A model generated the notes under the pieces. That model ran no database searches and was not told the origin of the DNA. It was given only the letters and a program-made list of their open reading frames with translations. A stretch of 33,349 bases of DNA from a virus: positions 1 through 33,349 of the IMG/VR virus record IMGVR_UViG_3300023179_000315; one strand, given 5' to 3'. Every line of letters starts with the position of its first letter. The first letter of the stretch is position 1. The translations under genes were made by a program, and so were the position numbers. This document shows, one piece after another, positions 1 through 33,349 of the stretch.

Positions 1-8
1 ATTATTAC

Positions 9-233
9 TTATGGTATATGGGAATGATATAGTACTTGTTTGGATTTGTCAAGTTTTTTCATTCTTAGTGCATCTTTAAAGATTTCAATATGATCTCTGG
101 CTCCTTTTAAGTGAGGGTATACTACTGGATCACTTTTTATTGTGGTCATATCTCTCCAGAAGAGGAATCTTTTATACTGAGGGTAAAAATAATGCTTACC
201 CGCTCTTATTTCTTCTTTAACTCTGTATTTCAT
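9..233 (-). CDS. Small hypothetical phage protein (74 aa)
   Basis: Unrecognised soluble protein rich in aromatic and basic residues, with a Tyr-Phe-Tyr-Pro-Gln-Tyr-Lys stretch near residues 15-21 of a type seen in small phage proteins. The start codon overlaps the stop of the upstream gene as ATGA, so translational coupling is likely. It is the last of a run of small minus-strand genes. No function can be assigned. Confidence 0.7.
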   Translation of the reverse strand: MKYRVKEEIRAGKHYFYPQYKRFLFWRDMTTIKSDPVVYPHLKGARDHIEIFKDALRMKKLDKSKQVLYHSHIP

Positions 234-403
234 TTACCCTCCTCCTTGATTTGTTTTTTTAATGCTTTATCTAGCTTCTCTTGTAACATTTTAGCTATTT
301 TTAAATCTACAACTCTGATATATCTTCCTCCTCTTCCCCAAGGTTCAATACCATTAAAAGTATCATGAAGAAAACTTATTTTATCTAAATCAAATTTGTT
401 CAT
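230..403 (-). CDS. Small hypothetical protein (57 aa)
   Basis: A 57-codon reading frame beginning MNKFDLDKISF, with a Gly-Arg-Gly-Gly-Arg turn near residues 23-27 and a lysine-rich C-terminal helix. It ends in an ATGA overlap with the next gene, and its 3' end (AAGGAGGG) supplies that gene's Shine-Dalgarno sequence. A good sigma70-like promoter ends only 7 nt before its ATG, so its own mRNA would have almost no leader. Function unknown. Confidence 0.7.
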   Translation of the reverse strand: MNKFDLDKISFLHDTFNGIEPWGRGGRYIRVVDLKIAKMLQEKLDKALKKQIKEEGK

Positions 404-410
404 TGTTCTA

Positions 411-439
411 AGTATATCGAAACTTTAAGGACAAAGCAA
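411..439 (-). promoter_or_regulatory. Sigma70-like promoter with conserved AAGTT spacer element
   Basis: Read on the minus strand: -35 TTGCTT, 17-nt spacer, -10 TATACT. The spacer contains CCTTAAAGTTTCGA, nearly identical to the spacers of the promoters at 742-770 and 7218-7246. The ATG of the gene at 230-403 lies 7 nt after the -10 box. Probably an early promoter. Confidence 0.75.
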
Positions 440-467
440 GAACTATTTTATTCTTCCAGCATTTTGT

Positions 468-716
468 TTATTTGATCAAGCGTTTAACTAGCTCGTCAAA
501 CGATTCTTTTAAGAACCGTTTGTCATAATCTCCCTCGATATATTGTAGGCATTCATAGGGAATGTCTGCATCTACAGGTACATAAACACGACAGTGATCA
601 GGTTTGGTTGATACGTCAAGCATCATACCTAACTCGAAATGCTCAGCAATTGTCTCACCATCCTCATCAGGAACAAGCCATTCGTCAGGGAATTTTTTAA
701 GGATCACAGTTGTCAT
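468..716 (-). CDS. Small acidic hypothetical protein (82 aa)
   Basis: Unrecognised acidic protein with a short beta-rich N-terminal half (MTTVILKKFPDEW) and a basic helical tail. It is the first gene after the promoter at 742-770, with a leader of roughly 15-20 nt containing AGGTGA about 13 nt before the ATG, the one case here where a promoter leaves room for a leader. Function unknown. Confidence 0.7.
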   Translation of the reverse strand: MTTVILKKFPDEWLVPDEDGETIAEHFELGMMLDVSTKPDHCRVYVPVDADIPYECLQYIEGDYDKRFLKESFDELVKRLIK

Positions 717-741
717 ATTGTTTATTTATTCATCACCTATC

Positions 742-770
742 AGTATATCGGAACTTTAAGGACAATACAA
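742..770 (-). promoter_or_regulatory. Sigma70-like promoter with conserved AAGTTCC spacer element
   Basis: Read on the minus strand: -35 TTGTAT, 17-nt spacer containing CCTTAAAGTTCCGA, -10 TATACT. About 35 nt match the promoter at 411-439, so this is a repeated promoter cassette. It drives the gene at 468-716. Confidence 0.75.
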
Positions 771-772
771 GA

Positions 773-1033
773 TTATTTTACCCTCTTCCATCTAAATCCA
801 AAGAACAAGGTCATCATCCATCTATAGAGGATGTTAGGTGCTTTGGGTAACCTTATAGTAAGATAGTTATCATTACAGAAAGGATAAAGCTCCCAAGAGA
901 TAGGAGGGTATTCTGTTAATTTTAGATAACCTTCATGATGATACTCTTTTACACCTTGACAAATATCACATACTTGATTGCGACCTATAACATCAGCGCA
1001 ATCACATTTTGGCTCTTTAGATTTCCTTTTCAC
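773..1033 (-). CDS. Cysteine-rich small protein, putative zinc binder (86 aa)
   Basis: The N-terminus carries Cys-X-Cys near residue 10 and Cys-X2-Cys-X-Gly near residues 22-26, reminiscent of half of a DnaJ-type zinc module. The C-terminal end is aromatic and basic. The start overlaps the end of the 55-aa gene upstream by 17 nt. Metal binding is inferred from cysteine spacing only; no function is assigned. Confidence 0.65.
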   Translation of the reverse strand: MKRKSKEPKCDCADVIGRNQVCDICQGVKEYHHEGYLKLTEYPPISWELYPFCNDNYLTIRLPKAPNILYRWMMTLFFGFRWKRVK

Positions 1034-1184
1034 CTTGTAATGTCCATCTTAGATCTTGTCTAATGTTTAGTTCTTCATCAGAATAGCCTAAACTATACCC
1101 TTCTGGTGTTTTTGCTACATGATTATAATGACTATCTCTCATGTCAATATACTTGAGTAGAAGCTCTAATTGTTCTTTAGTCAT
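1017..1184 (-). CDS. Small hypothetical protein (55 aa)
   Basis: Begins MTKEQLELLLKYIDMRDSHY and continues as a mostly helical, charged protein. It overlaps the stop of the membrane-protein gene upstream (ATGACTAA arrangement) and runs 17 nt into the next gene, as expected for a coupled cassette. No family recognised. Confidence 0.65.
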   Translation of the reverse strand: MTKEQLELLLKYIDMRDSHYNHVAKTPEGYSLGYSDEELNIRQDLRWTLQGEKEI

Positions 1185-1369
1185 ATTGCTTTATCATCCT
1201 TTTCAAATATCTCTCTCCATCTACTAGGCGAATAGGCCATTGTTGACAAAAGGACACCTAATGCAACCCACCACCCTGACCATCCCTGCCAACCATAAAG
1301 GTAAATAGAGCCTCCCAGGACTAAAGATTCCCAGAAGATAATATAGATCAAATATGTTAGTGCTCTCAT
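1181..1369 (-). CDS. Small membrane protein (62 aa)
   Basis: Two hydrophobic segments (about residues 4-24 and 30-46) separated by a Gly/Trp-rich turn, then a charged tail ending EKDDKAI. Probably an inner-membrane hairpin protein. The start is in an ATGA overlap with the gene upstream, with GGAG about 8 nt before the ATG. Role unknown; small membrane proteins of this kind often alter the host envelope or exclude other phages, which is only an inference here. Confidence 0.7.
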   Translation of the reverse strand: MRALTYLIYIIFWESLVLGGSIYLYGWQGWSGWWVALGVLLSTMAYSPSRWREIFEKDDKAI

Positions 1370-1635
1370 TTTGCATATCTCCTTCTGATATTGTTTTTTT
1401 CTTTTTCTATCTCTTCTTTATGATTCTCAATCTTTTCACACAACAAGTCAACAATATCTTCAATAGAAGGCACTCCATAAGAGTCTCCATTGATTTCAAA
1501 GTCTGTTAAGATGCCTTTAACTCTTTCTCTGATATAGGTATCTGTATCTGAAGAGTCTACAAGAAGCTGAACATAATACTTTTCCAAGTCCTCTTTGGAA
1601 TGCTTTTTAACTGATTCAAATAGTTCTTTGCTCAT
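1366..1635 (-). CDS. Hypothetical helical protein (89 aa)
   Basis: Highly charged and largely helical, with a possible short coiled coil near the C-terminus (residues 66-86) ending in basic residues. It is coupled to the membrane-protein gene by an ATGA overlap. No Shine-Dalgarno is evident before the ATG (AAAACAAAATG). No family recognised. Confidence 0.7.
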   Translation of the reverse strand: MSKELFESVKKHSKEDLEKYYVQLLVDSSDTDTYIRERVKGILTDFEINGDSYGVPSIEDIVDLLCEKIENHKEEIEKEKNNIRRRYAK

Positions 1636-1641
1636 TTTGTT

Positions 1642-1752
1642 TTAAGGTTTGGGATTTTTAGCACACCAATTTCCAATATGAGTTGGTCCACAACCCCAAC
1701 AATTTGCTTGGAGTCTTAACCACCAAAGAGCTTTAACAAAGAATGTTTTCAT
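1642..1752 (-). CDS. Very small Trp/Cys-rich ORF (36 aa)
   Basis: A 36-codon frame beginning MKTFFVKALWWLRLQ, with three cysteines (one Cys-X2-Cys) and a Trp-rich amphipathic start. It fills the gap between two clear genes on the same strand and ends 7 nt before the next start. The size alone makes it uncertain, though spacing and strand agree with its neighbours. Confidence 0.45.
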   Translation of the reverse strand: MKTFFVKALWWLRLQANCWGCGPTHIGNWCAKNPKP

Positions 1753-1796
1753 TTTTATTATAAGACATAATCCATGATCTTAGGTTCATACTTTTG

Positions 1797-1820
1797 CTTG
1801 AGTTTTTGATACAACTCAAG
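1797..1820 (-). other. Inverted repeat / hairpin at a gene end
   Basis: An 8-bp perfect stem (CTTGAGTT / AACTCAAG) with an 8-nt loop spans the stop codon of the gene at 1816-2073. There is no U tract, so it is a weak terminator candidate and may act in mRNA processing or be incidental. Confidence 0.3.
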
Positions 1821-2073
1821 TTCTTTTTTGATGTTTCTGCTTTGTTATGGCAAGTTTTTCTTTTTGTTTGAGGGTATCTTTTTTGCGTTTCTCAAGCTCT
1901 TTGTCGGTTTCTAACCGCTGGCGGGTAAAGACAATATCTTTTTCCCAGTCAAGCTCTATAGTTTCCCACCCATCTTTTTTCATTGCCTCTAACCATGTGA
2001 TAACTTCTTGAATGCTGCCAACAATATGACTAATGCTTCTTCCTTGGATTTCTTTGATTTGTTTCTTTTTCAT
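1816..2073 (-). CDS. Lys/Glu-rich coiled-coil protein (85 aa)
   Basis: The N-terminal half is compact (about residues 1-50, with Trp28 and Trp36); the C-terminal third is a Lys/Glu/Gln-rich coiled coil. The frame stops just after an A6 run. Immediately downstream a +1 frame continues with about 25 more residues of similar heptad character before a stop at 1758, so the annotated end may be a frameshift product. Function unknown. Confidence 0.65.
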   Translation of the reverse strand: MKKKQIKEIQGRSISHIVGSIQEVITWLEAMKKDGWETIELDWEKDIVFTRQRLETDKELEKRKKDTLKQKEKLAITKQKHQKRT

Positions 2074-2111
2074 TTATGAATGGTAGTCAATTTTAAATCG
2101 GAAGTCAATAG

Positions 2112-2288
2112 CTATTTTGTCTTAAACTGAAATTTAGCATCACCATTTGCATCAGCAACCCATTCAGCTACTCCAGCCTTTACAGCTCTTTTTTGCCATT
2201 GCTCCTCCATAATAAAGCCACCCATAAGGTATGATAATATAAGAACAAAGAATAACATTAAAATATATACTGGACCATTATCTCTCAT
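2112..2288 (-). CDS. Single-pass membrane protein (58 aa)
   Basis: One hydrophobic segment at about residues 7-26, then a soluble tail containing AVKAGVAEW and a closing G-D-A-K-F-Q-F-K. That tail resembles many small phage proteins with an N-terminal membrane anchor. The start at 2288 is preferred because GGAGGT lies 5 nt before it; the in-frame ATG at 2309 lies inside the upstream gene. Confidence 0.7.
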   Translation of the reverse strand: MRDNGPVYILMLFFVLILSYLMGGFIMEEQWQKRAVKAGVAEWVADANGDAKFQFKTK

Positions 2289-2289
2289 A

Positions 2290-2574
2290 TTAGACCTCCA
2301 AAATGTCAACTAAATCATCAACATTGTCACAAAGGTTCTCTAATTTATTTCTCATAGTTTGGAGACTTTGACCAAGTTCAGAAGAGCAAAGAGTTTCATC
2401 TGCTCTATTTGGTCTCACCATATTAGCTTTTGACTTGTTTATGACAGGTTGAAGCCTATCTGTTAGAGTTTGATGAAATTTTGTACACAAGATATCAATC
2501 CTTTCACTTAACTCTGACATTTCTTTATGGATTTCTTTTTGGGTAACACCCTCGATTGTTTGTTCTTTGTTCAT
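2290..2574 (-). CDS. Helical protein, paralogue of its neighbour (94 aa)
   Basis: Mostly helical, with a C-terminal block (about residues 60-94) of ELGQSLQTMRNKLENL type that ends in Ile-Leu-Glu-Val. The upstream gene (2579-2881) has the same layout: a central L..RL.P(V/I) segment, a Cys-containing middle and an ending in Ile-Glu-Val. They look like a tandem duplication that has diverged. Start at 2574 chosen for the GAGG 9 nt upstream. Function unknown. Confidence 0.65.
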   Translation of the reverse strand: MNKEQTIEGVTQKEIHKEMSELSERIDILCTKFHQTLTDRLQPVINKSKANMVRPNRADETLCSSELGQSLQTMRNKLENLCDNVDDLVDILEV

Positions 2575-2578
2575 ATTT

Positions 2579-2881
2579 TTATACCTCAATGTTTTGAATT
2601 AAATCACTCAAGAACTCAGAAATGTTATTAACTTCTGTTGTAAGATCTTGAATCTGACAACCAAGAGGAGTAGAACATTTAGGTAGACATTCTGATAATT
2701 TACCACCATCTGTTCCTTTTTCTACTGCTCTAGTAATAGGCAAGAGTCTGTGGGGAAGAGCATCTGTAACTAGATGATTAAGGGTTTTGATTTTATCTGT
2801 AAGATTAGCCATTTGTAAGATAATTTCTGGCTCTCTTGCAGGGGTTGCCATATCAACTGTAGTATTGTATTTTGTGTTCAT
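2579..2881 (-). CDS. Helical protein, paralogue of its neighbour (100 aa)
   Basis: Same architecture as the gene at 2290-2574: a leading helix, LPHRLLPI, three cysteines near residues 66-75, and a C-terminal helical repeat ending QNIEV. The start at 2881 gives an ATGA overlap with the upstream stop, typical of this operon; the in-frame ATG at 2902 is less likely. Role unknown. Confidence 0.65.
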   Translation of the reverse strand: MNTKYNTTVDMATPAREPEIILQMANLTDKIKTLNHLVTDALPHRLLPITRAVEKGTDGGKLSECLPKCSTPLGCQIQDLTTEVNNISEFLSDLIQNIEV

Positions 2882-3132
2882 AGAGTTCTTGGATCTATCC
2901 ATTTTAGTGTAGGTAGAGGAGTATTCAACAACATTTCTATAAATGCTTCTCCTTTACGGGTTAATGCATAGGTATGGTTTATCTTCTCAACCTTTTCTAC
3001 TAGGCCATTGGTGATAAAGTATTGCAATTCACTTTTATGAATCTCAGCAGGGATATCATTTGGCTTGAGTGTCTGGGTTGTATAAATCTTTAAGAGCAGC
3101 TTAATCTGCAGAGGTGACCAATTAGTGTTCAT
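2878..3132 (-). CDS. Winged-helix DNA-binding-like protein (84 aa)
   Basis: The order of elements fits a small winged helix: LLLKIYTT helix, a recognition-like helix with SELQYFITNGLVE, then a beta wing with YALTRKGEAFIEML. The last portion, NTPLP...W.DPR, is a signature I associate with small phage winged-helix proteins. It may regulate transcription or bind DNA otherwise. ATGA overlap with the downstream gene. Confidence 0.6.
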   Translation of the reverse strand: MNTNWSPLQIKLLLKIYTTQTLKPNDIPAEIHKSELQYFITNGLVEKVEKINHTYALTRKGEAFIEMLLNTPLPTLKWIDPRTL

Positions 3133-3311
3133 TTTGTATTAAGGAGCATACTAACTTTTACAATTCTTTCAAGTGATTCATTAAGAAGGTCTTTTTCCTC
3201 TTTATTGATATTTTTAGTGCCATCTTTTTGCTTTACACCTTTGACTAATTGTGATGTAAGTCTATGTATCTCTTTGATTACTGTATATGTATAGATTTTA
3301 TCTTCTATCAT
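3129..3311 (-). CDS. Small hypothetical protein (60 aa)
   Basis: Short helical protein with a lysine-rich middle and a hydrophobic C-terminal helix (ESLERIVKVSMLL). The start is in an ATGA overlap with the gene upstream. No family recognised. Confidence 0.65.
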   Translation of the reverse strand: MIEDKIYTYTVIKEIHRLTSQLVKGVKQKDGTKNINKEEKDLLNESLERIVKVSMLLNTK

Positions 3312-3619
3312 TTTACCAACTCATCATACCTAACATCATACTTTGCCAAGTATTCTTCAAAGTCTACATTAGTATCTTCATTAAAGATATAATCAAAGAG
3401 CCAACCAACATCATCTTTGAGTTTCAGATCTCGATCTAAAGTATCATAGACATAATCAATATGCTCTTGAAGCCTTTTAATGTACTCTCTATCCCTATAG
3501 ATCCGATCTTCAGGATGTTCACCTCGATGAGTGTAGTGCTTTTTAGTAATAGTAGATCCTTCTGGACTATAGTGTTTAGTAATAGTTAAGTGTGTTGGGT
3601 TTTTGGATTTAGTTTTCAT
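3308..3619 (-). CDS. Hypothetical charged protein (103 aa)
   Basis: The N-terminal 30 residues are His/Thr/Lys-rich (two KHY motifs); the rest is acidic and helical with many Asp/Tyr residues. Overlaps both neighbours by 4 nt. No family or motif recognised. Confidence 0.65.
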   Translation of the reverse strand: MKTKSKNPTHLTITKHYSPEGSTITKKHYTHRGEHPEDRIYRDREYIKRLQEHIDYVYDTLDRDLKLKDDVGWLFDYIFNEDTNVDFEEYLAKYDVRYDELVK

Positions 3620-3783
3620 TTCTTTTTTTTCTGTTTATTCTTTTTGACTATATCTCCAATTGAAGTAGCAGCAAAGAGCATTTCTTCTAGAATTTGATCA
3701 TAGTGCTTGATAATCCATCCTGCATCTACAGTTTTCTCAGGATGCAAAAGGATTAGCTTTGTATATTTTCCAGCAAAGGTCAT
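3616..3783 (-). CDS. Small hypothetical protein with poly-lysine tail (55 aa)
   Basis: Begins MTFAGKYTKLILLHPEKTVD and ends in a lysine tract. The start at 3783 is chosen because it forms a TAATG overlap with the upstream stop; the extended frame back to 3801 would need a TTG start. Unknown function. Confidence 0.65.
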   Translation of the reverse strand: MTFAGKYTKLILLHPEKTVDAGWIIKHYDQILEEMLFAATSIGDIVKKNKQKKKK

Positions 3784-4259
3784 TAGTTTGTAGCTTTCCA
3801 ATCAGGCGAAGGAGGATTACAAATGCCATGAACCCATTTGTTCTTCTTTAATTCTTTCTTGATAGCTTCATTATGTGTGTCAGACATACAACAGGCTTCT
3901 TTATAAGCTTTCATCTTCTGTTCGTTATCAAGTTTAGCAATACCTTCATTCCATTCTTTAATAGCCTTCTCTGCTTTAGTCCATTTGTTATCCAATGGGC
4001 TAGAAGTATCTTTTAAGCCATCTTCTTTGTCAAAATCAGCCATACAGCCATAAGAAGTTTCATCTTCCCAACTTTCTGTATCTACAATTTCCAAGCTACC
4101 ATCAAAGACGAAGCCACAAGCTCTCAAATAGCACTGAAAGTTATAGAGCATTTGAGTAATGGTGACATCTCCTGGCATGTCAAAAGTAACTTCAACTGGA
4201 GAGTACTCTTCTAGGTTAGTATCAGTGTAGGTATATTTGAATTGGTGTTTAGCGTCCAT
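3783..4259 (-). CDS. Hypothetical protein (158 aa)
   Basis: The N-terminal 60 residues form a predicted beta-alpha unit with MPGDVTITQMLYNFQCYLR followed by a GF.FDGSLE segment. This pattern recurs in short phage proteins of unknown role, where an aromatic helix is followed by a glycine-rich strand. The C-terminal 80 residues are charged and helical with paired cysteines at about 122-123. A TATACT box ends 7 nt before the ATG with AAGTTCC just upstream, a degenerate version of the repeated promoter. Confidence 0.65.
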   Translation of the reverse strand: MDAKHQFKYTYTDTNLEEYSPVEVTFDMPGDVTITQMLYNFQCYLRACGFVFDGSLEIVDTESWEDETSYGCMADFDKEDGLKDTSSPLDNKWTKAEKAIKEWNEGIAKLDNEQKMKAYKEACCMSDTHNEAIKKELKKNKWVHGICNPPSPDWKATN

Positions 4260-4282
4260 TCCTATGAGTATAGGAGGAACTT

Positions 4283-4498
4283 CTATTTTATCCAGTCTAT
4301 AATTTGTGGATTGTTAGAAATGAATTCAGCTATTTTGTGAATAATGTCAGAACCTAAATTAGGGAAGTTTTTTTGTAAGAAGTCATTAACGTAATAAGCC
4401 ATTGTAGGGGGTGATGTAGCGAACATACCCATCATAGCTAATTCTTTTCCGATCTGCTTAACTATAGGCTTATTCTCTGGTGCTTTGAACCAATCCAT
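4283..4498 (-). CDS. Small hypothetical protein (71 aa)
   Basis: Begins MDWFKAPENKPIV; helical, with a Met-rich segment near residues 20-30 and an Ile/Trp C-terminus. The ATG at 4498 has AAGG 7 nt upstream, better than the alternative GTG at 4543, which lacks a Shine-Dalgarno and would add 15 residues. Unknown function. Confidence 0.6.
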   Translation of the reverse strand: MDWFKAPENKPIVKQIGKELAMMGMFATSPPTMAYYVNDFLQKNFPNLGSDIIHKIAEFISNNPQIIDWIK

Positions 4499-4551
4499 TA
4501 TAGCACCTTCTTCTAGCACTTCTTCGTAAAGTCTTTCAATCACCTAATTAC

Positions 4552-4740
4552 TTATTGCTCGTAAGTGATTCTATAGTTGCGATGCTCAGAGGGATAGAAT
4601 TGTGAGTTTTTTTTTATATCTTCCAAGCATTCTTCAAATGTTTTAAAAGGTGCCAGCATTGTCTGATACCAAGAAGTGTCACAGCCCGGAGTAGCTTGGC
4701 GTTCGACGTTGTAGTAGGGTTTTGTTGCTAGGGATGCCAT
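4552..4740 (-). CDS. Small hypothetical protein (62 aa)
   Basis: Contains PYYNVERQATPGCDTSWYQ and a short helix with FEECLEDIKKN. This resembles small single-domain phage proteins of beta-alpha type, but I recognise no named family. Confidence 0.6.
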   Translation of the reverse strand: MASLATKPYYNVERQATPGCDTSWYQTMLAPFKTFEECLEDIKKNSQFYPSEHRNYRITYEQ

Positions 4741-4741
4741 A

Positions 4742-5176
4742 TTAATTAAAGCGGGAGTATTTTGTTCTTAGTTTTTTAAACCATTGTTTATTCTCCTTTA
4801 TAAAGCCTCTAATAGTGCACTTAAAGATCTCTCTAATGCCTTTGAACTTTTGTTCAGGAGGCAATATAAGGTTTTTAGGAAAGCGTTGTTGACATTTCCA
4901 TTCTAGTTTTAAAGCTTGGATGGGAGGTATTTTTACTTCCTCGACTACTTTTATTTGCCAATGCCTGTATTCGTATTCCCTATCTGGCCACCTCGGGTTT
5001 ATAAATCGGAGGATAGCTTTCTTTTCCTGGGTTACACCATATTTGTAGAATAAAGTCTTACCGGTAACAAGACAACAAAACTTGACAAGATAGAACGTAA
5101 CCCATTCCAGATGATGAATTTGTCTTTGAGACTCAATATGCTCTTCAAGTGTTTGAGGTTTAGGATGTCTCGTCAT
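4742..5176 (-). CDS. Hypothetical basic protein, possible T5orf172/GIY-YIG-like (144 aa)
   Basis: After an N-terminal helix the protein has a Tyr-Lys-Tyr-Gly-Val-Thr segment (near residues 44-49), a following Arg-Phe, and a later helix with a conserved-looking Glu (ALKLEWKCQQRF). That order of Tyr-Gly, Arg and Glu recalls degenerate GIY-YIG domains of the T5orf172 type. The C-terminus is strongly basic. The match is weak and the protein may not be a nuclease. Confidence 0.5.
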   Translation of the reverse strand: MTRHPKPQTLEEHIESQRQIHHLEWVTFYLVKFCCLVTGKTLFYKYGVTQEKKAILRFINPRWPDREYEYRHWQIKVVEEVKIPPIQALKLEWKCQQRFPKNLILPPEQKFKGIREIFKCTIRGFIKENKQWFKKLRTKYSRFN

Positions 5177-5388
5177 TTAATTACTTTGTGCCCGTCACCA
5201 GACAGTTTATAGTTTTTAGCGAAGTCATCAAGCTTCCAGTCAGGTGATTGATCAACTTTAATATGATATTTGATCTTAGTCATTCGTTTTGCAGATGAAT
5301 AATCGATCATTGCATGAATAAGTTCACGCTTTTTCAATGGACACTTTTGTTCCCAAATCTCGTTTGCGAGTACGTCTAGGTTTTTCAT
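5173..5388 (-). CDS. Small basic hypothetical protein (71 aa)
   Basis: Begins MKNLDVLANEIWEQKC; alpha/beta mix, basic overall. Its 5' end overlaps the gene upstream by 65 nt in another frame, unusual even for this compact genome, so one of the two boundaries may be wrong. It overlaps the following gene by 4 nt. Confidence 0.55.
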   Translation of the reverse strand: MKNLDVLANEIWEQKCPLKKRELIHAMIDYSSAKRMTKIKYHIKVDQSPDWKLDDFAKNYKLSGDGHKVIK

Positions 5389-5548
5389 TTAGTATGTTTG
5401 TTTGGATTATACGAATTTTAGTATCAGGTACAGATTCTATGTATTCGTCAATACGCTTTTGTGCTTGTTCTTCAGTTTTGTAGAACAATTGATCAAAGGC
5501 AAGCCAATCCTTCCAAAGATCGTTGTAATACTCAATTTGATAATGCAT
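5324..5548 (-). CDS. Small hypothetical protein with basic tail (74 aa)
   Basis: N-terminal MHYQIEYYNDLWKDWLAF with a helix containing EEQAQKRIDEYI, a layout common in small phage proteins. The last 20 residues are Arg/Lys-rich and lie entirely in the 65-nt overlap with the next gene. The start overlaps the end of the 44-aa membrane ORF upstream. Confidence 0.6.
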   Translation of the reverse strand: MHYQIEYYNDLWKDWLAFDQLFYKTEEQAQKRIDEYIESVPDTKIRIIQTNILNEKPRRTRKRDLGTKVSIEKA

Positions 5549-5666
5549 TGATGATAAAACCTACTACATATATAATAAGCATTGCAGTGATGAATCCTGT
5601 GCATGCTCCTTGATATACAGACCATGCACACTGAAACCAGAAATTGTTGAGTAATTTATTGAACAT
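5532..5666 (-). CDS. Very small membrane protein (44 aa)
   Basis: Begins MFNKLLNNFWFQ and has a strongly hydrophobic stretch with FITAMLIIYVVGFII (about residues 25-39), a single membrane span. It is the first gene of the minus-strand run and ends 17 nt inside the next gene. No clear Shine-Dalgarno. Unknown role. Confidence 0.55.
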   Translation of the reverse strand: MFNKLLNNFWFQCAWSVYQGACTGFITAMLIIYVVGFIINALSN

Positions 5667-5715
5667 GCTATCATTGTGCAGGCACTTAAAGGAATTGGCA
5701 ACATTTATTTTAAGC

Positions 5716-5744
5716 TTGAATTCTTTTTCAAGTTCCTATTCAAT
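5716..5744 (+). promoter_or_regulatory. Sigma70-like promoter with AAGTTCC spacer element
   Basis: -35 TTGAAT, 17-nt spacer, -10 TTCAAT. AAGTTCC sits at the same offset from the -35 as in the promoters at 411, 742 and 7218. The ATG of the zinc-ribbon gene follows 7 nt after the -10. A 6-bp hairpin (5715-5732) overlaps it. Confidence 0.55.
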
Positions 5745-5751
5745 AAAGAGA

Positions 5752-6006
5752 ATGACTTGCAACAACTGCTTTAACGCTATCGAACTTGAGAGGTTAGAAT
5801 TAATACCCAATACTCGATTCTGCGGAGGGTGTGCTCGAGTCTTAAATCTTGGAAAGAAGAAGAAGGGACATATGTTGTGGAATCATAAGACAGGTGCAGA
5901 GATACAGGTTCTCTCTGCGGAGACCTTTGAATCTCAAAAGAAGTACTGGACACCTAATGGAGCTCGCAGTGCTGTTAAGAATTTCAGTAAGGCAGTTTGT
6001 TCATAA
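5752..6006 (+). CDS. Zinc-ribbon protein (84 aa)
   Basis: Begins MTCNNCFNAIELERLELIP and has Cys3, Cys6, Cys24 and Cys27 (two Cys-X2-Cys pairs about 18 residues apart), a C4 zinc ribbon like that at the end of DksA/TraR-type proteins. The rest, with HKTGAEIQVL and a C-terminal SAVKNFSKAVCS, is not recognised. The frame is open further 5' from 5644, but 5752 is preferred because it falls just after the promoter and the cysteine motif begins there. Possible role: binding RNA polymerase or nucleic acid (inference). Confidence 0.65.
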   Translation: MTCNNCFNAIELERLELIPNTRFCGGCARVLNLGKKKKGHMLWNHKTGAEIQVLSAETFESQKKYWTPNGARSAVKNFSKAVCS

Positions 6007-6072
6007 TCAAGTCTCAATTCTTAAGTCTCTGTTCTTAGCATGAAAAAGATATTGACCAATCATTCTGGTTCC

Positions 6073-6086
6073 GTTAATATATTAAC
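6073..6086 (+). promoter_or_regulatory. 14-bp perfect palindrome at the RadA-like gene start
   Basis: GTTAATATATTAAC ends 1 nt before the ATG at 6088. It could be an operator for a dimeric regulator or a small hairpin next to the start codon. It also supports 6088 rather than 6040 as the real start. Confidence 0.4.
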
Positions 6087-6087
6087 A

Positions 6088-6993
6088 ATGAAAGTAATTA
6101 AGACCAACAACCAATTCACGCGCGCTTGCGATGTGAAGATCCCCGCAATTTATTCGCGTCGTTTCAAGACTGGCGAAGAGGACCTCGATGCTCTCTTCGG
6201 TGGTCAGGGCTTTTTACCTGGAATGTCCTTTACTCTCGCTGCCGGTCCTGGTACGGGTAAGACTACACTCTTGATCCAGATGCTCGAAAAACTCGAGCTG
6301 ACGGGCAAGAAAACTGCTTACGTCTCTGCTGAGGAGTCTGTTGAGCAGTTGGCTTTTACCTGCAAGCGCTTAGGCGTTGAGCAAGTGTCGGTTGCTAACC
6401 TTACTAACATCGAGGACATCTTCGATGCCGTCGAGAAAAACAAGTTCGATGTCATCATTCTTGACTCTTTGCCGGCTTTGACTTCGCGAAAAAAACTGCG
6501 TGGTCGTCGCTTGGAAGAGTATCTCTCTAACTACATCGTTACGAAGGCGAAAGAGCTCGAAGTTGTGACGGGTGTTATCCTTCACTTCACGAAGACGAAT
6601 ACTTACAAAGGCTCGACTTTGCTTCCGCACTCCGTTGACTGCAATATCGTCATGACGAAGGCGAAAGACAACCCGACTGTTCGTGAGATTGACGTGACAA
6701 AAAACCGGTTCGGTGTCGCGGGCTATACGGCCTTCATGATGACTGAGCGCGGGTTCGACTTCCAGAAGGTCGAGGTCGTTGAAGGGGATGCTGTTCCGAA
6801 CAAACGAGGTAAGAAGGCTCAGTATATTGAGGCTGTTACCAACGCTGTTAAACAGAACGGACAGATTAACCTCAAGACGGCTACCGAGCTTCTGGGATGT
6901 TCTTTGAAGGCTCAGAACGTGCTCCGCGAGCTCTGCCTCACGGGCCTGGTTAAGAAAAACGGTCGTGGAGTTACAGCAATTTGGACAACTTAA
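6088..6993 (+). CDS. RadA/Sms-like RecA-fold ATPase with C-terminal winged helix (301 aa)
   Basis: RecA-superfamily ATPase: Walker A GPGTGKTT at about residues 53-60, Walker B VIILD at 122-126, and KNRFG at 205-209, the motif that marks the RadA/Sms branch-migration family. It lacks RadA's N-terminal zinc finger and C-terminal Lon-like domain. Instead the last 60 residues look like a winged helix (QINLKTATELLG, then NVLRELCLTGLVKK). It probably acts in recombination or replication-fork handling, as Sak4/UvsX-type proteins do in phages. Start 6088 is preferred over 6040 because the codon style changes there. The gene is visibly more GC-rich (many CTC, GCG, ACG codons) than its neighbours, suggesting recent acquisition or unusual expression. 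Confidence 0.85.
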   Translation: MKVIKTNNQFTRACDVKIPAIYSRRFKTGEEDLDALFGGQGFLPGMSFTLAAGPGTGKTTLLIQMLEKLELTGKKTAYVSAEESVEQLAFTCKRLGVEQVSVANLTNIEDIFDAVEKNKFDVIILDSLPALTSRKKLRGRRLEEYLSNYIVTKAKELEVVTGVILHFTKTNTYKGSTLLPHSVDCNIVMTKAKDNPTVREIDVTKNRFGVAGYTAFMMTERGFDFQKVEVVEGDAVPNKRGKKAQYIEAVTNAVKQNGQINLKTATELLGCSLKAQNVLRELCLTGLVKKNGRGVTAIWTT

Positions 6994-7006
6994 TAGTTGC
7001 ATTCTG

Positions 7007-7014
7007 AATAAATA
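7007..7014 (+). promoter_or_regulatory. Possible late promoter (AATAAATA)
   Basis: AATAAATA lies 16 nt before the ATG at 7031. The core matches the T4-type late box seen at the structural genes, but the spacing is longer, so this is tentative. Confidence 0.35.
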
Positions 7015-7030
7015 AAATTAAATTTAATAT

Positions 7031-7213
7031 ATGGAAAACACAAACACAGTACCTGAAAACATTCAAAAAGCTAAACAAGCTATTGAAGCTATTTTAGTTG
7101 AACACAAAGTTGCTCTTATTCCTACGGTTATTCACCAAGGAGATCAAACCTTTTCAACAATAGATATCGTTTCTGTCGCTGAACAGTCTCAGATCATTAC
7201 TCCTGCTTCTTAA
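7031..7213 (+). CDS. Small conserved-looking phage protein (60 aa)
   Basis: Layout: a helix with KAKQAIEAILVEHKVALIP, then two short strands (FSTIDIVSV). This helix-strand pattern ending in a proline is common in small phage proteins of unknown function. Its codon use returns to the AT-rich style after the RadA-like gene. Confidence 0.65.
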   Translation: MENTNTVPENIQKAKQAIEAILVEHKVALIPTVIHQGDQTFSTIDIVSVAEQSQIITPAS

Positions 7214-7217
7214 AAAC

Positions 7218-7246
7218 TTGCTTATTTCTTAAAGTTCCAATATACT
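7218..7246 (+). promoter_or_regulatory. Sigma70-like promoter with CTTAAAGTTCC spacer element
   Basis: -35 TTGCTT, 17-nt spacer ending CTTAAAGTTCCAA, -10 TATACT; the same architecture as the minus-strand promoters at 411 and 742. The ATG at 7256 is 9 nt after the -10, so the transcript would start only 2-4 nt before it. Confidence 0.75.
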
Positions 7247-7255
7247 TTAGGAATA

Positions 7256-7456
7256 ATGACAACTAAGAACAAGTCTCGCTTTACAGCAACTCACATCACA
7301 GTCTCTCGAAAAGACTACGATCAGGCTCTAGCTAAAGATCAACACCTCTTACAGCATCTCTTTGCTACTTATAAAAGGTCTTGGTCTTTGGCTGGAGTCT
7401 CTTTTTATAATCTTGATTCTAAAGATTTTGTCAAGCTGTTTAAACTTCTTGCTTGA
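7256..7456 (+). CDS. Small basic hypothetical protein (66 aa)
   Basis: Begins MTTKNKSRFTATHITVSRKD; basic, with a C-terminal hydrophobic helix (DFVKLFKLLA). First gene after the promoter at 7218-7246. The next promoter's -35 overlaps its stop codon. Function unknown. Confidence 0.65.
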   Translation: MTTKNKSRFTATHITVSRKDYDQALAKDQHLLQHLFATYKRSWSLAGVSFYNLDSKDFVKLFKLLA

Positions 7457-7481
7457 CATTCCTACAACAAACAACCATAAT
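7453..7481 (+). promoter_or_regulatory. Near-consensus sigma70 promoter
   Basis: TTGACA, 17-nt spacer, CATAAT. The -35 overlaps the stop of the preceding gene; the ATG at 7494 is 12 nt past the -10. No AAGTTCC element, so it is a different class from the repeated promoters. It heads the operon 7494-8709. Confidence 0.7.
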
Positions 7482-7493
7482 ACATACAAATAA

Positions 7494-7697
7494 ATGATAC
7501 AACTACTACAATCATTAACTGATATGCTTCTTGATACCGTTGAAGGTCTTGAAAGAGCATACAACGCCATTACCCGTAAGCCTAAACCGACAGCCTCCCT
7601 TTTGGCTCATAACGTCGATTGGTTTACTAATTGCAATTGGCGTGAACAGATTATTGCTTTCAAGCAATTGGACATTTATTACGCTTACAAACACTAA
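7494..7697 (+). CDS. Small hypothetical protein (67 aa)
   Basis: Begins MIQLLQSLTDMLLDTVEGLE; an N-terminal helix followed by a Trp/Asn-rich second half (DWFTNCNW). First gene of a short plus-strand operon with a strong promoter. No family recognised. Confidence 0.6.
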   Translation: MIQLLQSLTDMLLDTVEGLERAYNAITRKPKPTASLLAHNVDWFTNCNWREQIIAFKQLDIYYAYKH

Positions 7698-7698
7698 T

Positions 7699-7845
7699 AT
7701 GACAGAGAAACAAAAAAGAGAGCAGGTTCAGCAAGCCTTAGATTATATGATTGCTGAAGGTATGGTGGTGAAGGTTAAGGGCGGTTATCGTCTTAAGACT
7801 GAAAAAGAGTTAGAACAAGAGATGGAAGCTCTCTGCAATGACTAA
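7699..7845 (+). CDS. Very small helix-hairpin protein (48 aa)
   Basis: Begins MTEKQKREQVQQALDYMIAE, then a beta-like VVKVKGGYRL and an acidic tail. This resembles a minimal winged helix (helix, turn, two strands), but the length makes that uncertain. The frame is open further upstream to 7531; 7699 is chosen because it begins 2 nt after the preceding stop. Confidence 0.6.
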   Translation: MTEKQKREQVQQALDYMIAEGMVVKVKGGYRLKTEKELEQEMEALCND

Positions 7846-7999
7846 GTTCATAAAGTTTATTGCAGCTGGCATAATTATTCTTGCACTGGTATTCGGTGTA
7901 ATTGTTGGATGCAAAGTAACAGAACATATTCGCTTATCAATTCGTCAGGACCTTCAACAGGCCTTCAAGGACGAGCTGTCTAAGTATGGCAAACGTTAA
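7838..7999 (+). CDS. Candidate phage lipoprotein or single-pass membrane peptide (53 aa)
   Basis: Basic N-terminus (MTKFIKF), a hydrophobic stretch over residues 8-24, then Ile-Val-Gly-Cys at 22-25, which fits a lipobox with Cys25 as the modified residue. The mature part would be only 29 residues, charged and helical. It overlaps both flanking genes, in the operon style used here. By analogy, small phage lipoproteins act in lysis (Rz1) or superinfection exclusion (T5 Llp), but no Rz partner is seen, so the role is open. A plain membrane anchor is the alternative. Confidence 0.6.
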   Translation: MTKFIKFIAAGIIILALVFGVIVGCKVTEHIRLSIRQDLQQAFKDELSKYGKR

Positions 8000-8201
8000 A
8001 TGGGACAAGATTAAAGAGGGAGAGTTCTTTGCTTACAACCTCTCTTTTCATCCCGATACGCTTGTGTATCAAAAAATCAAACCAACAGGTTCAGAATACA
8101 ACGCCGTGTTATTAAACACCGGAGAGCTTTGTTGTGTGTATACAGACAATCATACATTTGAGAAGGTCGAGGTGGCCTTCGATATCAAACCCACAGAGTA
8201 A
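7986..8201 (+). CDS. Small hypothetical protein (71 aa)
   Basis: Predicted all-beta small protein with EGEFFAYNLSFHPDTLVYQK and a Cys-Cys in GELCCVYTD. The layout of a short barrel with alternating hydrophobics suggests an SH3-like fold, but this is only an impression. Overlaps the lipoprotein gene by 14 nt. Confidence 0.65.
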   Translation: MANVKWDKIKEGEFFAYNLSFHPDTLVYQKIKPTGSEYNAVLLNTGELCCVYTDNHTFEKVEVAFDIKPTE

Positions 8202-8213
8202 CAAATACGCTAC

Positions 8214-8447
8214 ATGAATAAAGAAGCTATTGAACTCGTCAAGCAGTACATCCTTGCTACGGTGTCTGGGGACAACACAATCAGCAGAGATGCTTATGAA
8301 GTTTTAACTCATATGCTTAAAGCTGATCGTGCCCTGGCTACTGGGCTCTATGATGTTTATGACCAGATTGAATCTAGTGGCAGTCGCTATCAGATTCCTG
8401 TATCATTAAACAGTGATGAACTCGATGACGAAGGATACGAACAGTAA
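8214..8447 (+). CDS. Small acidic hypothetical protein (77 aa)
   Basis: Helical, beginning MNKEAIELVKQYILATVSGD, acidic at the C-terminus (DELDDEGYEQ). It overlaps the start of the next gene by 23 nt. No family recognised. Confidence 0.65.
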   Translation: MNKEAIELVKQYILATVSGDNTISRDAYEVLTHMLKADRALATGLYDVYDQIESSGSRYQIPVSLNSDELDDEGYEQ

Positions 8448-8709
8448 GGTTAACGCTAGAGCTAAGCTTAAGCTCAAAGAGCTAGGCGAGTTTCAAGACG
8501 TACTCAAGAAGGCTTTTGACCAGTTCTTGTGGGCTCAAGACTTTACATCCTTTCCTCAAATACAGGATTGGTGCGGTAAGGTTCTAGATATAATTGAAGA
8601 GGTTGAGTATCAAGTCAGTAATGAATTCGATTATGTCGATTCAAGACTTACTGATTATGACTTTGAACTAGCTCAGTTTGAGGCTGAAAACGAAGTAGAG
8701 GTTGATTAG
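8425..8709 (+). CDS. Hypothetical acidic helical protein (94 aa)
   Basis: Basic first 20 residues, then an acidic helical domain with DQFLWAQDF and a Glu/Asp-rich C-terminus. Start uncertain: ATG at 8425 chosen, with ATG 8416 and GTG 8413 as alternatives; none has a Shine-Dalgarno. Its last 62 nt overlap the 3' end of the convergent GIY-YIG endonuclease gene, so both C-termini are encoded on the same DNA. Confidence 0.6.
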   Translation: MTKDTNSKVNARAKLKLKELGEFQDVLKKAFDQFLWAQDFTSFPQIQDWCGKVLDIIEEVEYQVSNEFDYVDSRLTDYDFELAQFEAENEVEVD

Positions 8710-9502
8710 CAGCTAATTTAGCCTCTCTGTTTCTTCTTCGAGTTTCTTGTCTCTTTTGAATATGTTCTGGAGTTAATTTTTTACCTTTATTAGCTAAAGC
8801 TATTTTTTGAATATGTTCAGGGCTTCTATTTCTGGCTGCTAAACATATTTTGGCTTTGTGTTCAGGGCTTCTATTTTTTGCTGCCAATGACATTTTTGCT
8901 TTAGTTTCAGAGCCTAGCTTTTTACCTTTATGAGCTAAAGATATTTTTAATTTAGTTTCCGGGGTTAGTTTTTTACCTAAACTAGCTAAAGACATTTTTT
9001 GAATTTGCTCAGGACTTAATTTTTTACCTTTTCCGGTTGTACCTCTAAGCATTTTAGTTTCTAACATTTTTTTAATTGATTCAGGATTTTTAGGAGGCAT
9101 TTTTCTACCTTTAGTAGTTGTTCCCCAAAGTCTTTTAGTCTCCTGCCGTTTTTTTATGGTTTCAGAGCTCATTTTTCTGCCCATTCTTGATAATGACATT
9201 TTTTTTCTAGCTTCTTCAGAAAATCTACCACAACTTCCACCACCCTCTTTTAAATTGTAATTAGTTTTTAATTCAATAAATTCAGGAGTTACTAAACATT
9301 TTTCAAAGAAGTTTAAAGCTGCTTCATTTTTAGCATATAAAAGAATTTCTTTTTTAAAATTCTTAACTCCATACTTTTTAATAGCACTTCTTATAGCTAC
9401 TCCACCACCCATATAACCGTCATTAACATTCTCTGTAATATGCTGACCTATATAGTTTTTACCATTAATTAAATTAGTAATTTCATAGATAAGATAATAC
9501 AT
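8648..9502 (-). CDS. GIY-YIG homing endonuclease with NUMOD3-type repeats (284 aa)
   Basis: The N-terminal GIY-YIG domain starts YYLIYEITNLINGKNYIGQ (Tyr-Leu-Ile-Tyr and Tyr-Ile-Gly), followed by a catalytic-type Arg and a Glu near residue 68 (FFEKCL). From about residue 95 on there are seven or more short basic repeats of the form G-(K/R)-K-x-(S/T)-P-E-x-x-x-K, the NUMOD3 DNA-binding module of phage Seg-like nucleases. It is free-standing rather than in a visible intron, flanked by unrelated phage genes. A late-type GATAAATA box sits 6 nt upstream of the ATG. The gene is a mobile element by type; its target is not evident. Confidence 0.9.
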   Translation of the reverse strand: MYYLIYEITNLINGKNYIGQHITENVNDGYMGGGVAIRSAIKKYGVKNFKKEILLYAKNEAALNFFEKCLVTPEFIELKTNYNLKEGGGSCGRFSEEARKKMSLSRMGRKMSSETIKKRQETKRLWGTTTKGRKMPPKNPESIKKMLETKMLRGTTGKGKKLSPEQIQKMSLASLGKKLTPETKLKISLAHKGKKLGSETKAKMSLAAKNRSPEHKAKICLAARNRSPEHIQKIALANKGKKLTPEHIQKRQETRRRNREAKLAANQPLLRFQPQTELVQSHNQ

Positions 9503-9508
9503 CTCAAT

Positions 9509-9516
9509 TATTTATC
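9509..9516 (-). promoter_or_regulatory. Late-type promoter (GATAAATA)
   Basis: Read on the minus strand, GATAAATA ends 6 nt before the endonuclease ATG. It matches the T4-like late -10 box seen at the structural genes. No Shine-Dalgarno would lie in the transcript. Confidence 0.55.
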
Positions 9517-9557
9517 AATGTACTAAAGAGGAACCTACTACTAATTTTTAAAAAAAG

Positions 9558-9992
9558 TTATAAGGTAATACCTTTTTCTGCAGCCTCATAGGCAACGTAT
9601 TTCATTACATCTTCCACACTTTGACAAGCTACTGCGATTTTTTGCTGCGCCCAAGGTTCTAAATCAATACCCATTTGAGCTAAGTTATGAATCTTCTTAG
9701 CGTTTGAATAGAGGGAGAAGAGATTTGAACGAACCATCCAATGTTCTTCAGACTCTTCATGAGCTTCTGAATGATCGCAGCCGCATTCTTGATCCATAGC
9801 GCCCATTGCTTCAGGGCCTGCTGGTATAGCTACTGTCATTGATACAGGAGACTGTTCTACGTTCTCTCTGTCTGTTACTTCAGGATTGACTCTAGCTATG
9901 TCTTCAGTAGCTGGGTCAGTTGGAGCGTTATGAATTTTTTGTAATGCAGAGAGATAGGCTTCGGAAATGAGACGAGAATCTTTTGATAACAT
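9558..9992 (-). CDS. Putative internal head / prohead-core protein (144 aa)
   Basis: N-terminus MLSKDSRLISEAYLSALQ contains an (L/I)-x-E site at Ile9-Ser-Glu11, then Ala, resembling T4 prohead-protease cleavage after a capsid-targeting leader. The C-terminal 60 residues (SNLFSLYSNAKKIHNL, then LEPWAQQKIAVACQSV) resemble a helical motif in small virion proteins of large myoviruses. The middle is acidic with a Cys-X-Cys and His-rich patch. It is transcribed away from the fibre genes from a divergent region with a late-type box. The identification is an inference. Confidence 0.55.
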   Translation of the reverse strand: MLSKDSRLISEAYLSALQKIHNAPTDPATEDIARVNPEVTDRENVEQSPVSMTVAIPAGPEAMGAMDQECGCDHSEAHEESEEHWMVRSNLFSLYSNAKKIHNLAQMGIDLEPWAQQKIAVACQSVEDVMKYVAYEAAEKGITL

Positions 9993-10006
9993 AATAGTAG
10001 TATTAT

Positions 10007-10013
10007 TATTTAT
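10007..10013 (-). promoter_or_regulatory. Late-type promoter (ATAAATA)
   Basis: ATAAATA on the minus strand, 14 nt before the ATG at 9992. It faces away from the fibre promoter at 10075 in the same 98-nt divergent gap. Confidence 0.45.
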
Positions 10014-10074
10014 TTAAATATTGTTTTTTATTTAATAGGTGTATAAGTTTTTTCTAAAAAAATAACAATTTGAC

Positions 10075-10081
10075 ATAAATA
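10075..10081 (+). promoter_or_regulatory. Late-type promoter (ATAAATA)
   Basis: ATAAATA, 9 nt before the ATG at 10091. A TTGACA (10070-10075) overlaps its left end but has no matching -10, so the late reading is preferred. Confidence 0.6.
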
Positions 10082-10090
10082 TAAACAGAT

Positions 10091-10378
10091 ATGCCAGCAT
10101 TAATACCATCTCAACCGGAAATAGAAATACCATCCGCTGAACCTCAACCATTAAATGTTCAAAAAACATTAAACTCTTTACAAGAATGTGCTATTGTTAT
10201 TGAAAAATATATTCAATTAGGTACAGATGAATTAAATGTAAAAAGAGTTCAAAGTAATGTTGATTTTATAAATCAAAGCTTAGCATATCCTGAAGTTGAT
10301 TCCGCTCTTATTAATCCGAATAGAACTACCGTTTTAACAGCATTGACAAACGGTCAAAACTTTTTAAATAATCTTTAA
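10091..10378 (+). CDS. Hypothetical virion-associated protein (95 aa)
   Basis: The N-terminus is proline-rich (MPALIPSQPEIEIPSAEPQP), followed by about 70 residues of helical sequence. It lies directly before the two fibre genes, each with its own late-type box, so a role in fibre attachment or assembly is plausible but unproven. No family recognised. Confidence 0.65.
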   Translation: MPALIPSQPEIEIPSAEPQPLNVQKTLNSLQECAIVIEKYIQLGTDELNVKRVQSNVDFINQSLAYPEVDSALINPNRTTVLTALTNGQNFLNNL

Positions 10379-10384
10379 TAAATA
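10377..10384 (+). promoter_or_regulatory. Late-type promoter (AATAAATA)
   Basis: AATAAATA overlaps the stop of the preceding gene and ends 7 nt before the ATG of the long fibre gene. No Shine-Dalgarno in between. Confidence 0.6.
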
Positions 10385-10391
10385 ATAATAT

Positions 10392-13300
10392 ATGGCACTT
10401 ACATATCTTGATCCAGAAATGATTGATTACCGCGGCAAAGGCGGTGTCGGTACAACAGCACTCGGAACAAACGCACTCGCAAGTATTGCTTCAAGCGGTT
10501 TATCTAATACCGCTTTAGGTTCAAATGCATTAAGTGGGCTAACTACTGGTGATCAAAACGTAGCCATTGGTCCTAATACATTAAGTAGACTTACAGATCA
10601 AAGTTATAATATTGCCATTGGTTCTGATGCTTTAAAAAATTCTACAGCAGCTGATAGCAACTTAGCTATTGGCTATCAGTCATTAGTAAATAATACTGTT
10701 GGAGATTCTAATACAGGATTAGGTAGAAGTACTTTATATTCTAATACTTCAGGATCTGCTAATATAGCTATTGGTAGAGAATCTTTATATTATAATTTAA
10801 CTGGTAGTTATAACGTAGGCGTTGGTTATCAATCACTTAGAGCTAATATAAAAGGATTTTATAATGTTGCTGTTGGTACTCAAACACTTTATAACAATAC
10901 AATGGGGGACGGAAATGTAGCTATCGGTCATAGTACTCTTTTTAGCAACACAACCGGTATCAACAACGTTGCTGTTGGTACACAAGCTCTTTATTATAAT
11001 ACTAAAGGTAATTTTAATACAGGTGTAGGTCAACGAGCACTTTTTCAAAATGTTGCCGGTATTTTAAATACAGCTCTTGGTTATGGTACGCTCTACTATA
11101 ACACATCAGGTAGTTTTAACACCGGTGTCGGTAGTCAAGCTTTACAACTTAATACAACAGGCTACGATAACGTAGGTGTTGGTTATTTGCCACTCTATAG
11201 CAATACAGAAGGTTATCGTAACGTTGGTATAGGTAATTTGTCACTTCGCTACAATACAACGGGTGCTAGTAATGTAGCTGTTGGTTATACTGCTTTACTT
11301 AATAATACTAGCGGTAATGGTAACGTGGCAGTTGGTTATGAATCACTTTATGGTAGTGGAACTTCAACAGCATATGAAAACGTAGCTGTTGGTTATAGAG
11401 CTCTTAGAAATACTACAACCGGGGATAACAACGTAGCTGTTGGTTACGAATCCTTAAGTGCTAACTCTACCGGTTCAAATAATATTGCTATCGGTCGTAG
11501 AGCTGGTGCTCTTAATACCACAGCTACTGATAACGTCGCTATCGGTACAAATGCTTTAGCTAACGGTCCTTCTTCATCTTATAACGTCGCTATTGGTACT
11601 GAAGCCCTTTATAACTCAGGTGCAGCTGATAGTAACCTAGCTATCGGTTATAGAGCCTTGAGTGCTAATACAACTGGTGACGCTAATACAGCCTTAGGTC
11701 GGGAAGCACTTATTAAAAATACCACAGGTTCTGGTAACGTAGCTATTGGTCGCAACACACTTTATAGCAACCTAACCGGTGTTAACAATACTGCAACAGG
11801 TATTGGTTCTCTTTCAAGTAATAAATCTGGTGATCGTAATATCGGTGTCGGTGCTTTTGCCTTAGAAAAGAATATATCTGGTACAAGTAACGTCGCTATG
11901 GGCTGCTTTGCCCTTGGTGCTTCAACTGCAGGTGACAACAACGTCGCTGTTGGTTGTGGATCAATGCGTAGTGCTACAACAGCATATGAAAACGTTGCTG
12001 TTGGCTACAATGCTTTATTTAACGTTTCAATAGGTGACAACAACGTAGCTGTCGGTTATCAAGCTCTTTCAGCTAATACAACAGGTTCTAACAACATAAG
12101 TATCGGTCGTAGAGCTGGTGCTCTTAATACCACAGCTACTGATAACGTCGCTATCGGTACAAATGCTTTAGCTAATGGTCCTTCTTCTTCAGCTAACATC
12201 GCTATTGGTACTGAAGCTCTTTATAATTCTAAGACGGCTGATAGTAACCTAGCTATCGGTTATAGAGCCTTGAGTGCTAATATAATTGGGGATTTTAATA
12301 CAGCCTTAGGTCGGGAAGCACTTATTAAAAATATTGCAGGTTCATATAATGTAGCTGCTGGTAAACAATCTTTATACAGTAATACATCAGGTAGTAGTAA
12401 CGTTGCTTTAGGTTATCAAACCTTATATGGTAATACATCTGGTAGTGCAAACATAGCCCTCGGTACATATGCGCTTAGTAGTAATACAGTAGGAAATCAA
12501 AACCAAGCTATCGGACAAAATGCTCTTGCTCGGAATACTGAAGGTATTCAAAATATAGCTATTGGTGGAAGTGCTCTTTATAATAATACTAACGGTGATT
12601 ATAATATTGCTATAGGCCCTAACACTCTTGTCGCTAACGTTACAGGTTCGTATATTGTAGCCATTGGTAGTCAATCACTTTATAACAATACAGCAGGTAT
12701 TAATAACGTAGGTGTTGGTACCAACACTCTTAGAGCTAATAATGTCGGTTCATATAATACTGCTTTAGGTAGTAACACTCTTATCAGTAATACTAGCGGT
12801 TCATTTAATACTGGTGTTGGTTACTTTGCACTTTATTATAATACATCGGGTTTTGATAACGTAGGTGTTGGTAGTCAATCACTTTTCGCAAATACTGAAG
12901 GTTATCAAAACGTTGGTATCGGTAACTATACACTTCGTCAAAACACAATAGGTAGCAATAATACAGCCCTTGGTTATAATGCACTCCGTAGTAACACTAC
13001 TGGTAATGGTAACGTAGGTCTCGGTAATAACGCACTTTATTCAGGATCAACAGCATTTGAAAACGTAGCTGTTGGCTTTAATGCTCTTTATACTAACTCT
13101 CAGGGCGATAACAACGTAGCTGTTGGTTACGAAGCTTTAAGTGCTAACTCTACCGGTTCAGGTAATATTGCCATCGGTCGTAGAGCAGCTGCTAAAAGTA
13201 CTACTTCAAGTAACAACATCGCTATTGGTAATAGTGCTATGGCAGGTGTTAACGTTACTTCAGACTACAACGTCGCTATTGGTACTGAAGCCCTTTATAA

Positions 13301-13940
13301 CTCAGGTACAGCTGATAGTAACCTAGCTATTGGTTATAGAGCCTTGAGTGCTAATACAACCGGTGACGCTAATACAGCCTTAGGCCGTCAAACATTAGCT
13401 CTTAACTTATCTGGCTCAAATAACGTTGCTATTGGTAGACAGGCACTTAATAATACAAATGCAGGTAATAATACAGCATTAGGTTATAGTGCTGGTTCTA
13501 CACTTACAATTGGTACAAATTGTACGTTAATTGGTTATAATGCTCAAGCTTCAAGTGCAGTAGTTTCAAATGAAATTACACTTGGTAATAGTTCAGTAAC
13601 AACTCTACGTTGCAACACACAAACAATTCTGACCCTATCAGATGCAAGAGATAAAAAGGATATTGAAACTATTACAGTTGGTATTGACTTCGTTAATGCA
13701 TTAAAACCGGTTAAGTTTACTTGGAATCAAAGAGATGGAGGTAGAGTTAATATACCTGATACAGGATTTATTGCTCAAGACTTACAACAAGCATCTACAG
13801 ACTTTAACTGTGAATACATTGGTCTTGTGGATAGTTCAAACCCCGATAGACTTGAAGCATCAGCTGGTAAATTAATACCAGTACTTGTTAAAGCAATTCA
13901 AGAACTTTCAGCAAAAGTTAAAGAACTGGAAAACAAATAA
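10392..13940 (+). CDS. Long tail-fibre protein: 17-residue beta-roll repeats plus S74 chaperone (1182 aa)
   Basis: From about residue 20 to 1065 the protein is about 60 copies of a 17-residue unit, N-(V/I)-A-(I/V)-G-x-x-(A/S)-L-x-x-N-(T/S)-(T/S)-G-x-x. This resembles the left-handed beta-roll of trimeric YadA/Hia-type head domains, so a long rigid trimeric shaft is expected. The last 100 residues start Ser1083-Asp-Ala-Arg and form a peptidase S74 intramolecular chaperone, which in related fibres cleaves itself after trimerisation at a conserved Ser-Asp. The C-terminus is a coiled coil. No signal peptide. A late-type box immediately precedes the gene. Almost certainly a receptor-binding or side fibre. 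Confidence 0.9.
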   Translation: MALTYLDPEMIDYRGKGGVGTTALGTNALASIASSGLSNTALGSNALSGLTTGDQNVAIGPNTLSRLTDQSYNIAIGSDALKNSTAADSNLAIGYQSLVNNTVGDSNTGLGRSTLYSNTSGSANIAIGRESLYYNLTGSYNVGVGYQSLRANIKGFYNVAVGTQTLYNNTMGDGNVAIGHSTLFSNTTGINNVAVGTQALYYNTKGNFNTGVGQRALFQNVAGILNTALGYGTLYYNTSGSFNTGVGSQALQLNTTGYDNVGVGYLPLYSNTEGYRNVGIGNLSLRYNTTGASNVAVGYTALLNNTSGNGNVAVGYESLYGSGTSTAYENVAVGYRALRNTTTGDNNVAVGYESLSANSTGSNNIAIGRRAGALNTTATDNVAIGTNALANGPSSSYNVAIGTEALYNSGAADSNLAIGYRALSANTTGDANTALGREALIKNTTGSGNVAIGRNTLYSNLTGVNNTATGIGSLSSNKSGDRNIGVGAFALEKNISGTSNVAMGCFALGASTAGDNNVAVGCGSMRSATTAYENVAVGYNALFNVSIGDNNVAVGYQALSANTTGSNNISIGRRAGALNTTATDNVAIGTNALANGPSSSANIAIGTEALYNSKTADSNLAIGYRALSANIIGDFNTALGREALIKNIAGSYNVAAGKQSLYSNTSGSSNVALGYQTLYGNTSGSANIALGTYALSSNTVGNQNQAIGQNALARNTEGIQNIAIGGSALYNNTNGDYNIAIGPNTLVANVTGSYIVAIGSQSLYNNTAGINNVGVGTNTLRANNVGSYNTALGSNTLISNTSGSFNTGVGYFALYYNTSGFDNVGVGSQSLFANTEGYQNVGIGNYTLRQNTIGSNNTALGYNALRSNTTGNGNVGLGNNALYSGSTAFENVAVGFNALYTNSQGDNNVAVGYEALSANSTGSGNIAIGRRAAAKSTTSSNNIAIGNSAMAGVNVTSDYNVAIGTEALYNSGTADSNLAIGYRALSANTTGDANTALGRQTLALNLSGSNNVAIGRQALNNTNAGNNTALGYSAGSTLTIGTNCTLIGYNAQASSAVVSNEITLGNSSVTTLRCNTQTILTLSDARDKKDIETITVGIDFVNALKPVKFTWNQRDGGRVNIPDTGFIAQDLQQASTDFNCEYIGLVDSSNPDRLEASAGKLIPVLVKAIQELSAKVKELENK
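10449..13587 (+). repeat. Coding tandem repeat, 51-nt period (about 60 units)
   Basis: Degenerate 51-nt units encode the 17-residue beta-roll motif. A 75-nt block at 11489-11563 recurs exactly at 12101-12175, an offset of 612 nt or exactly 12 units, and similarity extends about 100 nt further. A third related block occurs near 13269. Expansion by in-register recombination is the likely cause. Confidence 0.85.
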
Positions 13941-13946
13941 TATAAA

Positions 13947-13973
13947 AGTTTAAAATGTCAAACGTTTTAAACT
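13947..13973 (+). terminator. Hairpin after the long fibre gene
   Basis: A 9-bp perfect stem (AGTTTAAAA / TTTTAAACT) with a 9-nt loop begins 6 nt after the fibre stop codon. AT-rich and without a clean U tract, so it may be a weak terminator or an mRNA-end stabiliser. A second small hairpin (TTGGAA / TTCCAA) lies at 14017-14032, just before the next promoter. Confidence 0.4.
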
Positions 13974-14030
13974 CTAGGTTTACACCAAGTAAATGTTGTT
14001 TTAGTTGTTTTGGAAATTGGAACTTTTTCC

Positions 14031-14038
14031 AATAAATA
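14031..14038 (+). promoter_or_regulatory. Late-type promoter (AATAAATA)
   Basis: AATAAATA, 6 nt before the ATG of the second fibre gene. Same core and spacing as at 10377, 20984 and 30452. Confidence 0.6.
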
Positions 14039-14044
14039 ATATAT

Positions 14045-16690
14045 ATGGGCTACGAGTATATAAGACAGCCACAAATATTTACTAGACCGATTTCCGCTCT
14101 TGGTGGTATACATCCTTATGTAACATACCCTCAATACCGTACTGCATTTACTTCGTGGAACACTACAACAACTACAAATACCACAGTATTTAGTATACCG
14201 GGAACTTTTCCTATTCTTGAAAAATCAGAATCTTTTATTGTAAATGTCAGCGGTGTTGTACAAGCACCAAACAAATATACAGTTAATAGAGATTTTAGAA
14301 CAATTACTTTTACACAAGCTATACCTGCAAGTACACTTGTTAGTTTTACTCAAATTGGTACCATAGCCTTAGATACTGCTACATACGTATCTTTAACATC
14401 CCAAGAAATTATTGTTAATGCTAATAGCGCGACAGATGCCGTAAAAATTACACAAAAAGGTACTGGTAATGCTTTAAGAATTGAAGATTCAACCTCAGAT
14501 ACAACACCATTTATTATTACAAATAATGGTAATGTAGGTATTGGAACTATTACTCCAACACAAAAATTACATGTAAACGGGTCAATTGCTCTACAAGGTA
14601 CAACAAACACCTTATTAATAAATTATTTAGGAACACAAACAATTTTAAGCCCAGATGCGAGCGATTGGGGTACATCTCTTCGCTTGGCAGGATCGTCAGA
14701 TACTTATCCAAATACAGCAGCTTTATACGTAAATGGTAATATAGCATTATACTCTGATAATAATAGAGATATAGGCATTGGTACTGCTAATCCAGTTGCT
14801 AAACTTCATGTTTCTCAAAGTAGTACAGACCCTGCTATTAAAATTACTCAAAGTGGAACCGGTCACGCCTTGCTTGTGGAAGATACAGGTTCAGTCGATG
14901 CAACACCGTTTGTTATTAATACTGATGGTAAAGTAGGTATTGGAACAACCACACCAGCAGCGGGATTACATTTAGCAGGTACAGCTTTAAATGATAACGG
15001 TATTATACAAGATGCTACAAGTACATACTCCCCTTACATAATACAAAAGTTCCCTAGTAGTATACGATCTACAAATACCAATATAACAATTTACGATCAA
15101 GGTAATGAAAATTTAGTACTTACTAAACCTTCTCATAGTATTGTTTTTAATAAAACAACTACAGACCCTGCTTATTATTATTGGGTATCTACAAACACTT
15201 CTCCGACAGCAGAATTTGTATTAGCTGGTACAAATAATTTATTTAATGAGTCTGAGGCTTATGTTGTAACAGTTGGCGGTTTACTACAACCCGCAGATTC
15301 TTATACTGTTAATCCTACTAAACGAAGAATAACTTTTGTTGATGCTGTTTCTGCAGAAGAGGTTTATGTTTTTCAAACCGTTCGTTCATTACTTTCTGGA
15401 ACCTATGCAAACGTTACCCTCAATCAATGGATAACATCTAGTCGTGCAGCAACTTCATCTTTTTATCTTACCGGTAGTATCGGTCTTTCAAGTACACCTG
15501 AACAATATGTTGTAGGTGTTGGTGGTGTTTTACAGCTACCAACAGAATATAGTATTAACACTATTAACCGAACAATTAACTTTACATCAAGTGTTCCACC
15601 TAGTACTGTTGTTACAGTTTCATTTTTACCTTCTGCAGTATCAACAACAAGTGATGCTGATATACAGTTTTTATCAACCTTTAAGTCATGGACAACATCT
15701 AGCTATCAACCAATTACAGTTTTACCACTTACAGGTACTATACCTTTATTAGGTGAAGAAGCAGGATTTATTGTTAATGTAGGTGGTGTACTACAAACAC
15801 CAAACACATATTCTGTAGATCGTGTTTATAGAACTATTACTTTTTCTTCACCTATTCCTAGAAATGCACCGGTAGGTGTTACTCAATTAGCTGCTCCGTA
15901 TTTCCCTATTGTGTACAGTACACAATTTAATGTCGCAACCGGCGGTACTTCAACAGCAGCCGCCCGCGCCATGCTATTCTTGGATGGTAAATATGAAGGT
16001 AGAGTTGGTATTAAAACTACAACACCAAGAGCTACACTAGACCTTGGCCCAACAACTGGTAATAAATTAGCACTTTGGAGTGATGCAGACGGTCAATATG
16101 GTCTTGGAATAAATAGTTTACTACTTCAAATATATTCTTACTGGGGAAGAGGATTAAGTGGTGAAATAGCATTTGGTATTGGAGATAATATTACTTTTAA
16201 CGAGTTAGCACGTATAAAGAGTTTGTCAGGGGTTGGTCATTTAGGTATTGGTACTTCTTCTCCTGTTCATCAACTTCAGCTTAGTAAAGATTCAGCAGCT
16301 AAACCTTCTACTAGTACATGGGCTATAGCTTCAGATGAAAGAATTAAAGAAAATATAATATTAGCTGATAATGATAGATGTTATGAAATTGTTAAAACAT
16401 TACCATTAAAACGCTATACTTGGAAATCTGATGTATATACCCCTGCTCAAGTACCTGATAGATCAAAACTAGGTTGGATTGCTCAAGACGTACAAGCAGT
16501 ATTTCCTAAAGGTGTTGCTGTTTCTCCTTTATGTTCAAATAATATAGTAATTGAAGATTGTTTAACTTTAAATACTGATCAAATATATGCTTCAATGTAC
16601 GGTGCCTTACAGCAATTAATAACTGTAGTAGAAACACAATCTCAAACAATATCAGCTCTTGAAACAAGAATACAAATTCTTGAAAGTTAA
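14045..16690 (+). CDS. Second tail-fibre protein with S74 chaperone domain (881 aa)
   Basis: Modular beta-rich fibre. Four copies of a module of about 45 residues contain G-(V/L)-(V/L)-Q-x-P-x-x-Y-(T/S)-(V/I), then R-x-I-x-F; they fall near residues 58-110, 395-450, 475-530 and 565-620. At least three segments of the type VGIG(T)-T-P-x-x-x-L-H-(V/L) lie between them, a motif frequent in phage fibre shafts. The last 119 residues begin Ser763-Asp-Glu-Arg-Ile-Lys, an S74 autocleaving chaperone, with a C-terminal coiled coil. A full-length S74 domain directly after another S74 fibre suggests two different trimeric fibres, or a shaft and tip pair. Confidence 0.88.
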   Translation: MGYEYIRQPQIFTRPISALGGIHPYVTYPQYRTAFTSWNTTTTTNTTVFSIPGTFPILEKSESFIVNVSGVVQAPNKYTVNRDFRTITFTQAIPASTLVSFTQIGTIALDTATYVSLTSQEIIVNANSATDAVKITQKGTGNALRIEDSTSDTTPFIITNNGNVGIGTITPTQKLHVNGSIALQGTTNTLLINYLGTQTILSPDASDWGTSLRLAGSSDTYPNTAALYVNGNIALYSDNNRDIGIGTANPVAKLHVSQSSTDPAIKITQSGTGHALLVEDTGSVDATPFVINTDGKVGIGTTTPAAGLHLAGTALNDNGIIQDATSTYSPYIIQKFPSSIRSTNTNITIYDQGNENLVLTKPSHSIVFNKTTTDPAYYYWVSTNTSPTAEFVLAGTNNLFNESEAYVVTVGGLLQPADSYTVNPTKRRITFVDAVSAEEVYVFQTVRSLLSGTYANVTLNQWITSSRAATSSFYLTGSIGLSSTPEQYVVGVGGVLQLPTEYSINTINRTINFTSSVPPSTVVTVSFLPSAVSTTSDADIQFLSTFKSWTTSSYQPITVLPLTGTIPLLGEEAGFIVNVGGVLQTPNTYSVDRVYRTITFSSPIPRNAPVGVTQLAAPYFPIVYSTQFNVATGGTSTAAARAMLFLDGKYEGRVGIKTTTPRATLDLGPTTGNKLALWSDADGQYGLGINSLLLQIYSYWGRGLSGEIAFGIGDNITFNELARIKSLSGVGHLGIGTSSPVHQLQLSKDSAAKPSTSTWAIASDERIKENIILADNDRCYEIVKTLPLKRYTWKSDVYTPAQVPDRSKLGWIAQDVQAVFPKGVAVSPLCSNNIVIEDCLTLNTDQIYASMYGALQQLITVVETQSQTISALETRIQILES

Positions 16691-16691
16691 T

Positions 16692-16719
16692 TTGATTTCT
16701 TTTTAAAGTAGTTTACAAT
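16692..16719 (+). promoter_or_regulatory. Sigma70-like promoter of the queC cluster
   Basis: -35 TTGATT, 16-nt spacer containing TTAAAGT at the same offset from the -35 as the repeated promoter family, -10 TACAAT. The queC ATG is 8 nt beyond the -10. A divergent member of that family, expected to act early. Confidence 0.5.
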
Positions 16720-16727
16720 TACTACAT

Positions 16728-17453
16728 ATGTCTAAATGTGTAGTAATTTTTTCAGGTGGTGCTGATAGTACTGTTATTCTTCATTACTGTCTTTCAAAGT
16801 TTGATGAGGTTTATTGTTTAACCTACAACTATAACCAACGTCATAAAATCGAAATTGATAGAGCACTGAATTATACAACCGATCTTGGTGTCGGTCCTGA
16901 TCACAAAATTAAACAGCATACTGTTGTGGACTTGACATTTTATGCCCAGCTTGCTGATTCTTCAGCTCTTACTAATCCTGATATTGAAGTACCAAATATG
17001 AAGGATGTTATCGGGCACCCCCAGAATGCTGCACACGTTCCTAATCGTAATATGACAATGCTTTCAATTGCAGCTGCTTATGCTGAATCTAGAGGTGCTA
17101 CAGATGTTTATTATGGTGCAGCTCAAATTGACGACATAAGCGGACACTGGGATGGGACAGTTGAGTTCTTAAACTTAATGAACACAACTTTATCTCTAAA
17201 CCGGAAGCACAAGATCCGAATTAGTGCACCTCTTATGGTTAAGTCCAAAGCTGAAATCTTTAAATGGGGTATTGAATTAGGGGTAGACTTTTCTAAAACT
17301 CATACCTGTTACAAAGGAGAAGAAGTAGCTGACGGAGTCTGTCCCGCATGTGCTAGTCGTATTCAAGGGTTTATAGGTGCTAAATTAATAGATCCAATAC
17401 CATATGCTATTGATATTGACTGGAACAAGTATAACTGTAAGCCTATAATTTAA
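16728..17453 (+). CDS. queC: 7-cyano-7-deazaguanine synthase-like protein (QueC)
   Basis: QueC converts 7-carboxy-7-deazaguanine to preQ0 with ATP and ammonia, through an amide intermediate. The PP-loop SGGADST is at residues 9-15, followed by YNQRHK, SALTNPDIEVP, HVPNRNMTMLS and the C-terminal zinc segment. In usual QueC that segment reads C-x8-C-x2-C-x2-C; here it has Cys194, Asp202, Cys205 and Cys208, so one ligand is Asp. Length (241 aa) is normal. In phages QueC belongs to pathways that place 7-deazaguanines in DNA to block restriction. The next gene is a class II glutaminase, the partner domain fused to QueC in Gat-QueC proteins. QueD, QueE, FolE and DpdA are not in this window. Confidence 0.9.
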   Translation: MSKCVVIFSGGADSTVILHYCLSKFDEVYCLTYNYNQRHKIEIDRALNYTTDLGVGPDHKIKQHTVVDLTFYAQLADSSALTNPDIEVPNMKDVIGHPQNAAHVPNRNMTMLSIAAAYAESRGATDVYYGAAQIDDISGHWDGTVEFLNLMNTTLSLNRKHKIRISAPLMVKSKAEIFKWGIELGVDFSKTHTCYKGEEVADGVCPACASRIQGFIGAKLIDPIPYAIDIDWNKYNCKPII

Positions 17454-17455
17454 GG

Positions 17456-18100
17456 ATGTGTGCGATAAGTGGCTCGAGCAGCTTGGATAAAGCTCATGAA
17501 CTCTACAAGCTAGGTCTTGATAGAGGTTATCAGTCTTCAGGCTTCTTAGGTGTTACTAAGAACAATTTTGTCTGCCTTAAACAGAAGGAAGTATTTGAAT
17601 TAGATTACCTTAAAAAGGAATTAAAAGAGACTGAAGAGTTTCCTATCTATTGTTTGTTTCATTCCCGGGCTCCTACTAACACGACTCAGCAGGACTTCTC
17701 ACCTAAGACTACTCATCCTTTCTCTTACAAGCATTGGTTTGTTGGGCATAATGGCATCATTCAGAACTTTCATGAACTAAATTCATATGCTACTTGTATG
17801 GCTTTTAATACAGATTCTGCTATGATACCTTATCATCTATGCTGGACTGATGGCAACTTTAAACAGGTATATGAAAAGTATAAAGGTTTATTAACTTCCT
17901 GGATCTATAATTCTTTAATGTCAGAAATTTTTTTAGTTAAGGCTGGTTCATCTCTTCATATGAACGAAGATAGTTTTTGTTCTGTTACTTTTGAAGGCTC
18001 TTCTTCAGTTGATAAAGACGGAATTGTTTATAAATTTAATGGAATGGGATTTGAGGAGTATCAGACCTTTGAATATAACAACCCTTATTTTATTTTATGA
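17456..18100 (+). CDS. Stand-alone class II glutamine amidotransferase (Gat-like, 214 aa)
   Basis: Ntn-type glutaminase with the nucleophile Cys2 directly after Met (MCAISG), plus HSRAPT (69-74), GHNG (97-100) and NTDS (118-121), all as in the GlmS/PurF glutaminase half. No synthase domain follows, so it must pass ammonia to a partner. It starts 2 nt after queC. In some phages and Crenarchaeota this domain is fused to QueC (Gat-QueC), linked there to archaeosine-type 7-amidino/amido-deazaguanines. Here the two are separate genes in reverse order. Ammonia delivery to QueC or to a modified base is the likely role, inferred from context. Confidence 0.85.
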   Translation: MCAISGSSSLDKAHELYKLGLDRGYQSSGFLGVTKNNFVCLKQKEVFELDYLKKELKETEEFPIYCLFHSRAPTNTTQQDFSPKTTHPFSYKHWFVGHNGIIQNFHELNSYATCMAFNTDSAMIPYHLCWTDGNFKQVYEKYKGLLTSWIYNSLMSEIFLVKAGSSLHMNEDSFCSVTFEGSSSVDKDGIVYKFNGMGFEEYQTFEYNNPYFIL

Positions 18101-18825
18101 AACAAGTATTACTCGTAACAGCAACTAAGACCAAAACTCTAGAGGAATTTCAGCAAAGGCCTCTCGCTAAATCGTTACAGATACTTACAGATATTCGATA
18201 CCCGGATGATGCACTTTTTGATTTTGAAATTGTAAAAGATAATTCTTCTGGCCTACCAGAAGTCTATAATCGTTATTTGATTGAAAAGAATAAAAATAAA
18301 ATCATTCTTTTTGTTCATGATGACTTAGAAATTCATGATCTTAATCTTGTTGAAAAGCTTAATGAATCACCTTGGGATATTACTGGTCTTGCTGGTAGCG
18401 GTCAGTTTCAAATTCAAGATAAGAATCTCTGGCATATCTGTGCACCTCGTGAATCATTCTCAGGATCTGTAACTCATCCATTAGCGATACAAGAAGGTAA
18501 TCAGATTAAAGTGGATAACTCTAAAAAGCTTTCAACACTATTTGGTCCTTGGCCACAGCGCTGTCTTATTTTAGATGGTCTATTCATAGCTGTTAATGTA
18601 GAAAGGGCTTTAGAGTCGGGATGGCGCTTTGATGAACGACATAAATTTCATCATTATGATATTGCTTCTTGTTTATCTGCAAATGAAAAGAAACTTAAAA
18701 TGGGTACCTGGCCTATTTTCGTAGTACATTATGGTTTGGGTAATTCATATTTGACACCTGAGTGGGAAGAGTCTAATAAAATTTTTAAAGAGAGTTGGCA
18801 AAATGCCTTGAAGAAGTCTGAATAG
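18097..18825 (+). CDS. StrF-like glycosyltransferase (242 aa)
   Basis: GT-A-like layout. FVHDDLEI at residues 72-79 holds the Asp-Asp expected to bind the metal and sugar nucleotide; then a LDGLFIAV strand near 160 and HHYDIASC near 182-190, the pattern of the family named for streptomycin protein StrF. It overlaps the gat gene by 4 nt, so it is probably co-expressed with the 7-deazaguanine genes and could glycosylate a modified base. Capsule or LPS modification is the alternative. The acceptor cannot be read from sequence. Confidence 0.7.
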   Translation: MKQVLLVTATKTKTLEEFQQRPLAKSLQILTDIRYPDDALFDFEIVKDNSSGLPEVYNRYLIEKNKNKIILFVHDDLEIHDLNLVEKLNESPWDITGLAGSGQFQIQDKNLWHICAPRESFSGSVTHPLAIQEGNQIKVDNSKKLSTLFGPWPQRCLILDGLFIAVNVERALESGWRFDERHKFHHYDIASCLSANEKKLKMGTWPIFVVHYGLGNSYLTPEWEESNKIFKESWQNALKKSE

Positions 18826-18835
18826 CTTTTATACT
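18808..18835 (+). promoter_or_regulatory. Sigma70-like promoter
   Basis: TTGAAG, 16-nt spacer, TATACT; the ATG at 18845 follows 9 nt after the -10. Its -35 overlaps the end of the glycosyltransferase gene. Lacks the AAGTTCC element. Confidence 0.45.
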
Positions 18836-18844
18836 TTACACACT

Positions 18845-19435
18845 ATGATTATTAATAGAGAACAACTAAAAGAAGTAACAGGCTGTGACTACTATGATGG
18901 TTCAGCTTTACATTGTAGACAAGCTTATAAATTTTTTAAAAAGGATGTTAACCCTTTAGGTAATATTATTTCTTTTGTATCACCAATGACTGTAGAAGGA
19001 GATAATCTTATTGACTTGGAAGATTCGCTCAATAAAGACTATATCTATTCCGATATGGCTATGAACTTTATTATGGAGATTCCTAATCAGAAGATTTGGG
19101 GCGGGGTATTATTTCAGCGTTTGCTCAATGCTCAGGTTGGTTCTTTGCTCTGTACAAAATATTTGCAAACTGAAGGATATGTTGATGGTGATGATATTAT
19201 GGTTAAGTGGGGAGATGAGCATAAGAAAGCTTCTGTCTCAATTGCAGCTGAGAAGAATGGAGCCGTTTTAATACATCTTGGTATCAACATTGATGCTGGC
19301 GATAAAGCGCCTGAGTTTGCTTTTTCAACTAAACTTAATGATGACCAAGCTCGTAACTTTATGGCAGATGTTGAAGGCATCTTCTATTCTATCTTATCAG
19401 ATGTCTTTATTGCCACGACTAAGATCATTGTTTAA
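18845..19435 (+). CDS. DUF366-family protein, possible 7-deazaguanine enzyme (196 aa)
   Basis: Matches my memory of archaeal DUF366 (PF04017) proteins: YDGS (17-20) near the N-terminus, GNIISFVSPM, NLIDLED (54-60), a SDMAMNFIMEI segment and later a SIAAEKNGAVLIHLGINID block, in the same order and spacing and at about the usual length of 190. I recall DUF366 members in phages being proposed as a carboxy-deazaguanine decarboxylase (DpdL); that link is from memory and should be checked. The position three genes after queC agrees with a deazaguanine role. Its stop overlaps the next start as TAATG. Confidence 0.65.
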   Translation: MIINREQLKEVTGCDYYDGSALHCRQAYKFFKKDVNPLGNIISFVSPMTVEGDNLIDLEDSLNKDYIYSDMAMNFIMEIPNQKIWGGVLFQRLLNAQVGSLLCTKYLQTEGYVDGDDIMVKWGDEHKKASVSIAAEKNGAVLIHLGINIDAGDKAPEFAFSTKLNDDQARNFMADVEGIFYSILSDVFIATTKIIV

Positions 19436-19782
19436 TGCTCTTTGAATACTTAAAGGATATATTTCTTCTTAAGAAGGGTAACTTACCCCTAGACGATTAT
19501 ATTCCGTTTCTTATTAATAGATGGATATCCTTTGTTGGTAACTCCGCTATTAGTATTAATGAGACTGTTAACCAATTAGGTAACATTGATAAGGCACAGC
19601 ATTATAAATTGCTCCTTAAATGCTTTCCTAAACAGAAGCGTCAGCCTTTTATCAAATACGTAAAGAAGGTCAAAGAAGAAAAAACTAAAGAAGATGATAA
19701 AATAACTCTTATGGCTTCCAATATGGAGATGTCCGAGAGAGAGGTGAAACAATTACTTGAACTTAGAGAACAATTTACTTAA
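19435..19782 (+). CDS. Clamp-loader A subunit, gp62-like (115 aa)
   Basis: Resembles the short phage clamp-loader A subunits (T4 gp62 type): LFEYLKDIFLLKKG, then DYIPFLINRWISF, then HYKLLLKCFPKQKRQPF and a lysine-rich linker, with a C-terminal EMSEREVKQLLEL helix. This is shorter than T4 gp62 (187 aa) but typical of reduced forms. It would join a gp44-like ATPase, not in this window, to load the sliding clamp. It directly follows the DUF366 gene and precedes a co-chaperonin, an order unlike T4's 45-44-62. Confidence 0.75.
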   Translation: MLFEYLKDIFLLKKGNLPLDDYIPFLINRWISFVGNSAISINETVNQLGNIDKAQHYKLLLKCFPKQKRQPFIKYVKKVKEEKTKEDDKITLMASNMEMSEREVKQLLELREQFT

Positions 19783-19794
19783 ATTTAAACATAT

Positions 19795-20220
19795 ATGATA
19801 GCTAACTCAATGGCCTCCTTAGGAGCCCAGGTACACGGAATTGCACCAGAAGATTATAAAGACGTTCCTCTTCCAGAGGATTATGAGATCGTAGAACTGT
19901 TATCAAACGTCATAGCAGTTGAGTATGTAGATGTAGCCGAAGACGGTAAGTCATTAATGCGTAATGGTATTATTTTACCTAACCAGGTTGTTGATCATAG
20001 AGCTTGGAGAGTAGCTAAGGTAACTCTTGCAGGCCCGGATTGCAAACAAGTTAAGATTGGTGATGTAGTTATCTTTCCTGGTGATAGAGGTCTTCAATCA
20101 ATTCAGAAGAATGGTAAGATGCTTGTCTTCTTATCTGAAGAGCGCATCTTTGGCATCTGCAAACCTATCAGTGAAGGTAAAGCTGAGGTTGTTGACAGTA
20201 AAAAGAAAAAGAAGAAATGA
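19795..20220 (+). CDS. Co-chaperonin, GroES/gp31-like (141 aa)
   Basis: GroES-fold features: LLSNVIAVEYVD first strand, a mobile-loop region followed by NGIILPNQ, VAKVTLAGPDCKQVKIGD, then VVIFPGD and a closing EERIFGI strand. T4 gp31 and its relatives replace host GroES so that GroEL can fold the major capsid protein. The N-terminal 30 residues and the final lysine tract are extensions beyond the GroES core. It ends in an ATGA overlap with the next gene. Confidence 0.8.
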   Translation: MIANSMASLGAQVHGIAPEDYKDVPLPEDYEIVELLSNVIAVEYVDVAEDGKSLMRNGIILPNQVVDHRAWRVAKVTLAGPDCKQVKIGDVVIFPGDRGLQSIQKNGKMLVFLSEERIFGICKPISEGKAEVVDSKKKKKK

Positions 20221-20603
20221 GATTAGGCCGTGCAGCATTAGCTCAGCTTTTGATGACTAATGTTGTTGAGTTGAGATTTAGAAGACGAATTGAGAAAGCT
20301 GGATTCGGTGATTATCGCCGAATGCTTTGTACAAATGATAGAGGTCTTCTTATGTCTCAATTAGGTCGTAATATTCTTAACTTTGAACCTGCTACCCAAC
20401 CGCCAAAGTTTAATCCAGCTCAAAAGAATTTAGTTATTACTTGGGACTTGTTTATGCAGAACTATCGTTGTGTTAACTGTAACGACGTGGAAGTGATTGC
20501 TGTTATTAAGACATCACCAGACCCTAAAGATTGGTGGCAGTATTTTAATGAGTCAATTGCACCAATGCCTGCACAGCAAAAGGCTGCCTTTATGAACAAA
20601 TAA
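20217..20603 (+). CDS. Hypothetical protein (128 aa)
   Basis: The basic N-terminal half (RLGRAALAQLLMTNVVELRF, then arginines) looks like a beta-barrel nucleic-acid or SH3-type unit. The second half contains KNLVITWDLFMQNYR and a conserved-looking final QQKAAFM. The start overlaps the co-chaperonin stop. I recognise no named family. Confidence 0.65.
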   Translation: MRLGRAALAQLLMTNVVELRFRRRIEKAGFGDYRRMLCTNDRGLLMSQLGRNILNFEPATQPPKFNPAQKNLVITWDLFMQNYRCVNCNDVEVIAVIKTSPDPKDWWQYFNESIAPMPAQQKAAFMNK

Positions 20604-20606
20604 TTT

Positions 20607-20987
20607 ATGATATCTGTAGCATCAACATTCCTAGAAGAGATTCCCGGAGAAGGGTTTTTAACAAGACATCTTCAAACACCTATTAAGTTTATATTAGGTC
20701 AAAAAGTTATTAAACAAGGTAAACTAGTTTTGTTTAAAAGAGCACATTACTACTTGCATATCACTCTTCTTACCTCAAAAAGCAATAAAGAGTCATTTGA
20801 AATCCCTATTCCTTATAAGGTTGAAGAATATATACATGAAGGTCTAGCCTATTTTGATTATCGTTTACAAGGTCTGTGCGGCTTAGATGAAGAGATTAAT
20901 AGTAGACTAGCTAAAGTAAAAATTAAAAACATTAATCCTTCACAGTATTATAATAAGATTCTAGAGATTCAAGCTCAAAACACATAA
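20607..20987 (+). CDS. Hypothetical protein (126 aa)
   Basis: Alternating beta strands (PIKFILGQKVIKQGKLVLF, HYYLHITLL) followed by helices. No recognised motif. It lies between the co-chaperonin group and the putative head proteins. The late box of the next gene overlaps its stop codon. Confidence 0.6.
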   Translation: MISVASTFLEEIPGEGFLTRHLQTPIKFILGQKVIKQGKLVLFKRAHYYLHITLLTSKSNKESFEIPIPYKVEEYIHEGLAYFDYRLQGLCGLDEEINSRLAKVKIKNINPSQYYNKILEIQAQNT

Positions 20988-20990
20988 ATA
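20984..20990 (+). promoter_or_regulatory. Late-type promoter (ATAAATA)
   Basis: ATAAATA overlaps the stop of the preceding gene and ends 8 nt before the ATG at 20999. By T4 geometry the start site would be about 3 nt before that ATG, giving an essentially leaderless message. Confidence 0.65.
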
Positions 20991-20998
20991 ATATACAT

Positions 20999-21889
20999 AT
21001 GGCAACTAAAAAATTTGATTCACTTTTTGGACAACTCCTAACTGAACTTACACCTGTTGGTGCTGAATACGAGACATTCACAGGTTCATTAAAGTCAGGT
21101 ATCGGTACAGCACCAGGTGGTGGTTATCTTATCGGTAAATTAGCTGATGCTTTAGGTAAATCTAAAGAAGAAGTTGTTGATATGATTTCTAAAGATTTGT
21201 ATGATAAGGTGTTCCCAGGTGGAGAAAATCCAGCTAATAATGAGGATGCTTATCGCGCAGCTATCTCTAATGCTGTTATTGAAATTGTTAAAGGTATAGA
21301 AGATTCAGCTGGTGTCAAGATTCCTGGTGCAGGTAAAGCCGTTGCAGGTTATACAGCAAGAGTCATCTCACAACTCGGTGATGCTAAGAAAGAGTACGGT
21401 GCTAAAGTTTCTAGACAAGAAGTTAAAGCAGCAGTAGAAGACGCTGAAGAAGGTTCTGTTGAGAATGGTAAGCCATCTGAGCCTAAAGCTCCTAAAGCAG
21501 CTCGTTATATGGATGAGGCTGAATATGAAATTTTAACACCAGAAGAGATGTCTGAAGCTGGTATTGAGCTTTCAGATGAATTAAAAACATATTATGGACG
21601 TATAGAAAATTTAGCAAATCAAGTACAAAAAGGTAAAGATTTAGCTAACGCAGTTTCCGGAGGAGAAGATATTACACGAGGTAGTCAGAAAGTTTCAGCT
21701 TTAATTCGTGCTGGTGCTGTTAAATATGCATCAGCTGAAAACTCAGATCAAGACATTGAAGCTTTAGAAGCTGGCGAAGAAGATATCGAAGATATCGGTC
21801 GTAAAGAATTTGAAAAGTCATTTGGTAAAGTTTATAAAGACTATATGGCTTCCCAACCTGGATCAATGAATATTGGATTCGAAGACTAA
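20999..21889 (+). CDS. Putative virion/internal head protein (296 aa)
   Basis: The N-terminus KFDSLFGQLLTEL fits the F-(D/N)-x-x-(Y/F)...L-x-E leader shared by the genes at 21894, 22116 and 22411 and resembles T4 capsid-targeting sequences, with possible cleavage after Glu16. The rest is Ala/Gly-rich then acidic, with low-complexity Glu/Ala stretches and no enzyme motif. Its own late-type promoter supports late, structural expression. The targeting idea is an inference. Confidence 0.65.
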   Translation: MATKKFDSLFGQLLTELTPVGAEYETFTGSLKSGIGTAPGGGYLIGKLADALGKSKEEVVDMISKDLYDKVFPGGENPANNEDAYRAAISNAVIEIVKGIEDSAGVKIPGAGKAVAGYTARVISQLGDAKKEYGAKVSRQEVKAAVEDAEEGSVENGKPSEPKAPKAARYMDEAEYEILTPEEMSEAGIELSDELKTYYGRIENLANQVQKGKDLANAVSGGEDITRGSQKVSALIRAGAVKYASAENSDQDIEALEAGEEDIEDIGRKEFEKSFGKVYKDYMASQPGSMNIGFED

Positions 21890-21893
21890 TTTT

Positions 21894-22115
21894 ATGGAAC
21901 TAAATACACCACATTTCAATACAATCATTAACGAACTTCTTTCAGAGGGTAAGAAGTCTTATTCAGCTAAACAAGCCCACAAAGGCAAAGACATCGGTAA
22001 GAAAGGTAAAAACTTTGCCAAGATTGCTAAGTCAGCTGGTAAGAAATACGGAAGCAAAGCTGCTGGTGAACGCGTGGCTGGAGCTGTTCTTAAGAAGCTT
22101 CGTAAGGGCAAGTAA
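21894..22115 (+). CDS. Small basic internal-head-like protein (73 aa)
   Basis: Begins MELNTPHFNTIINELLSEGK; the Leu-Ser-Glu before Gly fits a prohead protease site. What follows is almost entirely Lys, Gly and Ala (GKKGKNFAKIAKSAGKK), a DNA-binding, histone-like composition that would suit a protein packed with DNA in the capsid. The extended frame from 21873 would need a TTG; the ATG at 21894 is 4 nt after the previous stop. Its stop codon directly abuts the convergent gene's. Confidence 0.6.
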   Translation: MELNTPHFNTIINELLSEGKKSYSAKQAHKGKDIGKKGKNFAKIAKSAGKKYGSKAAGERVAGAVLKKLRKGK

Positions 22116-22406
22116 TTAGGCTTGATAACCTGTACCAGCTATTTTTGCTGCCGCCAGTACTTTTTGAAGTGCTGCAGGATCCATATCAAGAAGATTAGCA
22201 GCTTTTGCTTGCGCTAATTTCTTTGCATCTACACCAAGAATTTTAGCAGCATCAGCTATAGCTTTTTGCTGTTCTTGTGGTGTTTTTGGTTTAACTTGAG
22301 TTGTAGCAGCCGGGGACATTGCTGTAGGGGTTCCAGTCCCAACATTTGTGAATACTTCATTTATTTCGCTTAAAGTTTTATTATATATTTCGTTAAATTT
22401 ATTCAT
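22116..22406 (-). CDS. Ala-rich putative internal head protein (96 aa)
   Basis: Begins MNKFNEIYNKTLSEINEVF, nearly the same leader as the gene upstream (F-(N/D)-E-(I/V)-Y-N-K), with Leu-Ser-Glu at residues 12-14. The body is Ala/Lys-rich and ends GTGYQA. ATG at 22406 is used; the frame stays open to 22496 but that part lies inside the upstream gene. 4-nt gap to the upstream stop. Confidence 0.6.
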   Translation of the reverse strand: MNKFNEIYNKTLSEINEVFTNVGTGTPTAMSPAATTQVKPKTPQEQQKAIADAAKILGVDAKKLAQAKAANLLDMDPAALQKVLAAAKIAGTGYQA

Positions 22407-22410
22407 AAAA

Positions 22411-22959
22411 TTAATATTCGTAACCAGCTGCAGCTCTTCCAGCTGACATTGGTCTACCGGATGTAGGCAATTTACCATATCTGCGTTCTTGTTCAACCTG
22501 ATTTACAATTTTTTGAATATCTTGATCAGAAGCACCTTTTTGTTTTGCAATACCTGTTAATATATTAACAATTTCTTGCCCTGTCTTTACACCAGCTTGT
22601 GCTACATTCTTAAGAGCTGCTTGACCTACTTGTGCAGGAGCTGATGCAACGTTTTGTGCTATACTTAAAATATCTTTTACGGTCATATTACTAACTACAT
22701 CTAATGCTTTTGATCCTGCTGCCGTTATTTTATTAAAAGTATTAGCAATTGGATTAGTGTTAGGGGTAGATATGTTTTTAGGTATTTTTGAATTAAGAAT
22801 ATTAACTAAATCATTAGAAAGAGCTGCTTTTTGTTGAGGTGTTAAATTTTGTACAGCACTTGTATTTTTAGATCCAATCGCAGGATTGGTTGATACAACA
22901 GACATATCCTCCTTTAAGGTAGCTGCAACTTTATTATACACTTCATCAAATCTACTCAT
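22411..22959 (-). CDS. Putative internal head protein (182 aa)
   Basis: The leader MSRFDEVYNKVAATLKED matches that of the downstream gene, with Leu-Lys-Glu at 15-17. The body is Ser/Thr/Asn/Ala-rich, helical and low in aromatics, and ends AAAGYEY, echoing the neighbour's GTGYQA. No catalytic motif. A late-like TTAAATA lies 9 nt upstream. The paired leaders and tails imply the two genes arose by duplication or share a transport or packing signal. Confidence 0.6.
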   Translation of the reverse strand: MSRFDEVYNKVAATLKEDMSVVSTNPAIGSKNTSAVQNLTPQQKAALSNDLVNILNSKIPKNISTPNTNPIANTFNKITAAGSKALDVVSNMTVKDILSIAQNVASAPAQVGQAALKNVAQAGVKTGQEIVNILTGIAKQKGASDQDIQKIVNQVEQERRYGKLPTSGRPMSAGRAAAGYEY

Positions 22960-22968
22960 AATATATTA

Positions 22969-22975
22969 TATTTAA
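22969..22975 (-). promoter_or_regulatory. Weak late-type box (TTAAATA)
   Basis: Minus-strand TTAAATA, 9 nt before the ATG at 22959; one mismatch to ATAAATA. Confidence 0.35.
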
Positions 22976-22976
22976 G

Positions 22977-23402
22977 CTATTTAGGTTCTATCTGCTCTAG
23001 TTCTATACCGAACTCTTTAGCAATTGTCTTCATCGGGTAAGGTATATTTGACCTGTACTCGTTTCTATAGACTATCTTTTTAATACCGTAAGCTGCTAAG
23101 GATTTTAAGCAATCATTACAAGGAGAGTAAGTTACAGCAGCCATATAACATTCCCCAGGCTTAACATATCGAAGAGAATTCTGCTCAGCATGAATTACTC
23201 GAAGTATTTTTTCTTTTCTGTTATCCCAACAATTCATTTCTAAACCAGGAATTGCACCATTATAGCCAATCGAAGCTATAGTTTTGTCATGTCTAAAGAG
23301 TACACAACCTACTTTAGTTCTTGGGTCTTCAGATCTTTGTGCTGCTACTTCAGCCAACCTAAGACCGTATTCCTCAAATGATATTCTACTCCCAGGCTCC
23401 AT
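22977..23402 (-). CDS. dCMP deaminase (141 aa)
   Basis: Zinc-dependent cytidine/dCMP deaminase: His-Ala-Glu at 71-73 and Pro-Cys-Asn-Asp-Cys at 94-98 give the zinc ligands and proton shuttle. NGAIPG and the DPRTKVGC segment match the dCMP type. It makes dUMP, which the ThyX at 32156 can methylate. The start at 23402 is chosen for the GGAG upstream; an earlier ATG at 23429 would add nine residues that lie within the overlapping 51-aa membrane gene. Confidence 0.88.
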   Translation of the reverse strand: MEPGSRISFEEYGLRLAEVAAQRSEDPRTKVGCVLFRHDKTIASIGYNGAIPGLEMNCWDNRKEKILRVIHAEQNSLRYVKPGECYMAAVTYSPCNDCLKSLAAYGIKKIVYRNEYRSNIPYPMKTIAKEFGIELEQIEPK

Positions 23403-23541
23403 TTTCAGGTAGCTCCATATCCGGAACATTTAAAAGCTTTTCAATACTTTCTAATCGTATTTTAATCATACTCAAAGAGAGTGTAATAGCTAATAACAAC
23501 CCAACAACAGCAAATTTCCAAATAATCTCAAAGTTTTCCAT
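23386..23541 (-). CDS. Small single-pass membrane protein (51 aa)
   Basis: Begins MENFEIIWKF, then a hydrophobic span AVVGLLLAITLSLSMI (about residues 11-26), then a charged tail. It overlaps both neighbours (14 nt upstream, 17 nt into the deaminase), as a coupled gene would. Function unknown. Confidence 0.6.
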   Translation of the reverse strand: MENFEIIWKFAVVGLLLAITLSLSMIKIRLESIEKLLNVPDMELPENGAWE

Positions 23542-23815
23542 TCTTAATCACCTCTTTCAAAGCATCATTAATAACTTCGTTAACCGATATATCTTGTTCA
23601 CAAGATAGCTTAATAAGGTATTCTAAGATCTCCCTAGGCCAGTCTCCAATCTCAAGTTCTACTTTAGCGTAAGGGGTAAGCTGTATGCCTCCGTCTTTAA
23701 GCTCGTAACTAAACTTTTGACCTTTTTCAATTTTAAGTTCAGCTAATTCTTCATCAGTAAATTCGATATAGTAATCTTCTTTTTTAAGAACAGTTTTTGC
23801 AATAGGTTGTTTCAT
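23528..23815 (-). CDS. Possible AbrB/RHH-type regulator (95 aa)
   Basis: The N-terminal half, with FTDEELAELKIEKGQKFSY then a second hairpin, has the look of a swapped-hairpin AbrB/MazE domain (a strand, 'L..l.i..G..'). The C-terminal half (REILEYLIKL, then ISVNEVINDALKEVI) resembles a ribbon-helix-helix-like helical pair. This could be a small DNA-binding regulator. Medium-to-low certainty, since no full family match is clear. Confidence 0.55.
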   Translation of the reverse strand: MKQPIAKTVLKKEDYYIEFTDEELAELKIEKGQKFSYELKDGGIQLTPYAKVELEIGDWPREILEYLIKLSCEQDISVNEVINDALKEVIKNGKL

Positions 23816-24114
23816 ACAAGTTTTTTATAAATTTCCTTATTATTATAGTCACAGCTTGACTTTACGCAATCACAATCTAATTCTTTTTTAAGTTCTTTTT
23901 TTGTATCTTCTGAAAGGTTTTCGTTTAAAAATTTAAGAAGCTTTTTTAATCCTTTATCTGACAAATGAAACTCAAGCCTTGCCCCATCATACTCAGAACC
24001 ATAATCACATTCTATCTTTACTGTTACAGGGACAAAATGATCAAACAATCTTCCTGAAAAGTCTGAGTAGTAAATGGTATGTTCGGGTTGTGCAGGTTGG
24101 AGGATTTTTTTCAT
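23812..24114 (-). CDS. Hypothetical protein (100 aa)
   Basis: Begins MKKILQPAQPEHTIYYSDFS, a beta-rich first half, then a lysine/glutamate-rich helix and two cysteine pairs (Cys-X-Cys, Cys) near residues 80-88. 4-nt overlap with the next gene. First gene after the divergent gap at 24115-24165. No family recognised. Confidence 0.6.
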   Translation of the reverse strand: MKKILQPAQPEHTIYYSDFSGRLFDHFVPVTVKIECDYGSEYDGARLEFHLSDKGLKKLLKFLNENLSEDTKKELKKELDCDCVKSSCDYNNKEIYKKLV

Positions 24115-24127
24115 ACTAATATTTTAG

Positions 24128-24156
24128 TTGCCGTTCCTCAAAATAGCTACTAATAT
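24128..24156 (+). promoter_or_regulatory. Sigma70-like promoter
   Basis: TTGCCG, 17-nt spacer, TAATAT; the ATG at 24166 is 9 nt past the -10. It heads the plus-strand gene run 24166-29158. Confidence 0.5.
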
Positions 24157-24165
24157 GGTTAAAGT

Positions 24166-24399
24166 ATGGCAGGAATATCTGACAAAGAATATTATAACTA
24201 TGTAGACGAGTCCTTGGTCCTCTTTGGAGGTGGATCTCCTTGTGTTAACATAGATCCAAGACTTTGGAATAAGTTTAAGGATGAATACAAAGAATTTAAC
24301 AAAACTGTTCCTAAGACTATAGACTGGAGCTACGATGCATGCGTAGAATGGCTTGATGAATATCTTAGAGCTCAAAAAGAACAAGATAAGAACAGATGA
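24166..24399 (+). CDS. Small acidic hypothetical protein (77 aa)
   Basis: Begins MAGISDKEYYNYVDESLVLF; two Gly-rich turns and a Trp-rich helical C-terminal half (DWSYDACVEWLDEYL). Overlaps the next gene by 4 nt. No family recognised. Confidence 0.65.
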   Translation: MAGISDKEYYNYVDESLVLFGGGSPCVNIDPRLWNKFKDEYKEFNKTVPKTIDWSYDACVEWLDEYLRAQKEQDKNR

Positions 24400-24908
24400 T
24401 TAAAAAACTAAAGAAAAGTATTAATTCAGTTCAACCTCCAGATTGGCTTGGCTATAAGTCTACTTGGCAGGACCGTCTTGGATGGTTTATTCGTTATAAT
24501 ATTATTAACCGGATTCCTTATCAGATCAGAGAATTTTATTACGAAAAAGTTAAGACTATTTGGAAGCCTCAGCATAGTCGAATTCGCAAAGCTGTTCCAA
24601 GGTATTGGTGGGATCTTGATCATGTTCTTCAAGAAGTAAATTTTGAAATTATTAAATCGTTCTATGAGGATGAGTACAAAGCTGATATTGTAGACTGGGA
24701 AGGCACTGGAGGAGATGCTTTAAAATTTACCAAATGGCTGGAAGAGGCTTATACCTATATTACTTCATACCGTAAAGTGCTTGAGAAGCAAATTAATAAT
24801 GCCTATCCTAACTACAAGAAGGTTGAAAAGTTGGAACAAGAAATGGAAGACAAGGACACTGAAGTTTTAATTGAACTTGTTAAATGGCGTAGACATATGT
24901 GGACATGA
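24396..24908 (+). CDS. Hypothetical protein rich in Trp/Tyr (170 aa)
   Basis: Contains LGYKSTWQDRLGWFIRYN and WDLDHVLQEVNFEIIKSFYE, then a helical C-terminal half. Proteins with this WD.D.(V/I)L arrangement turn up in phages without known function. Coupled to both neighbours by 4-nt overlaps. Confidence 0.65.
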   Translation: MIKKLKKSINSVQPPDWLGYKSTWQDRLGWFIRYNIINRIPYQIREFYYEKVKTIWKPQHSRIRKAVPRYWWDLDHVLQEVNFEIIKSFYEDEYKADIVDWEGTGGDALKFTKWLEEAYTYITSYRKVLEKQINNAYPNYKKVEKLEQEMEDKDTEVLIELVKWRRHMWT

Positions 24909-25123
24909 AAATAGGACCTCTTAATATTTGGTTTGGCTGGATTCCTTTGTTTCACTTAAAGGTTTATCCTCGTTTTTCTTTTTTTAATGGAGGCAAGTAC
25001 TGGAAATTTTCTATCTATTGGTTCAAATATTTGCTTGAGTTTTCCGGACCAAAGCGCGATAATACAGTGTATAAGAAAGTAACTTCAGAAGAGTTAGATA
25101 AGATTTTAAAAGATTTGAAATGA
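24905..25123 (+). CDS. Small aromatic hypothetical protein (72 aa)
   Basis: Begins MKIGPLNIWFGWIPLFHLKV; aromatic-rich beta segments, then a charged C-terminal helix. The ATG at 24905 overlaps the previous stop (ATGA); a GTG at 24899 is the alternative. No family recognised. Confidence 0.6.
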   Translation: MKIGPLNIWFGWIPLFHLKVYPRFSFFNGGKYWKFSIYWFKYLLEFSGPKRDNTVYKKVTSEELDKILKDLK

Positions 25124-25302
25124 AAAATTATATAAACCTAGAAACTATTTACATTGCATGTTTGTTTTTACTCATGGTGGTTTTACAAGGACTACAGATT
25201 ATTAAAAATAGAGAAATAAAAGCAGAGATTGATGAACTGAGGGTTATTGTTAATCAAAGATTCTTACCTGCTATGATTCTCGATCCATTAGAAGTTCGAT
25301 AA
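25120..25302 (+). CDS. Small membrane-anchored protein (60 aa)
   Basis: A hydrophobic N-terminal span (IYIACLFLLMVVLQGL, about residues 10-25) followed by a basic helical tail, so probably anchored with its tail in the cytoplasm. ATGA overlap with the upstream gene. Its stop adjoins the GTG of the phosphatase. Role unknown. Confidence 0.65.
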   Translation: MKNYINLETIYIACLFLLMVVLQGLQIIKNREIKAEIDELRVIVNQRFLPAMILDPLEVR

Positions 25303-26094
25303 GTGAAGACTATTGTTATACCTGACGTCCACCAGCGTGTTCGGTCTGTTAGACACATTCTCAACACGGAGACAGATTACGATGAAGTTGTCTTCCTCGG
25401 TGACTGGTTTGACTCTTTTTATGACCCCCCAAAAGTCGCCGGGTTTGAAGAGACGTGCGAGTACCTGCGACATCTGGTTTTAGATCATCCATTTAAGGAT
25501 AAGTTTGTATTCTTAATTGGTAATCATGACCTTTCTTACATCTACGAGAACAAAGATTATTCTTCTAATAGAATATCAAAAACGGTGAAGTATTACTGCT
25601 CTGGGTTTACAGCTTCAAAAGCTAAGAAGTTTCGTCATCAGTTTTTTGATCGCGGACTAAAAGATGAATTCTTTACTGAGAACTTTAAGATTGTTCATCG
25701 AACTCAAGGCTTTACTCTTTCCCATGCTGGGCTTTCTGAGAAGCATATCCCTTATGGCCTGACAGCTGATGACCTTATTGATAAGATTATTCCTATTGTT
25801 TGGAAGAATTTTAGAGACTTAACTCGTCCTCATAACTATCTCATTTCTGGTGCCGGGTTCTGCCGTGGAGGTGATTGCACAGTCGGAGGCGCTCTCTGGC
25901 TTGACTGGAATAATGAGTTTCAAGCTTCTGAGGCTATTGGCAAACAAATTGTAGGGCACACTACTTGTAAAGAGCCAGAATGTTTGGGCATGAATAAGTC
26001 TTACGAAAGTTGGAACCTTGATACTGAGAAGGATTATGGTATAATCATAGATGGTAGGATGACTACAAAACCTATCCCGACATATGACAGTTAG
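25303..26094 (+). CDS. Calcineurin-like metallophosphoesterase (263 aa)
   Basis: All five motif blocks of the fold are visible: D8-x-H10 (PDVH), GDWFD (33-37), GNHD (73-76), SHAG near 140 and VGHT near 224. Metal-dependent phosphoesterases of this kind in phages include Ser/Thr phosphatases and nucleases; the substrate is not evident. It starts with GTG, directly after the upstream stop. The end overlaps the next gene by 11 nt. Confidence 0.85.
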   Translation: MKTIVIPDVHQRVRSVRHILNTETDYDEVVFLGDWFDSFYDPPKVAGFEETCEYLRHLVLDHPFKDKFVFLIGNHDLSYIYENKDYSSNRISKTVKYYCSGFTASKAKKFRHQFFDRGLKDEFFTENFKIVHRTQGFTLSHAGLSEKHIPYGLTADDLIDKIIPIVWKNFRDLTRPHNYLISGAGFCRGGDCTVGGALWLDWNNEFQASEAIGKQIVGHTTCKEPECLGMNKSYESWNLDTEKDYGIIIDGRMTTKPIPTYDS

Positions 26095-26293
26095 AGAATT
26101 AACAGAATATTTATTAAGAGAAGATCCAGATATGGAAGTCTTAGTTGACGGATATGAAGGGGACTTCGACCCTATTGGTCAAATTCATCACAAGTTTGTT
26201 AAGCCTCATTCTAATCCAAAATGGTATTACGGAGAGTTAGAAGAGGGCACTGGCACTTCCTCTAGAGTAGCTTTAGTATTGTCACGGCACTAA
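26084..26293 (+). CDS. Small conserved-type phage protein (69 aa)
   Basis: Begins MTVRELTEYLLREDPDMEVL followed by DGYEGDF; a helix then strand pattern common in short phage proteins of unknown function. Ends just before the next ATG. Confidence 0.65.
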   Translation: MTVRELTEYLLREDPDMEVLVDGYEGDFDPIGQIHHKFVKPHSNPKWYYGELEEGTGTSSRVALVLSRH

Positions 26294-26294
26294 T

Positions 26295-26855
26295 ATGTCA
26301 CCAGAATTACAAAAGCAATTAATTGAGAAGTATCCTGTCTTGTTTCAGGAAAGGCATAAACCTATTACTGAATCTTTAATGGCGTTCGGCGCGGAATTTC
26401 AAGATGGTTGGTATAAGATCTTTGATGATCTTTGTCACTATCTAACCCGTCTTTCAAAAGGAGAACAGCTTGTAAGGCTTAAACCAGAACTTGTAACAAA
26501 AGAGAATCACGGATATATGTACGTTAAGAATCCTACGATTTCTTTTACCCAGGTTAAAGAGAAGTACGGTACAATGAGAGTGTACTGGATTGGTAACGGT
26601 GTTGATAATTGGGATGAACTTGTAAGTAGGTTTGACGATAGTGTTGAAGCCGGTAACCTCTTTAACAAGTATTATGATAGGGTTCAAAATGCTATTGACT
26701 ATGTTGAATTTTTATCTGGTAAAGTTTGCGAAGAGTGTGGTGAACCCGGAAAGGTTTATACTAACGGATGGTATGTTTCTCGATGTAAAAAGCATGTTAT
26801 AGAACACTACGGATTTGATCCTGATGATGACCTACAAGAAGATCAAGAATCCTAA
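26295..26855 (+). CDS. Hypothetical protein with C-terminal zinc motif (186 aa)
   Basis: The N-terminal 100 residues include GAEFQDGWYKIFDDLC and VKEKYGTMRVYW. The end has a compact Cys-X2-Cys, then W..SRC.KH (residues about 143-167), probably one zinc site. This arrangement is widespread in large phages, function unknown. Its 3' end overlaps the next gene by 29 nt. Confidence 0.65.
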   Translation: MSPELQKQLIEKYPVLFQERHKPITESLMAFGAEFQDGWYKIFDDLCHYLTRLSKGEQLVRLKPELVTKENHGYMYVKNPTISFTQVKEKYGTMRVYWIGNGVDNWDELVSRFDDSVEAGNLFNKYYDRVQNAIDYVEFLSGKVCEECGEPGKVYTNGWYVSRCKKHVIEHYGFDPDDDLQEDQES

Positions 26856-27129
26856 AATATATTTCCATAACATAAACTGTTTAAAGAACTTTCATGTTAT
26901 TCAGAAGTATAAAGATGCTTTATTAGCTTTATCAGAGCGGGAAATTACTTTACCGAAGAGTACCTTCAAGTGCTTAGAAACCGAACAAGAAATTATTAAT
27001 GCTCTCAATAGAGTTATAGACTATTATCTTGCAGAAGGATTGCTTGAAAAAGATCCAAACACTAATAAAATTAAACCACATTACTATGAACCGATCGCTG
27101 AACTACAAAGACATACACCTTATTCCTAA
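26827..27129 (+). CDS. Hypothetical basic protein (100 aa)
   Basis: Begins MTYKKIKNPKIYFHNINCLK; basic first part, helical second part with NALNRVIDYYLAEGLLEK. Start at 26827 (second of two tandem ATGs) is a guess. It overlaps both the preceding gene (29 nt) and the GMP reductase-like gene (44 nt). Confidence 0.55.
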   Translation: MTYKKIKNPKIYFHNINCLKNFHVIQKYKDALLALSEREITLPKSTFKCLETEQEIINALNRVIDYYLAEGLLEKDPNTNKIKPHYYEPIAELQRHTPYS

Positions 27130-28081
27130 TTATTCAGAGCTTAAATCTCGCTCTCAAGCTGATGTATTTGTTGATTTCGGTAAGCTTACATTTAAGCTTC
27201 CCATTGTGCCTGCCAATATGGCCTCGTGTATTAGTTATGAGAAGGCTACTTGGCTGGCAGGAAACGGCTACTTCTATATCATGCACAGGTTCTATGAGTA
27301 TGATGAGATCTTAAACTGGATGCGTAGAATGAATCGATGCAAAGATCTTCTTCCTTTTATCTCTATCTCCGTTGGTATTAAGAAGAGGGATGTCGAGATG
27401 ATCACTACTATAGCTCAGGAGAAGCTGAGATTAGACTTTGTCACCGTTGATGTAGCCCATGGTGATCATTCCGAGACTATTAATATGCTTCGTTATCTTA
27501 ATGAGTATAAGAAGCATTTTAATCCTGACCTGTTTATCATTGGAGGTAACATAGCTACATCAGATGCCTATCTTCGAATGCTACCTTATGTACAGGCTGT
27601 TAAGGTAGGTATTGCTTGTGGTGCTTCTTGTATTACATACAATAAGACAGGATTTGCTTCACCAATGTTCTCTACCGTACAAGATATAGCTAACACAAGA
27701 GATGAGATGGGTAGGTTTGATAATATTAAGAATCACCCTCTAGTTATTGCCGATGGAGGCATTTCTTGTAATGGAGATATTGCTAAGGCTCTGGTAGCAG
27801 GCGCTGATATGGTTATGGCTGGTTCTATGTTTGCCCGTTGTATTGATTCTCCGGCTATGGTTGACCCAACTGATCCTACTAAGAAGCTTTATTTTGGTTC
27901 TGCCTCTTCTATGAACGGTAATAAGAAGAATATTGAAGGACGGACTCTATCAATGCCTATGAACGGTATGACCTACGAGCAGAAGCTTAAAGAGGTTCAC
28001 CAAGATCTTACTTCAGCTATTTCTTATGCTGGAGGTTCTGACCTAACTGCCTTTAATAGTGTTGATTACAAACTATTATGA
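27086..28081 (+). CDS. GMP reductase / IMP dehydrogenase-family enzyme (331 aa)
   Basis: TIM-barrel of the IMPDH/GMPR family. It starts MNRSLNYKDIHLIPNYSELK, the family's substrate-loop beginning; then VPANMAS; a D-V-A-H-G strand; a catalytic-type Cys in GASCIT; ADGGIS with a GDIAKALVAGAD segment; and a late EGRTLSMPMNG. It lacks the CBS domains of most IMPDHs and has GMPR-like length. GMP reductase would turn GMP into IMP, shifting purine pools toward ATP. The usual GPGSICTT segment reads differently here (ACGASCIT), so substrate choice is uncertain. Confidence 0.8.
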   Translation: MNRSLNYKDIHLIPNYSELKSRSQADVFVDFGKLTFKLPIVPANMASCISYEKATWLAGNGYFYIMHRFYEYDEILNWMRRMNRCKDLLPFISISVGIKKRDVEMITTIAQEKLRLDFVTVDVAHGDHSETINMLRYLNEYKKHFNPDLFIIGGNIATSDAYLRMLPYVQAVKVGIACGASCITYNKTGFASPMFSTVQDIANTRDEMGRFDNIKNHPLVIADGGISCNGDIAKALVAGADMVMAGSMFARCIDSPAMVDPTDPTKKLYFGSASSMNGNKKNIEGRTLSMPMNGMTYEQKLKEVHQDLTSAISYAGGSDLTAFNSVDYKLL

Positions 28082-28593
28082 CAGAATATATTCATGAACC
28101 AACACTCACAAAAGAAAAAGCATTTTACGATCACAGAGGTGTTTTTGTTCCATTATCTTTAACATCTCATCTTACTTGGCTGCAATCCAACATTTCAGTC
28201 AACCCTAAGAGACTAACGCTTCGCGGGCTCCATTTCCAGCTTCCACCCTACGCACAGTCTAAACTTATTAAAGTTATTGACGGTAGTATTATTGACTTTG
28301 TTGTAGATATAAGAACTGATTCTCCAAACTACAAAGAACTTTATATCTACGATATGGAGCCGGGTGATGAATTATATGTCCCTAAAGGCTTTGCTCATGG
28401 GTTCATTACTATCAAAGATAATACAATAGTTCAGTATTTGGTTGATAACATTTACAAGCCAGAAGCAGAAGGTTCAATTGTCTGGACAAAGTTCTTACCT
28501 TTAATGCAAAAGTTTAATACAATTGTAGATTTTAACGTTCATGATATTATTATTAACGATAAGGATCTAGTGACAAAGAATTTTAATGACTAA
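28078..28593 (+). CDS. RmlC-like cupin, dTDP-4-dehydrorhamnose 3,5-epimerase family (171 aa)
   Basis: Cupin with LRGLHFQ near residues 48-54 (His52 in the catalytic position of RmlC), KLIKVIDGSI, VDIRTDSPNYKE and VPKGFAHGF, the ordered signature of the family. RmlC epimerises dTDP-4-keto-sugars; phage copies may modify surface polysaccharide or supply sugar for glycosylation. The glycosyltransferase at 18097 is a possible user. ATGA overlap with the enzyme upstream. Confidence 0.75.
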   Translation: MTEYIHEPTLTKEKAFYDHRGVFVPLSLTSHLTWLQSNISVNPKRLTLRGLHFQLPPYAQSKLIKVIDGSIIDFVVDIRTDSPNYKELYIYDMEPGDELYVPKGFAHGFITIKDNTIVQYLVDNIYKPEAEGSIVWTKFLPLMQKFNTIVDFNVHDIIINDKDLVTKNFND

Positions 28594-29158
28594 TGTTCAA
28601 AAGCTTATAGCTAAAGTTGCAACTGACTGCCAAAAGCATGAAGTTGGATTTCATCTTGTACCTGATGTTTTAGTTGAGGCTAATGGTATTAAATGCTCTG
28701 GTTATTTTGATGAAACTGATCTTAAAGTAGCTGCCAAGAAGAAAGATTGGCTTGATGTTTTAGTTCATGAGTCCTGTCACTTGGATCAATGGCTTGAGAA
28801 GCATCCGTTATGGGATAAAGCAGATGCTGGAATTACAACAATTGAGAAGTGGTGTTCAGGTACTAACTATTCAGAAGCTAAACTTATTCAGTCCTTTAAA
28901 GATACTATTGAACTGGAATGGGATTGTGAAAAGAGGACTGAAAGAAAGATTAAGAAGTTTAAGCTCGATATTGATATGCCTCGGTATCGGCGGCAGGTTA
29001 ACTCCTACTTGTTTAGCTATTGGCAATGCTTTAAAACAAGAAAATGGGTTCAATTTCCCTATAATAATCCTACAATAGTACGCAATATGCCTGATAAAAT
29101 TTTACCTCTTAAAGATTATCACGATCAAGAGTCCTCTTATCTAAGATATTATAGGTAG
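28586..29158 (+). CDS. Putative zinc metallopeptidase-like protein (190 aa)
   Basis: Has HESCH at 61-65 (HExxH), with a downstream helix containing ELEWDCEKR that could give a third ligand (Glu). The rest is basic and aromatic. Length and context do not identify a family; proteins of this shape occur in large phages. Catalysis is inferred from the motif alone. The start overlaps the previous gene by 8 nt. Confidence 0.55.
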   Translation: MTNVQKLIAKVATDCQKHEVGFHLVPDVLVEANGIKCSGYFDETDLKVAAKKKDWLDVLVHESCHLDQWLEKHPLWDKADAGITTIEKWCSGTNYSEAKLIQSFKDTIELEWDCEKRTERKIKKFKLDIDMPRYRRQVNSYLFSYWQCFKTRKWVQFPYNNPTIVRNMPDKILPLKDYHDQESSYLRYYR

Positions 29159-29173
29159 CATTAATTAGTTCCG

Positions 29174-29195
29174 GACCATAATTGTTTTTATGGTC
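29174..29195 (+). promoter_or_regulatory. Hairpin over a start codon
   Basis: An 8-bp perfect stem (GACCATAA / TTATGGTC) with a 6-nt loop contains the ATG at 29190 in its 3' arm, right after the stop of the upstream gene. It could tune translation or act as a weak terminator. Confidence 0.4.
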
Positions 29196-29549
29196 GTTGA
29201 CGTAGAACAGATTAGAGAAGAAGAGTTTATTCGCTTTCGTAAAGCTGTTAAGCAGTTTTATAAAGGAAGGGAAGACGAGTACTTCAAACAGTTCTCTGAG
29301 AAGGTTCAATCGGGGGAGATTGATCCGGATGCTGCAGACTATAAAGAGGTCTGTCTTCAAGAAGCTCGAGACTTTATGTCAACCCGTCCTGAAAGATTGC
29401 TCAAGTTTGTTCAGGGGTATGTAGATGAAAGGTCTAGTCAAGTACTTGATGCTGTTACCGATGGCACTTCTTGTAGAGGAAAAGCTAAGATTCAATTAGA
29501 AGTTCTCAAATATGTTCTTTTAGCTGGAGAAGAAGATTCCCTTAAATAG
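29190..29549 (+). CDS. Hypothetical acidic protein (119 aa)
   Basis: Begins MVVDVEQIREEEFIRFRKAV; helical, acidic, with a cysteine pair near residues 49 and 93. Family not recognised. Its start codon is in a hairpin (29174-29195). Its stop lies just before a late-type box, so it ends the plus-strand run. Confidence 0.6.
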   Translation: MVVDVEQIREEEFIRFRKAVKQFYKGREDEYFKQFSEKVQSGEIDPDAADYKEVCLQEARDFMSTRPERLLKFVQGYVDERSSQVLDAVTDGTSCRGKAKIQLEVLKYVLLAGEEDSLK

Positions 29550-29557
29550 AATAAATA
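29550..29557 (+). promoter_or_regulatory. Late-type promoter (AATAAATA) before the pseudoknot leader
   Basis: AATAAATA; by T4-type spacing transcription would begin near 29563, that is at the first base of the long leader stem. The following 11 nt recur at 30452-30462. Confidence 0.55.
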
Positions 29558-29561
29558 TATA
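29551..29561 (+). repeat. 11-bp direct repeat, left copy (ATAAATATATA)
   Basis: Identical copy at 30452-30462. The two flank the homing endonuclease gene and its leader, and each includes a late-promoter box. May mark an insertion or simply two promoters. Confidence 0.45.
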
Positions 29562-29655
29562 TGTGACACATTTTAATAGAAGTAAATTTTTAATCCCTCT
29601 TTGTAGCTCTCTATTAGATGTGTCACAATTTCTAAATATGTTACAAGGAGGGATT
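29562..29655 (+). promoter_or_regulatory. Pseudoknot-type leader masking the endonuclease Shine-Dalgarno
   Basis: Two long inverted repeats are interleaved. Stem 1: TGTGACACAT (29562-29571) with ATGTGTCACA (29618-29627), extended by AATAG / CTATT (29575-29579 / 29611-29615). Stem 2: AATCCCTCTTTGTA (29592-29605) with TACAAGGAGGGATT (29642-29655), 14 bp with one G-U pair. The order 1-2-1'-2' is an H-type pseudoknot, and strand 2' holds the Shine-Dalgarno AAGGAGGG for the ATG at 29661. Confidence 0.8.
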
Positions 29656-29660
29656 TGTTT

Positions 29661-30455
29661 ATGACTAGAGCGGATTGGGGAAGGTGCAATATAAAGAAGG
29701 CACATGCAGCATGTAAAGCGGTTGCTAAAGCTAAGAATTGGCCAGTAATTGTTGAACTTATTAATAAAGGTTATAACCCGTCTATGATTCGAAGCGAGGT
29801 TAATATAGATTACAATTATGTTGTAAGAGCTGTTAATGAGTATGGGACCCCTGAACTAAAACAAAAATTAAAAGATAATATTAAAATACAAAAAGCAGCA
29901 AAAGGTAATAAAATTAGTCAAACTAAATTAGCAAAATTAGATTATCTTTACGAAGAAATTGAACCTCTCATCTTAAAGGGTTATTCATCTGGACAAATTA
30001 GTAAATCTTTAAAAAGAGATCCTACTACTATTAATAAAATAACTAAAAGGCTTGGAACAGATAAAATGTATCAACAATTAAAAGAAAATAGTCAACAACG
30101 TATTCGACAAACATCAATAAACAATAATATTAAATTTGCAAAGTGTAAAGTTAGTAAATGTGAAAGATTACTTCATAATGTTGTTTTAAAATATTATTCT
30201 AACGCCATACCAAGCTACCCCTTAAAAACCTTAAAGAATAGATGTAGAATAATAGACGTAGCTATATTAGAACATAAGTTAGCTGTTGAATATGATGGTG
30301 CACATTGGCATAATGATCCTTTAAGAGACGAACAAAGAGATAGAGATTTACAAGAAGTTGGTTGGCGCACGTTAAGATTGCGCTACGATTATATGCCTAC
30401 ACAAGAAGATATAGAACAACGGTTTTTAACAGAAGTTAAAAAGTTTATTTCATAA
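29661..30455 (+). CDS. Free-standing homing endonuclease, Vsr/EDxHD-like (264 aa)
   Basis: Two helix-turn-helix-like repeats (about residues 28-65 and 98-135, each ending in (Y/L)GT) precede a C-terminal nuclease. The nuclease has RIIDVAILEH (Asp near 199), then LAVEYDGAHWHN (Glu near 210, Asp212, His215, His217), then VGWRTLRLR, as in very-short-patch-repair and related group I intron-type homing nucleases. No intron is visible, so it is free-standing between an unknown gene and gp15. The start at 29661 has AAGGAGGG 8 nt upstream; the longer frame at 29655 would need TTG. Translation is probably limited by the leader pseudoknot. Confidence 0.8.
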   Translation: MTRADWGRCNIKKAHAACKAVAKAKNWPVIVELINKGYNPSMIRSEVNIDYNYVVRAVNEYGTPELKQKLKDNIKIQKAAKGNKISQTKLAKLDYLYEEIEPLILKGYSSGQISKSLKRDPTTINKITKRLGTDKMYQQLKENSQQRIRQTSINNNIKFAKCKVSKCERLLHNVVLKYYSNAIPSYPLKTLKNRCRIIDVAILEHKLAVEYDGAHWHNDPLRDEQRDRDLQEVGWRTLRLRYDYMPTQEDIEQRFLTEVKKFIS

Positions 30456-30458
30456 ATA
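30452..30458 (+). promoter_or_regulatory. Late-type promoter (ATAAATA) of the tail-terminator gene
   Basis: ATAAATA overlaps the endonuclease stop codon and ends 7 nt before the ATG at 30466. Right copy of the 11-bp direct repeat. Confidence 0.6.
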
Positions 30459-30465
30459 TATACAC

Positions 30466-31200
30466 ATGAGAAATTACACATACTCGTTTGAAATTTCGAC
30501 TATGATTTCGATGTTTGCAAGTGCTATGGACGATATCACGATTAAACGCTACAATCGTTATCGTGAAGCTCAAGATTCTATTCGCTGTCGGTTTGTTTAT
30601 GCACCAAAGCAAAGAGTACTGGCGGATTTATTAGATAAAGCTCAGAATCTTCAGTTACCAGTAATTGCGTTAACAAATGGAGGTATTGCAAGAGATCCTA
30701 ATAGAGTCTTTAATAAAATTCAGGGCTCATATATTGCAAATGCTGATCCGACAAAATCTTCAAAGCTACTTCAACCCGTACCTATTGATTTAACAATTAA
30801 TATGACAATCTTAACTAGATTTCAAGAAGATTATGATCAAATTGTTACTAACTTTATTCCCTATTTCGATCCTTATATTATTATTTCTTGGCGCACCCCT
30901 TCAATGCCCGATTATGAAATTCGTTCTCAGGTTATTTGGTCAGGTAACGTTACTGCTACATACCCATACGATATTAATGCTACAACTGTTGCAAGAGTAG
31001 AGGGTAATACTTCATTTACTTTTAAAGGATGGTTATTTAAAGCCAAACCATCTGGACCAGAATCTACTATTTTTACTATCAATTCAAACTTCTCAACTGA
31101 ATCAGGACTTAATTCTATGTTATCTCTTGATGCACTTGACGAGCTTACAACTGAGCGTCATATGATTTCAGCTGTACCTCAACCCCGTATTATAAACTAA
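30466..31200 (+). CDS. Tail sheath stabiliser / tail terminator, T4 gp15-like (244 aa)
   Basis: Aligns by eye with T4 gp15: ISMFASAMDDITIKRYNR, then VYAPKQRVLADLL, PVPIDLTINMTILTRFQED, and QIVTNFIPYFDPYI, in the same order. gp15 forms the hexameric ring that ends the tail tube and sheath and joins the neck. 244 residues against 272 in T4; the shorter C-terminus is common. Its own late promoter and the following structural-type gene support late expression. This is the best evidence that the phage is a myovirus. Confidence 0.85.
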   Translation: MRNYTYSFEISTMISMFASAMDDITIKRYNRYREAQDSIRCRFVYAPKQRVLADLLDKAQNLQLPVIALTNGGIARDPNRVFNKIQGSYIANADPTKSSKLLQPVPIDLTINMTILTRFQEDYDQIVTNFIPYFDPYIIISWRTPSMPDYEIRSQVIWSGNVTATYPYDINATTVARVEGNTSFTFKGWLFKAKPSGPESTIFTINSNFSTESGLNSMLSLDALDELTTERHMISAVPQPRIIN

Positions 31201-31201
31201 C

Positions 31202-31621
31202 ATGATACTTTTAAAAAAGCCATACAAACCTTTAATGTTTACTGGCGTATCCGCCACTTATAATGTTTATGGTAGATCGTTTTATAAGTTAGAGGCTGTT
31301 TATCTCTCTGGTGCACCTCTATCAGGAACTACTCTTTACAACCCCTTTTCAAGTGTCCCTAAACTATCAGCTCATTATCCAAGCTTTACTGCTTATAAAT
31401 TATTATCATCTCAATACACAACAAATTTCGATAATACAATTACTATTAACATACCTGCACCTGTACAAGCAGGCTACATAGATGTTATAGCTCAAAATCC
31501 AGCTGGATATGGTACCTTAACACAATTTGTTATTAAAGAACCATATTCAAATACACAGCCCCTTTCATCAATTAGACCTTGGATGTATGGTGTAAATGTA
31601 TTATCTGGGGTAAGTGTTTAA
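31202..31621 (+). CDS. Hypothetical virion protein, Ig-like (139 aa)
   Basis: Mostly beta strands, with a GVSATYNVYGRSFYKLEAVY opening and IDVIAQNPAGYGTLT near the end, the outline of an IPT/TIG-type Ig fold. Located 1 nt after the tail-terminator gene and without its own promoter, so likely co-expressed as a virion component. No catalytic motif. Confidence 0.6.
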   Translation: MILLKKPYKPLMFTGVSATYNVYGRSFYKLEAVYLSGAPLSGTTLYNPFSSVPKLSAHYPSFTAYKLLSSQYTTNFDNTITINIPAPVQAGYIDVIAQNPAGYGTLTQFVIKEPYSNTQPLSSIRPWMYGVNVLSGVSV

Positions 31622-31704
31622 AGGTCCTTATTAACCCCTTCTTTAACGGCAACTAATACTACTAATATACAGAATAGTATTACACCAATTGATTGTTCTA
31701 GCAT
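31618..31704 (-). CDS. Very small hydrophobic peptide ORF (28 aa)
   Basis: MLEQSIGVILFCILVVLVAV followed by a charged tail; a single membrane span. Its stop overlaps the plus-strand stop, so it closes the convergent junction. Too short to be sure; no clear Shine-Dalgarno. Confidence 0.35.
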   Translation of the reverse strand: MLEQSIGVILFCILVVLVAVKEGVNKDL

Positions 31705-31716
31705 GTTTTAGCCTTT

Positions 31717-31781
31717 GAAGACTAAAAGAGCTTATCTGTTTGATCACTCAACCTACAAATAAGCTTTTTCCTTTAGTTTTC
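31717..31781. terminator. Composite hairpin between convergent transcripts
   Basis: Outer stem GAAGACTAAA (31717-31726) with TTTAGTTTTC (31772-31781), and inner stem AGCTTAT / ATAAGCT. It lies downstream of the plus-strand virion genes and downstream of the minus-strand ThyX genes, so it is a candidate bidirectional terminator. Confidence 0.45.
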
Positions 31782-31800
31782 GGAGCTATTAATATTTATT

Positions 31801-31941
31801 CTATTTGTACGAGTAAATCTTCACCCCATTCTTCTCTTTTATAAGTTTAGGTTTATCTTGTTTAGACCACTTAATCTTGTCAAAGTTTTTATTATATTCC
31901 GACTTTTTAACCGGACGCGGACGATCACCTTTACCAGCCAT
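31801..31941 (-). CDS. Small conserved-type phage protein (46 aa)
   Basis: Begins MAGKGDRPRPVKKSEYNKNF; the Gly-Lys-Gly-(D/S)-(R/K)-Pro-Arg-Pro start is characteristic of a widespread short phage protein of unknown function. Highly basic. Starts 1 nt before the upstream gene's stop region. Confidence 0.7.
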   Translation of the reverse strand: MAGKGDRPRPVKKSEYNKNFDKIKWSKQDKPKLIKEKNGVKIYSYK

Positions 31942-31942
31942 A

Positions 31943-32134
31943 TTATTTAGCTCTATATTTTTCTAACACTTCTTCGTCTTCTCTAGATAGACGAAGATCT
32001 TTTTTTGTAAATTTGCCACCCTTACGTTCTTCTTTAGTTGGAAAGTATACAAGACGCTTTTCCTCTTTTGAAAGATGAGGAAAGAGTTCGGTTGCTAACC
32101 AATACCTGTTCATTGTTGGGAATCGTCCGTGCAT
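31943..32134 (-). CDS. Small basic hypothetical protein (63 aa)
   Basis: Begins MHGRFPTMNRYWLATELFPH; basic, helical, probably soluble. No family recognised. Lies between ThyX and the 46-aa protein. Confidence 0.65.
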   Translation of the reverse strand: MHGRFPTMNRYWLATELFPHLSKEEKRLVYFPTKEERKGGKFTKKDLRLSREDEEVLEKYRAK

Positions 32135-32155
32135 ATTAATATATTATGTTACTTT

Positions 32156-32791
32156 TTATTCTTTATCCAGACCAAAAGCTTCAATTGTGTACCTAAAAGG
32201 ATTACCTTTAATTTGTTTTACAAGATCTAACATCTGCTGAGCGATTTGTTGTATCTCAACCTGAGCATCTGGTTTGTTTCTAAGACTAAGGAAATGAGAA
32301 AAGGACCTCCAATTAAACATTACATCACAACTAATTTGCGAACTATACGTCTTAAAGAAGCGAGCTGATTCTTTTACTCTTTTTCTTGGAAGCTTGTAAG
32401 TATTTGTTAAGTCTTTTACGCATTTATGATACCAATTGTTACCCTCAATAACATAGTTTCTTAATTTTTCTTTCCAAGACTCTGGCCAATCTTCAGGAAT
32501 GTGAAATTTATCTTCTTGTAGTTCTTTATAACGAGCTGACTCGGCATTGACTGATACCCCTATTCTATGTTTGAGTATATGAATATGAGAAGCTATATCA
32601 GAATTAACAAGAAAGTGTAAAGATGATTTTTCAAACGGTGTATGATGCCCGTTATCAGCTAGCATTTTAAGTAATTGAGGTATTCTATTCTTTTTTTCTT
32701 CTGATAGTTCTCGAGATGTTGATGTCCAAGCTGAACAAGCATGGGTTTCATCTGAGCCATAATGACCTATAAGTTCTACAGTATTTTTCAT
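32156..32791 (-). CDS. thyX: FAD-dependent thymidylate synthase, ThyX (211 aa)
   Basis: Converts dUMP to dTMP using FAD, NADPH and methylene-tetrahydrofolate. The ThyX motif region is ILKHRIGVSVNAESARY (residues 72-88): the usual RHR appears as Lys74-His-Arg and the gap to the catalytic Ser (85) is one residue longer than RHRx7S, both worth a check. HHTPFEKSSLHF at 49-60 and the C-terminal FRYTIEAFG complete the family pattern. It probably works with the dCMP deaminase at 22977. Overlaps the upstream gene by 4 nt. Confidence 0.9.
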   Translation of the reverse strand: MKNTVELIGHYGSDETHACSAWTSTSRELSEEKKNRIPQLLKMLADNGHHTPFEKSSLHFLVNSDIASHIHILKHRIGVSVNAESARYKELQEDKFHIPEDWPESWKEKLRNYVIEGNNWYHKCVKDLTNTYKLPRKRVKESARFFKTYSSQISCDVMFNWRSFSHFLSLRNKPDAQVEIQQIAQQMLDLVKQIKGNPFRYTIEAFGLDKE

Positions 32792-33009
32792 TCGTCAGAG
32801 TTAGCTAAAAGTTCCTTTTCGATTTCAATCTTACGTCCAATATTTTCTAAATCTTTTTCGTACTGTGCCAATTTATCATCGAGTTTCTTTATAATTCTAC
32901 GATCTGTTTCATTCATTAAAAGCTCTCCAATAACTTCAGATTTAGAATTTATATCATCTATTTGTTGATTTAACCACAATAGAGTTCTTAAATGCATGTT
33001 TAAATTCAT
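32788..33009 (-). CDS. Coiled-coil hypothetical protein (73 aa)
   Basis: Begins MNLNMHLRTLLWLNQQIDDI, then a long Lys/Glu-rich helix with heptad pattern (IIKKLDDKLAQYEKDLENIG). It is coupled to thyX through an ATGA overlap, so it may be a small partner or regulator. No family recognised. Confidence 0.65.
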   Translation of the reverse strand: MNLNMHLRTLLWLNQQIDDINSKSEVIGELLMNETDRRIIKKLDDKLAQYEKDLENIGRKIEIEKELLANSDE

Positions 33010-33062
33010 ACAAATATGTTAATATAATAATTGAAGAATACAAGAAATTAATTAAATACTAT

Positions 33063-33349
33063 GTGGACAAAATATTTTTTGTAAAAAATTCTAAAAAGGG
33101 TGGTTACTTACATCCTGAACGGATTTATGTTAACTTTATTAAGCCGTTAATCTGGGAGGGGTTAGTTTGCAAACAAATTATGAGATGTTGTAATATTAGT
33201 GATAATACAATAAAAAGGTTTATATATGCTTATGGCACAAAAGATGATATTGATAAAATTAAAAATAATCTTAAACATATTAGATCTACAGTTTATAAAA
33301 AGGTTGGTCGCACTAAAAAGAATCCTTATGATTGTTTTTATCCGGCAAT
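33063..33349 (+). CDS. Partial gene, start of a homing-endonuclease-like protein
   Basis: An open frame running off the window, 95 codons visible. It has one helix-turn-helix-like segment (VCKQIMRCCNISDNTIKRF, then AYGT, then a lysine-rich helix) that matches the two repeats of the endonuclease at 29661 in layout and in the Tyr-Gly-Thr boundary. Start uncertain: GTG at 33063 is proposed, since the frame has no ATG back to the stop at 32943. TTAAATACTAT just before the GTG resembles a late box. The nuclease domain would lie beyond the window. Confidence 0.5.
   Translation, partial: MDKIFFVKNSKKGGYLHPERIYVNFIKPLIWEGLVCKQIMRCCNISDNTIKRFIYAYGTKDDIDKIKNNLKHIRSTVYKKVGRTKKNPYDCFYPA

Follow-up and report, generated by a model that had tools for sequence, protein, structure and literature searches.

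A queC, glutaminase, glycosyltransferase and DUF366 gene block of uncultured giant phages and its probable link to DpdA3 DNA modification

Phages are known to protect their DNA from restriction enzymes by means of 7-deazaguanines. To our knowledge, the derivatives described in DNA carry small groups only, and we know of no described class of glycosylated 7-deazaguanine DNA bases; a search of one literature library found no such DNA. The phages CP220 (Campylobacter), phiST (Cellulophaga) and immuto (Flavobacterium) carry transglycosylases homologous to the DpdA3 proteins discussed below. All three have QueD, and phiST and immuto also have QueE and FolE. DpdA3 is reported to permit complete replacement of guanine.

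The association of QueC with a class II glutaminase domain is known from Gat-QueC, found in the deoxyarchaeosine pathway of phage 9g and of archaea, where it works with QueD, QueE and a DpdA (PMC6884629). Gat-QueC is one fused protein, with the glutaminase first. In the Vibrio phages KVP40 and nt-1, the gene directly after queC (ORF392 in nt-1) encodes a class II glutaminase on its own, and DpdA2 and an ArcS-like protein (DUF5591 match) are found rather than DpdA3. The DNA of nt-1 contains dPreQ0, dADG and dG+, which the authors credit to ArcS or to oxidation (PMC6884629).

The sequence analysed here, referred to as the window, is a linear IMG/VR record of 33,349 bases. Its features are reported in Table 1.

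Table 1. Genes of the block and other features of the window. The length of the product, its assignment and the supporting profile or model are given where available.
Feature	Position	Strand	Length (aa)	Assignment	Profile or model
queC	16728..17453	+	241	ATP-dependent conversion of 7-carboxy-7-deazaguanine to amide/nitrile (by homology)	TIGR00364, PF06508
gat	17456..18100	+	214	class II (Ntn) glutaminase encoded as a separate gene; predicted to supply QueC with ammonia	
GT	18097..18825	+	242	GT-A fold glycosyltransferase	PF13712, model
DUF366	18845..19435	+	196	biotin/lipoate-protein-ligase fold (modelled), QueC-linked	PF04017, model
gp62-like	19435..19782	+		clamp-loader subunit	phrog_225, E 1.6e-10
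guaC	27086..28081	+		GMP-reductase-like; may assist by recycling guanine	GMP reductase model, 286 bits, below 344 cut-off
rmlC-like	28078..28593	+		sugar epimerase; possible sugar supply, weak link	PF00908, 126 bits

Genes of the block and their conservation

The region had been described in the initial annotation as a cluster of queC, glutaminase, glycosyltransferase (GT) and DUF366 genes, the third overlapping the second by 4 nt. Both points were confirmed: the four genes are intact, family profiles and the GT model agree with their assignments, and the overlap is formed by ATGA at 18097-18100. The DUF366 and gp62 genes share 1 nt. A tblastn comparison of the window genes against IMG/VR relatives revealed that the order queC-gat-GT-DUF366-gp62 is constant in the window-clade contigs spanning the block, and dN/dS values of 0.03-0.16 indicate purifying selection on queC, gat, GT and DUF366. 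The gp62-like gene is a conserved neighbour, DUF366 keeping this T4-type neighbourhood in all lineages, and its product is probably not part of the pathway. Further downstream, guaC and the rmlC-like gene overlap by 4 nt; the latter is found in some window-clade members only, and in clade-2 contigs guaC is found next to dpdA3 and a formyltransferase-like gene. A promoter scan near the block gave matches no commoner than chance.

A scan of IMG/VR anchored on QueC alone yielded 65 unique loci, 59 of which were not cut by a contig edge. In all 59, gat and GT lie at most 4.2 kb from queC, and DUF366 is also present in 31, six of which have the shuffled order queC-GT-gat-DUF366; these counts come from contigs that are kin, and are therefore not independent. 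The block survives re-ordering and is thus, though the contigs are related, likely to be functional and not an accident of inheritance. It is not a chance assembly, and belongs to a large family of uncultured giant phages.

The product of queC scores 172.3 bits against the TIGR00364 equivalog (cut-off 150.3) and 185 bits against the Pfam QueC profile. Canonical members of the cluster carry the motifs SGGxDS, YxQxHxxE and VPxRN, and the substrate motif YPDC (PMC13329287). The first three are present in the window protein as SGGADS, YNQRHKIE and VPNRN. HWDG replaces YPDC, and for this reason the enzyme is filed as a QueC-family protein and not as a proven canonical preQ0 synthase; judging from this motif, it may stop at the amide. 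Motifs of the form [YFH]WDx are frequent among phage QueCs, nt-1 having YWDC. Of the four-cysteine zinc motif, C194, C205 and C208 are present, and the remaining position, a Cys in the other 10 aligned members of the clade, holds Asp202.

The gat product matches GATase_6 with 27.4 bits (cut-off 27) and starts with Met-Cys2. Cys2, HSRAPT, Asn99-Gly100 and Asp120 are invariant in 13 homologues, several of which have Gln at His98 of the HNG motif. The protein matches phrog_12378 over its full length, and ORF392 of nt-1 belongs to the same family. The related gene that follows queC in KVP40-type phages is annotated as 'hypothetical' in KVP40 and nt-1, and further homologues, mostly unannotated, occur in pf16 and Vibrio phage 2.275.O. 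A stand-alone glutaminase beside queC is therefore not new: the initial annotation was right in regarding the gene as split and reversed relative to Gat-QueC, but the same layout already exists in KVP40 and nt-1. In 14 DpdA3 loci with no GT near by, queC is again followed by gat. Since the glutaminase follows queC both there and in KVP40-type phages, the simplest reading is that queC and gat, two separate genes in the window, are the two-gene equivalent of Gat-QueC, and gat probably feeds QueC.

The GT scores 26.7 bits against Glyco_tranf_2_5 (PF13712), just below the cut-off of 27. Its AlphaFold model (pLDDT 94) has a GT-A fold, and the best structural match is Majastridin, solved with UDP (Z 19.9), followed by many GT-A enzymes. 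HDD (74-76), D160, D188 and H211 are invariant in 34 homologues; HDD and D188 correspond to the DxD-type metal site and the conserved acidic residue of GT-A enzymes. Zero matches to the GT were found in 50,697 known phage records, and the known phages, including KVP40, nt-1, CP220, phiST and immuto, have no match to either GT or DUF366.

DpdA3 and upstream pathway genes in the relatives

No transglycosylase was seen in the window or in the closest-clade contigs (up to 68 kb). FolE, QueD and QueE were likewise not found in the window and its closest relatives, which are fragments of at most 68 kb, the gene searches covering varying subsets of contigs. The Pfam TGT profile gave 0 matches in 43 contigs. 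DpdA3 profiles were used in its place, and these detected DpdA3 in 8 of the 11 QueC-anchored contigs of at least 100 kb, including all four of at least 190 kb, two of which look like duplicates.

Relatives of 126-227 kb bearing the block also encode QueD, QueE and DpdA3. In G024 (126 kb) these accompany a block in which a nucleotide-sugar epimerase gene separates gat from GT, and in G056 (227 kb) the block spans 173.3-176.0 kb, with QueE, DpdA3 and QueD further along at 208-217 kb. G054 and G055, the latter with the shuffled gene order, contain QueE- and QueD-like ORFs beside dpdA3. The distance from DpdA3 to the block is about 26-40 kb where known (G024, G054 and G056). The functional cluster reaches beyond the window, with QueD, QueE and DpdA3 found in relatives.

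The DpdA3 proteins of the relatives are 36-40% identical to that of CP220 and to the 'DNA guanine transglycosylase' of Flavobacterium phage immuto, and a second type shows 39% identity to a phiST protein. Sequence profiles linked DpdA3 neither to TGT structures nor, usefully, to nt-1 DpdA2, so that it is identified through its homology to annotated phage enzymes.

The search with DUF366 led to a second lineage, in which DUF366 adjoins gp62. Where its contigs extend far enough, they also contain FolE, QueD, QueE, QueF, QueC, gat overlapping GT, and DpdA3; dpdA3 is followed in most contigs by formyltransferase-like and GMP-reductase-like genes. The initial annotation had proposed a 7-deazaguanine DNA modification, and had named the lack of a DpdA as evidence against it. 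The proposal is supported by QueD, QueE and DpdA3 accompanying the block in G024, G054, G055 and G056, and by FolE, QueD, QueE, QueF and DpdA3 in the second lineage; a lack of DpdA does not hold for the family, in which longer relatives with the block encode DpdA3. The block is very probably part of a DpdA3 DNA-modification system. An amide- or decarboxy-type base had also been suggested. QueC and gat indicate nitrile, amide or amidine products, and a decarboxy-type base is for this reason less likely in the phages bearing the block.

A third lineage, composed of 14 tabulated phiST-type contigs and L113 as a fifteenth, has dpdA3-GT followed usually by a divergent DUF366. In all of them GT starts on the last base of dpdA3, and the sugar decoration that had been raised as possible gains support from this 1-nt overlap. 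The longest contig of the lineage, G058 (217 kb), contains FolE, QueD and QueE, and no QueC or gat. As GT follows DpdA3 here without any QueC, a QueC product cannot be the acceptor of GT in every case; it is rather in this queC-less sister lineage that a carboxy or decarboxy base is expected. Another contig, G023 (210 kb), has retained GT along with a degenerate DUF366, with no detectable QueC, gat, QueD, QueE, FolE or DpdA3.

DUF366 in phages and cells

The window DUF366 protein scores 82.1 bits against PF04017 (gathering cut-off 29.9). Its AlphaFold model (pLDDT 90) matches best 2ddz (PH1223), with a Z of 22.7, and fits BirA-type biotin/lipoate ligases with Z 11-13 and an rmsd of about 3 over 150-160 residues; as modelled, DUF366 has the biotin/lipoate-ligase fold. 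BirA contains the elements ND and RKLAGIL, which are resembled in DUF366 by G115-D116-D117 and K128xSVS. The motif is intact in 30 of the 31 sequences from phage queC loci, the remaining one being unaligned there, and in 48 others without queC in the fetched stretch, mostly from the second lineage, whose queC sits further off. It is lost in 11 of 11 sequences from queC-less phiST-type DpdA3 loci; because all 11 belong to one lineage, this represents one or few events.

In cells, 63 loci were collected by DUF366 patterns alone, and in 48 of them queC immediately precedes DUF366. In a phylum sample, DUF366 is present in 132 of 292 genomes and adjoins queC in all 30 loci examined, which are the best-scoring ones and mostly close relatives; Methanosarcina acetivorans also has DUF366. 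Independent-looking queD-queC-DUF366-queE operons occur in Deltaproteobacteria, Clostridiales, Eisenbacteria and unclassified bacterial MAGs; one of these operons includes folE, and the gene families were confirmed for locus L341. A new element is DUF366 adjoining queC in bacteria, with the motif lost in phages where queC is absent. Its position beside queC in bacteria and archaea hints that part of a well-known pathway has been overlooked. The gene context points to the QueC pathway, with no biotin or lipoate role indicated, and the chances that DUF366 acts in the QueC step itself are about even. A literature search on PF04017/COG2029 found nothing, nor was any publication found linking DUF366 to QueC. 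The family is uncharacterised, its structure being solved but unexplained, and the queC neighbourhood, together with the motif loss in phages, makes its function directly testable.

Other roles of DUF366 were also considered. Substitution for QueF was rejected, since most of the tested DUF366-positive genomes (17 of 27) also have QueF above cut-off. A role as the CDG decarboxylase of Cellulophaga phages is unsupported, as the Cellulophaga records have no DUF366 match, and the retention of the motif with queC and its loss without it also speak against it. A match in 'Microcystis phage MaAM05' does not count as phage evidence, as the record reads as a bacterial chromosome.

Proposed pathway, alternatives and known systems

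A fairly likely account of the block is that it forms the QueC end of a phage pathway that puts a 7-deazaguanine derivative in the place of guanine in viral DNA and afterwards decorates it. FolE, from host or phage, followed by phage QueD and QueE, would yield 7-carboxy-7-deazaguanine, which QueC, with ammonia from the separate class II glutaminase, would convert to an amide/nitrile or an amidine (archaeosine), as Gat-QueC does. DpdA3 would then swap guanine in replicated DNA for the deazaguanine base, and the GT would attach a sugar, the most likely site being the exposed side chain on position 7. For DUF366 a role in the QueC step or immediately after it is proposed, where it would probably handle an acyl-adenylate or form an amide. 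The modified, possibly sugar-bearing G would probably shield the phage DNA. Genes, conservation, the coupling to DpdA3, QueD and QueE in relatives, folds, retained active sites and the cellular DUF366-queC linkage were computed; from these we infer every reaction past QueC homology, as well as the acceptor, the sugar and the order of the steps.

The GT linked to DpdA3 and QueC is new, and would imply glycosylated 7-deazaguanine in DNA. G058, with a GT and no QueC, and G023, with a GT and no pathway, are real tensions for this. The DNA could carry a deazaguanine (amide, nitrile or amidine) with the GT modifying a phage or host surface or a protein, the link to the block being positional only. 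Such GT-A enzymes mostly act on glycans, the nearest folds are glycan and protein transferases, G023 retains its GT without the pathway, and many queC-gat and DpdA3 phages have none near by; however, translational coupling ties the GT to gat in two lineages and to dpdA3 in another, and the GT stays with queC after re-ordering. We consider a surface or protein target unlikely, though worth keeping in view, and, on the gene coupling, slightly favour glycosylation of the DNA base. The glutaminase could also supply amino-sugar synthesis for the GT and not QueC, its best profile matches including the glutaminase part of glucosamine-6-phosphate synthase. This seems distinctly improbable, given that gat has no sugar-isomerase domain and that queC is followed by a glutaminase of this kind both in KVP40-type phages and in the 14 DpdA3 loci lacking a near GT.

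Loss of DpdA from the window phage, or insertion of the base by another route, would agree with the window and closest-clade fragments, where no DpdA was found, but the short length of these contigs, set against the spacing between DpdA3 and the block in G024, G054 and G056, makes it improbable. That the pathway replenishes the queuosine or archaeosine of host tRNA, and does not serve phage DNA, is a very remote prospect: QueC and DUF366 do occur in cellular preQ0 operons, but the DpdA3 encoded by the long relatives is akin to phage DNA transglycosylases, and the 43 contigs yielded no TGT. Taken as a whole, the proposal that phage DNA carries glycosylated 7-deazaguanine made through DpdA3 and a dedicated GT-A enzyme, and that DUF366 represents a so far overlooked enzyme with a ligase fold, acting in the QueC step of bacteria, archaea and phages, is advanced tentatively, as falling somewhat short of an even chance.

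Compared with the fused Gat-QueC, the block consists of two genes, queC first, with GT and DUF366 added, and the relatives of the window carry a different DpdA subfamily. The arrangement of queC and gat is shared with KVP40 and nt-1, where the gene after queC, read as a glutaminase, is another possible origin of the dG+ and dADG of nt-1 DNA. DUF366 has its fold in common with PH1223 and the BirA/LplA superfamily, and its lysine-bearing KxSVS strand resembles the BirA RKLAGIL element; BirA/LplA ligases act with biotin and lipoate, whereas DUF366 is linked to queC. The T4 glucosyltransferases have a GT-B fold and act on hydroxymethylcytosine. The idea of a phage glycosyltransferase working on a modified base is shared with the alpha- and beta-enzymes of T4 (PMC13216743), but the GT described here is of the GT-A type and is linked to deazaguanine genes. 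If correct, a GT coupled to DpdA3 would extend deazaguanine DNA chemistry to sugars, as a purine parallel to the glucosylated cytosine of T4.

Genes within the queC-gat-GT-DUF366 region

In some relatives, GIY-YIG-like homing endonuclease genes are located within the region encompassing queC, the stand-alone glutaminase gene (gat), the glycosyltransferase gene (GT) and DUF366. In the 126 kb contig G024, gat and GT are separated by an inserted nucleotide-sugar epimerase gene, a possible sugar supplier; L052 has a similar gene ahead of DUF366. The GT matches of two contigs, G055 and G063, were each flagged for a single in-frame TGA, which may represent a frame artefact, a sequencing error or recoding, because the adjoining open frames appear intact.

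Tail-fibre genes and a record labelled as phage

Both large tail-fibre proteins of the window carry an S74 chaperone domain close to the C-terminus, and the first gene consists mostly of short repeats.

One compared record, GenBank MW495066, is named 'Microcystis phage MaAM05'. Among its genes are scpA, scpB, secDF, murJ, fliM, glyS and others of this kind. The N-terminal part of its DUF366 protein is almost the same as that of Vampirovibrio chlorellavorus; the record looks like a piece of bacterial chromosome wrongly labelled as phage.

Location of the features discussed
Feature	Location
GIY-YIG-like homing endonuclease genes	window 8648-9502; L038:759-1469; L053:1519-2259
Tail-fibre genes	window 10392-13940; 14045-16690
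dCMP-deaminase-like gene	window 22977-23429
guaC	window 27086-28081
ThyX gene	window 32156-32791
Nucleotide-sugar epimerase gene (G024)	L159:9781-10791
Similar gene	L052:8250-9260
110-125-aa protein	L183:9217-9588 and homologues; L167:16842-17186 (phiST)
GT matches with TGA	G055:C1:107358-108008; G063:C1:140951-141628
V. chlorellavorus DUF366	L395:5950-6534

Genes neighbouring dpdA3

In phages of the second lineage, clade-2 (L173, L174, L175, L176, L179), a GMP-reductase-like gene (guaC) directly adjoins dpdA3, the predicted DNA transglycosylase gene, and a formyltransferase-like gene; guaC is also found in the window clade and in the 210 kb contig G023. The enzyme may recycle guanine set free by base exchange. 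In four longer relatives (G024, G054, G055, G056) thyX immediately follows dpdA3. Two genes upstream of phiST-type dpdA3, about 20 contigs encode a 110-125-aa protein, perhaps QueD-like (T-fold) and a candidate carboxy-deazaguanine decarboxylase.
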